Made by a program: the position numbers and the translations under genes | The notes under the pieces: model-generated | What the model was told of the DNA's origin: nothing | The model's input: only the letters and a program-made list of their open reading frames with translations | The model's database searches: none | Part shown: piece by piece, positions 1 through 64,000 of the stretch | How positions within the stretch are numbered: the stretch's first letter is position 1 | How the letters are laid out: each line of letters begins with the position of its first letter | DNA from: Streptosporangiaceae bacterium | Lineage (GTDB): Bacteria > Actinomycetota > Actinomycetes > Streptosporangiales > Streptosporangiaceae | Direction of reading: 5' to 3' | DNA length: 64,000 nt | Assembly: GCA_025964695.1 (NCBI GenBank) | Contig: JAOPYK010000002.1 | Coordinates: 1-64,000 of the forward strand

Positions 1-2
1 CC

Positions 3-530
3 TCCTCCAAAGCATCTAGCGTCATCCATGCCTGCAAGAAGAAGACCACCGGCGCCCTACGCGTCATCGCCGCCGGGAAAAGCTGCGCAACTGGCGAGAC
101 CGCCCTGCAGTGGAACACAGCGGGACCGGGCGGCCCGGCCGGTCCTGCGGGCCCGACTTCCGGGATCGCCATCGAAGCTCCCGCGTACACCGACCTTGGG
201 TCCAATTCTTCGGCCACGTACAAGCTGAATCTGCCGAGCGGCAAGTACATCCTCAACGGAATGGTCATGGTCGCCCCTCCCACCGGAGCTCCAAGCATGG
301 CCAAGGACACCGAGGTCCGCTGCACGTTCGTCGATGGTCTCGCCGCCGGGTTCTGGGGGGCGGCCTACCTGTCGGTCGGCCAGGTCGTGGGCACGTCGTC
401 CATTACGGGATATTCCACCAGCGGCACCAACGCCGGCGTCCACTGCTCAGTTTTCAGCGGCGGCCCCGTGCGGGTGCGGGCGTCAGTCACGGCCATCCCG
501 GTGACGAATCTGGCTACCTCCACCAACTGA
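3..530 (+). CDS. Collagen-like repeat protein, C-terminal part (5' end outside window)
   Basis: The reading frame is open from the left edge to the stop at 528-530, so only about 175 C-terminal residues are seen. They begin with a Cys/Lys-rich stretch (HACKKKTTGALRVIAAGKSC) of the kind that precedes collagen-like segments in actinobacterial surface or secreted proteins. A short Gly-Pro-Ala run follows (GPGGPAGPAGP) and then a beta-rich C-terminal domain of about 125 residues with two cysteines. The start codon and any signal peptide lie upstream of the window. The exact function is unknown; a structural or secreted role is inferred from composition only. Confidence 0.7.
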   Translation, partial: SSKASSVIHACKKKTTGALRVIAAGKSCATGETALQWNTAGPGGPAGPAGPTSGIAIEAPAYTDLGSNSSATYKLNLPSGKYILNGMVMVAPPTGAPSMAKDTEVRCTFVDGLAAGFWGAAYLSVGQVVGTSSITGYSTSGTNAGVHCSVFSGGPVRVRASVTAIPVTNLATSTN

Positions 531-862
531 CCCAGCCCGGGACCTCTGCGCCCCGTACTGGCCTCAAGCCCGTTCCCGCCGTCGTGGGGAACGCACCGAC
601 GTGGTCAGCCGAGGCCGGGTCGAGATCACCACCCGCACCGTGGACGGTCACGCCGTCCTCACCGTCACCAACACCGGTCCCCTCGTATCGCCGGAAGCCG
701 TGCGTCGCCTCGAACGCGATGGACTCGTGACGTCGTTGGTGCGCAGGGCATGTGCAGCGATCTCCTCTGGTGAGATGTGCCACCGCGGGGACGGCCGGTG
801 GTTCGCCGATTCCGGTCGTACTGGGAGAATTGCTTGCGTAGCTCGAAGGATGAGGAGAACTC
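531..862. other. Intergenic stretch between collagen-like gene and ManD-type gene
   Basis: About 330 bases with no intact gene. Apart from the histidine-kinase relic near 601-710, I see only the ribosome-binding sequence GAGGAG near 852-857 that serves the next gene. No clear terminator hairpin or consensus promoter was recognised. Confidence 0.5.
601..730 (+). pseudogene. Relic of a sensor histidine kinase ATPase domain
   Basis: In the frame starting at 601, roughly 35 residues (GRVEITTRTVDGHAVLTVTN, then TGPLVSPEAVRRL) look like the strand-turn-strand around the N/G1 boxes of an OmpR-type histidine kinase HATPase_c domain. Neither the dimerisation/phosphoacceptor part upstream nor the G2 box downstream is present, and the similarity stops near 710. 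No intact kinase or response regulator is adjacent. I read this as a decayed fragment rather than a gene. Confidence 0.5.
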
Positions 863-2158
863 GTGACCGAGCATGACGCCAACAGCTTGCTGGACGTGTC
901 GGGTGCGCTGCCGCAGGCGCAGCCGCCGTGGCGCGCACGCGACGCGTTGCGGATCACCGCGGTGCGGGCGATCGTTACGGCACCCGAGGGGTTGCCGCTG
1001 GTCGTCGTACGCGTCGACACGTCCGACGACGGGCTGTACGGGCTGGGCTGCGCGACGTTCACGCAACGGTACGCGGCTGTCGTGGCGGCGCTCGAGGAGC
1101 ACGTGGCGCCGCTGGTGCTCGGCCGGCACCCTGCCGATATCGAGGACATCACCCGCCTGGTGCATTACTCGTCGTACTGGCGCAATGGTCCGGTGCTGAA
1201 CAACGCGCTGTCCGGGGTGGACCAGGCGCTGTGGGACATCGCGGGCAAGCGGGCCGGGATGCCGGTCTACGAGTTGCTCGGCGGGCGCAGCAGGTCGGCC
1301 GTCGAGGTGTACTCGCACGCGGCGGGGGCGGCGATCGAGGAGACGCTCGCGCAGGCGGAGGAGCTCATCTCCAAGGGGTACCGCAACGTACGGCTGCAGG
1401 TCGGCGGTCCCGGGCTGGGCACGTACGGTGCGCCGGGAACGCGGGGCGGCTATCCGCGCTCGCCGCATCCGGACGGGTGGGACGTCGAGCAGTACCTGCG
1501 AGACGTGCCACGGCTGTTCGAGGCGGCCCGCGAGCGGCTCGGCGACGGCGTCAACCTGATGCACGACGTGCACAGCCGACTCACCCCCAAGCAGGCCGTC
1601 GTGCTCGCGCGGGCCCTGGAGCCCTACCACCTCTCGTTCCTGGAGGACGTGATCGCGCCCGAGCTCTACGACCGGTTGCCCGAGGTACGCGCCGCCTCGC
1701 CCGTCCCGATCGCCGTCGGCGAGCAGATCGGCTCGGTGACCGACGCGGCCCGGCTCATCCGCGACGGCGGCATCGACCTGGTGCGCCTGCACACCTCGTC
1801 GGTCGGCGGTCTCACCCCGACCCGCAAGCTCGTGGCGCTGGCCGAGCTGATCGGCGTGCGGACCGCCTTCCACTCGCCGGGCGACATCTCGCCGGTCGGC
1901 GTCGCGGCCAACCTGGCCGTCGACGTCTCGACCCCGGCCTTCGGGTTCCAGGAGTCGCACACCTACAACGACGCGACGCACGAGGTCTTCCCCGGCACGC
2001 CGGTCGTGCGTGACGGGTACCTGACGGTGTCCCCCGACCCAGGTTGGGGAGTCGACCTCGATGAGAAGGCGGCGGCCCGGTTTCCGCCGACGAAGTTCCT
2101 GCACGAGCGGTGGTCGGCGCAGGTTCGTCGACCCGACGGCAGTCTGGAGGCCCCGTGA
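863..2158 (+). CDS. Enolase-superfamily sugar-acid dehydratase, ManD/RspA type
   Basis: A 431-residue member of the mandelate racemase/enolase superfamily, expected to dehydrate a six-carbon sugar acid such as D-mannonate or D-gluconate. The Mg ligands Asp235, Glu261 and Glu287 have the 26-residue spacing typical of ManD. The DVH motif supplies His237, and His337 (AFHSPG) and Glu364 (FQESH) complete the active site. GTG start with GAGGAG about 6 bases upstream. The stop codon overlaps the GTG of the next gene, an NAD-dependent epimerase, and a lactonase follows, so the three look like one sugar-acid catabolic operon. ManD-family members range from efficient mannonate dehydratases to proteins of unknown role, so the substrate is not certain. 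Confidence 0.85.
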   Translation: MTEHDANSLLDVSGALPQAQPPWRARDALRITAVRAIVTAPEGLPLVVVRVDTSDDGLYGLGCATFTQRYAAVVAALEEHVAPLVLGRHPADIEDITRLVHYSSYWRNGPVLNNALSGVDQALWDIAGKRAGMPVYELLGGRSRSAVEVYSHAAGAAIEETLAQAEELISKGYRNVRLQVGGPGLGTYGAPGTRGGYPRSPHPDGWDVEQYLRDVPRLFEAARERLGDGVNLMHDVHSRLTPKQAVVLARALEPYHLSFLEDVIAPELYDRLPEVRAASPVPIAVGEQIGSVTDAARLIRDGGIDLVRLHTSSVGGLTPTRKLVALAELIGVRTAFHSPGDISPVGVAANLAVDVSTPAFGFQESHTYNDATHEVFPGTPVVRDGYLTVSPDPGWGVDLDEKAAARFPPTKFLHERWSAQVRRPDGSLEAP

Positions 2159-3045
2159 GCGGCATGGCATCGGCACGCGTCCTCGTCGCCGGCGCGGCGG
2201 GCCTGATCGGCCGGGCGGTCACCGACAACCTGCTCGCGCGCGGCGTCGCGGTCACCGCGCTGGTCCTGCACGACCCAGGCGACCTGGCCGCCGACCGAGT
2301 CGTCGTCGGTGACGCCGGCGACCCTGACGTGGTGAGTACGGGGCTCGCGGACGTCGAGGCCGTGGTGCACCTTGCCGCGATGCCGTCACCCAACCATGGC
2401 ACCGCACTCGAGGTGTTCGCCGGAAACACACAGGCGACCTTCGTGGTGCTCGAGGAGGCCGGAAAGGCGGGTGTACGCCGAGCCGTGATCGCGAGCAGCT
2501 ATTCGATTCTGGGCCTGCCCTGGTCGCCCAGGACGCTGCACCCCGCCTACCTGCCGCTCGACGAGCAACTGCCGTTGCAGATCGAGGACCCGTACGGCCT
2601 GTCGAAGCTGGTCGACGAGAAGACGGCGGAGATGATGAGCCGCCGGCACGGCATGGACATCGTGGCGCTGCGCTTCCCGTTCGTGTCCAACGAGCAGCGG
2701 CGGCACGACCGCTTGCAGGCCACCATCGCCGACCCTGTGGCGGGTGCGGCCGAGGTCTGGTCCTACCTGGATGTGCGCGACGCCGCCGAGGCGTGCCGGC
2801 TGGCGATCACCGTCCCGGTGCCGGGCTACCAAGCGGTCTTCGTCGCGGCCCCGCAGACGCTCGCGCCGTTCCTGACCGAGGAGCTCGTCGCCGCCTACCA
2901 CCCCCAGTCGGAACTGCGTCGCCGGATCCCCGGACGCGACGTGCCGATCGACCTCGGTGCGGCCGAGAAGCTGCTCGGCTTCCGGGCACAGCACCTCGTC
3001 GAACTCGACGTGCGGCCCTTGCCGGATACTCGGCTGTATGCCTGA
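2155..3045 (+). CDS. NAD(P)-dependent epimerase/dehydratase (extended SDR)
   Basis: A 296-residue protein with a near-N-terminal Rossmann motif (VAGAAGLIGRAV, the GxxGxxG variant) and a YxxxK active site (DPYGLSKLVDEK near residue 143). This is the layout of extended short-chain dehydrogenases acting on sugars or uronates. The GTG start at 2155 overlaps the upstream TGA and has GGAGG 4 bases upstream; an ATG at 2164 is the alternative. The neighbours suggest a sugar-acid or uronate oxidation role (uronate dehydrogenase-like), but that is inference from context. Confidence 0.82.
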   Translation: MSGMASARVLVAGAAGLIGRAVTDNLLARGVAVTALVLHDPGDLAADRVVVGDAGDPDVVSTGLADVEAVVHLAAMPSPNHGTALEVFAGNTQATFVVLEEAGKAGVRRAVIASSYSILGLPWSPRTLHPAYLPLDEQLPLQIEDPYGLSKLVDEKTAEMMSRRHGMDIVALRFPFVSNEQRRHDRLQATIADPVAGAAEVWSYLDVRDAAEACRLAITVPVPGYQAVFVAAPQTLAPFLTEELVAAYHPQSELRRRIPGRDVPIDLGAAEKLLGFRAQHLVELDVRPLPDTRLYA

Positions 3046-3152
3046 CCGGTCTGCCGCCGACGTCGTCAAGCACGCCGACAAGACGGCTACGGTGAGCACC
3101 ATGGACGGCGAATGGGGGCGCGGATCGCGACCCTGTTAAAGGAGTTGGCTTG

Positions 3153-4169
3153 ATGACCGATCGCCTCGTGTGCGTCGGCAGCTATACCGAGGAGTCCGGT
3201 GCGAACGGAGCGGGGATCAGCGCCTACTGGCAGGACGCGGTCACCGGCGACCTGACGCCGTGCGGATCGCTGCGCCTGCCGTCCCCCTCCTGGCTCGAGT
3301 GGCACCCGGCACGTCCCGTGCTCTACGCCGCCAACGAGGTCGACGCCGGCTCGGTGACCGCCCTGGCCGTGGACGAGCGCGGCGCCCTGACCGTGCTGGG
3401 CTCCGAGCCGACCGGAGGCGCCACGCCCTGCCACCTGGCGATCACCGCAGACGCCCGCCACCTGCTCGCGGCGAACTACGGCAGCGGCAGCGTCACGGTG
3501 TTCGCGCTGGATGAGGACGGCAGGATCACCGCGCGTACCGACCTCGTCGAGCACACGGGCAGCGGCCCGGTCACCGACCGCCAGGAAGGACCGCACGCCC
3601 ACATGGTGGTGGTGGACGGCGCGCTGGTGACCGTCGTCGACCTCGGCAGCGACGAGATCCGCGGCTACCGGCTGACCGGCGACGGGCGGCTCATCGCCCA
3701 GGCGATCAGCCCGCTGCCGCCCGGCACCGGACCACGCCAGCTCGCCCGCGGCCGTGATCACGCGTACGTGGTCGGGGAACTGGCGGCCTCGCTCGTGATC
3801 GTCGACGAGACGGCGCCCGGCGTCTTCGTCCGGGTCGAGGAGGTGCGGGCATCGCACCGCGACGCGCGCAATCTGCCGGCCCAGCTCACGCTGTCGGCCG
3901 ACGGCCGTTACGCCTACCTCTCCAACCGCGGGCCCAATACCATCGCGGTGTTCTCCCTCGATGCCGCGGCTCCGGACAGGATCGGCGAGACTCCCGCCGG
4001 AGACGGCTGGCCGCGGCACTTCGCCATCAGCGGCCGGTGGCTGTACGTCGCGACACAGGACGGCGACGAGGTGGTCCAGTTCACCGTCGACCCGGTCACC
4101 GGCCTGCTCACCGAGCAGCGCCGGTACGCCGCAGGAAGCCCGACCTGCGTCGCTCCGCAGCCGGGCTGA
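3153..4169 (+). CDS. Lactonase, seven-bladed beta-propeller (YbhE/6-phosphogluconolactonase type)
   Basis: A 338-residue protein with repeated propeller-blade signatures (PCHLAITADARHLLAANYGS, LTLSADGRYAYLSNRGPNT and WPRHFAISGRWLYVATQ). These are characteristic of the family that includes YbhE lactonase and carboxy-muconate cyclases. The ATG at 3153 has GGAG 8 bases upstream; a TTG directly before it is possible. It lies 107 bases after the epimerase and on the same strand. Hydrolysis of the lactone made by that dehydrogenase is the natural reading. Whether the physiological substrate is phosphorylated cannot be told from sequence. Confidence 0.85.
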   Translation: MTDRLVCVGSYTEESGANGAGISAYWQDAVTGDLTPCGSLRLPSPSWLEWHPARPVLYAANEVDAGSVTALAVDERGALTVLGSEPTGGATPCHLAITADARHLLAANYGSGSVTVFALDEDGRITARTDLVEHTGSGPVTDRQEGPHAHMVVVDGALVTVVDLGSDEIRGYRLTGDGRLIAQAISPLPPGTGPRQLARGRDHAYVVGELAASLVIVDETAPGVFVRVEEVRASHRDARNLPAQLTLSADGRYAYLSNRGPNTIAVFSLDAAAPDRIGETPAGDGWPRHFAISGRWLYVATQDGDEVVQFTVDPVTGLLTEQRRYAAGSPTCVAPQPG

Positions 4170-4321
4170 ACCGCTTGGCACTCAGACCCAGCGATTCTTG
4201 GGGACTCTTTGATCGACGAAACGGAGTCCTCTGCCTCCGTTCAGTGAGAATCTGTCAGTACGGGGTATTTGCTTCCTGGATATGTACTGCCGCAAAGGGG
4301 CTTGCCGAGCGAGGTGTGCGG

Positions 4322-5596
4322 ATGCCGGTGTGGCGGCTGCGTGACTTTCACGCCGAGGACTTGGACCAGGCCATCCAGCTGTGGGACCAGAGCCGCGGCT
4401 CCGCCGAGCCGGTGTTCACGGTGGCCGAGGTGATGGCGGCGGCCCGGGCGAGCCATCCAGCGGTGGTGGCCGCGGTCGGGGACGAACTGGTGGGCATGGC
4501 GGTGGCGCAGACGCAGGGCGAGCGCGCCTGGGTGCTGCTGGTGGCGTTGGGGGCACGGTGGCGCCACCGTGGCGTCGGCAGCGCCTTGCTCGCAGATCTG
4601 GAGCGGCGGCTACGGTCACTAGGGATCAGCCGGATCTCCGCGGTGCTGCCCGAGGGCGCTGTCGGGTCGGAGGCCTTCGGGAACTCCGGCTACGTCCGGC
4701 GCGACGGGCTGATCTATTACGAGCTGCTCGAGCCCCTCGGCCCCGACCAGACCAGCCTGCTCACCGAGCTGGGTGGTCGGTTGCTGCCCGGCGGGCTGTG
4801 GCAGGCCATGGCCGGGATGGATCGCGAGAAACAGATCATCGAACGCCGGATCGTGCTGCCACTGACCCACCCGGAGGTGGCCGAGCGGTACAGCGTGCGC
4901 CCGCCCAAGGCGGTCATCCTGTTCGGGCCGCCAGGGACGGGCAAGACCAGCTTCGCCAAGGCCGTCGCCTCCCGGCTGGGATGGCCGTTCGTGGAGCTGT
5001 TCCCCTCCCGCCTGGCGTCGTCCGCGGCCGGCGGTCTGGCCGCCTCCTTGCGGGAGACCTTCGCCGAGCTGACCGAACTCGACGAGGTGGTGTTGTTCAT
5101 CGACGAAGTGGAAGAGATCGCCGGTGCGCGTACCGGTTCGGCGGACAGCACGGCACACGGGGTGACCAACGAGCTGCTCAAGCTGATCCCGGCCTTCCGG
5201 GAGCACGATCGCCGGCTGTTGGTCTGCGCCACCAACTCGGTGCGCTCCCTGGACTCGGCCTTCCTGCGTCCCGGCCGCTTCGACTACATCATCCCGATCG
5301 TCCCACCGGACGCACCGGCACGCCGGGCCGTCTGGGAACGCTACCTCGGCCCGGTTAGCGACGAGGTCGACCTCGACCAGGTCGTGGCATCCAGCGAACT
5401 GTTCACCCCCGCCGACATCGAGTTCGCCGCCCGCAAGGGCGCGCAGGCCGCCTTCGAACGCGAGGTACTCCACCACCAGGGCCGGCCGGCGAGCACCGAG
5501 GACTACCTGGCGGCCATCGTCGACACCCGCCCTACCCTCACCCCCGACGTCCTGACCGAATTCGAGCAGGACAACGAGCTCTACACCAGACTCTGA
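4322..5596 (+). CDS. GNAT acetyltransferase fused to AAA+ ATPase
   Basis: A 424-residue two-domain protein. Residues 1-140 resemble a GNAT acetyltransferase, with the acetyl-CoA loop in GARWRHRGVGSALLADLERR. From about residue 160 there is an AAA+ module with Walker A GPPGTGKT near residue 202, Walker B VVLFIDEVEE near 257, a sensor-1 Asn (CATNSVRSLD) and an arginine-finger-like RPGRFD. The fusion suggests ATP-driven remodelling coupled to acetylation of a protein partner, but no substrate is evident. ATG 4322 was chosen as the first Met of the GNAT fold; a GTG at 4316 is also in frame. It stands alone between the lactonase and a convergent UvrA-like gene. Confidence 0.8.
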   Translation: MPVWRLRDFHAEDLDQAIQLWDQSRGSAEPVFTVAEVMAAARASHPAVVAAVGDELVGMAVAQTQGERAWVLLVALGARWRHRGVGSALLADLERRLRSLGISRISAVLPEGAVGSEAFGNSGYVRRDGLIYYELLEPLGPDQTSLLTELGGRLLPGGLWQAMAGMDREKQIIERRIVLPLTHPEVAERYSVRPPKAVILFGPPGTGKTSFAKAVASRLGWPFVELFPSRLASSAAGGLAASLRETFAELTELDEVVLFIDEVEEIAGARTGSADSTAHGVTNELLKLIPAFREHDRRLLVCATNSVRSLDSAFLRPGRFDYIIPIVPPDAPARRAVWERYLGPVSDEVDLDQVVASSELFTPADIEFAARKGAQAAFEREVLHHQGRPASTEDYLAAIVDTRPTLTPDVLTEFEQDNELYTRL

Positions 5597-5617
5597 CGGG
5601 GTGCCGTTTCGTCATCC

Positions 5618-7885
<2,268 letters not shown>

Positions 7886-7903
7886 GCTTCTCCCCCTCGG
7901 AAC

Positions 7904-7934
7904 GTCAGCACCATGAATATCAGGATGGTCTGAC
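7904..7934 (-). promoter_or_regulatory. Candidate operator upstream of the UvrA-like gene
   Basis: Arms GTCAGCACCAT and ATGGTCTGAC are complementary except for one unpaired base, around a 10-base centre. They lie 19-49 bases upstream of the UvrA-like start codon, in a position suited to a repressor site. The cognate regulator is not visible nearby. Confidence 0.35.
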
Positions 7935-8051
7935 AATGCCGCATGATCCATCGAATGGTGACATTTAGCGGCGGAGCGGGGCGGGGCAGGTAGATGACTT
8001 CGCCGGCAGGCGAGTTACGTCGCCTCAGCACTCAAGGAGGTCCGCCTGGGC

Positions 8052-8089
8052 CCGTGCCGGCGCCCGGAGCAACACGAGCGCCGGCACGG
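8052..8089 (-). terminator. Hairpin terminator after the GH16 gene
   Basis: A perfect 12-base stem (arm CCGTGCCGGCGC) with a 14-base loop begins 5 bases after the GH16 stop codon. There is no T-run, as is usual for strong GC-rich actinobacterial terminators. Confidence 0.75.
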
Positions 8090-8093
8090 TGTC

Positions 8094-9344
8094 TCAACTG
8101 GGGAGGTTCCACTTCTGGTTGGCGCCACCACTGCAGTCCCAGATCTGCAACCGGGTGCCGTTGGCCGAACTGACCCCGGTGGCATCCAGGCACCGGCCCG
8201 ACTGCGGATTCACCAGCGACCCGCCAGAACCCGCCTGCCACTTCTGCGCACCCGAACCATTGCAGTCATACAACTGCACCAGCGAACCGTTCGCCGTACC
8301 ACCCGAAGCGACGTCCATGCACTTGCCCAGCGCCCGCAACGATCCATCCGAGGCGACCGACCAGCTCTGCGCCGCCGTACCGTTGCAGTCGTAGAGCTGC
8401 ACCGCCGCGCCGTTCGCGGTGCTCGCCGCGGCCACGTCAACGCACTTCCCGCCATACCCCGTGATCTGCCCCGTACCGCCACCGGTGGTGACGTGCACGT
8501 AGTCGATGACGAGATTCTGGGGGAAGACCGTGCTGCCGTCGGGATCGCCGGGCCAGTACCCTCCGACGGCGAGGTTCATGATCAGGTAGAAGGGATGGTC
8601 GAATACCCAGCGGTTGCCGTTGGTGTCCGCCGGGGTTTTCGTCCCGTAGACATTTCCGTCGACGGAGAACTTCACCGAGTTGGGCGCCCAGTCCACCGCG
8701 AAGGTGTGGAAGGCGTCGTAGAAGTTCTGCCCGCCCGGCAGGGTGTAACCGGCACCGATGCCACCGGAGCCGGAGTAGCCGGGGCCGTGCAGGGTGCCAT
8801 GCACCGTGCCCGGTTCGAAGCCGACGTTCTCCATGGTGTCGATCTCGCCGCTGGTCGGCCAGCCGACGCTGCCGATGTCATTGCCGAGCATCCAGAAAGC
8901 CGGCCACATGCCCTGCCCCTTCGGCAGCTTCATCCGGGCCTCGAAGTGCCCGTAGGCCTGGGTGAAGGTGCCCGCGGTGGAGAACCGGGCGGAGGTGTAC
9001 TGACAGGTCCCGTACCAGCAGTTGTAGTTACCCGGGTTGTCGCGGCGCGCGGTGATGACCAGGTTTCCCTGGCCGTCCAGAGCAGCGTTGTGGGTGCCGC
9101 TGGTGTAGTACTGGCGTTCGTGGTTGTTGACGTTGTCCCCGGTCTCCGGGTGCCACTTGCTCAGATCGATGCTACTGCCCGCGGGGCCGTTGAAGTCGTC
9201 GGTGAAGGTGGCGGTGGCGGCGGCCGCCGCCGGAACGGCCGCGTGAGCGGTGGCCGCGGTGACGGCGCCGCTCAGGCCGGCGAGCAGCATGGAGGCCAGG
9301 ATCAGCCGTACGCCGCGTCGTGGGCGAGGTGGTGCTGTGGACAT
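8094..9344 (-). CDS. Secreted GH16 beta-glucanase with ricin-type lectin module
   Basis: A 416-residue secreted enzyme. A Tat/Sec-like signal peptide (RRGVRLILASMLLAGLSGAV) is followed by a GH16 catalytic domain with the diagnostic GEIDTMENVG motif, whose two Glu act as nucleophile and acid/base. A C-terminal ricin B/CBM13 module of about 125 residues carries three QxW-type repeats. GH16 enzymes of this kind cut beta-1,3-glucans. ATG 9344 has AAAGGTGA upstream. Only 31 bases separate it from the chitinase gene, so the two probably share a transcript. The lectin-coding DNA is about 94% identical to that of the chitinase gene. Confidence 0.92.
   Translation of the reverse strand: MSTAPPRPRRGVRLILASMLLAGLSGAVTAATAHAAVPAAAAATATFTDDFNGPAGSSIDLSKWHPETGDNVNNHERQYYTSGTHNAALDGQGNLVITARRDNPGNYNCWYGTCQYTSARFSTAGTFTQAYGHFEARMKLPKGQGMWPAFWMLGNDIGSVGWPTSGEIDTMENVGFEPGTVHGTLHGPGYSGSGGIGAGYTLPGGQNFYDAFHTFAVDWAPNSVKFSVDGNVYGTKTPADTNGNRWVFDHPFYLIMNLAVGGYWPGDPDGSTVFPQNLVIDYVHVTTGGGTGQITGYGGKCVDVAAASTANGAAVQLYDCNGTAAQSWSVASDGSLRALGKCMDVASGGTANGSLVQLYDCNGSGAQKWQAGSGGSLVNPQSGRCLDATGVSSANGTRLQIWDCSGGANQKWNLPS
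8098..8468. repeat. 371-bp direct repeat, copy 1 (lectin module of GH16)
   Basis: Matches 9380-9750 without any gap at a constant offset of 1282 bases. I count about 23 mismatches by eye, roughly 94% identity. It encodes the ricin/CBM13 domain. Confidence 0.9.
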
Positions 9345-9375
9345 GGTTTCACCTTTCACGTGGCAGGGGTTGGTA

Positions 9376-10785
9376 CTAGCTGGGGAGGTTCCACTTCTGG
9401 TTGGCGCCACCGCTGCAGTCCCAGATCTGCAACCGGGTGCCGTTGGCCGAACTGACCCCGGTGGCATCCAGGCACCGGCCCGACTGCGGATTGACCAGCG
9501 ACCCGCCGGTGCCCGCCTGCCACTTCTGCGCCCCCGTGCCGTTGCAGTCATACAGCTGCACGAGCGAACCGTTCGCCGTACCGCCCGAGGCGATGTCCAT
9601 GCACTTGCCCAGCGCGCGCAACGACGTATCCGAGGCGACCGTCCAGCTCTGCGCCGCCGTACCGTTGCAGTCGTAGAGTTGCACCGCCGCGCCGTTCGCG
9701 GTGCTCGCCGCGGCTACGTCGACGCACTTCCCGCCATACCCGGTGATCTGGCCGGTCGGAGAGCCCGTGCCGCCGCCGCTGCCAGTGATGGCGTTGAAGG
9801 TGCGGGCGAACTGATAGGCGCTCTGTGGGGTCCCGCTGCACGTATCGGAGAGGGTGCCGTTGGTAGCGCACGCCTTGTCGCGGCCGAGGGACCAGAAGGA
9901 GAGCTCCTGGATGCCGTGGCTGGCGGCGAAGCTCTCCAGCGTCGAGGCGTTGGCGGTGGTGAAGACCTCGTTGGTGGAGTCGTTCACCCCGATCATGGGC
10001 GTGTTGCCCTCCATGGCCCACAGCTGGTCGGACGTCTTCGAGGTCCAGATGTTGCCGAGCTGACCGTGCAGCGCGTTGGCGGCGTTGATGGCGGCCTGGC
10101 CCATGTCCATGGACGGCCCGTAATCCATGGTCATGATGTTGACCAGGCTGACGTCGAGCCCGCGGCTGTGGGCGTTGTTGAGGAGGCTGAGTGAGTTCGA
10201 CCCGAGGCCGGTCGGATCGACCGGGAGGGTGTAGTCGATGGCGAGGTGCTTGCCCGCGGCGGCGTACTGCTGCTGGAGCGCGGCGAGTGCCTGGTTCCGG
10301 CGATCGTTGGCGGCCGTGTCGTTGAGAGCCGCGCCCTCGATGTCCAGGTCGATCCGGGTGAGGTTGAGGGTGTCGACGACCTTCTTGTACTGAGCCTGCA
10401 GCGTGGACACCGAGCCGCAGGCCTGGCCGATCTCGGTACCTGAGGCACCGCCGAAGGAGACGATGACGTCGCCGCCGGAGGCGCGCAGGTTGTTGATCGC
10501 GCTCTGCCAGCCGGCGTCGTCGACGGAGGTCGTGCCGTTCCAGTTGGCGTTGCAGCCCCCTCCGCTGAGGACGAAGGCGAGCGTGTAGTACTTCAGCCCG
10601 GTGGCGGCCTGGGCGTTGGCCATCGCAGAGGTGGACCCCCAGGTCTCGACGTACGGGGCGGCGAAGTGGGCGGGGAAACCGGGCCCGGGGTTGACCGAGG
10701 CGCCGGCGGCCGGGCCGAGGCCGACCAGCAGTCCGGTGAGCGGGATCGCGGCTGCGATGAGGCTCTTCAGGCGGGAGCGGGACAT
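9376..10785 (-). CDS. Secreted GH18 chitinase with ricin-type lectin module
   Basis: A 469-residue protein with a signal peptide (about residues 1-28), a GH18 barrel and a C-terminal ricin/CBM13 domain joined by a Gly-Ser linker. The catalytic strand reads TRIDLDIEGA, which keeps the DxDxE core with the proton-donor Glu. MTMDYG supplies the second GH18 signature (MxMDY). ATG 10785 follows AGGAGG. It should hydrolyse chitin; the lectin module probably tethers it to insoluble polysaccharide. It lies between the GH30 and GH16 genes on the same strand and is probably cotranscribed with GH16. Confidence 0.92.
   Translation of the reverse strand: MSRSRLKSLIAAAIPLTGLLVGLGPAAGASVNPGPGFPAHFAAPYVETWGSTSAMANAQAATGLKYYTLAFVLSGGGCNANWNGTTSVDDAGWQSAINNLRASGGDVIVSFGGASGTEIGQACGSVSTLQAQYKKVVDTLNLTRIDLDIEGAALNDTAANDRRNQALAALQQQYAAAGKHLAIDYTLPVDPTGLGSNSLSLLNNAHSRGLDVSLVNIMTMDYGPSMDMGQAAINAANALHGQLGNIWTSKTSDQLWAMEGNTPMIGVNDSTNEVFTTANASTLESFAASHGIQELSFWSLGRDKACATNGTLSDTCSGTPQSAYQFARTFNAITGSGGGTGSPTGQITGYGGKCVDVAAASTANGAAVQLYDCNGTAAQSWTVASDTSLRALGKCMDIASGGTANGSLVQLYDCNGTGAQKWQAGTGGSLVNPQSGRCLDATGVSSANGTRLQIWDCSGGANQKWNLPS
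9380..9750. repeat. 371-bp direct repeat, copy 2 (lectin module of GH18)
   Basis: Second copy of the repeat at 8098-8468, in the same orientation. A third, clearly more diverged lectin-coding copy lies at about 10911-11275 in the GH30 gene. The high DNA identity, extending to silent positions, points to recent duplication or gene conversion. Confidence 0.9.
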
Positions 10786-10844
10786 GGATGTCCTCCTGGC
10801 GGAGTGTCATGCGAGATGCGGGGGGCATGCGGGGTCGCCGGGCA

Positions 10845-10874
10845 GGCCGTACGGCGGCGTGCCGCCGTACGGCC
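10845..10874 (-). terminator. Hairpin terminator after the GH30 gene
   Basis: Perfect 14-base arms (GGCCGTACGGCGGC and its complement) with a 2-base centre lie 23 bases past the GH30 stop. This would separate GH30 transcription, at least partly, from the GH18-GH16 pair downstream. Confidence 0.75.
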
Positions 10875-10896
10875 GGGTTCGGGGGTCAGCGGGGAG

Positions 10897-12804
10897 TCAC
10901 GACCCAGGTACGGTCCATTGCTGGTTGGTGCCTGCCGTGCAGTCCCAGATCTGCAACCGGGTGCCATTGGCCGAACTGACCCCGGTGGCGTCCAGGCATC
11001 GGCCCGAGGCGGGGTTGACCAGTGATTGGGAGGCGCCCTTCACCCATTGCTGTGCGCCCGTGCCGTTGCAGTCGTAGAGCTGCACCTGGGTGCCGTTGGC
11101 GGTACCGGCGGCGTTCAGGTCCATGCACTTGCCCAGGGCCCGGAGAGTGCCGTCGGTGCCCACCGTCCACTGCTGGGCGGCGGAGCCGTTGCAGTCGTAC
11201 AGCTGAACCGCGGTGCCGTTGGCCGAACTGGCTCCGGCCACGTCCGCGCACTTCCCGCCGATGCCGGTGATCGGGCCGGTAGTTCCGCCGCCGCCGCTCG
11301 GAGTGCCGCTCCAGGTGAAGGTGGCGGTGGTGTGGGCCGGGAGCGTGTAGACGAACGCCTGGGCGCCCCAGTTGACCTTGACGGACTGCGTGGCGCCGCT
11401 GTCGTTGTAGGCGATCAGCGCCTTGGAGCCGTCCGGGTTGCGCCAGGCCACGTTCGGCACCGCCGTGTTGGCGGTCGAGGCGATTCGGTAGGCGCCGGGC
11501 CGGACGAACTTGGTCAGGTGGCCCATGTCGTAGTACTCGATGGTGTAGTCGACCTGGCCGGTGCGGCCGTCGCCGTTGTGCACGGTGATCAGCCCGGTGC
11601 AGGTGGAGCAGCCGCCGTTGTGCGGTCCGTGGTTCTGGTCGACGGCCAGGGACCACTTGACGACGCTCTTACCCCAGTTACGGGTGTAGTCGATGATGTT
11701 GCGCATGTCCTCCTGCTGCTGGTCACCGATCCAGGTGCCGCCCGAGTGCTCGGTGTCGTAGGCGTCGACGGAGGGGTACTGGTTGTGCACCGTCGCTTGC
11801 TGGCTCACGTTGCCGCCGTAGCCGTGCCAGGCGATACCGCCGAACAGCGAATCCCCGCGGATGGCGGAGTCGTCGACGACGGGTGCGCCGTAGCCGCCGT
11901 ACGCGTCCCAGTTCCAGTCCAGGGCGAGGACCTTGGTGGACAGGCCGGCCGCGTGGAAGGCCGGTAGCAGATTGGTCTTGGTGAAGTAGTTCAGCCCGGA
12001 GCCGTTCCAGCTCATCGATGGGTAACCCGAGCAGCAGGTGGGCTCGTTCTGCGCGGAGACATAGTCGATGGGCACGCCCTGAGCCTGGTACGCCTGGACG
12101 TACTTGACGAAGTACTGCGCGTAGGCCGCGTAGTACTGGGACTGCAGCCAGCCGGGGTTGTTGAAGTCGCCGTTGTCCTTCATCCAGGCCGGGGCGCTCC
12201 ACGGTGTGGCCATCACCTTGAGACCCGGGTTGAGCTGCTGCGCCTGTTTGGTCAGCGGCAGGACGTCGGCGAGGTCGTGGGAGATGGAGAAGCGGCTGAG
12301 GCTCGGGTCGGTCTGCCCGGCGGGCATGTCGTCGTAGGAGTAGCTGAAGCGAGCCAAATCCGAGGCGCCCATCGGATTACGCAGAAAGCTCAGGCCGATG
12401 CCGTTGGCGGGATCGAACAGCTTCTGCATCACCTGAGTGCGGGTGGCAGAGGTCAGGGCTCCGCTGCTTTGCATCAGCCAGGCGGCGGTGTCGGTGAATG
12501 ATGCACCCGCACCGGTGAATTGCTGGTAGCGGGTGTTCTCGTCGACAGTGATCGTCTGGTTCGCGCTGCCGCCGGCGCCGAATGAGATCGGAGTCTGCTG
12601 CTGGAGACCGCGGGTGACATTGCGGCCGCCGGAGTCATTGGTGCTCGTCAGCCAGACGTTGACCGTCTCTCCAGCGGCATGTGCCGCCGGCGTGCCGGTG
12701 AAGGCGGCGGTGAGGATGAGGAGGGCTGAGCTGGACGCGGCGAGGAGCGTACGCAGCCGGGGGCGTCCGGGACTTTGACATGGGGGTTCGGCGATCATGG
12801 TCAT
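10897..12804 (-). CDS. Secreted GH30 glucanase/glucosylceramidase family enzyme with ricin-type lectin module
   Basis: A 635-residue protein: signal peptide ending near AAHAAG, a GH30 (beta/alpha)8 barrel with its associated beta-domain, and a C-terminal ricin B/CBM13 module. The acid/base Glu sits in SAQNEP and the nucleophile Glu in DTEHSG. Bacterial GH30 enzymes of this shape include endo-beta-1,6-glucanases and glucosylceramidases. With GH16 and GH18 neighbours, beta-1,6-glucan of fungal walls is the likeliest substrate (inference). ATG at 12804; an ATG two codons later is also possible. A consensus promoter and palindrome lie about 90-150 bases upstream. Confidence 0.92.
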   Translation of the reverse strand: MTMIAEPPCQSPGRPRLRTLLAASSSALLILTAAFTGTPAAHAAGETVNVWLTSTNDSGGRNVTRGLQQQTPISFGAGGSANQTITVDENTRYQQFTGAGASFTDTAAWLMQSSGALTSATRTQVMQKLFDPANGIGLSFLRNPMGASDLARFSYSYDDMPAGQTDPSLSRFSISHDLADVLPLTKQAQQLNPGLKVMATPWSAPAWMKDNGDFNNPGWLQSQYYAAYAQYFVKYVQAYQAQGVPIDYVSAQNEPTCCSGYPSMSWNGSGLNYFTKTNLLPAFHAAGLSTKVLALDWNWDAYGGYGAPVVDDSAIRGDSLFGGIAWHGYGGNVSQQATVHNQYPSVDAYDTEHSGGTWIGDQQQEDMRNIIDYTRNWGKSVVKWSLAVDQNHGPHNGGCSTCTGLITVHNGDGRTGQVDYTIEYYDMGHLTKFVRPGAYRIASTANTAVPNVAWRNPDGSKALIAYNDSGATQSVKVNWGAQAFVYTLPAHTTATFTWSGTPSGGGGTTGPITGIGGKCADVAGASSANGTAVQLYDCNGSAAQQWTVGTDGTLRALGKCMDLNAAGTANGTQVQLYDCNGTGAQQWVKGASQSLVNPASGRCLDATGVSSANGTRLQIWDCTAGTNQQWTVPGS

Positions 12805-12891
12805 GGGGCTTCGGCCTTCCAGGGCGGGGGCGGAGGCACATGCCTGTCAAGGAATCAGCGGAGTGTTCTCGGTGGTGGTCACCTCCAGACA

Positions 12892-12920
12892 TAATTAATA
12901 GGAAACCTTCCTATTAGTTA
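12892..12920 (-). promoter_or_regulatory. Palindromic operator upstream of the GH30 gene
   Basis: Perfect 9-base arms TAATAGGAA (12896-12904) and TTCCTATTA (12908-12916) around ACC. Symmetry continues outward by TAA/TTA after one mismatch. The site is AT-rich in a 70% GC region and lies just downstream of the predicted transcription start, a typical repressor position. The regulator is probably of a sugar-responsive family (LacI or ROK), but none is encoded nearby. Confidence 0.7.
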
Positions 12921-12928
12921 TGTCACAG

Positions 12929-12957
12929 ACGTTAACCCCGGCGGCAGGTCGTGTCAA
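12929..12957 (-). promoter_or_regulatory. Consensus promoter for the GH30 gene
   Basis: Read on the minus strand: TTGACA at 12957-12952, a 17-base spacer, then TAACGT at 12934-12929. This is an excellent match to a housekeeping sigma promoter. The predicted start, near 12922, abuts the palindrome at 12892-12920. Confidence 0.7.
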
Positions 12958-13433
12958 TACCCCATTTTTCCGGCCTGCCGGCGCGAGGACACGTTGACTT
13001 CCTGACGGCGACAGAACTGGCAGGGTCGGTTATACCGGGCTACACGATGGAGACGAATTATGTGCGCCTTAAGAGACGCCTAAGAGGCGCTTATTCCTTA
13101 TTCGCCGCCGATACAGAGCCTATCCGCGGCCCCTCGGCGGAACCATTCATCCAGGTCCGGAAACGGGCCAGGCACGCCGCGCACGACGGCGTGCCACGCA
13201 GCCGGGCGCCTCCCCGACGGCACGGGCGAAGCCAACGGCGAACTCGCTCACGAACTCGCCCACGACGAAATCCGCGAGCCCAGCCGCGTCGGCGTCGGCG
13301 CACCGGGCGACGGCGCCCGGAAAGGTGGTGGCCGGCGGAATGCGGGTACCGCATCACCTTCGGCCTGTCGCCTTGACGGAACGGATCGCGTCGCCTCGGC
13401 CGTTACCCTGAACAGAGCCGTCAGTTCTATGGT
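12958..13433. other. Intergenic stretch, possible coding relic on the minus strand
   Basis: No intact gene. Near 13065-13090 there are short related repeats (AAGAGACGCC, AAGAGGCGC) that could form a weak hairpin. On the minus strand, about 13155-13350, one frame has strongly GC-ended codons and reads ADADAAGLADFVVGEFVSEF and onward. It lacks a start and is bounded by stops, so a decayed gene fragment is possible. I could not assign it to a family. Confidence 0.3.
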
Positions 13434-13450
13434 CGGAGGAGGTCATATCG

Positions 13451-14230
13451 GTGTACCCCCCGATCACTGACCCGACCATCCCGGAGCGGGACCGCCGGCT
13501 GCTGGTGAGGTTCCCGCGCGCACTGATCCCGGCGAGTTTCCCGCCGCCTCCGGTCCGCTCACTGGCCGACCGGCTGCACGAGATGGCCGCGGGGCCGTTC
13601 GCCGAGGTCTTCCTGTCCCTCGCCCGCACCGCTGCCCGATTCGAGGGAGCCGACGTCAAGGCCGCGCGGGCGGCCCGTTACTACCACCGCCGCTACGTGC
13701 TGCCGAGCGACCTGGACCAGGAGGGCCGGCAGCTGGTGGTCCGGGCCAGGGCCGCCGTCCGAGCCGTCCTGGACTCCGAGCTCAACAGGTACGGCATGCT
13801 CGACACCATCGCCAACCATGTCGTGTTCCCGCAGCAGATCTGGGAGATCGCCTGGATGGCCCACCAGCAGACCGTGCTCCGGGCGGAGCAGCGGTCGGTG
13901 TCCCGCTCGGAGATGACCCCGGCGCTGGCGGCGGTCGTCGGTCCCCAGCGTGAGGCCATCGAACGTTCCGCCGCGGGGATCGCCCGGCGGGTCGAGCTTC
14001 TGGAGCAGTACGCGCAGCGAGTACGCGCCGCCGATTCGGCGTTGGTGGCGCAACGCATGATGGCGCACAACGACAAGTACCGTGACCTGCTCGCGCAGAC
14101 CCATGACCGGCAGGGCATCCAAGGGCTCGCCGACGAGGCGGGCAGGATGGAGACCCAGCTGCAGAACAGCGTGCTCGCCGCCGTCGAGGCCGGCCAGGCA
14201 CTCGTGCTGCCCCGCGACCCGCTGTTCTGA
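13451..14230 (+). CDS. Conserved-looking unknown helical protein
   Basis: A 259-residue protein I do not recognise. GTG start with a strong GGAGGAGG about 9 bases upstream. No signal peptide or membrane segment is apparent. The N-terminus is Pro-rich (YPPITDPTIPERD, SFPPPPVR) and the rest is rich in Ala, Arg, Glu and Gln with long predicted helices (about residues 150-240), which may form a coiled coil. Codon usage matches neighbouring real genes. It converges on the sigma-factor gene downstream. Confidence 0.7.
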   Translation: MYPPITDPTIPERDRRLLVRFPRALIPASFPPPPVRSLADRLHEMAAGPFAEVFLSLARTAARFEGADVKAARAARYYHRRYVLPSDLDQEGRQLVVRARAAVRAVLDSELNRYGMLDTIANHVVFPQQIWEIAWMAHQQTVLRAEQRSVSRSEMTPALAAVVGPQREAIERSAAGIARRVELLEQYAQRVRAADSALVAQRMMAHNDKYRDLLAQTHDRQGIQGLADEAGRMETQLQNSVLAAVEAGQALVLPRDPLF

Positions 14231-14257
14231 CCGAACCCACGGAGCGCTGGGCCGCCG

Positions 14258-15769
14258 TCAGCAATTCCAGCTCACGGAGGCGGTTCCGTTGGGAGAGAAC
14301 GATACCGAGCCGCTGCCCTGCCCGAGGCACCAGCCCTGACGGCTGACGGTGACCCCCGTGGACTGCCCGGCCGCGAGGTTGCCCCCACCCGACGCGTTGA
14401 GCGCGCCGGAACTGCCTGTCACGCTCCATTTCACCGGCCCGCCGCTCGCGGTCACCGTGATCGTGCAGCTCTTGTTCCCGGACCGCATGTGACAGCCCGA
14501 GACGGCCAACGTGCCCGGGGTCTCCGGCTTGGGCACCTCCGGCTTCGTCGTCTGAGGCTGGGCCGTGGTCAGCGTCGGGGTCGGCCTCGGGGAGTGCGGG
14601 GTCGGTGTGGGCGTCGGCGTCGGGGTGGGTGTGGCCGATGACCGGCCCTTGGTCGGTGACAGGGTGCCGACCCCTCCAGGGTTCCGGGAGGACGAGCTGT
14701 GCGGGTTGGCCTTACCCGGTGCCACCAGCGTCTGGTCGCCGGAGTTCGGCGACGCTCCGCTCTGCAGGACCACGACGGCGGTGCCGGTGGCGAGGAGGCC
14801 GCAGGCGGCCGCGGCGAGTCCCGGCCACATGCGGGGCCCGGTCCGAGGAGCACGCTCTACACCGGCCTTCTGTGCTGCACCGGCCTTCTGCGAACCGGCT
14901 TTGTGTCCTGGGTGAGCCGGCCATCCCGAGGCGTCGAAGGGCTCGGCGCGGCGGGCGATGGCCGACCGCCTCCCCCGGCGTTCCGGCGCGTTCGTGGTCG
15001 TATGGATCTCCGTCCAGAGCTCGGCCGGCATCTGCGCGGCCGGGAGCAGCTGGAGCAGGCGTCTGGCGGGCACCTTGCGCAGGTGGCGCTCGCCGCACAT
15101 CGGGCAGGCGTCGATGTGCCGGATGAGCCGCTTGTACGTGTCGGCGGTCGGCGGCCATGAGTCGATCAGGGCGTTGACACTCGGACAGTCCTCCCGTCCC
15201 GTGCGGGCGATGAGCGCGGCGGTGAAGGCGATCTCGAGGTCGCCGCAGGCCTGTTCGGCCAGTTGGTGGGCCTGAGTCACCGAAACCCCGACAACCCGGG
15301 CCAGCTGCCAGGTGTCGAGTTCATGTCGGGCGATGAGGATGACCGCTTCACGCTGACGGCCGACGACCGTCCCGAGGGCGCTGAAGACGAGTTCCCGGAA
15401 CTCCGCGCGCCGGGCCCGTTCCCCGGGTTCCAGCCCGAGATCATCGTCGGCCACGGCGGCCTCATGGCGCTCGGTGCCCACCTGCCGGTCCTCGAGGCGG
15501 CGCAGGCACTCCCTGCGGGCGATGGCGTAGAGCCACCCGCGCAGCTGCTCGGGCTCGTGCAACTTGGCGATGTGCTGTTGAGCCGCGATCAAGGAATCGT
15601 GCACAGCGTGGGCGGCGTCGACCTGATCTTGGAGAAAGGTATGGCAGTAGTCGTACAGCCGCGCCCCGTAGCTCCCATAGATCTGGGTCAGCGCCTTCGC
15701 GCCGGCCCCATGCAGGGAAGCCGCCAGTCGACGATCATCGACGTCTTCAATGCCCGGCCAACCGGCCAC
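14258..15769 (-). CDS. ECF-type sigma factor fused to anti-sigma zinc motif, membrane anchor and outer domain
   Basis: A 503-residue multidomain protein. Residues about 13-90 look like sigma region 2 and about 110-170 like region 4, with a long intervening linker. At 218-225 there is an HxxxCxxC motif (HIDACPMC), the zinc core of ZAS anti-sigma factors. A single hydrophobic segment follows at about 315-336, then a Ser/Thr-Pro stalk with TP repeats (379-392), then a C-terminal domain with four Cys (426, 435, 481, 503) expected outside the cell. GTG 15769 was chosen because GGGAGGA precedes it by 5 bases; a GTG 15 codons earlier lacks such a site. The architecture suggests a membrane-tethered sigma factor controlled by its own extracellular sensor. 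Confidence 0.8.
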   Translation of the reverse strand: MAGWPGIEDVDDRRLAASLHGAGAKALTQIYGSYGARLYDYCHTFLQDQVDAAHAVHDSLIAAQQHIAKLHEPEQLRGWLYAIARRECLRRLEDRQVGTERHEAAVADDDLGLEPGERARRAEFRELVFSALGTVVGRQREAVILIARHELDTWQLARVVGVSVTQAHQLAEQACGDLEIAFTAALIARTGREDCPSVNALIDSWPPTADTYKRLIRHIDACPMCGERHLRKVPARRLLQLLPAAQMPAELWTEIHTTTNAPERRGRRSAIARRAEPFDASGWPAHPGHKAGSQKAGAAQKAGVERAPRTGPRMWPGLAAAACGLLATGTAVVVLQSGASPNSGDQTLVAPGKANPHSSSSRNPGGVGTLSPTKGRSSATPTPTPTPTPTPHSPRPTPTLTTAQPQTTKPEVPKPETPGTLAVSGCHMRSGNKSCTITVTASGGPVKWSVTGSSGALNASGGGNLAAGQSTGVTVSRQGWCLGQGSGSVSFSPNGTASVSWNC

Positions 15770-16177
15770 CAGTTCCTCCCGCTCACAAGATCGCGGCCGT
15801 TGCCGATCGCGCACGCTCGGTAATCGTGGTCGAATCCACTAGGTACAAGCGCCAACACAGTCAGAAACGTCACGGGATGCCCGGAGAAGCGGAGTTTTGT
15901 GTGGATATGGGGGCTGACGGGCCATTGCCTACGCCGCTCCGGCCCTCCGCGGCGGTAGGGCTGGTAGCGGACGTAGACCGCCTGTAGGTAGCCGCGTAAC
16001 TGTGCGACCGCGTTGACGGTACGGAAATCCGATCCGTACCAGTGCAGCGTGATGAAGTCGACCCGATAGTGGCGGGCGGCGGCTCGGCAGGTCCGTCCGC
16101 TGGAGTTCGCCGCCCTCCTCGGGCGACCAGGGCGACCCCGGCGCAGAGCGTCCGACAACACTTTTTCGGGACTTCAT
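15770..16177. other. Intergenic stretch upstream of the sigma-fusion gene
   Basis: About 400 bases holding the glycosidase relic at 15950-16095 and presumably the promoter of the sigma-fusion gene. I found no convincing hexamers. The T-rich run CACTTTTTCGGG near 16159 lies just past the lipoprotein stop on its downstream side. Confidence 0.4.
15950..16095 (-). pseudogene. Relic of an Asl1/GH128-like glycosidase domain
   Basis: About 45 residues in one minus-strand frame (AARHYRVDFITLHWYG, then NAVAQLRGYLQAVYVRYQ) closely resemble the central barrel of Asl1-like/GH128 beta-1,3-glucanases. In that family LHWYG is a conserved strand. Both flanks lose the similarity, and no catalytic-Glu segment (WLTEF-type) follows. 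It is a short decayed remnant with no start codon. Confidence 0.6.
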
Positions 16178-16903
16178 TCAGCTTGCCGATCGGACCTTCT
16201 TCGCGAGGGTCTCGGCCATCTTCACCGCCGCCGCACCCTTGTCCTGGTGGCTGGAGCTGTACAGGGTGGTGATGACGGCGTTGCCGACCCTGACGCCGAC
16301 CAGCGTCAGGCCGCCTTGCCAGAGCGAGGAGGTCGCGACCGCCTTGACGCCCTCGTCGCCGGCTCCGCGCAGCGCCGATCTCACCAGCTTCACCTTGGCC
16401 GTCATGCCGTTCGTCTTGTCGGTGAAGGCGGCACAGTGGGCGAAGGCCTTCCGCAGGCCCGACATCGTCTTCTGGGCGTCATCACCGTGGTAGGTGTCGA
16501 TTTCCTGGGCGAACTGATTGGTGTGGCTCGAGTCCCCGTAGTCGTTCTGCGCGAAGGTCGCGGCGTCGATGCCCGCGGCCTGGCTCCATGACGTCTGCAG
16601 GAGCATGTCGCAGACCTTGCCCGGCGGCACGGGACTGCTGGACCGGGGCGAGACGCTGTCGCCGGTGTTGCGCGCCCCGTCGGCGTTCAGCCGAAACCCC
16701 TTCGGCATGGCGCTCGCGGGCAGCAGCAGGGAGTTCAGCTTGGTGCCCATCAGCATCTTGGCCCCGGTGGCGGTGGATGCGGCCCCGGAACCGGCCGAGC
16801 CGGACGTGGAGCCTCCCTGGCAGCCGCCGGCAGTAAGGACGATCAGGCCCGCCATGCCGAGGGCGGCGCCCATCCGCAGGCGGTTGTCGGCAGAAGCGTT
16901 CAT
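16178..16903 (-). CDS. Putative lipoprotein, sensor-domain-like
   Basis: A 241-residue exported protein. The N-terminus has a hydrophobic segment (AALGMAGLIVLTAGGC) with a near-lipobox ending AGGC, then a Gly/Ser/Thr linker and a soluble domain with three further Cys. The soluble part resembles the small periplasmic sensor domains seen alone or fused to actinobacterial kinases (PknH-like), but the match is weak. ATG 16903 follows GGAG. It lies downstream of no obvious operon partner; its divergent neighbour is the methylase fusion. Confidence 0.65.
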   Translation of the reverse strand: MNASADNRLRMGAALGMAGLIVLTAGGCQGGSTSGSAGSGAASTATGAKMLMGTKLNSLLLPASAMPKGFRLNADGARNTGDSVSPRSSSPVPPGKVCDMLLQTSWSQAAGIDAATFAQNDYGDSSHTNQFAQEIDTYHGDDAQKTMSGLRKAFAHCAAFTDKTNGMTAKVKLVRSALRGAGDEGVKAVATSSLWQGGLTLVGVRVGNAVITTLYSSSHQDKGAAAVKMAETLAKKVRSAS

Positions 16904-17120
16904 CTCAGGATCTCCAGAAGGTCGGCTGCTGTGCGCTACGCCCACGAGGGGGCGTCCATGTTTCGATGCTCGCCAAGCAAAGCACATGTGAATTCAATAA
17001 ACAACTACCAGCGCTGTGTTCGACCGTACGGCTTCGTGGCTGTAACCTTCCCGTCATCGGCCGGGACGCCGGGTCTCGAGTGTGAGGCCCGGATGGACCT
17101 CGGGCCGGGAAGGATGGACC

Positions 17121-19016
17121 GTGCAGGACCAGGCGACTGTGAGCGCGGCGGACATCGCCCGGCTGGCCGGGGTCGGCCGCGCGGCGGTGAGCAACTGGCG
17201 TCGCCGGCATCCCGACTTTCCCCAGCCGGTGGGCGGCACCCCCATCAGCCCGGTGTTCGCCCTCGCGGAGATTGAAGCATGGCTTCGTGACCAGGGAAAG
17301 CTTCAGGAACTGCCCCAGGAGGAACGGGCCTGGCAGAAGCTCCGGGCCGAAGCGGGCGACGACCTCCGGTTGGCCGAGGTCCTCGGGGACGCGGGAGATC
17401 TGCTGCTGGAACGCCGGGCCGCCCGAGCGGTCCAGGTCCGCGGTCCGGCGGCGCCGGGACGGCCGGAGGCGGCCGAGGCGGTCATCGGGCTGGCCGCCGA
17501 GCGAGGGGCGGCCCAGGCCTTCGAGTTCCTGCTCGGCCGCTACAAGGAGACCCAGGGCCGCCGCGCCTCCACTACCCCGGCTGAGATCGCGAGCCTGATG
17601 GCGACGCTGGCGGGCGATGCCCCCACCATCCTCGATCCCGCCTGTGGCACCGGCGAACTGCTGCTCGCCGCCCTGGCGAACACCGCCGCCCCACGCCGGC
17701 TGTTCGGTCAGGACGCCGCCGGCGAGGTCACCCGGCTGGCCGCGATCCGGCTGGCCCTGCGGACCAGTGCGGCGACCGTCCAGGCGGGCGACTCGCTACG
17801 CCGCGATGCCTTCCCCGGTGTGCTGGCCGACGCCGTGGTGTGCGACCCGCCCTTCCACGAACGCGCTTGGGGTCACGAGGAGCTGACCGCGGATCCGCGC
17901 TGGGAGTACGGGCTGCCCCCGCGGTTGGAGCCGGAGCTCGCGTGGGTCCAGCATGCCCTGGCGCACCTGGCACCGGGGGGGCTGGCGGTGGTCCTGATGC
18001 CCGCTGTCGCGGCCGGTCGCAGGTCCGGCCGCCGGATCCGGGCCCAGCTGCTGCGCAGAAGCGCGCTACGTGCCGTCATAGCGCTTTCCGCGACCTACCA
18101 TCTCTGGTTGCTACGCCGTCCCGATGGCGGCACCCCGGCGACCGCCCTCATGATCGACAGCGCCGATCCGGAGACGATCGTCAACGCCTGGCAGGCGTAC
18201 GCGAGCGACCCCGATCATGACGAGCCGGGAGTCAGCCGGGCCGTACCCGTCATCGACCTCCTCGATGAGGAGGTGGATCTGACCCCCGCTCGTCATCTGC
18301 CCGCCACCAGGTCCGAACGGACGGCCGAGCGGTTCGCGGAGACCCACGACCGGCTGGCGGCCTCGCTCGGAAGGCTCGGCAACCTCGTTCCGGCCGTCTG
18401 GCCGACCACGGATCGGATCGAGTCGAAGACCGTTCTGGTCGCCGAACTCGACCGGATCGGGTACCTCACGGTCCACCAGGCTCCGCTGCGCAGGGAGACA
18501 GATGACGGCGGCGGGGAGCCGCTGCTCACCACCGAGGACGTCATCGAGGGCCGTCCCGCCTCGGGCCGGGTGCTGCCGGACGAGTCCCGATGGATCACCA
18601 CGCGGGCCGGTGACATCGTCGTCGCCGTGGCAGCCCGGCGCTTCGCGGCCCGGGTCATGGAGGCGGGTGGTGCTCTGCTCGGGCCTCAGCTCTCCCTGAT
18701 CCGCGTCGACCCCGAGCGGCTCGATCCGTACTTCGTGGCGGGCGTGCTGCGCAGTTCCGCCAACGTACGGTCGTCGACCGTTCAGTCGACCGCGGGTACC
18801 GGCCGGGCGGACATCCGGCGCGCACAGGTGCCCCGGTTGCCGCTGGAGGAGCAGCGCCGCTACGGAGACGCGTTCCGGCACATGGCGGAGTTCGAGTCGG
18901 CGATACGGTCGACCGCGGTCACGGGTGCGGAGATGGCTCAGCTCCTGTCCGATGGGGTGGCCGAGGGGACGCTTGCACCGGCGCCCGGGGGAAACCCGTC
19001 TCCCACCGGCCGGTGA
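17121..19016 (+). CDS. HTH + N6-adenine DNA methylase + specificity-like domain fusion
   Basis: A 631-residue protein in three parts. Residues 5-55 form a helix-turn-helix of the AlpA/MerR excisionase kind (ADIARLAGVGRAAVSNWRRR). The middle is a type I (HsdM-like) methyltransferase with SAM motif DPACGTGE at 172-179 and catalytic motif DPPF at 242-245, where NPPF is usual in this family. The C-terminal 200 residues look like one HsdS target-recognition half (GDIVVA, LSLIRVDPERLDPYFVAGVL, ADIRRAQVPRLPLEEQ). GTG 17121 has GGAAGGA 6 bases upstream. No restriction subunit is nearby, so it is an orphan methylase or regulator. A Ser/Thr kinase gene follows after 58 bases. Confidence 0.8.
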   Translation: MQDQATVSAADIARLAGVGRAAVSNWRRRHPDFPQPVGGTPISPVFALAEIEAWLRDQGKLQELPQEERAWQKLRAEAGDDLRLAEVLGDAGDLLLERRAARAVQVRGPAAPGRPEAAEAVIGLAAERGAAQAFEFLLGRYKETQGRRASTTPAEIASLMATLAGDAPTILDPACGTGELLLAALANTAAPRRLFGQDAAGEVTRLAAIRLALRTSAATVQAGDSLRRDAFPGVLADAVVCDPPFHERAWGHEELTADPRWEYGLPPRLEPELAWVQHALAHLAPGGLAVVLMPAVAAGRRSGRRIRAQLLRRSALRAVIALSATYHLWLLRRPDGGTPATALMIDSADPETIVNAWQAYASDPDHDEPGVSRAVPVIDLLDEEVDLTPARHLPATRSERTAERFAETHDRLAASLGRLGNLVPAVWPTTDRIESKTVLVAELDRIGYLTVHQAPLRRETDDGGGEPLLTTEDVIEGRPASGRVLPDESRWITTRAGDIVVAVAARRFAARVMEAGGALLGPQLSLIRVDPERLDPYFVAGVLRSSANVRSSTVQSTAGTGRADIRRAQVPRLPLEEQRRYGDAFRHMAEFESAIRSTAVTGAEMAQLLSDGVAEGTLAPAPGGNPSPTGR

Positions 19017-19074
19017 TGCGGCCGTAGGGTGTGGGCATCGGACCAGATGGTGTCGCTCGGCGAGGAGAGGGAAC

Positions 19075-20532
19075 GTGGGGCAGCACACGGTGCTGGCCGG
19101 TCGCTACGAGCTGATCAGCCCGCTGGGCCGGGGTGGCATGGGCCAGGTCTGGGAGGGCGAAGACCGACGGCTCGAACGCCGGGTCGCGGTGAAGCTCCTG
19201 ACCAACGAGGCGCTCGCCGGACGCGCGGAGCCGCACGACCTCGTACACAGGTTCGCGCGGGAGGCCGCCGTCACGGCCGGGCTGCGGCATCCCGGCGTAC
19301 CTGCCGTGTACGACGCGGGAACCTACGACGGCGGGCTCTTCCTCGTCCTGGAAATGGTCGGCGGCTGCGCGCTCGGCGACCTCATGGCCGAGCAGGGGCC
19401 GCTTCCAGTGGCCTGGGCGGCCGGGATCGCGGCGCAGGTGGCGGCGGTGCTGGCCGCCGCCCACGAGCGTCGGCTCGTCCACCGGGACGTGAAACCGCAG
19501 AATCTCATGCTCACCCGGGACGGGACCGTCAAGGTTCTCGACTTCGGGGTGGCGGCCGTGCTCGACCAGGCCGGGGTGCCCCGGATCACGCGGACGGGAG
19601 AGACGATCGGCACCCCCGCGTACATGGCACCCGAGCAGCTGCACAGCCGGCCGGCCACCCCACGTACCGACCTATACGCTCTCGGCTGCGTGCTGTACGA
19701 GATGCTCGCGGGCAAGCCGATCTTCGAGTCGACCTCGGCCGCCGGGCTCATGCACAAGCATCTCGAACAGGCTCCCGCCCCGCTGCGCCGCGATGACCTT
19801 CCTCACGAACTGGACGTGCTGGTCCGGCAGTTGCTGGAGAAGGATCCGGCCAGGCGGCCGGTGAACGCGCGGGAGACCTACGACCGGCTCCTGCCACATG
19901 TGGCGCGGCTGGGGCCGCTCGGCGACCTCGACCCGGCCGCGGACGACCAGGACGGCATGCACCTCTACTCGCGCGTTCTCGTGCGGATCTCGGGCGCGGC
20001 CGAGCCACGGCACGACCCGGGTTCCGCCGGCCCGGCGGAATCCCGGCCGTGGCCGCCCGTCTGGTCGGGTCCGCAACCGGCCGCCGGCGGCGACGACTGG
20101 TACGGACGGCGACAAGCGCAGCGAAGCACCACCTGGAAACTTGTGCACAGCCTGTGGATACTGCCGACCCTGCTGTTCGGACTGGGTACGTGGCTGTCGT
20201 TCGGTTACATCGCGGCCCGGCACAGGCGGCTCTCCTGGCTACTCGCCGCAGCCGCCTACCTTGTGCTCGCGGTCACGGCGTTCGCCCTCGTCGGCAGCGG
20301 CCCAGAGCAGGTGAGCGCATCGGACACGGGCCCGATCCAGACCGATATCGGCATGGTCATAGGGCTGCTCCTGTGGCCCGCCGGAATTCTGCACGCCCTC
20401 TGGATCAACATGACGGTCCGGTTGCGGCTGCGGGACCAGAAAGACCACGATCGCTGGGAAGGCGCGGCCCCGGTCATCACTGCCAGGCCCTTCGCCGGAT
20501 CCCGTCGTGACCGGCGTGACCAGGCCGTGTGA
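19075..20532 (+). CDS. Ser/Thr protein kinase with C-terminal membrane segments
   Basis: A 485-residue Hanks-type kinase. The Gly-loop GRGGMGQVW is near residue 18, the ATP-binding Lys is in VAVKLL, the catalytic loop HRDVKPQN starts at 136, DFG is present, and the activation segment ends GTPAYMAPE. A linker of about 80 residues separates the kinase from a C-terminal region with three hydrophobic segments (about residues 365-385, 390-412, 428-448). There are no PASTA repeats. GTG 19075 has GAGGAGAGGG upstream. It follows the methylase fusion on the same strand and may be cotranscribed. It converges on the oxygenase gene with a 9-base gap. Confidence 0.88.
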   Translation: MGQHTVLAGRYELISPLGRGGMGQVWEGEDRRLERRVAVKLLTNEALAGRAEPHDLVHRFAREAAVTAGLRHPGVPAVYDAGTYDGGLFLVLEMVGGCALGDLMAEQGPLPVAWAAGIAAQVAAVLAAAHERRLVHRDVKPQNLMLTRDGTVKVLDFGVAAVLDQAGVPRITRTGETIGTPAYMAPEQLHSRPATPRTDLYALGCVLYEMLAGKPIFESTSAAGLMHKHLEQAPAPLRRDDLPHELDVLVRQLLEKDPARRPVNARETYDRLLPHVARLGPLGDLDPAADDQDGMHLYSRVLVRISGAAEPRHDPGSAGPAESRPWPPVWSGPQPAAGGDDWYGRRQAQRSTTWKLVHSLWILPTLLFGLGTWLSFGYIAARHRRLSWLLAAAAYLVLAVTAFALVGSGPEQVSASDTGPIQTDIGMVIGLLLWPAGILHALWINMTVRLRLRDQKDHDRWEGAAPVITARPFAGSRRDRRDQAV

Positions 20533-20541
20533 CGCACCGGC

Positions 20542-21579
20542 TCAGGTGACGGCCGCACGCAGCCTGGCCGCCTCTCGGGCGGCCTCGGGGTTGAGTTCCA
20601 GTCCACGGGAGCCGGCCAGCTTGGCCGCGAGGTGATCGGCCACGGTGACCGGCTCGTAGGAGGCGGTGCGGCCCGGCAGCGTCGTGATGACGGCGTCGGC
20701 GTTCCCATCGTGGAAATAGGCCGCCGAGCGGCGGCGGAAGACCCGGCCGTCGACACTGACCGGCGCCAGCACCCGGTGCATGGTGGAAATCCACCGGTCA
20801 CCCGTCCACCGCGCCAGCAGGTCGCCCAGATTGATCAGCAGCGCCCCCGGCACTGGGATCACATCGTGCCAGTGCCCGCCGGTGTCGAGGATCTGCAGGC
20901 CCGGTGCGGCATCGGCCCACAGCACGGTGACGATCCCGTAGTCGGTGTGCGCTCCCATGCCGAGTTGCCCGGGCTCCAGCCGCAGGTCCCGCTCCGGCAC
21001 CTGGTAGTTGTTCATCCGCAGCACGTCGATCGAATGGTCTTCGTACGGCACGAAGAAGTCCGCCGGCAACTCCAGGGCGCACGCGAAGATCCGCGTCATG
21101 GTGCGGGCCAGCACGCCCGCGTGCCGGAACCAGTCCTCGACGGCGCGCTGAAAACCAGGCGGGCCGGACGGCCAGAGATTGGCGGGGTAGTGCGCGGCGT
21201 CCAGCGACAGGTCGGGGAAGTCCGAAGCCTGGGTACCGACGTTGAATGCCTCGAACAGATCGTCTGAGGAGTAGATCCCCAGGCTGTGGCTGAGCCGCTC
21301 GGTCTTCGGCGGGGTGTAGCCGCGGTTGACGGCGGCCGACTCCGGCCGCACTGCCTTCTTGTCCGCCAGGGGCAGCCCGAAGAAGGCGTCCATGGCCGTG
21401 GCGAGACCGGCCTCCGCCCGCTCCGGGACGCCGTGCCCGACGATCTGCATGAAACCCACGTCGCGAGCCGCCCGGTCGACGGCTGAGGCGACCTCGCGCC
21501 GGCCCATGCCGGTCCGGAACGCGGAGATGTCGATGATCGGGACATTCAGCGCGCCGTCGACGGAACTGGCCATGCTCAT
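20542..21579 (-). CDS. 2-oxoglutarate/Fe(II) oxygenase, isopenicillin N synthase family
   Basis: A 345-residue oxygenase. The N-terminal DIOX_N region (VPIIDISAFRTG, DVGFMQIVGHGV) is followed by a jelly-roll core with iron ligands HTD (GAHTDYG) and a distal His (STMHRVL). The 2OG-binding RxS triad lies in RRRSAAYF. Such enzymes hydroxylate, desaturate or cyclise small molecules; the substrate is not evident. ATG 21579 has GGGAG 5 bases upstream; the second ATG is two codons in. It is divergent from the alpha/beta hydrolase gene, with a shared promoter region of about 140 bases. Confidence 0.88.
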   Translation of the reverse strand: MSMASSVDGALNVPIIDISAFRTGMGRREVASAVDRAARDVGFMQIVGHGVPERAEAGLATAMDAFFGLPLADKKAVRPESAAVNRGYTPPKTERLSHSLGIYSSDDLFEAFNVGTQASDFPDLSLDAAHYPANLWPSGPPGFQRAVEDWFRHAGVLARTMTRIFACALELPADFFVPYEDHSIDVLRMNNYQVPERDLRLEPGQLGMGAHTDYGIVTVLWADAAPGLQILDTGGHWHDVIPVPGALLINLGDLLARWTGDRWISTMHRVLAPVSVDGRVFRRRSAAYFHDGNADAVITTLPGRTASYEPVTVADHLAAKLAGSRGLELNPEAAREAARLRAAVT

Positions 21580-21722
21580 ATGCGCTCCCAGTCGGCCGTC
21601 CGATGATCAGGGCGATGCAATGATCCTAGTTCGACCGCTGCCATTTCGGCATTCCATCGGCCCGGACCCGAAGAGGCGGAGCTGGTGCGGCCGGCCGGCA
21701 GCCAGGAGGGCACTATGAGGGT

Positions 21723-22466
21723 ATGGACATGCAGAGCCATACCCTGTTCGCCGCCGACGGTGTGCGCCTGGAAGCCGGTCACCTGTCCGCCGGTGACGGA
21801 CTGTGCATGGTTCTGGCGCACGGATTCACCGGTTCGTGGCGTCAGCCCGCGCACCGCCGCATCGCACTGGCGCTCAACCGGTACGGCGGTGTGCTGGCGC
21901 TCGATTTCCGCGGTCACGGACGTTCGGGCGGGCTGTCGACCGTGGGCGACCTCGAGGTGCTCGACGTCGAGGCGGCGGTCCAGTACGCACGGGAGCTGGG
22001 CTACGAGCGGGTGGCGGTCGTGGGGTTCTCGATGGGCGGAGCGGTCGCCGTACGGCACGCGGCCCTGCGTGGCGGGGTCGACGCCGTCGTCTCGGTCAGC
22101 GCACCGGCCCGGTGGTACTACCGCGGGACGACTCCGATGCGGCAGGTGCACTGGGCGATCGAACGCCCCTCCGGACGGCTGATCACTCGGCTGGTGCGGC
22201 GTACCCGCATCGCCGCCGAGGGCTGGGACCCGGTGCCCGAGGCGCCGTACGAGGTCGCGGGACGGATCTCTCCGGTGCCGCTGCTGGTCGTCCACGGCGA
22301 CGCGGACCGGTACTTCCCCGTTGAACACGCGGAGCAGCTTTACGGGGCGGCTCGTGATCCCCGGGAGCTGTGGATCGAGCCCGCGTTCGGCCACGCGGAG
22401 GTGGCCGCCACGCCGTCGCTCATCCTGCGCATCGGCGACTGGGCCGCCTCGCAGTCGCTGTCCTGA
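21723..22466 (+). CDS. Alpha/beta hydrolase
   Basis: A 247-residue hydrolase with no signal peptide. The oxyanion region LAHGFTGSW, the nucleophile elbow GFSMGG, the acid HGDADRYF and the catalytic His in FGHAEV are all present in order, so the triad looks intact. The substrate is unknown; the family includes esterases and lipases. ATG 21723 lies 11 bases after AGGAGGG. Confidence 0.82.
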   Translation: MDMQSHTLFAADGVRLEAGHLSAGDGLCMVLAHGFTGSWRQPAHRRIALALNRYGGVLALDFRGHGRSGGLSTVGDLEVLDVEAAVQYARELGYERVAVVGFSMGGAVAVRHAALRGGVDAVVSVSAPARWYYRGTTPMRQVHWAIERPSGRLITRLVRRTRIAAEGWDPVPEAPYEVAGRISPVPLLVVHGDADRYFPVEHAEQLYGAARDPRELWIEPAFGHAEVAATPSLILRIGDWAASQSLS

Positions 22467-22580
22467 GAGCAGAACGCCCGGTCAGGACGGCGACCTGCCT
22501 TCACGGCGAAGGCGATCGTGACCGGTCACCGGAGTATGCGATAAAGGCTCGCGAGATTTCAGCGAACGCCGGCCGCGGCA

Positions 22581-22862
22581 TCAGGCGGTACGGGCTCGCC
22601 GCCGGGCGGCCGTCTGCAGGGCTCGGCGTTCGGCCGCGGCGACGCGGGCCCGGGTGAGGCTGTCACGGACCTTGGCGGCACCGCGCAGCGCGGTGGGGGC
22701 GTCGACGGCACGGCCGGCATAGTCGGCGAGCACCTCCCAGACCGGCGGCGGGGGCGACTCCTCCCGCAATGCCAGAACTGGGGAGTTCCCGGCCGCGGTG
22801 GCCAGCACGAGCTGGGTACGGCAGTGCGGGCAGCGCAGCGCCGACTGAGTGTCTTTGCTCAT
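22581..22862 (-). CDS. Small zinc-ribbon protein
   Basis: A 93-residue protein with an N-terminal CPHC knuckle (LRCPHCRTQLVLA) and a very basic C-terminus (ERRALQTAARRRARTA). Only one CxxC is present, so metal binding would need a second partner or dimer. ATG 22862 is used; the ribosome-binding site is weak. It is divergent from the DUF849-type gene. Function unknown. Confidence 0.6.
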   Translation of the reverse strand: MSKDTQSALRCPHCRTQLVLATAAGNSPVLALREESPPPPVWEVLADYAGRAVDAPTALRGAAKVRDSLTRARVAAAERRALQTAARRRARTA

Positions 22863-22963
22863 AGCACAGAATGATTCCCGGCGGGTACGACAAATATGCC
22901 CCCTTACCCCTCCGGCCGGTAGAAGATCGGATGAACGCGCGGGCCGAGGGAAGGGGTGGCCGA

Positions 22964-23713
22964 ATGTGGCTGAAGGCATGTCTCAACGGAAGCAGGCAGG
23001 CCGGTGCGCACCCCGCCCTGCCGGTCACCCCTGACGAACTCGCCGCGGACGCCGTGGCCGTACGCCGGGCGGGGGCACACGCCGTCCATGTCCATCCGCG
23101 TGACGCGCAGGGACGGGAATCGCTGGGATCCGCCGACATCGGCGCGGCCGTCGAGGTCATCCGGGCCGCCGCTCCCGGGCTTCCCGTCGGCGTCTCGACC
23201 GGGCTGTGGATCATCGACGGCGACGTCCGGGCGCGCCAGGAGATCGTACGCGGCTGGGCGCGGCTGCCCGAGTCGGCGCGCCCCGACTTCGCCTCCTGCA
23301 ACGTCTCCGAGGGTGGCTTCCGTGACCTCGCCGTCGCCGTGATGGACGCCGGCATCGACGTCGAAGCCGGGGTGTGGTCCCAACGAGAGGCCGAAGCCTT
23401 CGCCGACTCCGGGCTGGCCGAGCAGGCCCTGCGCATCCTGATCGAGGTGATCGACGCGCCCGCCGAGCAGGCCTGGCCCCTGGCGACGCGCATTCTCGAT
23501 CGCCTGGACGACCTGGGACTTCCCGTACCACGGCTGCTGCACGGCGAGGGACCGGCCGCCTGGCCGCTGATCGACGAGGCGATCCGGCTCGGCCAGCCCA
23601 CCCGCATCGGGCTGGAGGACGTACTTCACGGACCGGCCGGTGAACCCGTGTCCGGCAACGCCGAACTGGTTCGGCTCGCGCTCTCCCGCGTCGGCACGGA
23701 CCCAGGCCCGTGA
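22964..23713 (+). CDS. BKACE family (beta-keto acid cleavage, DUF849) enzyme
   Basis: A 249-residue TIM-barrel protein starting MWLKACLNGSRQ, the usual N-terminus of this family. It has the metal-binding HVHPRD motif near residue 47 and a second conserved stretch in GLEDVL. BKACE enzymes condense a beta-keto acid with acetyl-CoA to give a CoA ester and acetoacetate. This copy is somewhat short (family usually 270-310). ATG 22964 follows GGGAAGGGG; an ATG at 22931 would add 11 residues not typical of the family. Confidence 0.82.
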   Translation: MWLKACLNGSRQAGAHPALPVTPDELAADAVAVRRAGAHAVHVHPRDAQGRESLGSADIGAAVEVIRAAAPGLPVGVSTGLWIIDGDVRARQEIVRGWARLPESARPDFASCNVSEGGFRDLAVAVMDAGIDVEAGVWSQREAEAFADSGLAEQALRILIEVIDAPAEQAWPLATRILDRLDDLGLPVPRLLHGEGPAAWPLIDEAIRLGQPTRIGLEDVLHGPAGEPVSGNAELVRLALSRVGTDPGP

Positions 23714-23736
23714 GCGTGCCCGGGTAGGCACCGGGT

Positions 23737-24504
23737 CTAGTGCAGGCCCAGCAGCGCGGACACGTCGGCGATGGAGTCGAGGACGTGGTCGGGTGTGCCG
23801 CCGGCCTCACGCAGCGTCCGGGGCAGGAATTTGCCCGTCCTGACCAGGACGCCGGTGATGCCGGCCCGCTGTGCGGCCAGCACGTCCGCCTCGATGTCGT
23901 CGCCGACCATCACGGCCGCCGACGGGTCTGCCCGCAGCCCGGCGAGCGCGGTCTCGAAGAACGCGGCGGCGGGCTTACCGATCACCTCCGCCGTCACGCC
24001 CGCGGCCTGCTCCAGACCGGCGAGGAAGGCGCCGGTGTCCAGTTGCAGTCCCTCATCGGTGCGCCAGTACAGGTTGCGGTGCAGGGCGAGCAGCCGAGCG
24101 CCCTTCTGCAGGTGGCCGAACACCTCGTCGAGCGCCCGGTAGCCGAACTCCACCCCCGCGCCCCCGACGAGAACGATGTCGGGCCGGTCCTGGACGAGGG
24201 TGAGGCCCGCCAGGTCCGGGCGGATGTCACCGCTGTTGAGCAGCAGGCATCGGGCGCCCGGATACCGCTCGGCGATGTAGCCGGCGGCCAGTGCCGGCGC
24301 GGTGAACACGTCCTCGACGCCGATCGGGAAGCCCGCGTCCGCCAGCGTCGCCGCGATCGAGGCCCGCGTCCGCGAGGTGGTGTTGGTTAGCAGCGCGAGC
24401 TTGAGACCGGCCTCGCGCAGGCGGGAGACCGCCGCGACGGCTCCGGGCAGCGGCCGCCACGACACGGTGAGTACGCCGTCGATATCGATCAGAACCGCGT
24501 CCAT
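23737..24504 (-). CDS. HAD hydrolase, subfamily IIA (NagD/LHPP-like)
   Basis: A 255-residue phosphatase. Motif I is DIDGVL at residues 7-12, motif II is LLTNTTS, the motif III Lys is in EVIGKPAAAFF, and motif IV is GDDIEADV. The cap type and order match NagD-like HAD-IIA enzymes that hydrolyse sugar phosphates, nucleotides or, in LHPP, phosphohistidine. It converges on the BKACE gene with a 23-base gap. Confidence 0.85.
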   Translation of the reverse strand: MDAVLIDIDGVLTVSWRPLPGAVAAVSRLREAGLKLALLTNTTSRTRASIAATLADAGFPIGVEDVFTAPALAAGYIAERYPGARCLLLNSGDIRPDLAGLTLVQDRPDIVLVGGAGVEFGYRALDEVFGHLQKGARLLALHRNLYWRTDEGLQLDTGAFLAGLEQAAGVTAEVIGKPAAAFFETALAGLRADPSAAVMVGDDIEADVLAAQRAGITGVLVRTGKFLPRTLREAGGTPDHVLDSIADVSALLGLH

Positions 24505-24574
24505 GCCGGGAAGTTACCGGACGCGGGCGGAGATGACATGATCAAGCCACCGAATGAGGCCGGCGTCGAGGATG

Positions 24575-24686
24575 CGCTCAACCCAAGGGCGCCTACCAGT
24601 GGCTGTCGTACGGATTGATCGCCGCGGGCTGGATCCTCGCCACGACGATCGTGGCGGGGGTGACCCGCGCCGTCAGCCGCCGATAG
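24575..24686 (+). pseudogene. Relic of the C-terminus of a small membrane protein
   Basis: In one frame the sequence reads GAYQWLSYGLIAAGWILATT, then IVAGVTRAVSRR and a stop at 24684-24686, with GC-ended codons. It looks like a terminal transmembrane helix plus basic tail. A stop codon lies 18 codons upstream and there is no plausible start, so it is probably a fragment left by a deletion. Confidence 0.4.
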
Positions 24687-24725
24687 GCCCGTCGCAGTGG
24701 TACGTCCCCGCTGATCGAGCCGCCG

Positions 24726-24770
24726 CACGCCGGGGACCTGCCGCAACCAGGCGGTGCGGCAGGTCCCCGG
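24726..24770 (-). terminator. Strong hairpin terminator
   Basis: Perfect 17-base arms (24726-24742 and 24754-24770) with an 11-base loop. It lies 16 bases beyond the stop of the YCII-type gene on the minus strand. It could also stop read-through from the left. Confidence 0.8.
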
Positions 24771-24785
24771 CGCTGATGTGGATCG

Positions 24786-25148
24786 TCACGCCTCCGGGGG
24801 GGCCGTCTCTATGACCGGCCGCACTTCCATCGCGAAGTACCTGGCGTCCGGCCAGCGTGCGGCGATCTCGGCCGCACGCTCCGGGCTCGCGCAGTCCACC
24901 ATCAGGTAGCCGGCCAGTTGCTCCTTGGCCTCCGCGTACGGCCCGTCCGTGGTCTCCGGGACGCCGTCTCGAACCCGTACCGTCTTGGTGCTCGACGCGT
25001 CGGCCAGCGCTTCGCCGCCGACCAGCTCTCCGGAGGCGGTGAGCTCCTTCATGATGACGTCGACCTCGCCGAACAGCTCATCGCGTTCCGCCTCGGACCA
25101 GCCCTGGTAGGTCGCGGGGTTGTTGTAGATCAGCAGCATGTACTTCAC
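24786..25148 (-). CDS. YCII-related DGPF-domain protein
   Basis: A 120-residue protein of the YCII/DGPF family, with MLLIYNNP at the N-terminus and TDGPYAEAKEQLAGYLMVD in the centre. These small ferredoxin-like folds often pair with ECF sigma factors (ECF41/42 contexts), but no such partner is adjacent. GTG 25148 was chosen because GAGGAG precedes it; a Met three codons in is an alternative. Function unknown. Confidence 0.82.
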   Translation of the reverse strand: MKYMLLIYNNPATYQGWSEAERDELFGEVDVIMKELTASGELVGGEALADASSTKTVRVRDGVPETTDGPYAEAKEQLAGYLMVDCASPERAAEIAARWPDARYFAMEVRPVIETAPPEA

Positions 25149-25220
25149 GTATTCGCTCCTCACGGTCCGGACACCCGGTACGGGCACCGTTCATCAGAGA
25201 CGTCGGAGCGGGCCCCGCGG

Positions 25221-25265
25221 TCTCGACATCCGGTGCGGAGAACTTTCGCCGCCTGGATGTCGAGA
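25221..25265. promoter_or_regulatory. Long inverted repeat upstream of MFS gene
   Basis: Perfect 11-base arms TCTCGACATCC and GGATGTCGAGA with a 23-base centre that can pair further (GCGG with CCGC). It sits between the divergent YCII and MFS genes and could be an operator or an RNA hairpin in the MFS leader. Confidence 0.5.
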
Positions 25266-25325
25266 TCGGTCCGCCCATTCCGACCTACCTGTGAGAGGGG
25301 CCCGCAGAGGCGCCGCAGCGCACAC

Positions 25326-25356
25326 AGGACAGCTCACCGGACAACTCACAGGACAG
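25326..25356. repeat. 12-bp tandem repeat before the MFS start
   Basis: Units AGGACAGCTCAC, CGGACAACTCAC and a partial AGGACAG, ending 12 bases before the ATG. It lies in the leader and may affect initiation. Confidence 0.6.
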
Positions 25357-25368
25357 AGGGAAACCCTA

Positions 25369-26997
25369 ATGACTACGAACACTACGACCGGGTCCGGGCC
25401 GCGGGCCGGGCGGCGGGAGTGGATCGGGCTGGCCGTGCTGGCCCTGCCCACCTTGCTGATCTCCATTGACGTCTTCGTGATGCTCCTGGCATTGCCGCAT
25501 CTGAGCACCGATCTGGGCGCCAACAGCACCCAGCAGTTGTGGATCATGGACATCTACGGGTTCATGATCGCCGGGTTCCTGGTCACGATGGGCACCCTGG
25601 GGGACCGGATCGGCCGCCGCAGGCTGCTGCTGGGCGGGGCGGCCGCCTTCGGCATCGCCTCGGTGGGGGCCGCCTACTCCACCAGCCCGGAGATGCTGAT
25701 CGGAGCCCGGGCGCTGCTCGGCATCGCCGGAGCGACGCTGGCGCCCTCCACCTTGGCCCTGATCAGCAACATGTTCCGCGATCCCCGGCAGCGGGCGCTG
25801 GCCATCAGCGTGTGGATGGTGTGCTTCATGTCCGGCGCCGCCATCGGCCCCTTGGTCGGCGGGGTGATGCTGGACAACTTCTGGTGGGGCTCGGTGTTCC
25901 TGCTGGGCGTGCCGGCCATGGTGCTGCTGCTCGTGCTCGGCCCGGTACTGCTGCCCGAATACCGTGACGCCCGAGCCGGACGCCTGGATCTGGCCAGCGT
26001 CGTGCTGTCCCTCGCCGCGATCCTGCCGGTGATCTACGGCCTCAAGGAACTGGCCAGGAACGGCTGGCAGCCGGTGCCCATCGCGGCCGTCGTCGCCGGT
26101 GTGGCCTTCGGGGCGGTGTTCGCGCACCGGCAGCGCCGGCTGACCGATCCGATGCTCGACCTGCGGCTGTTCACCAACCGTGCCTTCAGTACCGCGCTGG
26201 GCGCCATGATGCTCGGCACCCTGCTGATGGGCGCGATCATGCTGTTCATCACCCAGTACTTCCAGCTGGTGCAGGGACTGTCGCCGCTGCGTGCGGGCCT
26301 GTGGATGCTCCCCGCGGTGGTCTGCTCGATCGCCAGCGTCCTGCTGGCGCCGGTGCTCGCACGCCGGATCCGTCCCGCCCGCCTCATCGCGGCCGGTCTG
26401 TCGATCTCGGTGGTCGGCCTGCTGCTGATCAGCCAGGCCGGTGCCGTCTCCGGACTCGCGGCCGTGGTGACGGGCTTCGCCCTCATCAACCTCGGCGCCG
26501 GACCGCTGGTGACCCTGAGCACCGACCTCGTCGTCGGATCCGTCCCGCCGGAGAAGGCCGGATCGGCCGCGGCGATGAACGAGACCAGTGGTGAGTTCGG
26601 CTTCGCGCTGGGCATCGCCGCCCTGGGCAGCCTCGGCACCGCCATCTACCGCAACGAGATCGCCGGTGCGATTCCCTCCGGTGTACCGGCCGGAGCGGCC
26701 CAGGGCGCCCGCGACACGCTCACCGGCGCCGTCGCCGCGGCCGAGGGCCTCCCCGGCCACCTCGGTGCCGCGCTGCTCGTGCCCGCCCGCCATGCCTTCA
26801 CCAGCGGGATGCACGTGGCCGCCGCCATCAGCGCCACGCTCCTCATCGTCGTCGCCATCCTCATCGTCGTCCTGCTCCGCCAGGTGCGCCCCCTCGGCGA
26901 GACCCTGCCCGACCCGGCCGAGGGCGCCCCCGCGACCGACACCGGAGCCGGCGCTACCGAGGCGGCCGGCGCCGACACCGTGGAGGCGGCCGTGTGA
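25369..26997 (+). CDS. MFS drug efflux transporter, DHA2 (14-helix) family
   Basis: A 542-residue transporter of the EmrB/SmvA/LfrA kind. It has the DHA2 opening (LPTLLISIDVFVMLLALPHL), motif A GTLGDRIGRRRLLL, motif C-like GIAGATLAPSTLALI and about 14 hydrophobic helices. The Ala/Glu/Thr-rich tail after about residue 515 is probably cytoplasmic. Substrates are likely cationic or amphipathic drugs. ATG 25369 lies 5-10 bases after AGAGGG. No regulator is adjacent, but inverted and tandem repeats crowd the leader. Confidence 0.9.
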   Translation: MTTNTTTGSGPRAGRREWIGLAVLALPTLLISIDVFVMLLALPHLSTDLGANSTQQLWIMDIYGFMIAGFLVTMGTLGDRIGRRRLLLGGAAAFGIASVGAAYSTSPEMLIGARALLGIAGATLAPSTLALISNMFRDPRQRALAISVWMVCFMSGAAIGPLVGGVMLDNFWWGSVFLLGVPAMVLLLVLGPVLLPEYRDARAGRLDLASVVLSLAAILPVIYGLKELARNGWQPVPIAAVVAGVAFGAVFAHRQRRLTDPMLDLRLFTNRAFSTALGAMMLGTLLMGAIMLFITQYFQLVQGLSPLRAGLWMLPAVVCSIASVLLAPVLARRIRPARLIAAGLSISVVGLLLISQAGAVSGLAAVVTGFALINLGAGPLVTLSTDLVVGSVPPEKAGSAAAMNETSGEFGFALGIAALGSLGTAIYRNEIAGAIPSGVPAGAAQGARDTLTGAVAAAEGLPGHLGAALLVPARHAFTSGMHVAAAISATLLIVVAILIVVLLRQVRPLGETLPDPAEGAPATDTGAGATEAAGADTVEAAV

Positions 26998-27030
26998 GCC
27001 TGACGTGTGAGCCTGACATGTGAGCTTGAG
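26992..27030. repeat. 13-bp tandem repeat across the MFS stop codon
   Basis: Units GTGTGAGCCTGAC (twice, identical) and ATGTGAGCTTGAG. The TGA stop of the MFS gene lies in the first unit and is therefore reproduced in each unit. Confidence 0.75.
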
Positions 27031-27056
27031 GGTCCGGCAGGCCGCGGGCACGGGGT

Positions 27057-28181
27057 TCAGTCCAGCGACGGCCGGGATCGGCCCGGGATCAGCAGGTCGA
27101 GGTCGGCGCGGGTGACGCGCGATCTGCCGGCCAGCTGGTCGCGGCCGGTCCCGGAGTCGCAGGAGAGCTCGACCGCCCTGGTCAGCATGGTGGGGTTCTC
27201 GAGGGGGCGGGGGGTCCCGGGTTCGTGGCGGCGCCAGCCCTGCGCGCTCATCGTCCCCATGGCGTTGCGGTAGGTGACCTCTTTCATGATCTTCAGAGTG
27301 CGGGCGCGATAGAGCAGCGCCGCCATGCTGACCCCCCACTCGGCTTTGAGCGCGGCGAGTCGTGACCAATCGGCGGTGCGCGGGAGTCTGTCGGCGATGT
27401 CCGATTCGGGCATGAGGAACTCGGCGGCGAAACGGTTGGCCTGGTCCTCCACGATCTTGCTGCCGGGTTCTGCGTCGGCATGCATGACCAGATGGCCGAG
27501 CTCGTGGGCGCCGTCGAAACGATTGCGCCAGTAGTCGCCCTTGGCGGGATTGAACATGACCATGGGACGCGGATAGGCGCTCACGCTGAACGCGTCCACG
27601 CGTTCGGTGGACGGCGGCAGCACGATCATCACGACCCCGTGCGTCTCAAGAAGCCGCACCAGATGCGGGACCGGACCCGGCACACCCACCATGACCTCGC
27701 GGGCGAGAAGCGCGGCCCGCACCGGGCCCGGTCCGGCGATCTCGTCCGGCACGACCGGCCATTCGGGGAGCGTGACGTCGGGGAACTCCACCAGGTCTTC
27801 GAGCGCGGCGACCACGTCGGCGGCGATCCGCCCGTAGGCCAGCGCCTGGTCCCGCTCGACCTGGGTGGTGGAGCGCAGCGATCGGAAGTGGGCATGGGCG
27901 GTGTCCAGCACCGCCGAGCCGTGACCCGCGTGGAAGAACTCGACCGGCACGCCCAGGCACAGTGCCAGCCGGCCCAGTGTCCGCTCCGACGGCCGGTGCA
28001 CCCCGGCCTCGTACTGGCCGATCGCGGTCGGCGTGGTGCCCACGCTGTCGGCCAGCTGGTTTTTGCGGAGTCCGCGCAGCCGGCGGGCGAGGGTCAGCCG
28101 CTCGCAGTCGAACAGCAACCGGGCCTCGGCGACCCGCCCGCCGGTATGCCCTGCTCGTCGCTCATCGCCCGAATCGTTCAC
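27057..28181 (-). CDS. XRE-HTH regulator with ImmA/IrrE metallopeptidase domain
   Basis: A 374-residue two-domain protein. The N-terminal HTH_3 spans about residues 28-82 (ARRLRGLRKNQLADSVGTTP, then SERTLGRLALCLGVPVEFF). The ImmA/IrrE (DUF955) peptidase domain has the zinc motif HELGH at 226-230 with a further downstream Glu (QANRFAAEFLMPE), as in ImmA. Such proteins cleave or sense a partner repressor, often in mobile-element immunity, stress or toxin-antitoxin-like modules. The GTG start overlaps the stop of the upstream gene (GTGA), so the two are translationally coupled. Confidence 0.88.
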   Translation of the reverse strand: MNDSGDERRAGHTGGRVAEARLLFDCERLTLARRLRGLRKNQLADSVGTTPTAIGQYEAGVHRPSERTLGRLALCLGVPVEFFHAGHGSAVLDTAHAHFRSLRSTTQVERDQALAYGRIAADVVAALEDLVEFPDVTLPEWPVVPDEIAGPGPVRAALLAREVMVGVPGPVPHLVRLLETHGVVMIVLPPSTERVDAFSVSAYPRPMVMFNPAKGDYWRNRFDGAHELGHLVMHADAEPGSKIVEDQANRFAAEFLMPESDIADRLPRTADWSRLAALKAEWGVSMAALLYRARTLKIMKEVTYRNAMGTMSAQGWRRHEPGTPRPLENPTMLTRAVELSCDSGTGRDQLAGRSRVTRADLDLLIPGRSRPSLD

Positions 28182-28900
28182 TTCGCCGTTTCAGCATCCA
28201 TGCCCCTGCCCCGTGCCCGGGGCCGGAGAGCCACGTCGTCCTCGTCGTCGCCCCACAGCGGAGCCGTCGGCTCGAGGTTGCCTCGGCGGGGGTCAGGGCC
28301 GAGGGCATCACGGGTGAGCGGCAGCCGCCACCACCAGGCCGAGCCCCGGTCTGCGTTGAACCTCGGCCGGCCCAGGAACAGCTCCATCTCCAGCGGCGCC
28401 TCGGTCGCGCTGTGCGCCAGCACCAGAGTGAGCGGCGCCGGCACGTCGGGGAGCGGGCCGCCCCGCTCGATGCCCAGGTCCAGCGAGAGCTGCGGGTCCT
28501 CCCCGTACTCCTGCTTGGCGACCGCCTGCTTGGTGGAACTCAGCTGGTCCCAGCGGATCGCGTCCACGGCACCGAAGTCGTGCCGCTTGAGCAGAATGCG
28601 GTACCGCCCGTACCGCCACCCCGCCGAGCCGTTCAGGTTGTCCCGAGTGACCCCCGCGAGGGGAGCGGAGACCGGCTCTCGCTCGGCCGGCGCCGACGCG
28701 AACGACCCCAGCTCGAAGACGCGGTCGAGCTGGGACTCCAGCACATCGAAGGAGGTGTAGCCGAACGAACGCTCCTTGAATCCCGCCGACCGGCTCAGCG
28801 CACCGAACACGATCCTGGTCGTCGCCTCGTGGGCATCACTCAGCGCGTGCAGGAAGCCGGACTCGAGAAGTGCTTCCCAGATCTCTTGCCGCTCGGCCAC
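28178..28900 (-). CDS. Unknown partner of the XRE-ImmA protein
   Basis: A protein of about 240 residues that I do not recognise. It has no signal peptide or membrane segment. Notable parts are an N-terminal helical region (RQEIWEALLESGFLHALSDA), a central aromatic segment (NGSAGWRYGRYRILLKRHDF) and an acidic-basic C-terminus (DDEDDVALRPRARGRG). The stop overlaps the start of the XRE-ImmA gene, so it is the first gene of a two-gene unit. It is the natural candidate for the protein that the peptidase acts on or protects. The start is uncertain: GTG 28900 is preferred, with ATG 28927 and a start at 28963 as alternatives. Confidence 0.65.
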   Translation of the reverse strand: MAERQEIWEALLESGFLHALSDAHEATTRIVFGALSRSAGFKERSFGYTSFDVLESQLDRVFELGSFASAPAEREPVSAPLAGVTRDNLNGSAGWRYGRYRILLKRHDFGAVDAIRWDQLSSTKQAVAKQEYGEDPQLSLDLGIERGGPLPDVPAPLTLVLAHSATEAPLEMELFLGRPRFNADRGSAWWWRLPLTRDALGPDPRRGNLEPTAPLWGDDEDDVALRPRARGRGMDAETAK

Positions 28901-29051
28901 GCACGGAACTCTAGCCCATCGGAGCATTCTGCGCGCGAAAATGAAGTCGTGTCCCAGGACCATCGAGCCTCACCCAGCCCTAGGGTGATCATTGATCAAG
29001 ACGCCGCGAGGGAGCCGGGCGCAGCCCGCCACCGTGTCGTAGGACAGCATC

Positions 29052-29291
29052 ATGACACCGCAGGAGGCCAACCCGGCCGGCCACCACGCCCAACCTCCGA
29101 CCATGGCTCCCGGAGCCGACGACCGCCGGCGCTCCTACGGCCGCCGGGTCGGGGACCGATTCCCCGTCCACTCGCCCAACCGAGCCGTGGAACTGGCCAA
29201 AGGGATCACCGCGATGGCTGGAGCGGCCTTCGCCGTCGCGGTCCTGCTCATGGTGGCGGTCTGGCTCTGCCGGTCGCTGTTCGAGAGCTGA
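29052..29291 (+). CDS. Small single-pass membrane protein
   Basis: A 79-residue protein with a hydrophilic, Arg-rich N-terminal half and one transmembrane helix near the C-terminus (TAMAGAAFAVAVLLMVAVWL), so probably N-in. ATG 29052 is preceded by AGGACA. No family assigned. Confidence 0.55.
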   Translation: MTPQEANPAGHHAQPPTMAPGADDRRRSYGRRVGDRFPVHSPNRAVELAKGITAMAGAAFAVAVLLMVAVWLCRSLFES

Positions 29292-29325
29292 GGAGGTCCA
29301 CCGGCTGGTACGGGCCTCATTCGGT

Positions 29326-29760
29326 TTAGTGCCGCCGATGGGTGGCATCACTGGGGGCGTTGTGTCCGGCCGACGAGTGGTCCCGCCAGCGCCAGGCCGG
29401 CTGGGGACTGCTGTCCGGTCGTCGTCGGTTCAGCGCCAGTTCGACGGTGCGGTACACGGCGAGTCCATGATGGAGCCCGTCGATCTTCAGCAGACGGGTG
29501 ACCTGGTCACTGGGCCGGGCGATGACCACACTGCCGCCATGGCTCTCGAGGTCGGTGGACGCGTGCGCCAGCACCTGCAGGCCGGCGGAGCCCATGAAGT
29601 CGGCCTCCACCAGATCAATGATGAGATGGGGGCTGTATTGCGATCGAGCCTTGCGGATGCAGTTGTCGAGCTGCCCGGCGGACGCGATATCGATCTCACC
29701 GGCCACGCTGATCACCGCCGACTCGTCGCGACGTCGGATGTGCAGATGGAGCCTGTTCAT
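29326..29760 (-). CDS. STAS-domain anti-sigma factor antagonist
   Basis: A 144-residue SpoIIAA/RsbV-type protein. The STAS core (about residues 5-105) carries DFMGSAGLQVL with the phosphorylatable Ser58, and VISVAGEIDIASAGQL at the N-terminus. A basic His/Arg/Ser-rich tail of about 35 residues follows. It should relieve an RsbW-like anti-sigma kinase when dephosphorylated; no kinase or sigma gene is adjacent. Four 13-bp tandem repeats start 31 bases upstream of its ATG. Confidence 0.85.
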   Translation of the reverse strand: MNRLHLHIRRRDESAVISVAGEIDIASAGQLDNCIRKARSQYSPHLIIDLVEADFMGSAGLQVLAHASTDLESHGGSVVIARPSDQVTRLLKIDGLHHGLAVYRTVELALNRRRPDSSPQPAWRWRDHSSAGHNAPSDATHRRH

Positions 29761-30064
29761 CTGACAGTTGTGCCCATCAGGCCGAGACTAAACGGGCCGG
29801 GTCAACGGGCCGCGTCGACGGGCCGTATCAACGGGCCGGGTCGACGTCGTCGGGAGGCCTGGATGTGAAGGCCCTGGGCCGGTCCCCGCGCCGTTGCGAT
29901 CGCGGACCACAAAGTTATCTTGGCCTCGACTTTCCGACCTCCTTTCCGGGCCTCTGTTTCTCTGTATAGAGCGGGATAAAAGGGACTCGGCGTGACGTAC
30001 TGCCGCCGACCAGCGCCCAGCGGTCCCGCTTCCCACCCCACTGCGGCGATTCAGAGGAGCGACC
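29761..30064. other. Divergent intergenic region between STAS and dehydrogenase genes
   Basis: About 300 bases with no gene. It holds the four-copy tandem repeat (29791-29842). On the plus strand, GTTT at 29956-29959 and GGGATA at 29973-29978 faintly recall stress-sigma (SigB-type) promoters, though the 13-base spacing is shorter than usual. The dehydrogenase ribosome-binding site GAGGAG ends near 30060. Confidence 0.35.
29791..29842. repeat. Four 13-bp tandem repeats upstream of the STAS gene
   Basis: Units AACGGGCCGGGTC, AACGGGCCGCGTC, GACGGGCCGTATC and AACGGGCCGGGTC, joined without gaps; the first and last are identical. The array lies in the leader/promoter region of the minus-strand STAS gene. 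Confidence 0.85.
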
Positions 30065-31249
30065 ATGAAGGCACTCACCTGGCACGGAAGGCGCGACGTA
30101 CGGGTCGAAGAGGCACCCGATCCGGCCATCAAGGAGCCGACCGACGCGATTCTCCGGGTCACCAGCAGCGCGATCTGCGGTTCGGACCTGCACCTCTACG
30201 AGGTCTTCGGCCCCTTCATGGGCGAAGGGGACATCCTCGGCCATGAGCCGATGGGCATCGTGGAGGAGGTCGGCGCGGACGTCACCCATATCAAGCCCGG
30301 CGACCGGGTCGTGGTCCCGTTCAACATCTCCTGCGGCTACTGCCACATGTGTCATGACCTGAAGCTGTACGCGCAGTGCGAGACGACTCAGGTGCGCGAG
30401 TACGGCATGGGGGCCGCCCTGTTCGGCTTCTCCAAGCTGTACGGGGAGGTCCCGGGCGGGCAGGCCGAGTACCTGCGGGTGCCCCAGGCGCAGTTCGGGC
30501 CGATCAAGGTACCGGAGGGTCCGCCGGACGACCGGTTCCTCTTTCTTTCGGACGTGCTGCCCACCGCCTGGCAGGCGGTGCGGTACGCCGACATCCCGGA
30601 CGGCGGCAGCGTCGCCGTGTTCGGCCTGGGCCCGATCGGGCAGATGAGCGCCCGGATCGCGCGGCATCTCGGGCACCGGGTCATCGCCGTGGACCGGGTA
30701 CCCGAGCGCATCGCCATGGCCCGCCGTCACGCCATCGAGGTGCTGAACTTCACCGAGCTCGGCGACGTCCCGGAAGCGATCCGGCAGATGACCGGCGGAC
30801 GGGGCACCGACTCCGTTATCGACGCGGTCGGCATGGAGGCAGACCCCTCCACCGTCGCCCGGCTCGCGCAGACCCTGACCGGCATGATGCCGGCCAAGGC
30901 CGCGGCCGCGGTGATGGGCAAGGTCGGCGTGGACCGGCTCGCGGCCCTGCAGCAGGCGATCGACACCGTACGCCGCGGCGGCACCATCTCGATCATCGGC
31001 GTGTACGGCGGTATGGCCGACCCGCTGCCCATGCTTCGGATGTTCGACAAGGGCGTCGCCGTGCGGATGGGACAGGCCCACGTCAGGAGGTGGATCGACG
31101 ACCTCATGCCGCTGGTCACCGACGACACCGACCCGATCGGCGTCATGGACCTCGCCACCCACCACCTGCCGCTGTCGCGGGCACCGCACGGGTACGAGAT
31201 CTTTCAGAAGAAGCAGGATGGAGCCATCAAGATCGTGCTCAATCCCTGA
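30065..31249 (+). CDS. Zinc-dependent alcohol dehydrogenase (formaldehyde-dehydrogenase-like MDR)
   Basis: A 394-residue medium-chain dehydrogenase. Catalytic zinc ligands are Cys38 (AICGSDLH) and His60-Glu61 (GHEPMG). The structural-zinc lobe has CGYCHMC plus a later Cys (AQCE). The Rossmann motif is GLGPIG near residue 189. The insertion pattern matches glutathione-independent formaldehyde dehydrogenase-like proteins, common next to stress functions in actinobacteria. ATG 30065 follows GAGGAG. No cofactor-specific evidence separates NAD from other carriers. Confidence 0.88.
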   Translation: MKALTWHGRRDVRVEEAPDPAIKEPTDAILRVTSSAICGSDLHLYEVFGPFMGEGDILGHEPMGIVEEVGADVTHIKPGDRVVVPFNISCGYCHMCHDLKLYAQCETTQVREYGMGAALFGFSKLYGEVPGGQAEYLRVPQAQFGPIKVPEGPPDDRFLFLSDVLPTAWQAVRYADIPDGGSVAVFGLGPIGQMSARIARHLGHRVIAVDRVPERIAMARRHAIEVLNFTELGDVPEAIRQMTGGRGTDSVIDAVGMEADPSTVARLAQTLTGMMPAKAAAAVMGKVGVDRLAALQQAIDTVRRGGTISIIGVYGGMADPLPMLRMFDKGVAVRMGQAHVRRWIDDLMPLVTDDTDPIGVMDLATHHLPLSRAPHGYEIFQKKQDGAIKIVLNP

Positions 31250-31301
31250 CATCGGCATCCGCGGATCGCCGGCGACGGCCGGCGGCCATCTCCTCGGCCG
31301 G

Positions 31302-31673
31302 CTACCTCCTCGGCGACCGCCCGCCACGCCCGCCCTCACGTGCCCGGGTGGCAAGGTCGCCCTGTGGCCCCCACCGGCGGATGGCGGCATAGCCGACCCC
31401 GATCCCGACGGCCACCGGCCACTCGAGGATCTCGGCGATGGCGAGCGCGCCGAGACCGGCGTACAGCGGCAGGCCCTTCCTGGCGGGCAGGACGCGGCCG
31501 GCGATCGCGAAGGGCGCCATGGCGAGGTCGACGACGGGCTGCGGAATCGTCAGGGTGACCCCCTCGTGCGGCCGGGCCTCCTCCACCCGGTCGGGGGCCG
31601 GGGTGTGGCGTGCCGGGCCGGTCGACGACCGCCTCGTTCTGGCCATGTCGGATGCTTGTTCGGTTTTGGCCAT
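31302..31673 (-). CDS. Small membrane protein, divergent from the P-type ATPase
   Basis: A 123-residue protein. The N-terminus is hydrophilic with many Arg/Glu; two hydrophobic stretches follow (VVDLAMAPFAIAGRVLPA and LYAGLGALAIAEILEWPVAV), and the C-terminus is Arg/Gly-rich. ATG 31673 has GGAGGCGA upstream. It is divergent from the CtpI-like gene with 179 bases between, a placement suggestive of a shared function such as an ATPase accessory. No family assigned. Confidence 0.65.
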   Translation of the reverse strand: MAKTEQASDMARTRRSSTGPARHTPAPDRVEEARPHEGVTLTIPQPVVDLAMAPFAIAGRVLPARKGLPLYAGLGALAIAEILEWPVAVGIGVGYAAIRRWGPQGDLATRAREGGRGGRSPRR

Positions 31674-31852
31674 GTATATCGCCTCCAGCTATGCGGATTC
31701 CCTCTCCCTACCCGCAAAGTCGGAGCGACTATCCGAAAGTCACCGCAGGTCAGCGCTGCATACCAAGGTTTTTCGTCGGCGGTGTCAAGGTCATCTCGCC
31801 GGGGTAGGTTCTTCAACTTCCGGGCGGAGGCGAACAACGACGGGGGACGTCG

Positions 31853-34800
31853 ATGGGACTGTTGTCGGCGGCGAACCTGGCGCCACGTGTGCTGATGGCA
31901 CCCGTGATGCGCTCCGTACAGGTCGTGAGCACCTTGTCGGCCCGTGCCGGGCTGGCCAATCTCATCGGCCCGCGCAAGCAGCGCCGCGTGTGGGCCCAGA
32001 ACGGACGTGCCTACATCGAGGTGCGCGGGCTGGTGACGGGCAGCGCCGGTCCCTTGCTGCAGCAGGCGCTCGAGACCGGGCTCCGCAAGCTGGACGGCGT
32101 GACCGAGGTCGAGACCAACGCGGTGACCGGTGAGGTCATCATCGCGTTCGACGAAGAACACCTCGGTCTGGATCGGCTGGTGGAGGTGGTCGAGGAGATC
32201 GAGGACGTCGAGGGCGTCCCAGACGAGACCTTCCCTGGCCACGGGCACCCCGCCGATCCCGAGACCCTCACCGCGGAGACGCTCGCACTGATGGCCGACG
32301 GAGTGGCCATCGCGGTGGCCGCCGCCGGAAGAGTCGTCCGGTTGCCCAGGATCCACCGTGGCACCAGGCTCATCTTCTCCGTCCTGGACAACCAGCCGCG
32401 ATTACGGCGGCAGGTGGAGGCGCGGCTGGGCCCGCACGGCACCGACTTGGTGCTGGCGCTGGGAAACGCGGTGGTTCACGGGCTCACCCAGGAACCGACG
32501 ATGCTGGCCGTGGACGGGCTGCACCGGATGCTGCTGGTGGCCGAACTCCGCGAGCGACGGGCGGCCTGGTCGCGCCGGGAACCGGAGATCGTCGCAGGTG
32601 GCCTTCCGGGACAGCCGCCCGAGCGGTCGGATCGACCGTGCCCGCTGCCGGCCGGACCGCTGGAGACCTACGACGACCGATCCGCGCTGGCCGCACTCAT
32701 CGGCACCGGCGGGATACTCGCGCTCACCCGCAGCCCGGCCATCGCGGCCGACCTGCTACTCGCGGCGGTGCCGAAGGCGGCACGACTCGGCCGTGAGGGA
32801 TTCTCCTCCATGCTGGATCGTGAGCTGGCGCGGCAGGGCGTGGTCTCCATGGACGCCAGGGCCTACCGGCGCATGGACCGGCTGAGCGCGGTCGTCTTCG
32901 ACGCGCCGGTGTTCTGTCACGACGGCGTGCAGATCCTGGGCGCCCAGGGCCACGGCTCCCTGGACGACCGGGAGGCGTGGCGCACGGCTGTCCGGCTGCT
33001 CGCCGACGATCCGGAGATCCAGGGCCTGCCGGACGCGGAAGGCCGCCGGCTGAGGCGGCTCTCGGGCGACTCGCCGGGCGGCCCGCGCGGGTTGAGAGTG
33101 CAGGTCTCCGATCCGGACGGAAACCCGCTCGGGGAGGTCCTCGTCGGGTGCGGCATCCATCCGCTGGCGGACACGACCCTGGCCGCGGCGCGTAACAGCG
33201 GCCTCAAGGTGCTGATCACCGGGCATGCGAGCATCGCGGAGCTGATCTCCCAGGCCGACGCCGCGCTCGACGCCACCGAGCCGCTGGCCGGGCACGTACG
33301 CCGGCTCCAGGCGGACGGGCATGGAGTCCTGCTGGTCGGCGGGGACGAGTCTGCCGCGCTCGCGGCGGATGTGGCCATCGCCGTCATCAAGGAAGGCCGC
33401 CCGACGCTGTGGGGCGCGGACCTGATCTGCGGGCCGGGCCTCGAACAGGTCTGGCAGCTCATCGCGGCGGTCGGCACGGCACGCGAGGCGACCCGGCGGG
33501 GGGTCCGGCTCGCCTTCGGCGGCTCCGCCCTGGGCACCCTGCTGACCGTCACCCGGCGGCGGTCCGCGGGCGTGCTGAACCTCGCTCCCGTGCACACCGC
33601 CGCGCTGGTCGCACTGGCCGGCGGGGCGCTGTCCGGGCATCGTGCGGCCGTCCGGACCTGCCCCGCGCCGACCCCGCGCCTCGCCTGGCACGCGATGGAT
33701 CCCCAGACCGCGCTGCAGCGCGCCAGGCAGCTCGCCGCCGCCCATGGCGACCAGCGAACGCGTGGGCCGCAGTTGCCGCGGCCCGCGCAGGTCGTGGCCG
33801 ATCTCGCCCGATCCGTCGAGTATGAGCTGCGCGACCCGCTAACGCCGATCCTCGTCCTGGGCGCCGCGGCCTCCGCGATCGTCGGCTCGGGGATCGACGC
33901 CGCCCTGGTCGCCGGGGTGATGGTGGGCAACGCCCTGATCGGCGGCGTACAGCGGACCAGGGCGGAACACGCGCTACGCCATCTGCTCATCGAGCAGCAC
34001 GGGCTGGGCCGCCGGCTGTGCCCCGACCAGTCACCCTGGCTGGACCACCGGCCCGAGTCGGAACTCGTGGAGGCGACGAAGCTGCGGGTCGGCGACGTCA
34101 TCGCGCTGGAGCCCTCCGATGTCGTCCCGGCGGACGCCCGGCTGCTGGACACCGACGATCTCGAAGTCGACGAGTCGAGCCTGACCGGAGAGTCGGTGCC
34201 GGTCGCCAAGTCGACGGATTCGACTCCCGGGGCCGAGCTGGTGGAGCGGGCGTGCATGGTGCACGAAGGAACCACCGTGCTGGCCGGACGCGCCCTGGCG
34301 GTGGTGGTGGCGACCGGCGACGCGACCGAGGCGGGCCGGGCCGCGGCGGTGGCCGGGCTGGCGGTGGCGGCCGCCGGTGTGCAGGCCCAGCTGAACGAGC
34401 TGACCCGCATGTCACTGCCCGCGACCGGGCTGAGCGGAGCACTGGTCACTGCGCTCTCCTTCGCGCGCGGTGTCCCCGTGCGGGACGCGATCTCGTCGGG
34501 GATCGCGGTGGCGATCGCCGCGGTCCCGGAGGGACTGCCGTTGGTCGCCACCGTCGCGCAGCTGGCGGCCGCACGCCGGTTGTCGCGGCGTGACGTGCTC
34601 GTGCGCAGCTCTCGGACGCTGGGGGCCCTCGGCCGGGTCGACACCCTGTGCTTCGACAAGACCGGCACGCTGACGGAGGGCAGGCTCAGGCTGAGCAGGC
34701 TGAGCAGCCCCACCGCGGACGTCGAAGCCACCTCTCCGGTCGGCCACCGGCTGCTCGTCACGGCCTCGCGGACCTGCCCGCGGGGACGGCCTGCCCGGCA

Positions 34801-36241
34801 TGCGACCGATCGGGCGGTCACCGAAGCCGCCCGAGCCCACATCGGTGAGGACCCGAACTGGAAGCTCCTGCACGAGACGCAGTTCACTGCCACCCGCGGC
34901 TACTCCAGCGGGATCGGCACCGAGGACGGCGTCCTGCTCGTCGCGGTCAAAGGGTCGCCGGAGACGACGCTGTCCCGCTGTGCCCGGGTGGCGGTGGGCA
35001 GCGGCACCCGGCCGTTCACCGAGGCCAAGCGAGAGGCCGCGTGGGCCACGGTGAAGCGCCTGGCCGCCGACGGGCTACGCGTCCTCGCCGTCGCCGAGGC
35101 CCGCCCACCGCAGGAGGACCTCACCGAGCTGGAGAAACTCGGGGAGACCGCCGAGCTGGTGCTGCTCGGGTTCATCGGGATCGCCGATGCCGCCCGTCCG
35201 GAGGCCCCAGAGACGATCGACAGGCTGACCAGGGCGGGGATACGGGTGGTGATGATCACTGGGGATCATCCGGACACCGCGCGTGCCGTGGCCGCCGGAC
35301 TGCGCATCCCCAAGCCCGACCGGATACTCACCGGCGCCGAGCTGGATCGGCTCAGCGACCAGGATCGCGTCGACCGCATCGCCGAGACCTCGGTGTTCGC
35401 CCGGGTGAGTCCCGAGCACAAGGTGCGGATCGTGCAGGCGCTGCAACGCGCCGGGGGCATCGTCGCGATGACGGGCGACGGCAGCAACGACGCGGCGGCG
35501 ATCCGGCTGGCCGACGTGGGGATCGGCCTGGCGGCCGGCGACTCGCGCGCCGCACGGTCCGCAGCCGACATCATCCTGCCCGGCACCGATCTGGCCGCCA
35601 TCGTGGAAGCCATGGCGGAGGGCCGGGCCCTGTGGGACAGCGTCCGCAACGCGGCCTCGATCCTCGTCGGCGGCAACGCGGGGGAGGTCGCCTTCACCGT
35701 CTACGGCACGGCCGTGGGCGGCCGCGCCCCGTTGAGCACCCGTCAGCTTCTGCTGGTCAACACGCTCACCGACATGCTCCCGGCACTCGCCGTCGCGCTC
35801 GCGGCGCCCGCCCAGGATTCGGAGCACACCCGGCCTCGGCAGAGCCTGTTCGGCGACGCGCTGACCGAGGCGATCGTGATGCGCGGGGCGGTGACCGCGC
35901 TCGGCTCCGTGCTGGCCTGGCATTCCGGGCGCTTCACCGGCCGGCGGCGCCGCGCCGACACCATGGGCCTCGCCGCTCTGGTGCTCACCCAGCTGACGCA
36001 GACCCTGCAGACCGCGTGGCGTAGCCGTACGGTCCTGGGCACCGTGGCCATCTCCACCCTCGTGCTGGCCGTGGTCATCGAGACTCCGGGCATCAGCCAG
36101 TTCTTCGAATGCACCCCCCTCGGCCCCGCCGCGTGGACCCTGGTCCTGGCCGCTGCCGGGGTGGCCACCGTGACCTCGGTGCTGCTTCCCCGGCTCGTGC
36201 GGTTCGGAGAGGACGAGATGACGGCACAGCCAGGCCAGTGA
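31853..36241 (+). CDS. ctpI: Large P-type cation-transporting ATPase, CtpI-like
   Basis: A 1462-residue protein resembling mycobacterial CtpI. A long N-terminal region (about 700 residues) begins with an HMA-like ferredoxin fold (YIEVRGLVTGSAGPLLQQAL) lacking the CxxC metal site, and continues with a degenerate half that itself looks HAD-like (FDAPVF at the position of DKTGT). The C-terminal half is a full P-type ATPase: TGES at 778-781, phosphorylation motif DKTGT at 935-939, GDGSNDA around 1209, and about 8 membrane helices overall. The transported ion is unknown; conserved membrane residues cannot be assigned with confidence by eye. ATG 31853 follows GGGGGAC. Confidence 0.85.
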   Translation: MGLLSAANLAPRVLMAPVMRSVQVVSTLSARAGLANLIGPRKQRRVWAQNGRAYIEVRGLVTGSAGPLLQQALETGLRKLDGVTEVETNAVTGEVIIAFDEEHLGLDRLVEVVEEIEDVEGVPDETFPGHGHPADPETLTAETLALMADGVAIAVAAAGRVVRLPRIHRGTRLIFSVLDNQPRLRRQVEARLGPHGTDLVLALGNAVVHGLTQEPTMLAVDGLHRMLLVAELRERRAAWSRREPEIVAGGLPGQPPERSDRPCPLPAGPLETYDDRSALAALIGTGGILALTRSPAIAADLLLAAVPKAARLGREGFSSMLDRELARQGVVSMDARAYRRMDRLSAVVFDAPVFCHDGVQILGAQGHGSLDDREAWRTAVRLLADDPEIQGLPDAEGRRLRRLSGDSPGGPRGLRVQVSDPDGNPLGEVLVGCGIHPLADTTLAAARNSGLKVLITGHASIAELISQADAALDATEPLAGHVRRLQADGHGVLLVGGDESAALAADVAIAVIKEGRPTLWGADLICGPGLEQVWQLIAAVGTAREATRRGVRLAFGGSALGTLLTVTRRRSAGVLNLAPVHTAALVALAGGALSGHRAAVRTCPAPTPRLAWHAMDPQTALQRARQLAAAHGDQRTRGPQLPRPAQVVADLARSVEYELRDPLTPILVLGAAASAIVGSGIDAALVAGVMVGNALIGGVQRTRAEHALRHLLIEQHGLGRRLCPDQSPWLDHRPESELVEATKLRVGDVIALEPSDVVPADARLLDTDDLEVDESSLTGESVPVAKSTDSTPGAELVERACMVHEGTTVLAGRALAVVVATGDATEAGRAAAVAGLAVAAAGVQAQLNELTRMSLPATGLSGALVTALSFARGVPVRDAISSGIAVAIAAVPEGLPLVATVAQLAAARRLSRRDVLVRSSRTLGALGRVDTLCFDKTGTLTEGRLRLSRLSSPTADVEATSPVGHRLLVTASRTCPRGRPARHATDRAVTEAARAHIGEDPNWKLLHETQFTATRGYSSGIGTEDGVLLVAVKGSPETTLSRCARVAVGSGTRPFTEAKREAAWATVKRLAADGLRVLAVAEARPPQEDLTELEKLGETAELVLLGFIGIADAARPEAPETIDRLTRAGIRVVMITGDHPDTARAVAAGLRIPKPDRILTGAELDRLSDQDRVDRIAETSVFARVSPEHKVRIVQALQRAGGIVAMTGDGSNDAAAIRLADVGIGLAAGDSRAARSAADIILPGTDLAAIVEAMAEGRALWDSVRNAASILVGGNAGEVAFTVYGTAVGGRAPLSTRQLLLVNTLTDMLPALAVALAAPAQDSEHTRPRQSLFGDALTEAIVMRGAVTALGSVLAWHSGRFTGRRRRADTMGLAALVLTQLTQTLQTAWRSRTVLGTVAISTLVLAVVIETPGISQFFECTPLGPAAWTLVLAAAGVATVTSVLLPRLVRFGEDEMTAQPGQ

Positions 36242-36304
36242 TGTACTGATAGGAGAGCAATCACCACGAAGCAACAGACACGACGCAACAGAAAGGGGAC
36301 GACC

Positions 36305-36580
36305 ATGGGCGAGCTCTCTCCCTGGCACTGGTTGATCGTCGCCGCGGTCTTCCTAGTGCTGTTCGGCTCCAAGAAGATGCCCGACGCCGCGCGTTCGCTG
36401 GGCCGGTCCCTGCGCATCTTCAAGTCCGAGATCAGCGACCTCACTTCCGACAACGAGACGCCCGCCGCCGCTCTTCCGGTGGCCCAGGCTCCGGACGGCC
36501 GGAGCGGCGATGCCCCCGCCGCCGTGGCCGCCGCGGCCGCCCCTGCCTCCCCGCCGGCCGATCCGGGCCGATCCGCGTGA
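36305..36580 (+). CDS. tatA: Twin-arginine translocase subunit TatA
   Basis: A 91-residue protein with the TatA layout. A short N-terminal helix ([15 protein letters not shown]) leads to the hinge [17 protein letters not shown], an amphipathic helix, and an acidic then Ala/Pro-rich tail. It would form the pore for folded proteins with TatC. TatB/TatC genes are not nearby, so this is probably a second or relocated TatA copy. It lies 63 bases after the CtpI-like gene on the same strand. ATG 36305 follows GAAAGGGGAC. Confidence 0.9.
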
Positions 36581-36584
36581 TCAC

Positions 36585-36616
36585 CTGACGAACGCTGTTC
36601 GCCGTTCGTTCGTCAG
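36585..36616 (+). terminator. Hairpin after tatA
   Basis: Arms CTGACGAACG and CGTTCGTCAG with a 12-base loop, beginning 4 bases after the tatA stop. It probably ends the ctpI-tatA transcript. Confidence 0.65.
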
Positions 36617-36678
36617 ACCAGCTCGGAAGGGACGCGCGTCACGTCAAATTGCCTGCTTCACGCGACCGGGGCGGCCGG

Positions 36679-37878
36679 TCACGACCCCAGGCTGGTGCGG
36701 AGGGCGATGACGCGCTGAGCGGAGGCCGAGAAGTCGGCGGATTTCAGGCCGCCCGACCGCAGCGCACTCACGAGTGCGTTGAGCCCGTTGATCCCTTCGT
36801 TGACGTTCTCGGCGGAGTAGAGCAGGAGATCCATCCCCGCCCCGGCCGCCAGGACGCCGCGCCGCGAGGTGGAACCGAAGGCCCTGAGCCCACCGGCTTC
36901 GAGGGCATCGGTGATGGTGACGCCCCGGAAACCGAACCGCTGGCGCAGTTCCTTCTGGACGACGGTCGAGGAGAGACCGGCCGGCCGGTGCGGATCGAGC
37001 GCCGGGTACAGCGCCCACGACACCATGATCAACTTAGCGCCGGCTCCGACCGCCGCCTTGTACGGCACCTCGTCCACCGCGCGCAACGTACTCACCGGCA
37101 GGTGCAGGGTCACCGGGACCTTGTCGGTGTTCTGCTTCGCGTCCGCGGCGCCCAGCCCTGGGAAGTGCTTGCCCGTGGCCGCGACGCCGGTGCGCTGCTG
37201 GGCCGTGATGAAGGTGGCGCCGAGGGTGGCCACCGTGTTCTGGTTCCTGCTGAAGGAGCGCTGGTACTGGTCGTCGAAGTCTCCGGCCGTACGGTAGACG
37301 TCCAGCACGGGGGCCAGATTGACGTTCATCCCGACGCCCCGCAGGTTCTGACCGGCGCTGGTACCGGCTCGGCGCGCCTCGGTCACGGGATGGCTCGCCG
37401 CACCGACCTGCTTGGCCGACAGTAACGGGGCACCCGGCAGCCTGCGGACGAGACCGCCCTCCTGGTCGGTCATCATCAGCAGCGGCGTCCGTACGGGGCT
37501 CTGCTTGTTGGCCTTCTGCAGCTGGGCGATGACCTTCCGGATCTGGGTCCGGCTCGAAATGTTGTCCTTGAAGAACATGACCCCCGCGGCCTCCCCGCGA
37601 CGGATCTGGGTGAAAAGCGCCGCGGGCGGCGTCCGCCCCCGGTAGCTGTAGACGACCCGCTGGCCCGCGATCTGCCGGGTCGAAAGCTTGGGAACGACTG
37701 CGGCGGCCGGCCGCGTCACCGCCGTACGGGGCGCGACCGGGTGCGACGCGGACGGGCGCAGCGTGGCCGTGCTGGAGCTCAGAGGCGTCGGACCGGCCGT
37801 CCCGCCGCAGGACATCGACGTGGCCGCGGTGGCGGTGATCATGCAGGCGATACGGGCCCGCATCCGATTCCGACGCAT
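36679..37878 (-). CDS. Exported GH3 family beta-N-acetylglucosaminidase (NagZ-like)
   Basis: A 399-residue exported enzyme. An N-terminal signal (RARIACMITATAATSMSCGG) may be a lipoprotein signal with a weak lipobox ending MSC. The single GH3 barrel contains MMTDQEGGLVRRL, GKHFPGLG and the catalytic aspartate in TDALEAGG. NagZ-type enzymes release GlcNAc from muropeptides or chitooligosaccharides. The usual KHFPGxGxxxxDSH His-Asp loop is altered here (GAADAKQNTD), so activity needs testing. ATG 37878 has GGGAGG 7 bases upstream. Confidence 0.85.
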   Translation of the reverse strand: MRRNRMRARIACMITATAATSMSCGGTAGPTPLSSSTATLRPSASHPVAPRTAVTRPAAAVVPKLSTRQIAGQRVVYSYRGRTPPAALFTQIRRGEAAGVMFFKDNISSRTQIRKVIAQLQKANKQSPVRTPLLMMTDQEGGLVRRLPGAPLLSAKQVGAASHPVTEARRAGTSAGQNLRGVGMNVNLAPVLDVYRTAGDFDDQYQRSFSRNQNTVATLGATFITAQQRTGVAATGKHFPGLGAADAKQNTDKVPVTLHLPVSTLRAVDEVPYKAAVGAGAKLIMVSWALYPALDPHRPAGLSSTVVQKELRQRFGFRGVTITDALEAGGLRAFGSTSRRGVLAAGAGMDLLLYSAENVNEGINGLNALVSALRSGGLKSADFSASAQRVIALRTSLGS

Positions 37879-38154
37879 CCGACCGCCTCCCTGGGTCATC
37901 GTCCGTCCGGCCGCCACCGTTGCGAGATCACCGATCCGCAACGGCCTTCCGCGAACACTATGCGAGTTCCGCGGGTTCGGCGGATCGCGTTCACGCCGGA
38001 CGGGCCGCCCGTTGAACCGTTCGCCGTCCCGCTCCCGTACAGCTGATCAGACCCTCTAGGCGGCGCGCGCTGAGGGGACGAGAGGCCCGGGCCGTCCGTG
38101 ACTCACAGGGAAGGTCGCGGACACCCGGGCTCCCTCGACCGAAGGATGCCCCGC
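37879..38154. other. Gap between GH3 and permease genes, with an imperfect hairpin
   Basis: No gene seen. Near 38085-38132, GCCCGGGCCGTCCG and CGGACACCCGGGC could form an imperfect stem with a loop of about 20 bases. It lies just downstream of the minus-strand permease stop, a plausible terminator. The rest should hold the GH3 promoter, but no consensus was recognised. Confidence 0.4.
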
Positions 38155-39960
38155 CTACCGGCTGGCGAGCCGGTAACGCAGGGTGCACACGACGGCGTCG
38201 GTACGGGCGCGCAGCACGGCGGCCAGCAGCAGTCCGCGCTGGTTCTGCAGAATCTGGTATCGCCAATGCCGCGGTTCGATCTCGGGAATGAGGACGGCGA
38301 CCTCCCGGTCGGAGCTCTGGGCCGCCACCACATAGGCGACGATCGGCTGGACCATGGATCGGTGCGGGCTCGGCAGGACCTCCAGCCGCACACCGGGGTC
38401 CCATCGCTCCCAGCGGGCGCGGAACTCCGCACTCTGCCTGGGATCGGCGTGCACGCTGACCGCCACGACCTCATTGCCCAGGGCCAGCGCGGCCGACAGG
38501 GCCCGCTGGGTCAGCCTGTTGATGTCGCCGACCGGCACGATCACCAGGCTCGTGGTGGCCCTCGGCGGGCCGGGGATCTCTCCCACCCCGAGTTCGCGGC
38601 CGACCGCCTCGTAGTAGTCCTGGACCCGGGTGAACAGCAGCATCATCACGGGGATGGCGACCACCACCATCCAGGCGCCCTCGGTGAACTTCGTGGTGAT
38701 GAAGACCACCGTGGCAGTGGCCGTCATCAGCGCGCCGATGCCGTTGAGCAACGCCCGGGACCTCCATCCCGGCGGACGGACGGTACGCCAATGCCGGACC
38801 AGCCCGGTCTGGCTGATGGTGAATCCGATGAAGACCCCGATCGCGTACAGCGGGATGAGCCGGTGGGTGGCGGCGTGCACGGAGATCAGTAACAGCCCGG
38901 CGAGCAAGGCCAGAGAGATCACCCCGTACCGGTACACCGGGCGTTCGGTGCGGAGGCCGAACACGTGCGGCAGCCGGTGATCCTTGGCCAGCAGGCTCAT
39001 CAGCACCGGCAGGCCGCCGAAGCTGGTGTTCGCGGCCAGCGCGAGCGCCAGCGTGACCACGATGTTCGTCGCGTAGTAGGCCCAGCCGGTGCCGTACGAG
39101 CCGGCCGCGAGCTGGGCGAGGATCGTGACTCCGCCCCGCGGTACCACCCGATCGCGGTGAATGAGCACCGCGAGCCCGATCAGCATCATCCCCAGCAGCG
39201 CGCCGAGCATCAGCTCGGTGCGCTGGGCCCGCCGCACCCGTGGCTCCCGGAAGGCGGGAACCCCGTTGGCGATCGCCTCGACCCCGGTCAGGGCCGAGCA
39301 GCCGGCCGCGAACGCCTTGAGGACCAGCAGCACGCCGAGCGCCTCGGTCGCCCGGATGGGCGCCGGGGTGCCGACCACGGCGGCCGGATGCGACCGGGCC
39401 AGTCCGAGCCCGATGATGCCGAAGATCGTCATGACGAACATGAGCATCGGCAGCATGAGCGCCCGGGCACTCTCCGCGATGCCCCACAGGTTCACGACGG
39501 TGAGCACGATCAGGCCGATCAGGCACATCGCCACCAGGTGGTGGCCCAGCGGGGGAAAAGCCGACGCCATGCTCGCGGCCCCGGCCGCGAGGCTGACCGC
39601 GACGGTCAGCACGTAGTCCACGACCAGGCTCGCCGCGGCGAGCAGGCTGACCGGCCCGCCGAGATTCTTCTTCGCCACCGCGTAGGCGCCGCCGCCGTCC
39701 GGGTGCACGGCGATGACCTGGCTGTAGGAGATGACCAGCACGGCCAGCAGCACGACGATGGCGATGGTGATCGGCAGCGTGAGGTGCAGCGCGGAGACTC
39801 CGGCCGCCACCAGCACCAGAACGATGGCCTCCGGACCGTAGGCCACCGAGCTCAGCGCGTCCAGGGAGAGCGCGGCCAGCCCACCGAAACTGCTCAGGTG
39901 GTCCTTGTCGCCCTCACCGGCGCGCTGCGGCACTCTCGGCGCTAACCTGCTCGAAACCAC
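38155..39960 (-). CDS. APC superfamily amino-acid permease with cytosolic tail
   Basis: About 600 residues. The N-terminal part carries the family opening FGGLAALSLDALSSVAYGPE and about 12 membrane helices. The C-terminal 140 residues form a soluble domain (TTSLVIVPVGDINRLTQRAL, NEVVAVSVHADP) with a universal-stress/nucleotide-binding look, as in KUP- or Kdp-like APC transporters with regulatory tails. Substrate unassigned: amino acid or potassium are both possible. The start is uncertain; GTG 39960 is used, and GTG 39933 also fits the family N-terminus. Confidence 0.82.
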   Translation of the reverse strand: MVSSRLAPRVPQRAGEGDKDHLSSFGGLAALSLDALSSVAYGPEAIVLVLVAAGVSALHLTLPITIAIVVLLAVLVISYSQVIAVHPDGGGAYAVAKKNLGGPVSLLAAASLVVDYVLTVAVSLAAGAASMASAFPPLGHHLVAMCLIGLIVLTVVNLWGIAESARALMLPMLMFVMTIFGIIGLGLARSHPAAVVGTPAPIRATEALGVLLVLKAFAAGCSALTGVEAIANGVPAFREPRVRRAQRTELMLGALLGMMLIGLAVLIHRDRVVPRGGVTILAQLAAGSYGTGWAYYATNIVVTLALALAANTSFGGLPVLMSLLAKDHRLPHVFGLRTERPVYRYGVISLALLAGLLLISVHAATHRLIPLYAIGVFIGFTISQTGLVRHWRTVRPPGWRSRALLNGIGALMTATATVVFITTKFTEGAWMVVVAIPVMMLLFTRVQDYYEAVGRELGVGEIPGPPRATTSLVIVPVGDINRLTQRALSAALALGNEVVAVSVHADPRQSAEFRARWERWDPGVRLEVLPSPHRSMVQPIVAYVVAAQSSDREVAVLIPEIEPRHWRYQILQNQRGLLLAAVLRARTDAVVCTLRYRLASR

Positions 39961-40225
39961 CAGAACCCCGTTCGGTCGCCATCGGCACCCGGTGATGCCC
40001 ACGACCGAGCGGACGATCCAGCCGATCGCCGGTCGGGTCTGCGCCCACCCACTCCGCACCAATACCCAGACCCGCCCCGGTGCTATCTGGTGCGGCAGGC
40101 AACCCGCATACCTCGTTTCACCTGCTCAGACGGCCACGAAGGGCGCCGACTCTCGACTACCGTGCGTAGTAACACTCGATGGAGGCCGAAATACTAAGAT
40201 CGGCCCACCGACCCAAGGAGAACCG

Positions 40226-40453
40226 TTGGCAGCCGCGAGCATGACAGACAACCTCGACCTCGCCGCACGTGCCCGCGAGGTCGCCGACAACGCCCCCGCC
40301 GGGTCCCTCCAGCGGGCCGCGGCCGGAAGCGTGGCGGTCACGTGCGCCACCACCCGCAACGTCGCCGAAGCCCGTGACGTTCTCGACGGCGTCAGCCCCG
40401 ACGAGGTACGGGCGGCGGCCCTCGACCTCCTCGAGCGTCTCGTCATGGAGTAG
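40226..40453 (+). CDS. Small unknown helical protein
   Basis: A 75-residue acidic, helical protein (DLAARAREVADNAPAGSLQR, SPDEVRAAALDLLERLVME). TTG 40226 is preferred because AAGGAGAA precedes it by about 5 bases; ATG 40241 would lack a site. It ends 153 bases before prfC on the same strand. No family recognised. Confidence 0.6.
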   Translation: MAAASMTDNLDLAARAREVADNAPAGSLQRAAAGSVAVTCATTRNVAEARDVLDGVSPDEVRAAALDLLERLVME

Positions 40454-40606
40454 CGGGTAACGTAGAGAAGCGATTCCTTCCGCCACCCCCGGACCCGAGC
40501 GGTCCGGTCAGATCCTTCCGCGCGGCGACTCCCCCCAAGCCACCCTTTCCGATGCCGCCGCGCGCGCACGCCATCGGATCGAGCACCTCATCGAGGAGAC
40601 AGTCAC

Positions 40607-42211
40607 GTGACCGCCGGAGTACAGATCGACGAGATCGAGGCGCAGGCCGCACGGCGCCGTACATTCGCGGTCATCAGCCACCCCGATGCCGGCAAATCCA
40701 CCCTGACCGAGGCGCTGGCGCTGCACGCCGCCGCGATCACCCAGGCCGGCGCCGTGCACGGCAAGGCCGGGCGGCATGGAGTGACCTCGGACTGGCTGGA
40801 GATGGAGCGCAGCCGCGGCATCTCCATCACCTCCTCGGTGCTGCGTTTCGACTATGGCGACGCCCTGCTGAACCTGCTCGACACCCCTGGCCACTCGGAC
40901 TTCTCCGAAGACACCTACCGGGTGCTGGCCGCGGTCGACAGCGCCATCATGCTGCTGGACTCGGCGAAGGGCCTGGAGGCCCAGACGCTGAAACTCTTCG
41001 ACGTCTGCCGGCATCGCGGCATCCCCGTGATCACCTTTGTCAACAAGTGGGACCGGCCCGGCCGTGAACCGCTGGAGCTGCTCGACGAGGTGGAGCAGCG
41101 CATCGGCCTGCACCCCGCTCCGCTGAACTGGCCGGTGGGCATCGCCGGTGACTTCCGCGGGCTGATCAGCCGCGCCGACGGGACGTTCACCCGTTTCGAC
41201 CCCTCCTCCGGTGGCGCCACCCGCGCGGCGGGAACGACCATGGCGGCGCGGGAGGCGGCCGCCCTGGAGGGCTCCGCGTGGGAGACCGCGAACGAGGAGT
41301 TGGGCCTGCTCACCGAGATCGGTGCCGAGCTGGACCTCGAGGCCTACCGTGCCGGGATCTCCACCCCGGTGCTGTTCGGCGCGGCACTGCCCAACTTCGG
41401 CGTCGCCGACCTGCTCGACGCCCTGTGCAGGTTCGCCCCCGCCCCGGAGGCCCGTCCGGGCGACGACGGCCTGCCGCGGCCCGTCCTGGCCCCGTTCGCC
41501 GGTCAGGTGTTCAAGATCCAAGCGGGCATGGACCGCGCCCACCGGGATTCGCTGGCCTTCATCCGGGTCAGCTCGGGCAAGTTCGAGCGTGGCATGACCC
41601 TCACCCATGCCTCGAGCGGCCGGCCGCTGGTGACCAAGCACGCCCAGACGGTGTTCGGCCGTGACCGCTCCACGGTGGACGTCGCCTATCCGGGCGACGT
41701 CATCGGGCTGCCCAACACCAACGGCCTGATCGTCGGCGACACTCTCTACGCCAGGACGCCGATCGTCTATCCGCCGATCCCCGCCTTCGCCCCCGAGCAC
41801 TTCATGGTCTGCCGGGCCAAGGACTCCAGCAAGTACAAGCAGTTCCGGCGCGGCATCGACCAGCTCGACGGTGAAGGCGCCGTCCAGGTGCTGCGCAGCG
41901 ACGCTCGCGGTGAGCAGGCCCCGGTGCTCGCCGCCGTCGGGCCGCTCCAGTTCGAGGTCGTCGCCCATCGCATGGAGCACGAGTTCAACGCCCCGGTCGT
42001 CCTCAACGGCCTGGAATACAGCACCACCCGGATCACCGACGCCGCCTCGGCCCCGGCGCTGGCAGCCATACGCGGGGTCGAGGTCTTCACCCGCAGCCTC
42101 AACGGCGACCTCATCGCATTGATCACCGACAAGTGGCGGCTGCGCGCCATCGAACGTGAACACCCGGAGCTCACCCTCACGCCGCTCCTGGCCGCGGGCA
42201 TCTCCGACTAA
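40607..42211 (+). CDS. prfC: Peptide chain release factor 3
   Basis: A 534-residue translational GTPase. G1 is HPDAGKST, G2 lies in the GISITSSV region, G3 is DTPGHSDF and G4 is NKWD. Length and the C-terminal domain (PLQFEVVAHRMEHEF) match RF3, which removes RF1/RF2 from the ribosome after termination. GTG 40607 has GAGGAGAC 7 bases upstream. RF3 is not universal in actinobacteria. Confidence 0.95.
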   Translation: MTAGVQIDEIEAQAARRRTFAVISHPDAGKSTLTEALALHAAAITQAGAVHGKAGRHGVTSDWLEMERSRGISITSSVLRFDYGDALLNLLDTPGHSDFSEDTYRVLAAVDSAIMLLDSAKGLEAQTLKLFDVCRHRGIPVITFVNKWDRPGREPLELLDEVEQRIGLHPAPLNWPVGIAGDFRGLISRADGTFTRFDPSSGGATRAAGTTMAAREAAALEGSAWETANEELGLLTEIGAELDLEAYRAGISTPVLFGAALPNFGVADLLDALCRFAPAPEARPGDDGLPRPVLAPFAGQVFKIQAGMDRAHRDSLAFIRVSSGKFERGMTLTHASSGRPLVTKHAQTVFGRDRSTVDVAYPGDVIGLPNTNGLIVGDTLYARTPIVYPPIPAFAPEHFMVCRAKDSSKYKQFRRGIDQLDGEGAVQVLRSDARGEQAPVLAAVGPLQFEVVAHRMEHEFNAPVVLNGLEYSTTRITDAASAPALAAIRGVEVFTRSLNGDLIALITDKWRLRAIEREHPELTLTPLLAAGISD

Positions 42212-42294
42212 AGCGGTACGGGCCGTACGCGGCACGCGCGCTTCGCACGGCGTTCGTTGATGCGGCGCCATTCGGCCGAGTACGTTGCCTGGAT

Positions 42295-42696
42295 ATGAAA
42301 GCCACGCTGACGATGTCCGTCACCGCTCTCTCCCTGGTCACGCTGGTGGCCGGATGCGGCGGCTCGGGTAAGCCGGGTCCGCCCGGCACCACGGCGCCCG
42401 CCACCACCGCGCAATCCGCGGCCGCCGACGTGAACCCACCCGACTCGGGTGAGGTGACGCTCACCATCTCGGGTCAGGGCTTCGGCGCACCGATCATCGC
42501 CAACCCCGGCGAGCCCATCAAGGTGATCAACAAGGACTCGGTGCCGCACACCGTGACGTCCGGTTCCGCGTTCAACGTCCAGGTGAAGGGCGGTGGCACG
42601 ACGTCCTTCATGGCACCCAGCGTTCCCGGCAAATACCCACTGACCTGCCGTCTCCATCCGAAGATGCACGGCACGCTCACCATCCGCGGCATCTGA
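42295..42696 (+). CDS. Cupredoxin (plastocyanin-like) lipoprotein
   Basis: A 133-residue exported copper protein. The signal ends in lipobox LVAGC, followed by a Gly/Pro/Thr/Ala linker. The cupredoxin domain keeps all type-1 copper ligands: His in SVPHTV and Cys-x2-His-x4-Met-like in LTCRLHPKMH. It probably carries electrons or binds copper outside the membrane. It lies 83 bases after prfC. Confidence 0.88.
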   Translation: MKATLTMSVTALSLVTLVAGCGGSGKPGPPGTTAPATTAQSAAADVNPPDSGEVTLTISGQGFGAPIIANPGEPIKVINKDSVPHTVTSGSAFNVQVKGGGTTSFMAPSVPGKYPLTCRLHPKMHGTLTIRGI

Positions 42697-42987
42697 CGCC
42701 AGAACGTCGAGGAGAGGGCGCTCAGCGACTGAGGCGGGCAGGCCGCACCTCGGCCAACAACCTTCCACGACGATGTGTTCGCCCGCACGCCGACCGTCAC
42801 CTCACCCCGAGAGGTCGGGGCCGAGCACCACCGTGTGCCGGATCTGTCAAAGGGCAGTGTGAACGTGCCGCTCCGAAGAAGCTAAGTGGATTTCAGAAGC
42901 ATGGCTGTTTGCCGGACAGCGTTCCGCCATGGTCCTGTGCCGGGACCCGAACCGCCGACTCACGACGTCACGGATCCTTCTCGGACG

Positions 42988-43016
42988 TTGACCGCAGCCC
43001 CGGCGCTCCCTACTGT
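42988..43016 (+). promoter_or_regulatory. Promoter of the peroxiredoxin gene
   Basis: TTGACC, a 17-base spacer and TACTGT, with the start expected near 43023. The ATG lies about 40 bases further on. Confidence 0.65.
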
Positions 43017-43024
43017 CTAGGTCG

Positions 43025-43040
43025 GACAGAAAGGTCTGTC
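43025..43040 (+). promoter_or_regulatory. Small inverted repeat in the peroxiredoxin leader
   Basis: GACAGA and TCTGTC around AAGG, directly at the predicted transcription start. A repressor site is possible; no regulator is adjacent. Confidence 0.35.
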
Positions 43041-43062
43041 TGCTGTCATTTGAGGAGATTCC

Positions 43063-43548
43063 ATGGCGAAGTCCCCCGAAATCGGCGTGACCGCACCCGA
43101 CTTCACGTTGCCGTCCGTCGCCCTGCGGGACGGCACGGCCCAGCGCGCGGACCTGACCCTTTCGCAGCAGCGCGGCAACCCGCTGGTACTGGTCTTCTAT
43201 CCCGGCGACGAGACGAGCGTCTGCACCAAGCAGCTCTGCTCCTACACCTCGGAGCTGCAGCGCTTCAGCGACTTGGGCGCCACCGTCTGGGCGATCAGCC
43301 CTCAGGATCTGGACAGCCACGAGAGCTTCGCCCGCAAGCAGCGGCTGGGCTTTCCGCTGCTCGCCGACACCGGCCGCGCCGTCGTGCGGACGTACGGCAT
43401 CGGGCTGCCCGGACTCGGGCTCCGCCGGTCGGTGTTCGTGATCGACGCCGACGGGATCCTCCGCTGGAAGCACGTGGCCCTCATCGGTCTCACCTATCCC
43501 GATGCCACGACCATCGCCGATCACATCCCCGCCCACAGCATGGGTTGA
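43063..43548 (+). CDS. Thiol peroxidase, Bcp/PrxQ-type peroxiredoxin
   Basis: A 161-residue cytosolic peroxiredoxin. The peroxidatic Cys54 lies in PGDETSVCTKQLC with the resolving Cys59 five residues on, as in atypical 2-Cys Bcp proteins. The active-site Arg (LRRSVFVID) is also present. It should reduce peroxides using thioredoxin. ATG 43063 follows GAGGAG. Confidence 0.9.
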   Translation: MAKSPEIGVTAPDFTLPSVALRDGTAQRADLTLSQQRGNPLVLVFYPGDETSVCTKQLCSYTSELQRFSDLGATVWAISPQDLDSHESFARKQRLGFPLLADTGRAVVRTYGIGLPGLGLRRSVFVIDADGILRWKHVALIGLTYPDATTIADHIPAHSMG

Positions 43549-43746
43549 TCGTCGGCTCCTACACCTCAGGGCGGATGATCGGCCGTATGCCGCATGCTGA
43601 CCGGAACCTTGACAACCAGATCATGACCCAATGCGTCCTAAACCCCGGTAATGTCACGGCAGAACAACCCTGGGGTAACGGAGTGATGACGCCATGAGGA
43701 CGATCATTGATCAGCGAGACCGGTCGGATTCCGCCGGCCTCACTGC

Positions 43747-45240
43747 ATGACCGGCCGGATGGAGGCTCCGTCACGGCCCGACGACTCCGAAGACGACGAA
43801 GGTCCGAGGGTCTCACGCCGCAGACGGGCCGCCAGGCGCCGTAGGCGGCCTCTCCTCATCACCGCCTGCGTGGTGGGAGTGCTCGTGCTGCTGATGGTCG
43901 GCACGGGAAGCTTCATGTACTTCAAGCTCAACGGCAACATCACCAGCATCCCCGACGACCCGAACGACCACCGTCCCAGCGCGGCCGGCTCACACCGGCC
44001 GATCAACGTGCTGCTGATGGGATCGGACACCCGCGCGGGGAAGAACGGCGGCGTCGTCGGTGGCAAGGTCGATGGTTTCGGCAGCGCCGACACGGCCATG
44101 ATCCTGCACATCTCCGCCGACCATCAGCACGCGACGGTGATGAGCCTGCCCCGTGACCTGGTCCTACAGCTCCCGCAGTGCAAGACCTCGGGAGGCCGCA
44201 CGGTCGGCGGGACCGTGGGCCAGATCAACTGGGCCTACGCCTACGGCGGCCCGCTGTGCTCCAGAAAGACGGTGGAGCAGCTCACCGGAATCCGGATGGA
44301 TCACTTCATCGTCCTGGACTTCCACGGCTTCGTCCAGATGATCAACTCCATCAACGGAGTGACGGTGTGCGTGCCGCAGACCGTCAACGACACCCACGGG
44401 CACATCAACCTCAAGGCGGGCACCTACCCCGTGAAGGGCACCGCCGCCCTGGACTACGTGCGCGAGCGGCAGGGGCTGGGCGACGGTGGCGACCGATCCC
44501 GCATCACCCGGCAGCACGCCTTCATCTCGTCCATGATCAACAAGATGGAGAGCAACGGCGTGCTGTTCAACCCCGCGTCGCTGTACGGCCTGATCAACAA
44601 CGCGACCAAGGCCATCACCGTCGACCAGGGGCTGGGCTCGGTGACCAAGCTGCTGAGCTTCGCCGAATCGATCAAGGGCATCAAGCCGGCGAACGTCAAG
44701 TTCTTCACCGTGAAGACGCAGAACTACCCACCGACCATGCCCAACTACAGGAGCTGGCGGTACCAGCTGGCACTGGTCCAGCCGGCCGCCTCCCAGGAGT
44801 TCGCCGCCCTCGCCAACGACACACCGGTCGGCGGCGCCGCCACGAAGCCCGTTTCCGCGGCCACCACTCCCGCGGTGTCGGGAGCCGGCATCAGGGTCAC
44901 CGTCCTCAATGGCACCAGCCGTCAGGGCCTGGCCGCCAAAGCGGCGGATTCGCTGCGCCACCGCGGCTTCACCATCGCCGGACAGCCCGCCTCGGCCAGG
45001 ACCCGGCCCACGACCACCCTGATCCAGTACGGCACCGGCCAGCGTGCTCAGGCCCAGACCCTGGCCAAGCTGTTCCCCGGCGCCAAGCTGAAGCCGGCCC
45101 GGGTCAGCGTGATCAGGCTGACCCTCGGCGCCGACTACACCGCTCCGGCCGCCACCCCGGCCACCAAGGCGCCGGCCGCCATCACCAACGCTCGTTCCGC
45201 CACCCGCGACATCTGCTCGGGTCTCACCCAGGGTGACTAG
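43747..45240 (+). CDS. LytR-CpsA-Psr (LCP) family cell-wall ligase
   Basis: A 497-residue membrane protein. A basic cytosolic N-terminus leads to one membrane helix (LLITACVVGVLVLLMVGTGS). The LCP domain has conserved Arg/Asp positions in LMGSDTRAG, MSLPRDLVLQLP and RERQGLGDGGDRSRITRQ. A LytR_C domain follows (IRVTVLNGTSRQGLAAKAA). LCP enzymes attach teichoic acids, arabinogalactan or glycopolymers to peptidoglycan using lipid-linked donors. The ATG at 43747 has no clear ribosome-binding site; Met5 (43759) is an alternative. Confidence 0.9.
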   Translation: MTGRMEAPSRPDDSEDDEGPRVSRRRRAARRRRRPLLITACVVGVLVLLMVGTGSFMYFKLNGNITSIPDDPNDHRPSAAGSHRPINVLLMGSDTRAGKNGGVVGGKVDGFGSADTAMILHISADHQHATVMSLPRDLVLQLPQCKTSGGRTVGGTVGQINWAYAYGGPLCSRKTVEQLTGIRMDHFIVLDFHGFVQMINSINGVTVCVPQTVNDTHGHINLKAGTYPVKGTAALDYVRERQGLGDGGDRSRITRQHAFISSMINKMESNGVLFNPASLYGLINNATKAITVDQGLGSVTKLLSFAESIKGIKPANVKFFTVKTQNYPPTMPNYRSWRYQLALVQPAASQEFAALANDTPVGGAATKPVSAATTPAVSGAGIRVTVLNGTSRQGLAAKAADSLRHRGFTIAGQPASARTRPTTTLIQYGTGQRAQAQTLAKLFPGAKLKPARVSVIRLTLGADYTAPAATPATKAPAAITNARSATRDICSGLTQGD

Positions 45241-45529
45241 CCACGGGCGGTGAGACGGACCGGGACGCGCAGATCCGGCAGAACGTCACCCGCTCCTCAG
45301 TGCCCATGGCACCCATTCAAGAGTAAGTGTCCACGACCTCTTGTGGCCACGTCATCACTCTGTTCACAGCGCCCACCCAATGGTCGGCTGGTCATGTCGA
45401 TCAGCAACCGGCCCGGCGGCTTCATGGAGCGCAGGCAGGCGCAAAGGCGGTGACCATGAGAAGAAAGGTCATGTCGAATGATTACACTCTTACAGAGGTT
45501 ACCGATTCCTGGACTCCGGAGGATGATGC

Positions 45530-46000
45530 ATGGCCAGCGACGAGCCGGTGCCCACCCTGTACGAGTGGGCCGGCGGCACCGAGGCGTTCGAGCGTCTCAC
45601 CGAGACCTTCTACACACAGGTGCTCAAGGACGACCTGCTGCGCCCGCTCTTCGAGCACATGGACTCGCACCATCCGGCGTTCGTCGCCATGTGGCTGGCC
45701 GAGGTCTTCGGCGGGCCCGCGCGGTACACCGAGGAGCGCGGCGGCTACCACCACATGGTCACCCGGCATCTCGGCAAGGCCATCACCGAGCCGCAGCGCC
45801 GCCGCTGGGTGAATCTGCTGCTGGACGCCGCCGACGAGGTCGGGCTGCCCGCCGACCCCGAGTTCCGGGCGGCGTTCGTGAGCTATCTCGAGTGGGGCAC
45901 CCGGCTGGCCGTCTCCAACTCCCAGCCCGGCGCGCAACCGCCGATGCAAGCGCCCGTCCCGCATTGGGGCTGGGGCGTCGCGCCACCCTTCACCGGGTGA
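45530..46000 (+). CDS. Group II truncated haemoglobin
   Basis: A 156-residue globin starting TLYEWAGGTEAFERLTETFY, typical of trHbO-like proteins. The proximal His is in ARYTEERGGYHHMVTRHLG. Length is slightly above the family usual because of a Pro-rich tail (QPPMQAPVPHWGWG). It binds O2 or NO for detoxification or sensing. ATG 45530 has GGAGG 6 bases upstream. It converges on, and overlaps by 11 bases, the esterase gene. Confidence 0.88.
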   Translation: MASDEPVPTLYEWAGGTEAFERLTETFYTQVLKDDLLRPLFEHMDSHHPAFVAMWLAEVFGGPARYTEERGGYHHMVTRHLGKAITEPQRRRWVNLLLDAADEVGLPADPEFRAAFVSYLEWGTRLAVSNSQPGAQPPMQAPVPHWGWGVAPPFTG

Positions 46001-46730
46001 TCAGCCGCCTCGACCACTCGCCGATGAGCTTCCAGAGCACCTCGGCGGTCGGGGTCCCCGGCATGTAGAAACCGTGCATCTCCCCGTCGAACAGCTGAAC
46101 GGTCACCTCGACCCCGGCCTCCTCGGCCGCCTTCGCGAACGCCAGGACGTCGTCGCGCAGCACCTCCTCCGAGCCCACCGCCGTCAGCATCGGCGGCAGT
46201 CCACGCAGATCACCGTGGGCCGGTGACTGCGGCGCCGCGGCCGGATCGGCTCCGCCAAGGTACACCTGGCGCATCTGCTCCACGCCGTCCCGGTTCAGGA
46301 TGTCCTTGCCGTCGTTGGTCTCGAACGAGGCACCGGGAAAGGTGAGATCGGTGACCGGCGAGATCGTCACCAATCCCGCGGGTGGTCGCTCACCGGCCGC
46401 CAGCAGGGTCAGAACCGCCGAGAGCACCAGCGTCCCACCGGCCGAGTCACCGGCGAGCACCGTCCGATCCGGGCTTCCGCCCGCCGCCAGTACGGCCCGG
46501 TAGGCATCGAGCACATCGTGCAGGGCCGCCGGATAGGGATGTCGGGGTGCGGGCCGATAGTCGACCGCGAGTACGGACCACCCGGTCGCCGCGGACAGTT
46601 CCCCGGTCACGGCCCGGGTTATTTCTGGATCACCGGCTGCGAATCCGCCGCCGTGTGCGTACACCATCACGCCCGCCCGGGTGGTCTGCTGGCCGCGGAT
46701 CCACTCCCACGGGCCTTCTGGGGGGTTCAT
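45990..46730 (-). CDS. HSL-type esterase, possibly N-terminally shortened
   Basis: A 246-residue alpha/beta hydrolase of the hormone-sensitive-lipase/steryl acetyl hydrolase group. Oxyanion motif HGGG is at about residue 26, the nucleophile is in GDSAGG and the His in EMHGF. Normal members are about 300 residues with HGGG near residue 75, so roughly 50 residues of the N-terminal cap are absent. The codons upstream of ATG 46730 do not restore that cap. It may be a trimmed but folded enzyme or an early pseudogene. Confidence 0.78.
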   Translation of the reverse strand: MNPPEGPWEWIRGQQTTRAGVMVYAHGGGFAAGDPEITRAVTGELSAATGWSVLAVDYRPAPRHPYPAALHDVLDAYRAVLAAGGSPDRTVLAGDSAGGTLVLSAVLTLLAAGERPPAGLVTISPVTDLTFPGASFETNDGKDILNRDGVEQMRQVYLGGADPAAAPQSPAHGDLRGLPPMLTAVGSEEVLRDDVLAFAKAAEEAGVEVTVQLFDGEMHGFYMPGTPTAEVLWKLIGEWSRRLITR

Positions 46731-46844
46731 GGTCTTGATCTTAATGTCCGCTTGCCGGGAATGATTTTTGTTCCCAACCGCCGGCAAGCCCGTGCCCGCA
46801 CAAAAGCAGGTGTTCAGCACGCGCTGATAGGAGACCATCGGTGT

Positions 46845-47825
46845 ATGACCGGACCCACCGACGCGGAGATCTCGCCACCGGCAGCCGGAATACGCCTGCC
46901 ATGGTCTGCGGTACCCGAGACTCTCCGGCAGGCCGTTGAGGCGTCACTCGGCGATCGAGTCATCGAAGCGGTCACGCAGCCCGGCGGGTTCTCGCCAGGC
47001 GTTGCCGCCCGCCTTCGGCTGGCGAACGGGGGACGGGCGTTCGTCAAGGCCGTCGGCCCGGAGCCCAACCCGAACTCCCCGGACATCCACCGCGCCGAGG
47101 CGCGAATCGCCGCGGCTCTCCCCCGGAACGCGCCCGCACCGCTGCTGCTCGATTCCTTCGACGCCGACGGCTGGGTGGTGCTGCTGTTCGAGGACGTCGA
47201 CGGCACCGCGCCCGTCCAGCCGTGGATCCCGGCCGAGTTGAGCCGCGTCATGAGCGCCGTGGGCGACCTGGCCGCGACTCTAACCCCTACGCCCGTCGAT
47301 GCCCCTGCAGTGGCCGACCGGCTCGCCAGCAGCTTCCGGGGATGGCGGCAGCTCGCCGAGTCACATCGACGCGGCGAAGACGACACCGCCGGACTCGATC
47401 GGTGGGCGCGACGGCATCTTCCGGACCTGGCCGTACTCGAGGCGGCCTGGAGCGACGCCGCGGCGGGCACCACCCTCGCCCACGCCGACCTGCGAGCCGA
47501 CAACCTCCTGCTGACCGGGGACCGCGTCGTGGTGGTCGACTGGCCCTGGGCGTGCGTTGCCGCACCGTGGTTCGACCTGCTCGCGATGCTGCCCAGCGTC
47601 CGGATGCAGGGCGGACCAATGCCCGAGACACTTTTCGAGCGCCATCCGGTCTCCGGAAACGCCGACCCTGAGGCGGTCACCGCGGTCCTGGCGGCGCTCG
47701 CCGGCTACTTCGTCCGGCAGGCACTCCTGCCGGCACCTCCTGGTCTGCCCACCCTGCGCGCCTTCCAGGACGCGCAGGGCCGAGTCGCCCTCACCTGGCT
47801 GCGGATCCGCACCGGCTGGTCCTAG
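46845..47825 (+). CDS. Aminoglycoside phosphotransferase-family (APH) protein
   Basis: A 326-residue APH/choline-kinase-fold protein. The ATP-binding Lys is in GRAFVKAVG, the catalytic Asp in AHADLRADNLLL and the metal Asp in VVVDWPWA. Most chromosomal members phosphorylate unknown small molecules rather than antibiotics. ATG 46845 lies about 11 bases after GGAGA. It is divergent from the esterase gene. Confidence 0.82.
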   Translation: MTGPTDAEISPPAAGIRLPWSAVPETLRQAVEASLGDRVIEAVTQPGGFSPGVAARLRLANGGRAFVKAVGPEPNPNSPDIHRAEARIAAALPRNAPAPLLLDSFDADGWVVLLFEDVDGTAPVQPWIPAELSRVMSAVGDLAATLTPTPVDAPAVADRLASSFRGWRQLAESHRRGEDDTAGLDRWARRHLPDLAVLEAAWSDAAAGTTLAHADLRADNLLLTGDRVVVVDWPWACVAAPWFDLLAMLPSVRMQGGPMPETLFERHPVSGNADPEAVTAVLAALAGYFVRQALLPAPPGLPTLRAFQDAQGRVALTWLRIRTGWS

Positions 47826-47914
47826 CCGGTCGTACGGCATGAGGAGATCGACCTGGGCCGGCGCCGAGCTCAGTCCGTGGTGACCCGCCGTCATCGACAT
47901 GCAAGTATCCAACG

Positions 47915-48316
47915 GTGAGTGAGAGCACTTCGGCCGGGTCCCCGGCTCTTCCCGGCATCGCGTCCGTACTCAGGTTCAGCACGGAGCTGATCGCCTGGGT
48001 GGCCGCGCCGTGGGCGCTGGCGAGTCACTCACCGTGGCTGGCCGCGGCCTCGGTGGTGGTGCTGATCAGCCTGCCGACTCTGCTGTCGACGCCCGGTGAC
48101 AAGAACAGCGTGCTGGTGCCGGTCCCGGGCTACGTCACCATCGGCCTGGTGATCATGCAGCTGGTGGCCGCCGTGGTCTCGGCCTGGGTGGCGTGGCTCC
48201 CGGCCATCGCCATCGCCGTCTCGGTGCTCGCGGCCGCGACGGTCGTCACGGAACTTCCGAGATGGCGGTGGCTGGCCACCGCCCCGGCCAGGCCGGCACC
48301 TCAGGCGTTGAGGTAG
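47915..48316 (+). CDS. Small four-helix membrane protein
   Basis: A 133-residue hydrophobic protein with about four membrane helices (ELIAWVAAPWALASHSPWLA, AAASVVVLISLPTLLSTP, YVTIGLVIMQLVAAVVSAWV, IAIAVSVLAAATVV). GTG 47915 is used. The last 16 bases overlap the convergent response-regulator gene. Unknown function; it resembles small DUF-type integral proteins. Confidence 0.7.
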   Translation: MSESTSAGSPALPGIASVLRFSTELIAWVAAPWALASHSPWLAAASVVVLISLPTLLSTPGDKNSVLVPVPGYVTIGLVIMQLVAAVVSAWVAWLPAIAIAVSVLAAATVVTELPRWRWLATAPARPAPQALR

Positions 48317-48945
48317 GCGAGGACGGCCAGTACGCGGCGGTTGTCGTCCTCCGAGGGCGGCAGGCGGAGCTTGCCGAAGATGTTGTTGGTGTGCTTGCTG
48401 ATCGCCTTCTCGGTGACGAACAGCCTCGCGGCGATCGCGGCGTTGGTGCGTCCTTCGGCCATGAGGGCGAGCACCTCGCTCTCCCGTGGTGTGAGCTGCA
48501 GGAGCGGCGCTTCCTTCGCGTGGCCGGCCAGGAGCTGGGAGACGACCTCCGGGTCCAGGGCGGTGCCGCCGTCGGCCACCCGGCGGACCGACTCGATGAA
48601 CTGGCTGATGTCGGAGACCCGGTCCTTGAGCAGGTAGCCGACCCCGCCGGTGCTGTCGGACAGCAGTTCGCGGGCGTAGAGCCGCTCGACGTGCTGGGAC
48701 AGGACCAGTACCGGCAACCCGGGCACCTCGCGTCGCGCGGCCAGCGCCGCCTGCAGTCCCTCGTCGGTGAAGGTGGGCGGCAGCCGTACGTCGACGACCG
48801 CCACGTCCGGGCGGTGGGTGGTCAGCGCCCGGAGCAGTGACGGTCCGTTGTCGACGGCCACGACGACCTCGAAGTCGTAGGCGGTGAGGAGCCTGATCAG
48901 TCCGTCCCGTAGGAGGGCAAGGTCCTCGGCGATGACAACTCGCAC
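48301..48945 (-). CDS. NarL/LuxR-type response regulator
   Basis: A 214-residue regulator: receiver domain with acidic pocket Glu7-Asp8, phosphoacceptor Asp52 (VVDVRLP) and Lys in LLKDRV, and a C-terminal LuxR HTH (LTPRESEVLALMAEGRTNAA). GTG 48945 lies 49 bases inside the end of the histidine kinase gene, so the two are translationally coupled. The likely target is the divergent MMPL exporter. Confidence 0.92.
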   Translation of the reverse strand: MRVVIAEDLALLRDGLIRLLTAYDFEVVVAVDNGPSLLRALTTHRPDVAVVDVRLPPTFTDEGLQAALAARREVPGLPVLVLSQHVERLYARELLSDSTGGVGYLLKDRVSDISQFIESVRRVADGGTALDPEVVSQLLAGHAKEAPLLQLTPRESEVLALMAEGRTNAAIAARLFVTEKAISKHTNNIFGKLRLPPSEDDNRRVLAVLAYLNA

Positions 48946-50213
48946 GGCAACTCCATGGTCACGACGGTGGGCCCGCCGACCGGGCTGGTCATGACGATCG
49001 TTCCATCGAATGCGGCCAGCCGCCGTTCGATGCCCCGCAACCCGGTGCCGCGACCGGACTCCGCTCCGCCGATGCCGTCGTCGCCGACGACCATCGAGAG
49101 CGCGCCGCCCTCGTGGCGCAGCCGTGCCCAGGCGTGTCCGGCGGCGCTGTGCTTGACGACGTTGGCGAACGCCTCGGCGATGGCGAAGTAGGCCGCCGAC
49201 TCGACCGGAGCGTGTGGCCTGCCCGGAAGTTCGATGTCCACGTCCACCGGGAGGGGAAGGGCCAGGGCGAGCGCCCGTACCGCTCCGTCCAGGCCCCGTT
49301 CGGCCAGCACCGGCGGGTGGATGCCGCGCACCAGGTCACGCAGTTCGGCCAGGGCCACGCCACTGGCCTCACGGGCCTCGGCCAGCAATCGCTGTGCGGC
49401 CTCTGGGTCCCTTTTCATGAGGTCCTCCGCCAGGCCGATGCTCATCCCGAGCGCCGCGAGCCGGGCCTGGGCACCGTCGTGCAGGTCCCGCTCGATCCGG
49501 CGCAACTCGGCCGCCTGCGCGTCCACCGTGTCGGAGCGGGTCTCGGTCAGCCGCCGCACCCGGGACGCCAGCTCGGCCTGCCGGGTGGGGGCCAGCAGCG
49601 AGCGGGTGAACAGCGCGTGGCCCCGCAGGATCCGGGGCCCCGCCCGCAGGCCGAAGAGCGTGACCAGCGCACCGATGGGCACGGACAGCCAGGCCAGTAC
49701 GCCATAGTCCGAAAGGGGCCAGAACGGGCCGTACCCGTAGCCGCCGGTGACGTGCCCGATCCACGGGGCGACGAAGACGCCTTCCAGGCCGTACACGACC
49801 AGGCAGGCGGGCAGCAGCCCCAGCACCAGGCCCAACGGCACGTTGACCAGCGCCCACAACAGGTCCCGCCAGCTCGCCGGATCGCTCAGCAACCACTTGC
49901 AGCGCTGCAGACTCCCGATCAAGCCCTTCCCGTCGAACCGCGGCGCCGGGCGGTACGGCACGGGGATGCGGACTCCCGACCATTCGAGCGCCCATCTGCG
50001 CTGCTGATCGGCCAGCCCGCGGACCGCCAGCAGAGTGACCGGCACCAGGAACACCCCAACCCCGAGAGGGAGGAAGGCGATCGACAGGACCGTCACGATG
50101 AACAGCGCGAGGCAGGCCGTCTGCGACAGCACGGCCTGGACCAGACCCCGGACGCAGGTGAGCAGCCCGCGCTCGACCCGGCCGCCCGGGCCCTCACCGA
50201 ATTCGTCCGTCAT
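48897..50213 (-). CDS. NarL-family sensor histidine kinase
   Basis: A 438-residue membrane kinase. Four or so hydrophobic segments fill residues 15-215. The HisKA_3 phosphoacceptor helix reads RRIERDLHDGAQARL, with His near residue 240, and HATPase_c shows GDDGIGG and GTGLRGIERRL. There is no large extracellular domain, so it probably senses an intramembrane or envelope signal. ATG 50213 has GAGGAGG upstream. It is the partner of the overlapping response regulator. Confidence 0.92.
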   Translation of the reverse strand: MTDEFGEGPGGRVERGLLTCVRGLVQAVLSQTACLALFIVTVLSIAFLPLGVGVFLVPVTLLAVRGLADQQRRWALEWSGVRIPVPYRPAPRFDGKGLIGSLQRCKWLLSDPASWRDLLWALVNVPLGLVLGLLPACLVVYGLEGVFVAPWIGHVTGGYGYGPFWPLSDYGVLAWLSVPIGALVTLFGLRAGPRILRGHALFTRSLLAPTRQAELASRVRRLTETRSDTVDAQAAELRRIERDLHDGAQARLAALGMSIGLAEDLMKRDPEAAQRLLAEAREASGVALAELRDLVRGIHPPVLAERGLDGAVRALALALPLPVDVDIELPGRPHAPVESAAYFAIAEAFANVVKHSAAGHAWARLRHEGGALSMVVGDDGIGGAESGRGTGLRGIERRLAAFDGTIVMTSPVGGPTVVTMELPCELSSPRTLPSYGTD

Positions 50214-50454
50214 TGCCGGCCTCCTCATCCCCCAACGAAATCCCCGGCGAAATGACTGCCACGAAGTGGAGGCGCCGTCCTCCCACGCCCATTGTGATCG
50301 GCCCTGCACGTCGTCTCAGTGGTGCCAGGCCCCCTTCTGACGGCATCCAGGAGGAGTTTTCCCTACCCCCGGAAGGGTTCTGGGACCAGTGTCCGCACGG
50401 CCGCAGCGCAGCAGGCTCGATCCCATCAGCCCAGCACGGAGGAAGGACACGACG

Positions 50455-52641
50455 ATGGCACGACGGCCGGCGGTACGGATGGCGAGATGGAGCGCGGCCC
50501 ACCCGTGGCGGGCGATCCTTTTGTGGATGGTGTTCGTCACTGTATGCGTGTTGGTGGGAGGCGCCGGGGCTCAGAAGGCCACCGAACGGGACCTGGGCGT
50601 GGGTGAGTCCGGCCGCGCGACCCAGATCATGCACCGGGGCGGGCTGGACGACCCGGCGGTGGAGAACGTGCTGATCACGGCACGGTCCGGGAAGCCGGAC
50701 CAGCAGGCGGCCCACCAGGCCGCCGCCGAGGTGGTTCAGCGCATGCGGGCGCTGCCCGAGGTGGCCGATGTCGGTGAGCCTGCTCCGGCGCCGAAAGGAA
50801 CGGCCATCCTGGTGCCGGTGGTGATGCGGGGTGATCCGGACACCGCCAAGAGCCGGGTGGCGCCGTTGCTGAAGGAGACGGCCGCGCTTCAGCGAGCCCA
50901 CTCCGGCCTGCGAATCGAGCAGACCGGTGCGGCGTCGGTGGGCAAGGGCCTGGACGAGCAGATCGGCAAGGACCTCGCCAAGTCCGAGGGGCTCAGCCTG
51001 CCGGTGACACTGCTGATCATGATGGTGGCGTTCGGTGCGATCGTGGCCGCCGGGGTGCCGGTGTTGCTCGCGATCTCGGCCGTGGCCGCCTCCACGGGCC
51101 TGTACGGGCTGGCGTCGCACGTGTTCCCCGACAGCGGCACGGTCTCAAGCATGATCATGATGATGGGCATGGCGGTGGGTGTCGACTACTCGCTGTTCTA
51201 TCTCAAGCGGGAGCGCGAGGAGCGGAAGCGCGGGCGCGGCCGCATCGACGCCATCGAGATCGCGGCGGCCACCTCGGGGCACTCGGTGGTGGTCTCGGGC
51301 ATCGCGGTGATCGTGTCGATGGCGGGGCTGTATCTGGCGGGCGATGTGATCTTCTCCGGTCTGGCGACTGGGACGATCATTGTGGTCGCGGTGGCGATGC
51401 TCGGTTCGCTGACCATCCTGCCGGCGCTCCTGGCCAAGCTCGGCCGCGCGGTGGACCGTCCGCGCGTTCCACTGCTGTGGCGGCTCACCAGCCGCACGGA
51501 CTCTCCCCGGGTCTGGCCGGCCCTGCTGCGCCCGGCGCTGCGGCACCCGCGCGCCACCCTGCTGGTTTCGGTCGTGGCGCTGCTGGCCCTGGCGCTGCCG
51601 GCAGTGGGCATGCAGCTCAAGAACACCGGCACCGACGAGTTGCCGCGAACGATCCCGGCGATGCGGACCTACGACCGGATGATCGCCGCGTACCCCGCCG
51701 AGCACGCCCCGCAGAAGGTGGCCGTGCGGGCTCCCGCCGAGCGGGCGGCGCAGGTTCGGGCGGCACTGCTGAAACTGGTGGAGCGGACGCAGCACGACCC
51801 GTTGTTCGCTCACGACCAGACGGCGCAGGGCCGGGGGCCGGAGATCCGCGCCTCGGCGGACGGCCGTGTCCACACCGTCAGCGTGGTCTCCCCGTACGAC
51901 GGCAACTCCGCGCAGGCCAAGCGGGCGCTCAGGGAGCTGCGCCGGGACCTCCTCCCCGCCACGGTCGGCACGGTCGCCGGCGCGCAGTACGCGGTCGGCG
52001 GGGAGACCGCGAACAACCTCGACTTCGGCACACATGTCGAGGAGAAACTGCCGCTGGTGATCGGCTTCGTGCTCCTGCTGACCTTCGTCATGTTGGCGGT
52101 GACGTTCCGGTCCGTCGTGGTGGCGCTCACCGCGATCGCCATCAATCTGCTGTCGGCGATGGCCTCGTTCGGGCTGCTCGTCCTGGTCTTCCAGCACACC
52201 TGGGCGGAGGGGATGCTGGGCTTCACCTCCACCGGAACCGTCATCGCCTGGCTGCCGCTCTTCCTGTTCGTCGTGCTGTTCGGGCTGTCGATGGACTACC
52301 ACGTCTTCGTGGTCAGCCGGATCCAGGAGGCGGCGCGGCGCGGCATGCCGACCGGGGACGCGGTGGAGTACGGCATCACCCGGTCGGCGGGCGTCGTCAC
52401 CAGCGCGGCCATCGTGATGGTCTCGGTGTTCGCGGTCTTCGCGTCCCTTCCCATGATGGACATGAAGCAGATGGGCTTCGGTTTGGCCGCCGCCGTATTG
52501 ATCGACGCGGTGGTCGTCCGCATCGTGATCCTGCCGTCGTTGATGACGCTGCTCGGACGGGCCAACTGGTGGCCGGGCGGGATGCCCGCCGCTCCCCGCG
52601 CAATGGCAGCCGAACGCCCCCTGGATGTCACCGTGGGTTGA
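50455..52641 (+). CDS. MMPL-family RND exporter
   Basis: A 728-residue transporter with 12 helices in two halves. Each half has an extracytoplasmic loop domain and the proton-relay Asp-Tyr pair (GMAVGVDYSLFYLKREREE, GLSMDYHVFVVSRIQEA). MmpL proteins export lipids or drugs. ATG 50455 follows GGAAGGAC. The gene is divergent from the histidine kinase, with 241 bases between, suggesting direct control by that two-component system. Confidence 0.92.
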   Translation: MARRPAVRMARWSAAHPWRAILLWMVFVTVCVLVGGAGAQKATERDLGVGESGRATQIMHRGGLDDPAVENVLITARSGKPDQQAAHQAAAEVVQRMRALPEVADVGEPAPAPKGTAILVPVVMRGDPDTAKSRVAPLLKETAALQRAHSGLRIEQTGAASVGKGLDEQIGKDLAKSEGLSLPVTLLIMMVAFGAIVAAGVPVLLAISAVAASTGLYGLASHVFPDSGTVSSMIMMMGMAVGVDYSLFYLKREREERKRGRGRIDAIEIAAATSGHSVVVSGIAVIVSMAGLYLAGDVIFSGLATGTIIVVAVAMLGSLTILPALLAKLGRAVDRPRVPLLWRLTSRTDSPRVWPALLRPALRHPRATLLVSVVALLALALPAVGMQLKNTGTDELPRTIPAMRTYDRMIAAYPAEHAPQKVAVRAPAERAAQVRAALLKLVERTQHDPLFAHDQTAQGRGPEIRASADGRVHTVSVVSPYDGNSAQAKRALRELRRDLLPATVGTVAGAQYAVGGETANNLDFGTHVEEKLPLVIGFVLLLTFVMLAVTFRSVVVALTAIAINLLSAMASFGLLVLVFQHTWAEGMLGFTSTGTVIAWLPLFLFVVLFGLSMDYHVFVVSRIQEAARRGMPTGDAVEYGITRSAGVVTSAAIVMVSVFAVFASLPMMDMKQMGFGLAAAVLIDAVVVRIVILPSLMTLLGRANWWPGGMPAAPRAMAAERPLDVTVG

Positions 52642-53092
52642 GCCCGTGGTGCCCCTCCACCGGGAGCGTGCGGTCCGTGTCCCCACGGGCCGCACGCTCG
52701 TGGATTCGGCCGGGCACCCTGCGGGGTGGCACCGGAACGCGGTCGAGGTCGTGCACCAGCACGATGTCGCCGTCGAAGACGGACGCGGCCTCCGCGACGA
52801 ACCGCGGCTCGTCCTCGGCGCGGTAGCGCTCGGAGAAGTGGGTCAGCACCAGGCACCGCACGCCGGACTCCGCGGCGACCCGGCCGGCCTGGGCGGCGGT
52901 GAGATGACCGCGCTCCTCGAGGCGGTAACCGTAGGCCTCGATCGAGTGGGACAGCCGCCGGGCGGTCAGGGCGAAGGGCGCGTCGTCGGTGCCGAGCCGT
53001 ACCTCGTCACCCAGCAGATAGCCATTGTGGTTGCGGGTCTTGGTGGGGACCGCACCGGCCGAGCCCAGGATGACGAGATCACGGGTGGACAT
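52628..53092 (-). pseudogene. RNase Z-like beta-lactamase-fold protein with its core deleted in frame
   Basis: A 154-residue frame. Residues 1-28 (RDLVILGSAGAVPTKTRNHN, then GYLL) match the start of actinobacterial ribonuclease Z. From residue 38 on (FALTARRLSHSIEAYGYRLE, LVLTHFSERY, LVHDLDRVPVPPR) it matches the C-terminal third. The roughly 140 residues between, including the HxHxDH zinc motif, are missing, yet the frame is kept. It cannot be an active tRNA 3' nuclease as read. ATG 53092 lies 3 bases after the upstream stop, so it is still in an operon with the spermidine-synthase-like gene. Confidence 0.8.
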
Positions 53093-53095
53093 GGC

Positions 53096-53950
53096 CTAAA
53101 AGATGCCAGACGGAGGGTTGGGAGAAGGCCGGGCAGTGGCGTCGGTGACCGGTGCCGCGCCGGCGATGAACTTCGTCAGCTCCGAGCCGTACAGCACCCG
53201 GCCTGGGAAGGGGTCGGCGGCGGCCATCCGCGTCAGCGCGGCGACCGGCGGTTCCACCCGGCCGCCGACCAGAATGAGGTTGCCGAACCGGCGGCCCCGC
53301 AGCACACCGGGGTCGGCGATCAGGCAGACCTCCGGGAGTACGGCTCGCAGCGTCGCCGCCTGGGCACGCGCGAAGGCGAGCGGAGCCCCGTCTGCCACGT
53401 TCGCGGCGAACAGGCCGTCGGACCGCAGAACCCTGGCGGCCGAGGAGACGAACTCCACCGAGGTCAGATGTGCCGGGGTCCGGCTGCCCGCGTAGGCATC
53501 GGAGATGACCAGGTCGAAGGCGTCCTCGGGCGCACGCGACAGGACCTCGCGGGCGTCGCCCGTACGGATCCGTATCCGCCAGGTGCGTTCGAGCGGGAGG
53601 GTGCGGCGGACCAGGGCCACCAGTGCGGCGTCCAGCTCGACCACCTGCTGGGTGGACCGGGGGCGGGTGCTCGCGATGTAGCGGGGCAGCGTCAGGCCGC
53701 CGCCGCCGAGGTGCAGTGCCTGGAGCGGCTTGCCGGGTGGGGCGGCGAGGTCGGCGACGTGGCCGAGCCGGCGGACGTACTCGAAGTCGAGGTAGCACGG
53801 GTCGTCCAGGTCGACGTGCGACTGGGGGATGCCGTCCAGCAGCAACGTCCAGGCGCGCGAGCGGTCCGGGTCGGCCAGCAGCTCCACGGTGCCCGAGTCG
53901 ACCTCCTCGCGCTGCACGGCGCTGCGGCGGGTGCGCTGCCGGTGTGCCAT
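53096..53950 (-). CDS. Spermidine synthase-like aminopropyl/methyltransferase-fold protein
   Basis: A 284-residue protein of the PRK04457/spermidine synthase-like class. It has a Rossmann core with LHLGGGGLTLPRYI as the SAM-binding loop, the acidic strand VVELDAALV, and the DLVISDAYAG motif corresponding to the gate/active-site Asp. The basic N-terminus (AHRQRTRR) is not a signal. Actinobacterial members may not make spermidine; the reaction is unproven. ATG 53950 overlaps the upstream stop by one base (TGATG). Confidence 0.85.
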   Translation of the reverse strand: MAHRQRTRRSAVQREEVDSGTVELLADPDRSRAWTLLLDGIPQSHVDLDDPCYLDFEYVRRLGHVADLAAPPGKPLQALHLGGGGLTLPRYIASTRPRSTQQVVELDAALVALVRRTLPLERTWRIRIRTGDAREVLSRAPEDAFDLVISDAYAGSRTPAHLTSVEFVSSAARVLRSDGLFAANVADGAPLAFARAQAATLRAVLPEVCLIADPGVLRGRRFGNLILVGGRVEPPVAALTRMAAADPFPGRVLYGSELTKFIAGAAPVTDATARPSPNPPSGIF

Positions 53951-54807
53951 CAGGAACTCACGCTCTCCGGCACGGGGTCCCGGGTCGAGGAGGGCTCGCC
54001 GAACCGGGCCAGGATGAGAGTGCCCGCCACCGCCAGCACGAACCCGGCGAGCGCCACGGGGACGTACCCGCTGCGGGTCTGGTCGCCCAGGAGCCAGATG
54101 CCCACGGCGGCGGGCACCACGGTCTCGGCGACCACCACGGCCGCGGTCGTCGTGGTCACCGACCCGCGTTGCAACGCGGTGGCGTAGAACAGCATCGCGG
54201 CCACACCACCCGCGGCCAGCGCGTACGTCGCCGGATCGCGCAGCAGGTCCAGTGGGGACAGGCTGGCCAGCACCCGCGCGGCGACCGCCACGGCGCCGAA
54301 ACCCAGTCCGGTGACCAGGCCCAGCAGTGCCGACCGCGCCCGGCCCCGGACTCTTCCGGCCGTCATGCCCACGAGGAACAACACGACGACCGCGGCCAGT
54401 AGCGTCCAGCGGAACCCCACGCTCACCCGGGCGGCGCTCTCGTGGCCGGCGGCCAGCCCGAGCAGGGCGAGTCCGACACAGACGACGGCCACCGCCACCC
54501 ACTCGCGGCCGGTGAGCCGGATCTTCATCACCCGGGCGGCGACCACCGCAGTCACCGCGAGGTTGGCCGCGACGACGGCCTGCACCACGAACAGCGGAAG
54601 CGAGCGCAGCGCCGCCAGCTCCGCCACGAAGCCGGCCAGGTCCAGCAGGATTCCCACGACGTACGGGAGCTGCCCGGTCAGCCTGATCAGCAGCCGGGGA
54701 TCGACACCCTGCCCCGCCCGGGTCCTCCGTGCCGCGACCGCCTGCAGCACGGTGGCCACACCGAAACAGAGGCTCGCGGCCAGCGCGCCCAGGAGACTCC
54801 AGGTCAT
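53950..54807 (-). CDS. EamA/DMT-like transporter
   Basis: A 285-residue hydrophobic protein with about 9-10 helices. The start MTWSLLGALAASLCFGVATV and the GFVAELAALRSLPLFVVQ repeat unit are typical of actinobacterial DMT permeases. Its substrate is unknown. It is first in a three-gene unit with the synthase-like and RNase Z-like genes. Confidence 0.85.
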   Translation of the reverse strand: MTWSLLGALAASLCFGVATVLQAVAARRTRAGQGVDPRLLIRLTGQLPYVVGILLDLAGFVAELAALRSLPLFVVQAVVAANLAVTAVVAARVMKIRLTGREWVAVAVVCVGLALLGLAAGHESAARVSVGFRWTLLAAVVVLFLVGMTAGRVRGRARSALLGLVTGLGFGAVAVAARVLASLSPLDLLRDPATYALAAGGVAAMLFYATALQRGSVTTTTAAVVVAETVVPAAVGIWLLGDQTRSGYVPVALAGFVLAVAGTLILARFGEPSSTRDPVPESVSS

Positions 54808-54946
54808 CGCCTCACACTATGTGTCAGCGGCTGGTGTCGCGGGCGGTCCGCCCGGCCGGACGATGCCCGGAGCCGGACGTCATCGGCCGGCGCGCACCGA
54901 GGTGCCGGCGAGGAAGGCGAGCTCTCTCTTGATGGAAGTGCTGTCA

Positions 54947-54978
54947 AGAGCAGTGCTCTCTATTGTTCGCGGTGCTCT
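54947..54978. promoter_or_regulatory. Candidate operator in the divergent region 54.81-55.03 kb
   Basis: AGAGCA and TGCTCT form a perfect inverted repeat around one G (54947-54959), and a further TGCTCT half-site lies at 54973-54978. The site sits between the divergent transporter and copper-region genes. The regulator is unknown. Confidence 0.4.
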
Positions 54979-55035
54979 GCTCACTTGGCTCTGACCTGAC
55001 ACGGAAGTCGCCCAGATGACAGAATCGAGGTCGCC

Positions 55036-55638
55036 ATGTCGCCCAGACCCACTCTGCGCCTGACCCGCGCCTCGGTCTTCGCCGGCGTCTGCGTGACGCT
55101 GGCCACCGCGGGCCATGCCGCCGTGTCCCATGTGATGGTCGCGCCCTGGGCGATCGGGCTGGGTTTCGCGGCCGTCCTCTCGGTGGCATGGGTGCTGACC
55201 GAGACGGAGCGATCCCTGGCCACCATCCTGGGTGGGCTCCTCGGCGGCCAGTTCGTGTTCCACGCACTCTTCACCGCGGGCCATCCGGGGCTCTCGGCGA
55301 TGCACCACTCCGGGCCTCCCGTCCTGATGACCGACGGCATGACCGGCGGCCATGGCGGCACCAGCATGACGCTGGCGCACCTGACGGCGGCCGTGGTGTC
55401 GGCCTGGTGGCTGCGGCGGGGTGAGCGCGCCGTCTGGCGGCTGGCCCGGCGGGTGGCCGCTCTGGCCGGCCGGCCGCTGTGGGCTCGGACGGCGCTGCTG
55501 GACTCCGCTCCGGTCGTACCTCCGGCTCGCGCCTTCTCCCGTACCTCCCCTCCGGCCCGGCCACGTTCCGCCGCCCTGCGGAACTCGGTGGTCCGACGGG
55601 GCCCTCCGTTCCGTCCGACGGCACTCGCGCGCGGCTGA
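55036..55638 (+). CDS. Membrane protein of the copper-associated cluster
   Basis: A 200-residue integral protein with about four helices (SVFAGVCVTLATAGHAAVSH, PWAIGLGFAAVLSVAWVL, SLATILGGLLGGQFVFHALF, TLAHLTAAVVSAWWL). A His/Met-rich loop (HPGLSAMHHSG, HGGTSM) could bind copper. A basic Pro/Arg tail follows. It precedes YcnI and CopC genes, as is frequent in actinobacterial copper clusters. ATG 55036 is used. Confidence 0.75.
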   Translation: MSPRPTLRLTRASVFAGVCVTLATAGHAAVSHVMVAPWAIGLGFAAVLSVAWVLTETERSLATILGGLLGGQFVFHALFTAGHPGLSAMHHSGPPVLMTDGMTGGHGGTSMTLAHLTAAVVSAWWLRRGERAVWRLARRVAALAGRPLWARTALLDSAPVVPPARAFSRTSPPARPRSAALRNSVVRRGPPFRPTALARG

Positions 55639-55700
55639 GGCCGTGCGCCGGGCGCCCCTGCCCTCGGACATCCAAGAACGTCGTCGAACGGAGAGAACCC

Positions 55701-56507
55701 ATGTCCATGCCCATGTCCTTAACGCTGCCTTCAGGGTCGCTGTCTTCAACACCGTCCTCGTCGCCGTCCTCGTCGCCATCCTGGTCGCCATCCTGGTCGG
55801 GGCGTGACCGGCGGAGTACGCGGCTCGCCGCGGTCGGCGGGACCGCCGCGCTGACCCTGCTGCTCATGGCGGGACCGGCCGCCGCCCATGTCACCGCTAA
55901 TCCGGACACGGCGGAGCAGGGCTCCTACAGCAAGGTGTCGTTCCGGGTGCCCAACGAGCAGGCCTCCGCGCAGACCACGGGCGTCGAGGTCGACCTGCCG
56001 CTGGACCACCCGATCGCGGCCGTGTCGGTCCGACCGGTCCCCGGCTGGACCGTCAAGGTCGCCAAGACCAAGCTGGCCGCCCCGATCAAGTCCGACGACG
56101 GCGAGATCACCCAGGCGGTCTCCCGGATCACCTGGACCGGGGGGTCGATCGCGCCGGGGCAGTTCCAGGAGTTCGACGTATCGATGGGCCCGCTGCCCAC
56201 AGACACCGACCGGCTCATGTTCAAGGCGGCGCAGACCTACTCGGGCGGTGAGGTCGTGCACTGGGACCAGGACCCGGGCAACGGCGGCCAGGAACCCGAC
56301 CATCCCGCACCGGTGCTCCGGCTTACCCCGAAGAGCAGCGGTGGCGGGCACATGATGACCGCCCAGGTCCCCATCGCCAAGGCGGCCACGCCGGCCAATG
56401 CCGACGACGGCACTGCCCGTTTGCTGGGCGCCCTCGGGCTCGCGGTGGGGGCGATCGGCATCGCCGTGGGCGGGCTCGGCCTGGCCCGGGCCCGGAACCG
56501 GTCGTGA
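55701..56507 (+). CDS. YcnI-like copper-binding protein (DUF1775)
   Basis: A protein of up to 268 residues. A signal helix (AALTLLLMAGPAAAHVTANP) ends so that the mature protein starts with His, the copper ligand of YcnI. The DUF1775 beta-sandwich follows (SFRVPNEQASAQTTGVEVDL, WTGGSIAPGQFQEF) and then a C-terminal helix (GALGLAVGAIGIAVGGLGLA). ATG 55701 follows GGAGAG, but the first 35 codons are unusual (one TTA, poor GC3, SSPSWSP repeats). The true N-terminus may therefore differ. The stop overlaps the GTG of the CopC gene. Confidence 0.82.
   Translation: MSMPMSLTLPSGSLSSTPSSSPSSSPSWSPSWSGRDRRSTRLAAVGGTAALTLLLMAGPAAAHVTANPDTAEQGSYSKVSFRVPNEQASAQTTGVEVDLPLDHPIAAVSVRPVPGWTVKVAKTKLAAPIKSDDGEITQAVSRITWTGGSIAPGQFQEFDVSMGPLPTDTDRLMFKAAQTYSGGEVVHWDQDPGNGGQEPDHPAPVLRLTPKSSGGGHMMTAQVPIAKAATPANADDGTARLLGALGLAVGAIGIAVGGLGLARARNRS
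55752..55799. repeat. Four 12-bp tandem repeats in the YcnI 5' end
   Basis: CCGTCCTCGTCG twice, then CCATCCTGGTCG twice, without gaps. In another frame these encode a hydrophobic LVAVLVAILVAILVGA stretch ending in a stop at 55805-55807. Confidence 0.9.
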
Positions 56508-57061
56508 GACGCCCCGCCGTACGGTCCGCGGCGATCATGTCCTGGGTCCTGCTGGCCCTCGCCGTGACCGCCGGGCCAGCGTCCGCGCACACCTCGCTGA
56601 AGGCGGCCTCACCGGCGATCGGCTCGACGGTGTCACCGCCGAGCCGGATCGTGCTGACCTTCGTCGATCCGGTCGGTTTTCCGCAAGTGGTCCTCAGCGA
56701 CGCGGCTGGCGGCCGGCACGAGTCCGGCAAGGCACAGGCCGTGGACAACACGGTGACCGAGCAGGTGAGCGGACCGCTGTCGTCGGGCATCTACACGGTG
56801 GGGTGGCGGGTCGTCGCCACGGACGGGCATCCGGTCAGCGGCCAGTACCGGTTCATCGTCGCCGGCGGCACGTCGGCCGTCCCGGGGGCCGGGCCGGTGG
56901 CGGGACCGGACGGGAGCGCCTCGTCCCGGACGGCCACTCCCGGCACGGGATCGTCCGGCACCGGCTGGTGGTGGGCGGGCCTCGGCGCCCTCCTGCTCGC
57001 GGGCTTGGCCGCCGGCATCGTCTTCGCCCGCCGGACTCTCCGGCCCGACGGCCGGGCCTGA
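56504..57061 (+). CDS. CopC-domain copper resistance protein
   Basis: A 185-residue exported protein. The signal peptide ends ASAHTSLKA, giving the N-terminal His copper ligand. The CopC beta-barrel contains a second His in [14 protein letters not shown] Gly/Ser/Thr linker and a C-terminal membrane helix ([20 protein letters not shown]) anchor it. GTG 56504 overlaps the YcnI stop. The CopD partner domain is absent. It probably shuttles copper with YcnI. Confidence 0.9.
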
Positions 57062-57074
57062 CCACCCCTGCCTT

Positions 57075-57119
57075 CTCCGTGACCGTGCATCGATCGGCGA
57101 TCGATGCACGGTCACGGAG
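57075..57119 (+). terminator. Very strong hairpin terminator after the CopC gene
   Basis: Perfect 21-base arms with a 3-base loop GGC, beginning 14 bases after the CopC stop. The sequence contains the overlapping ATCGAT elements. It separates the copper operon from the thiolase gene. Confidence 0.85.
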
Positions 57120-57200
57120 GCCGGAACCTCAGACAAGCGCTTGCTCAGTGCCGGAGCTAAGCTGCTTACCGAATCATCTTCGGATCTGGAGGCAACGGCG

Positions 57201-58400
57201 ATGGGCACAAGCCAGGGCAACCGCACCTTCGTGGTCGGCGTGGGCATGACCAAGTTCGAGAAGCCGGGCTCCCGCGACTGGGAGTACCCGGACATGGCCA
57301 AGGAGGCCGTGGGGAAGGCACTCGAAGACGCCGGGATCTCCTATGACCAGGTCGAACAAGCATACGCGGGCTCGATGTACGGCTCGATGGGCCAGCGCGC
57401 CCTCTACGAGACGGGGATGACCGGCATCCCGGTGATGACGGTGGCCAACGCGTGCGCCACCGGCTCCAGTGCGCTGTTCCTCGCCCGGCAGGCGATCAAG
57501 GGCGGGCTGGCCGACTGCGTCCTCGCCCTGGGCATGGAGAAGATGCAGAAGGGCTCGCTGGGCGCGGGGATCGGGCAGTCCAAGGTCACCATCGTCGACT
57601 TCCACCTCGACTCGATGGTGAAGGGCCGCCCTTGGGAGGCCGCCGCGCCGATGCCGCAGATGTTCGGCAACGCGGGCCGCGAGCACATGGAGAAGTACGG
57701 CTCGACGCCCGACCACTTCGCCTGGATCGGCTGGAAGAACCACAAGCATTCGGTGAACAACCCGTACGCCCAGTTCCAGACCGAGTACAGCCTCGACGAC
57801 GTCAAGAACGCCAAGATGATCTTTGAGCCGCTGACCAAGCTGCAGTGCTCGCCGACCTCCGACGGAGCGGCGGCGGCGATCGTGGCGAGTGAGCGGTTCG
57901 TGGACGAACACGACCTGTGGGACCAGGCGATCGAGATCGCCGGCCATCACATCGCCACCGACACCCCCGACAGCTTCGCCGACAATTCCTCGATCCAGGT
58001 GGTGGGCTTCGGGGTCTCGCAGCGCGCCGCGCACCAGGCGATGGAGGAGGCGGAGGTGAGCATCGGGGACGTCGACGTCATCGAGTTGCACGACTGCTTC
58101 AGCGCCAACGAGCTCATCACCTACGAGGCGCTGGGCATGGCCCCGGTCGGCGAGGCGCACAAGCTGGTCGATGCGCAGGCCACCACCTATGGTGGCACGT
58201 GGGTGGTGAACCCGTCCGGCGGCCTGATCTCCAAGGGCCACCCGCTCGGCGCCACCGGCATCGCCCAGTGCGCAGAGCTCACCTGGCAGCTTCGCGGCCA
58301 GGCCGGCAATCGCCAGGTCGAGGGGGCCCGCGTCGCCCTGCAGCACAACATCGGGCTCGGCAGCGCCTGCGCCGTCGCCGTGTACAAGCAGGCCCGCTGA
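57201..58400 (+). CDS. Lipid-transfer/SCP-x type thiolase
   Basis: A 399-residue thiolase-fold enzyme. The reactive Cys is in [12 protein letters not shown], the second His in [10 protein letters not shown] and the third motif is [14 protein letters not shown]. Members act on steroid side chains or branched acyl-CoA, often with a DUF35 partner, which is absent here. ATG 57201 has GGAGG 8 bases upstream. A TetR gene follows. Confidence 0.88.
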
Positions 58401-58441
58401 CCACCCGGACCGCGATTTCCACTGACTCGCCATCGCGATTG

Positions 58442-58455
58442 CTACTGGACAGTAG
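58442..58455. promoter_or_regulatory. Palindrome upstream of the TetR gene
   Basis: CTACTG and CAGTAG around GA, 25 bases before the TetR start codon. This fits autoregulation by the encoded TetR protein. Confidence 0.5.
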
Positions 58456-58479
58456 GTCGGGGCTTGATACCGTTCGACC

Positions 58480-59124
58480 GTGGACACCTCGGCCTTCCTC
58501 GACACGCTGCCACGCGGACGCCATCGCCTGACCCGGGAAGAGGTCGTCGCCTCGCAGCGCGGCCGGCTACTGCTGGGCATGGCCGAAGCGGTCGCGGAGA
58601 AGGGTTACATCCGGACTTCCGTCGCTGAAGTGCTCAAACGCGTACATGTGTCGCGTGAGACGTTCTACGAGCATTTCGCCGACAAGGAGGCTTGTTTTCT
58701 GGCCGCCTTCGACAAGGCCGGCGAACTGCTGGAGGCCGGTGTCCGCGAGGCGGCCGGGACACCGGACCTGCCCGCGATGGAGCGCTTCGACCGGGCACTG
58801 ACGGCCTATCTCGACCTGATGGCGCGGGAACCGGCGCTGGCCAAGATGTTCCTCACCGAGATCTACGCCGCGGGCCCGGCCGCCGCGGATCGCCGGTTCG
58901 AGGTCCAGCGGCGCTGGGTCAACCTGTTCACCGATATCCTCACCGCCGACGAGGGCTGGCGCACGCTGCCGGACCCGCGTTTCGCCTGCAACCTCGTGGT
59001 CGGCGGGGTGGGCGCGATGGTCACGGCCCGGGTGGCCGTTGACGGCCACGCTTCGCTGCCCGCTCTGCGCGAGCCCGTACTGGCGCTGATCCAGTCCGTG
59101 CTCGACCGGCGATCCGGTCACTGA
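58480..59124 (+). CDS. TetR-family regulator
   Basis: A 214-residue regulator. The N-terminal HTH (about residues 28-75) reads AEAVAEKGYIRTSVAEVLKR and HVSRETFYEHFADKEACFLA; the C-terminal ligand domain is helical. No ribosome-binding site precedes GTG 58480, and a TANNNT element (TACCGT, 58468-58473) lies 6 bases upstream, so translation may be leaderless. It probably controls the adjacent thiolase gene and itself. Confidence 0.87.
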   Translation: MDTSAFLDTLPRGRHRLTREEVVASQRGRLLLGMAEAVAEKGYIRTSVAEVLKRVHVSRETFYEHFADKEACFLAAFDKAGELLEAGVREAAGTPDLPAMERFDRALTAYLDLMAREPALAKMFLTEIYAAGPAAADRRFEVQRRWVNLFTDILTADEGWRTLPDPRFACNLVVGGVGAMVTARVAVDGHASLPALREPVLALIQSVLDRRSGH

Positions 59125-59136
59125 TCGCAGACCGGG

Positions 59137-60489
59137 TCAGCCCCGGAACGTCGTCAGGATGTCGTCGAACATCCGGACGCTCGGCGTCCAGCGGTCCTCA
59201 GGGGCCACGAACAGCAGGTCGTAGTCTCCCACCCGGCTCTGCAGCGCGTGCGTGCCGAGCCAGGTGTACTCCCACTCGGCGCCGGTGCCGGCGGGTCGGT
59301 CCGCGGCCTCCAGCCGGATGGTCCGGTAGTGGGCGTACCGGCTGCGCTGCTCGGCGGCCCGCAGGTCGCCCAGCGGATCCCCCGCCGTGGGGGCGATCCG
59401 GACATAGCGATTCATTCGCGGATCGGACCAGTAGATGCCATCGGCCCGGACGGTGCGCCGCCAGCCGAGGGGGATGCCCACCGAGTAACCGGCGGCTTCC
59501 CGGTAGCCGGCCATTCCCGCCGCCGCGACGGCCTCCCGCAACCGTACGGTGTCGCTCGATCCCACCGCGGTCCAGCGCGACGACCAGGTGCCACCTGCGG
59601 CGACGAGGGCGGCGAGCACCGAGACCGTGGCCAGCGCGCCGATCCGGGGCAGCATCCGGGCCGGGCCGGTGCGCTCCCCGGTCTCCAGCCGGTCGAAGAG
59701 CCGGGCCGTCTGGTCTGCGGTGAGCCGCTCGGCCGGGTCCTTGCGCAGCAACCCGTCGATCACCACCCGCAGCCCGCCCGCATGTTCCGGCGGCTCGTAA
59801 GGGTCGAGCAGCACCGCCATCAGTGACGCCAGCGCGTCGCCCCTGGCGTACGGAGGGCGGCCCTCGACGGCGGCGTACAGCATCGCGCCGAGCGACCACA
59901 GGTCGGACGCCTCGGTGATCGGCTTACTGCTCGCCTGCTCCGGAGAGACGTATGCGGGCGAGCCCTCCAGCGGAGCACGCGAGCCCACATCGTTGCGGTG
60001 GACCGCCAGCCCGAAGTCGGTGAGCACGACCCGGCCGTCGACGGCGAGCAGCACGTTGCTGGGCTTGACGTCCCGGTGCAACAGGCCGACCGCGTGCGCG
60101 GCGACCAGCACCGACAGCACCTGGCGGCCGATCGCGGCCGCCCGCTGCGGCGGCAGCCGCCCGCCCTGGTCGATGAGCCGCTGCAGGGAGGAGCCGTGGA
60201 CCAGCTCCATCACGATCCATGGACGGCCGTCCTGCTCGACGATGTCATGGACGGTGATCACGCCCGGGTGGTCGAGCATGGCGGTGGCGCGGGCCTCGCT
60301 GAGCACGCGGTGATAAAGCAGCACGCGCTCGCCGACCCTCAGCTGTCCGGGCAGGGACACCTCTTTGACCGCGACGTCCCGGTCGAGCACTTCGTCGTGG
60401 GCCCGCCACACGGTGCCCATACCGCCCCTGCCGACCACGGTGAGTAGGCGGTATCGCTCTCGGAGCAGAATTCCACGCACGCCCCCCAT
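59137..60489 (-). CDS. Ser/Thr protein kinase with single membrane helix
   Basis: A 450-residue kinase. The Gly-loop GRGGMGTVWRA is near residue 20, the Lys is in VAVKEV, the loop is HRDVKPSN, DFG is present, and the segment is GSPAYVSPEQ. A helix (IGALATVSVLAALVAAGGTW, about residue 290) leads to an extracellular sensor domain of about 130 residues (GYSVGIPLGWRRT, EWEYTWLGTHAL). That sensor resembles those in other actinobacterial kinases. It is divergent from the MFS operon. Confidence 0.88.
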   Translation of the reverse strand: MGGVRGILLRERYRLLTVVGRGGMGTVWRAHDEVLDRDVAVKEVSLPGQLRVGERVLLYHRVLSEARATAMLDHPGVITVHDIVEQDGRPWIVMELVHGSSLQRLIDQGGRLPPQRAAAIGRQVLSVLVAAHAVGLLHRDVKPSNVLLAVDGRVVLTDFGLAVHRNDVGSRAPLEGSPAYVSPEQASSKPITEASDLWSLGAMLYAAVEGRPPYARGDALASLMAVLLDPYEPPEHAGGLRVVIDGLLRKDPAERLTADQTARLFDRLETGERTGPARMLPRIGALATVSVLAALVAAGGTWSSRWTAVGSSDTVRLREAVAAAGMAGYREAAGYSVGIPLGWRRTVRADGIYWSDPRMNRYVRIAPTAGDPLGDLRAAEQRSRYAHYRTIRLEAADRPAGTGAEWEYTWLGTHALQSRVGDYDLLFVAPEDRWTPSVRMFDDILTTFRG

Positions 60490-60569
60490 GTCGTCTTTAT
60501 GCGGCTGATCGCGCCCATGGCACGCCCGCTGATTCGAAGATCATTGATTACCGCATTCCGGACTATGGA

Positions 60570-60598
60570 TTGACGTGATATCACGACATGTATTTAGT
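60570..60598 (+). promoter_or_regulatory. Promoter of the MFS-MarR operon
   Basis: TTGACG at 60570-60575 and, at 17 bases, TTTAGT at 60593-60598. The -10 region overlaps the inverted repeat at 60595-60614. Confidence 0.5.
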
Positions 60599-60614
60599 TA
60601 GCACTGAGCAACTA
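60595..60614 (+). promoter_or_regulatory. Candidate MarR operator
   Basis: TAGTT and AACTA flank a 10-base centre (AGCACTGAGC), overlapping the -10 box of the MFS promoter and ending 16 bases before the start codon. Confidence 0.5.
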
Positions 60615-60629
60615 GCCGGAGGCGAGACC

Positions 60630-62348
60630 ATGGACGATCACGCCGGCCGCTACAAATGGGTGGCACTGAGCAACACCACGCTCGGCATGCTGCTCGCGAT
60701 GATCAACTCCTCGATCGTGATCATTTCGCTGCCCGCGATTTTCCGGGGAATCCGATTGAACCCACTCGAACCCGGCAATGTGAGCTATCTGCTGTGGGTC
60801 CTGATGGGCTACATGCTGGTCGTGGCCGTCCTCGTCGTCACGCTCGGGCGGCTGGGCGACATGGTCGGCCGGGTCAAGATCTACAACGCCGGTTTCGCGG
60901 TGTTCACCGCCGGTACGATCCTGCTCGCCCTGGACCCGTTCACGGGCGGCGGCGGGGCGGTCTGGCTGATCGTGTGGCGGGTGGTCCAGGGCGTCGGCGG
61001 CGCGATGCTGATGGCAAACGCCGCGGCGATCCTGACCGACGCGTTCCCCTCGAACCAACGCGGCATGGCGATGGGCACCAACCAGGTCGCGGGCATTGCC
61101 GGCTCGTTCCTGGGTCTCGTCGCGGGCGGCCTGCTGAGCGAGGTCAACTGGCGGCTCACGTTCTTCGTCTCGGCCCCCATCGGCATCATCGGCACCATCT
61201 GGGCCTACCGGAGCCTGCGCGAGACCTCCGTCCGCTCCGCCGTACGGCTGGACTGGCTGGGCAACATCACCTTCGCCGTCGGCCTGACCGCGCTGCTGGC
61301 GGCCATCACCTACGGGATCCAGCCGTACGGAGGGCACGCGCAGGGCTGGACCAATCCGTGGGTGCTGGCCGGCCTCATCGGCGGCGTGGTCACCCTCATC
61401 GCCTTCTGCGTGGTCGAGAGCCGGGTCGCCGAGCCCATGTTCCATCTGGGGCTCTTCCGCATCCGGGCCTTCGCGACCGGAAACGCCGCCGGGCTGTTGA
61501 CCGCCGTCGCCCGTGGCGGCATGCAGTTCATGCTGATCATCTGGCTGCAGGGCATCTGGCTTCCGCTGCACGGCTACGACTTCGAGGCCACCCCGCTGTG
61601 GGCGGGCATCTACCTGCTGCCGCTGACCCTGGGCTTCCTGGCCGCCGGGCCGGTGTCGGGCTGGCTGTCGGACCGGCACGGCGCCCGGGTGTTCGCCTCC
61701 GGCGGCGCGATGCTGGCCGCGCTGTCCTTCCTGGGGCTCCTGCTGATCCCCACCGATTTCGGGTACGGCTGGTTCGCGCTCCTGATCTTTCTGAACGGCG
61801 TCGGGTTCGGGCTCTTCCAGGCGCCCAACGCCACCGCCATCATGAACAGCGTCCCGGCCGGTCAGCGCGGCGCGGCCGGCGGTATGGCGGCGACCTTCAT
61901 GAACGCGGGAATGGTCCTGTCGATCGGAGTGTTCTTCTCATTGATGGTCGCGGGACTGTCCAACAGCCTCCCGCGGACCCTGACGGGCGGTCTCACCTCG
62001 CACGGGGTCCCGCCGGACGTGGCACAACAGGTCGGCTCCCTTCCCCCGGTCGGCACACTGTTCGCCGCCTTCCTCGGTTACAACCCGATCCAGAACCTGC
62101 TGCGGCCCAGCGGCACGCTGGACCGGCTTCCGGCCGCGGACGCCCACGAGCTGACCGGGCACCGCTACTTCCCCGAGCTGATCTCCGGCCCGTTCCATCA
62201 GGGCCTGGTCATCGTGTTCGGCTTGGCCATCGTCATGTCGCTGGCCGCCGCGCTCGCCTCGGTGCTGCGCGGACGGCAGTTCATCCACCAAGATGAGCCC
62301 CAGGTGCCCACCGCACCTCTCAGCGAAGCCGGGCGCACGACGGGATGA
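60630..62348 (+). CDS. MFS efflux transporter, DHA2 family
   Basis: A 572-residue, 14-helix transporter. The N-terminus reads YKWVALSNTTLGMLLAMINS (DHA2), with motif A in LGRLGDMVGRVKIYN and motif C-like GVGGAMLMANAAAIL. A large extracytoplasmic loop precedes the last helix (HELTGHRYFPELISGPFH). ATG 60630 has GGAGGCGA upstream. The stop overlaps the MarR start (ATGA), so regulator and pump are coupled. Confidence 0.9.
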   Translation: MDDHAGRYKWVALSNTTLGMLLAMINSSIVIISLPAIFRGIRLNPLEPGNVSYLLWVLMGYMLVVAVLVVTLGRLGDMVGRVKIYNAGFAVFTAGTILLALDPFTGGGGAVWLIVWRVVQGVGGAMLMANAAAILTDAFPSNQRGMAMGTNQVAGIAGSFLGLVAGGLLSEVNWRLTFFVSAPIGIIGTIWAYRSLRETSVRSAVRLDWLGNITFAVGLTALLAAITYGIQPYGGHAQGWTNPWVLAGLIGGVVTLIAFCVVESRVAEPMFHLGLFRIRAFATGNAAGLLTAVARGGMQFMLIIWLQGIWLPLHGYDFEATPLWAGIYLLPLTLGFLAAGPVSGWLSDRHGARVFASGGAMLAALSFLGLLLIPTDFGYGWFALLIFLNGVGFGLFQAPNATAIMNSVPAGQRGAAGGMAATFMNAGMVLSIGVFFSLMVAGLSNSLPRTLTGGLTSHGVPPDVAQQVGSLPPVGTLFAAFLGYNPIQNLLRPSGTLDRLPAADAHELTGHRYFPELISGPFHQGLVIVFGLAIVMSLAAALASVLRGRQFIHQDEPQVPTAPLSEAGRTTG

Positions 62349-62794
62349 TCAGTATGATGACCCAGGATCTGACGGACGCCGAACTCGCCGCCCGGCTCCG
62401 GTTGGCACTGGCCAGGCTCACCCGGCGGTTGCGGCAGCACACTCCGCAGAGTCTCAGTTCGAGTCAGGTGTCGACACTGGCCAGCGTCGAGGAACTCGAG
62501 CCGGTGCGGCTGAGCGACCTGGCCGTCGTCGAGGGTGTCAGCCTTCCCACTCAGAGCCGGGTCGTCGCCTCGCTGGAGAGGCACCGGCTGCTCGTGCGCA
62601 AGCCGGACCCCGACGACGGGCGGGCCGCCCAGCTGCACATCACCGCGATAGGCCGCGAGCGGCTCGAACAGCTCCGCACGGAGCGGTCGGCCTTCCTCGT
62701 CGAGCGTCTGAGCACACTGACCGAAGCCCAGCGCACCGCGCTGGCCGATGCCCTCGACGCCCTGGAGATCCTGGCCAAAGGCGAGCGCGCATAG
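62345..62794 (+). CDS. MarR-family regulator
   Basis: A 149-residue winged-helix protein (SQVSTLASVEELEPVRLSDL, LPTQSRVVASLERHRLLVRK with the wing DPDDGRAAQL). It should repress the upstream MFS gene from the repeat near 60595-60614 and be relieved by the pumped compound. ATG 62345 overlaps the MFS stop. Confidence 0.9.
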   Translation: MISMMTQDLTDAELAARLRLALARLTRRLRQHTPQSLSSSQVSTLASVEELEPVRLSDLAVVEGVSLPTQSRVVASLERHRLLVRKPDPDDGRAAQLHITAIGRERLEQLRTERSAFLVERLSTLTEAQRTALADALDALEILAKGERA

Positions 62795-62802
62795 GTTCAC
62801 CC

Positions 62803-62922
62803 GAATGCGGGCACCATGATGTACGGTGCTACCAGCACTGGATCTCCCGCTCTGCGGTGGCAGTGCTGTCGGTGGCCTACCGCTCCTCGCGCAGGAATGA
62901 GGGCGTCGCCCGGCCGATCTGA
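62803..62922 (+). pseudogene. Possible relic of a transposase
   Basis: In one frame about 39 residues read HHDVRCYQHWISRSAVAVLS and [17 protein letters not shown], ending in a stop at 62920-62922. The pattern VRxYxxW followed by xxxxxAxAxxS recalls the C-terminal part of IS701/IS4-type transposases. The match is loose and no flanking inverted repeats were recognised. Confidence 0.3.
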
Positions 62923-63021
62923 GTGCCGCGGCGTTCCACTCACTCATCTTCATCGATTCATCAATTGATTTTGACCTACCGCGTAGTGCATCCAAGCCAT
63001 ACGCGAGCGTTCTCCGGGATT

Positions 63022-63040
63022 TGTGCCGCACTACGGCACA
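63022..63040 (+). promoter_or_regulatory. Hairpin in the rho leader
   Basis: TGTGCCG and CGGCACA pair around a 5-base loop, ending 20 bases before the TTG start. It could influence translation of rho. Further upstream an AT-rich patch (62950-62970) includes the palindrome ATCAATTGAT followed by TTGACC. Confidence 0.4.
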
Positions 63041-63060
63041 CCCGCGAAAGGAACCCCCCT

Positions 63061-64000
63061 TGACCATGACAGACACTCTGAGAACCACTCAGCCCAGCAA
63101 GCCCGCACAACGCGGGCACGCCATTCCGAACGCCCGGGGCACCGTCGAGCAGGCGGTCATCCCGGTCGCCGGAATCATCTCCATCCACGACAACCACGCG
63201 TTCGTACGGACGACCGGCTATCTGCCGGGACCCGGCGACGTGTACGTCTCACTGGCCCAGGTCCGCACGTTCGGCCTGCGCAGCGGTGATGTCGTCAACG
63301 GCACCGCCCGGCCGGCCCGCGCCCGCGAGAAGCACGGCGCGCTCGTCGCCGTCGAGACCGTCAACGGCCTGGCACCCGGCTTCGACCGCCCGGACTTCTC
63401 CCAGCTCGTCCCGCTGCATCCGCAGGAGCGGCTGCGGCTCGAATCCGGCCCCGCGGCACTGGCCGCACGGGTCATCGACCTGGTCAGCCCGATCGGCAAG
63501 GGTCAGCGCGGACTGATCGTCTCGCCGCCCAAGGCGGGCAAGACCATGGTGCTCCAGGCGATCGCCAATGCCATCACCCGCAACCACCCCGAATGCCACC
63601 TCATGGTCGTGCTGATCGACGAGCGGCCCGAAGAGGTCACCGACATGCAGCGCTCGGTGGAGGGTGAGGTCATCCAGTCGACCTTCGACCGTCCCGCCGA
63701 CGAGCACATCGCCATCGCCGAGCTGGCGATCGAGCGGGCCAAGCGGCTGGTCGAGCTCGGCCACGACGTGGTCATGCTGCTCGACTCCATCACCCGCCTC
63801 GGCCGGGCCTACAACATCGCGGCACCCACCAGCAGCCGCATCCTGGCGGGCGGCGTGTCGGCGAACGCGCTCTATCCGCCCAAGCGGTTCTTCGGCGCCG
63901 CCCGCAACATCGAGAACGGCGGCTCACTGACCATCCTGGCCACCGCGCTGGTCGAGACCGGCTCCCGAATGGACGATGTCTTCTTCGAGGAGTTCAAGGG
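63061..64000 (+). CDS. rho: Transcription termination factor Rho, short-N-terminus paralogue (3' end outside window)
   Basis: 313 residues are visible and the frame runs off the right edge. Only about 30 residues precede the RNA-binding cold-shock-like domain ([20 protein letters not shown]). The ATPase core follows: P-loop PPKAGKTM, Walker [12 protein letters not shown], the Q/R loops ([25 protein letters not shown]) and [16 protein letters not shown]. Housekeeping actinobacterial Rho proteins normally begin with a Rho_N domain and a long Arg/Lys/Asp-rich insert of some 250 residues, both absent here. TTG 63061 is preferred, with AAAGGA 8 bases upstream; ATG 63067 is the alternative. It lies downstream of an MFS-MarR efflux operon. 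Confidence 0.9.

Follow-up and report, generated by a model that had tools for sequence, protein, structure and literature searches.

One predicted polypeptide combining an ECF sigma factor, a zinc-binding anti-sigma domain and a membrane-anchored outer domain in a Streptosporangiaceae bacterium

The gene and its surroundings

The window analysed here is a stretch of 64,000 nucleotides from a Streptosporangiaceae bacterium (assembly GCA_025964695.1, contig JAOPYK010000002.1, positions 1 to 64,000). It contains a gene for a protein in which ECF sigma regions, a zinc-binding anti-sigma (ZAS) domain, a transmembrane (TM) helix, a stalk and an extracytoplasmic domain follow each other in a single chain (Table 1). 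The original prediction had given the correct coordinates of this gene without its strand, which is the minus strand, and the parts it had listed were recovered: ECF sigma regions, the ZAS-type HxxxCxxC motif (here HIDACPMC), one TM helix, a TP-repeat stalk and an outer domain with four cysteines (C426, C435, C481 and C503). The protein starts at the same residue as its orthologs and relatives.

Table 1 Features of the fused sigma factor gene, in window coordinates
Feature	Position	Strand	Basis
Whole gene: fused ECF sigma / ZAS anti-sigma / TM / stalk / outer domain	14258..15769	-	503 aa, GTG start at 15769; colinear orthologs
Ribosome-binding site GGGAGGA	15774..15780	-	4 nt before GTG; upstream alignment
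ECF sigma region 2, residues 9-96	15482..15745	-	PF04542 E=8.9e-10; dN/dS 0.12
Sigma region 4 helix-turn-helix, residues 125-180	15230..15397	-	Family-level PF08281; AlphaFold2 helices; PDB profile matches through residue 180
Sigma4 recognition helix, residues 162-180	15230..15286	-	0 Lys/Arg, 3 Asp/Glu
Zinc-binding anti-sigma domain, residues 190-262	14984..15202	-	CHCC conservation; RsiW profile match E=0.0018; AlphaFold2
Juxtamembrane G-[WF]-P motif, residues 282-284	14918..14926	-	Conserved among 49 members
Single transmembrane helix, residues 317-335	14765..14821	-	Hydropathy in full-length members; dN/dS 0.08
Ser/Pro/Thr-rich stalk with TP repeats, residues 336-412	14534..14764	-	Sequence; dN/dS 0.72
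Extracytoplasmic Ig/BACON-like beta-sandwich, residues 414-503	14261..14530	-	AlphaFold2 pLDDT 88.6; Foldseek/VIA; weak BACON_2

A second assembly of the same genus contains an ortholog that is colinear over the full length, with 74-79 % identity, and full-length colinear ORFs are also present in other genomes, in dozens of relatives and in two tandem copies in one genome (G021). The overall dN/dS between the query and the genus ortholog is 0.29. By part it is 0.12 for sigma2, 0.33 for sigma4, 0.22 for the anti-sigma segment, 0.08 for the TM helix, 0.24 for the outer domain and 0.72 for the stalk, i.e. each folded part is under purifying selection and the stalk drifts more freely. The original prediction had named a frameshift joining two genes as the error that would undo it. 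Such a sequencing error, or a decaying gene, is extremely improbable given the colinear ORFs in the same-genus assembly, in G021 and in the other relatives, and given the low dN/dS, overall and in the folded parts; on these grounds both were ruled out.

When the window was compared with the locus of the same-genus ortholog, the alignment was limited to the gene and about 140 bp upstream of it. No shared flanking gene, and hence no candidate for a dedicated partner, was found in this comparison with one orthologous locus, which fits a one-protein system. Inspection by eye of the regions upstream of the paralogs revealed no shared promoter motif beyond the ribosome-binding site. Just upstream of the gene (15964-16083, minus strand) lies a 40-residue glycosyl hydrolase relic that shares 60 % identity with the outer domain (PF11790) of another fused sigma factor (L097), and no intact hydrolase gene surrounds it. 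Two secreted-looking proteins are encoded downstream on the minus strand, judged by eye from their sequences to be chitinase-like (9376-10785) and a GH30-like enzyme with a ricin-type lectin tail (10897-12804); neither gene was seen next to the genus ortholog. At 17082-20532 (plus strand) an N6 DNA methylase gene (PF02384) extends at its end into the called start of a Ser/Thr kinase ORF.

The sigma and anti-sigma parts

Sigma region 2 of the query is matched by PF04542 (38.7 bits, E=8.9e-10; cut-off 24), and the ECF model TIGR02937 spans residues 26-176 with 52.4 bits (cut-off 42.9). A Pfam scan of the query alone gave no match to region 4. PF08281 (Sigma70_r4_2) was matched by 26 of 29 relatives, and the family profile aligns with solved ECF sigma factors through sigma4, to residue 180. 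The segment-wise HMM search proposed with the original prediction therefore finds sigma2 directly and sigma4, with Pfam, only at the level of the family.

Basic residues contacting the -35 element are typical of the sigma4 recognition helix of ECF sigma factors, although they do not strictly define the group. The recognition helix of the query has neither Lys nor Arg, and the same is true of the genus ortholog; the two helices contain three to four acidic residues. In the seven-member clade of the query an automatic count gave a mean of 1.1 basic and 3.7 acidic residues, omitting the helix of one member (L027) that, read by eye, is acidic too and has one or two Arg. The corresponding means were 4.8 basic (range 2-7) and 0.6 acidic residues for 24 canonical ECF sigma factors of the query's own genome, and 3.6 basic (minimum 2) and 0.6 acidic for 30 from other genomes, a set picked by region-4 score and thus biased to typical ECF sigma factors. 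In sigmaE the residues T169, R171, S172, R173 and R176 hydrogen-bond the -35 element (PMC6713349). By our own mapping from the profile alignment these correspond to Q166, H168, Q169, L170 and Q173 of the query, and none of the -35-contacting residues of sigmaE or SigW is conserved in its recognition helix in that alignment.

A sigma4 helix uncharged in this sense, lacking Lys and Arg, was unexpected and is a new oddity of the query. It is not the result of simple decay, because the genus ortholog has it as well and the sigma4 fold is under selection. Judged from the sequence, it may reflect an altered -35 specificity, a dispensable -35 contact or a lost sigma function. Net acidic recognition helices also occur in a BACON-type fused sigma factor common to Streptomyces-like genomes (L059, L104-L109 and L111-L115); at the locus inspected, that of L059, the fused gene lies beside a radA-like gene.

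The zinc ligands of the CHCC anti-sigma domain are C195, H218, C222 and C225, which are kept in 46-48 of 49 members, the fourth ligand C195 in 46. The HxxxCxxC motif appears by chance in 0.7 % of shuffles of the query protein. It is present in 75 of 76 fused relatives, a figure that measures conservation and not independent discovery, since these relatives were gathered mostly by full-length similarity or with a profile that included the anti-sigma segment. The same C-Hx3Cx2C ligand pattern is found in RsiW of Bacillus subtilis (C3, H30, C34 and C37; PMC5358783). A profile of residues 182-280 matches RsiW weakly (E=0.0018), in register across the zinc motif, at a level that a collagen fusion protein also reaches by chance (E=0.0014). 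Pfam zf-HC2 matches 10 of 29 members and remained below the cut-off in one member scanned singly.

Two further observations concern this segment. The juxtamembrane G-[FW]-P motif, located after the anti-sigma domain and ahead of the TM helix, retains its G in 48 and its P in 47 of 49 members, and it is possibly a hinge or a protease-related element. One member of the query clade (L027; G017:C4, 529-2055, minus strand) has lost the ZAS core, corresponding to query residues ~194-229, in frame, and yet keeps the sigma part, TM helix, stalk and outer domain, so not every member depends on the ZAS. This natural deletion might be constitutively active.

The cytoplasmic part (residues 1-290) was modelled with AlphaFold2 from an alignment with 46 relatives, giving a pLDDT of 93.2 and a pTM of 0.91. 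The top VIA-align match of the model is SigW from the SigW/RsiW complex (5wuq; Z 13.9, 154 residues, 3.4 A), and CnrH/CnrY and RpoE/NepR rank beside it; RNA-polymerase-bound ECF sigma factors, the domains of which are spread apart, mostly align at 26-28 A rmsd. PhyR sigma-like domains are also among the structural matches, ranked below true sigma factors. The comparison rests on VIA-align Z and rmsd values, the Foldseek E-values for the cytoplasmic model being weak (best 1e-3). Because the sigma half of the model superposes on anti-sigma-bound sigma factors such as SigW and not on polymerase-bound ones, sigma2 and sigma4 are modelled in an anti-sigma-bound arrangement, unlike that of sigma factors on polymerase. 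This closed arrangement and the high pTM suggest that the ZAS domain docks in cis onto both sigma2 and sigma4, although AlphaFold2 may echo the bound state from its training structures. RsiW directly blocks the -35 surface of SigW, and sigma4 buries the -10 surface of sigma2 (PMC5358783). The original prediction had called for a structure prediction of this part and would have been abandoned had no ZAS fold appeared. As far as prediction goes, the RsiW profile match, the model and the structural alignments point to such a fold and to a sigma half arranged as in anti-sigma complexes.

The outer domain, relatives and known fused systems

The outer domain is predicted to be a nine-strand beta-sandwich of the Ig/PapD/ASH/BACON type (AlphaFold2 pLDDT 88.6; Foldseek and VIA-align). 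BACON_2 matches 17 of 31 outer domains at E<1 (best 2.2e-6), the query with E=0.058 being below the cut-off, and the Pfam scan of the query detected no NPCBM domain. Every complete member of the seven-protein clade retains the four cysteines, and disulfides probably stabilise the sandwich. The same genome encodes a protein of 270 amino acids (L005; G000:C55, 1489-2301, minus strand) that has a TM helix, a stalk and the same four-cysteine outer domain without sigma or ZAS parts; it could compete with the query for the same ligand.

Matches to the query were obtained in 49 of 60 related genomes, some of them only to the sigma part of plain ECF sigma factors. Full-chain relatives are present in most genomes of the same family, and the query genome has four full-chain copies. 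In a tree of the cytoplasmic part the query falls in a clade of seven proteins with four-cysteine BACON-like outer domains (support 99/98). The same cytoplasmic chassis is combined in other relatives with BACON_2, CAP, AbfB or a glycosyl hydrolase catalytic core, or ends in a bare stalk. The relatives with glycosyl hydrolase, AbfB and CAP domains come mostly from Streptomyces-like genomes and branch as a clade of their own beside the query lineage. G021 has two neighbouring members of the query clade, both fused sigma factors (L039; G021:C238, 1978-5250, plus strand), and G003 likewise has a tandem pair (L043/L071).

Fused proteins with a sigma/ZAS/TM layout have been described for the actinobacterial groups ECF48, ECF52 and ECF53, and their release by proteolysis or conformational change is a published model (PMC8999054, PMC5826349). 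The design described in the original prediction is thus not a new principle but already known, in layout as well as in the idea of proteolysis, and the query is a further protein of the ECF48/52/53 sort. The type member of ECF52, SCO4117 of Streptomyces coelicolor, is like the query an actinobacterial protein with sigma part, zinc finger, TM helix, proline-rich stalk and outer beta domain in one chain, and release by proteolysis has been proposed for it (PMC5826349). The outer domain of SCO4117 is however an NPCBM, a carbohydrate-binding module, whereas that of the query is Ig/BACON-like. ECF53 and ECF48 proteins share with the query a C-terminal ZAS-like domain and a long outer extension, and have one or two TM helices (PMC8999054; ECF53 also PMC10766802), a likeness in the described layout. 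For some ECF52 and ECF53 members, glycosyl hydrolase or carbohydrate-binding domains have been reported (PMC8999054; ECF53 also PMC10766802).

SCO4117-like Streptomyces proteins with a ZAS-TM-NPCBM order (L119-L122) were identified through their NPCBM domain; a TetR-like ORF adjoins in the one locus read. A sigma-only tree places them on a long branch among canonical ECF sigma factors and not within the query lineage, but a single clade of all fused proteins was not rejected (p-AU 0.257). From these sequence comparisons, the query lineage is probably distinct from that of SCO4117.

Outside the actinobacteria, IutY of Pseudomonas putida (ECF243) also carries a sigma factor and a membrane anti-sigma factor in one chain, and the accounts of it in PMC8999054 and PMC5826349 state that its release by proteolysis has been shown. 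Compared by description only, IutY differs from the query in belonging, according to those accounts, to a proteobacterial iron-starvation cell-surface signalling system. As far as the literature consulted covers these systems, SCO4117 is the best understood actinobacterial fused case and IutY the sole one with demonstrated proteolytic activation. SigW/RsiW, the best structural match to the sigma half in its inhibited form, consists of two separate proteins, in contrast to the single chain of the query.

Possible mode of action

We consider it reasonably probable that the protein is a sigma/anti-sigma receptor in one polypeptide, self-inhibited, held at the membrane and released upon a signal at the outer domain. 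The CHCC anti-sigma domain would pack onto sigma2 and sigma4 in cis and hold them closed as in the RsiW-bound state, so that the promoter and polymerase surfaces would be masked. The TM helix and the flexible stalk would link this cytoplasmic half to the beta-sandwich outside the membrane. A signal at the outer domain, or damage to it, would then free the sigma part. The most likely route is regulated intramembrane proteolysis, after which the anti-sigma segment would be removed; a conformational switch is less likely. Both release by proteolysis and sigma activity would be expected by analogy with the fused systems described above. Intramembrane M50 proteases are encoded in the query genome, but such proteases are near-universal and lend the proteolytic route little weight. 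Of the self-inhibited, membrane-held sigma factor originally predicted, the protein's own ZAS domain, its membrane attachment and a predicted inhibited fold thus stand. Its status as an ordinary sigma factor that reads DNA is uncertain: the recognition helix lacks basic residues and all of the -35 contacts known from sigmaE and SigW, and its acidity makes ordinary -35 reading doubtful.

This doubt leads to a tentative alternative, in which the protein is a sigma-derived regulator that no longer reads the -35 element. Its sigma2 would still bind polymerase or the -10 element and its sigma4 would be an acidic protein-binding module. The protein may act at -10-only promoters with a partner, or it may be a sigma mimic that sequesters polymerase or a different anti-sigma factor, in the manner of the sigma-like domain of PhyR. 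The absence of Lys and Arg from the recognition helix of both query and genus ortholog, against at least two in canonical ECF sigma factors, the replacement of all the sigmaE residues that hydrogen-bond the -35 element, the lack of a Pfam region 4 match in the query and the presence of PhyR domains among the structural matches agree with this reading. However, His and Gln can still contact bases, which leaves room for an altered -35 specificity, sigma4 is under purifying selection and sigma2 strongly conserved, and the PhyR matches rank below those to true sigma factors. It is conceivable, with similarly limited likelihood, that the query clade gave up -35 reading and that the acidic sigma4 came to serve as a contact surface for a protein, either its own anti-sigma domain or an activator; the receptor would then release a sigma2-driven or partner-guided factor and not a classical ECF sigma factor.

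The zinc site might instead itself be the sensor, as in RsrA, with oxidation in the cytoplasm or zinc loss opening the anti-sigma domain and the membrane part serving only for localisation. The CHCC ligands are conserved, as this would require, and RsrA, by the account given in PMC5358783, senses thiol oxidation with the same motif, but RsiW, which has that motif too, keeps SigW on oxidation (PMC5358783). The TM helix and outer domain of the query are under purifying selection and outer domains have been exchanged between lineages, which points to sensing outside the membrane, and we regard a zinc-site sensor as improbable.

Receptors in which sigma and anti-sigma factor are fused have been thinly studied, and the lineage of the query is abundant. 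With one cytoplasmic chassis and exchangeable outer domains it offers a natural set for understanding how, in a single chain, a sigma factor is set free by a signal from outside. If the uncharged recognition helix is confirmed, it would exemplify a sigma factor that is evolving away from -35 recognition.
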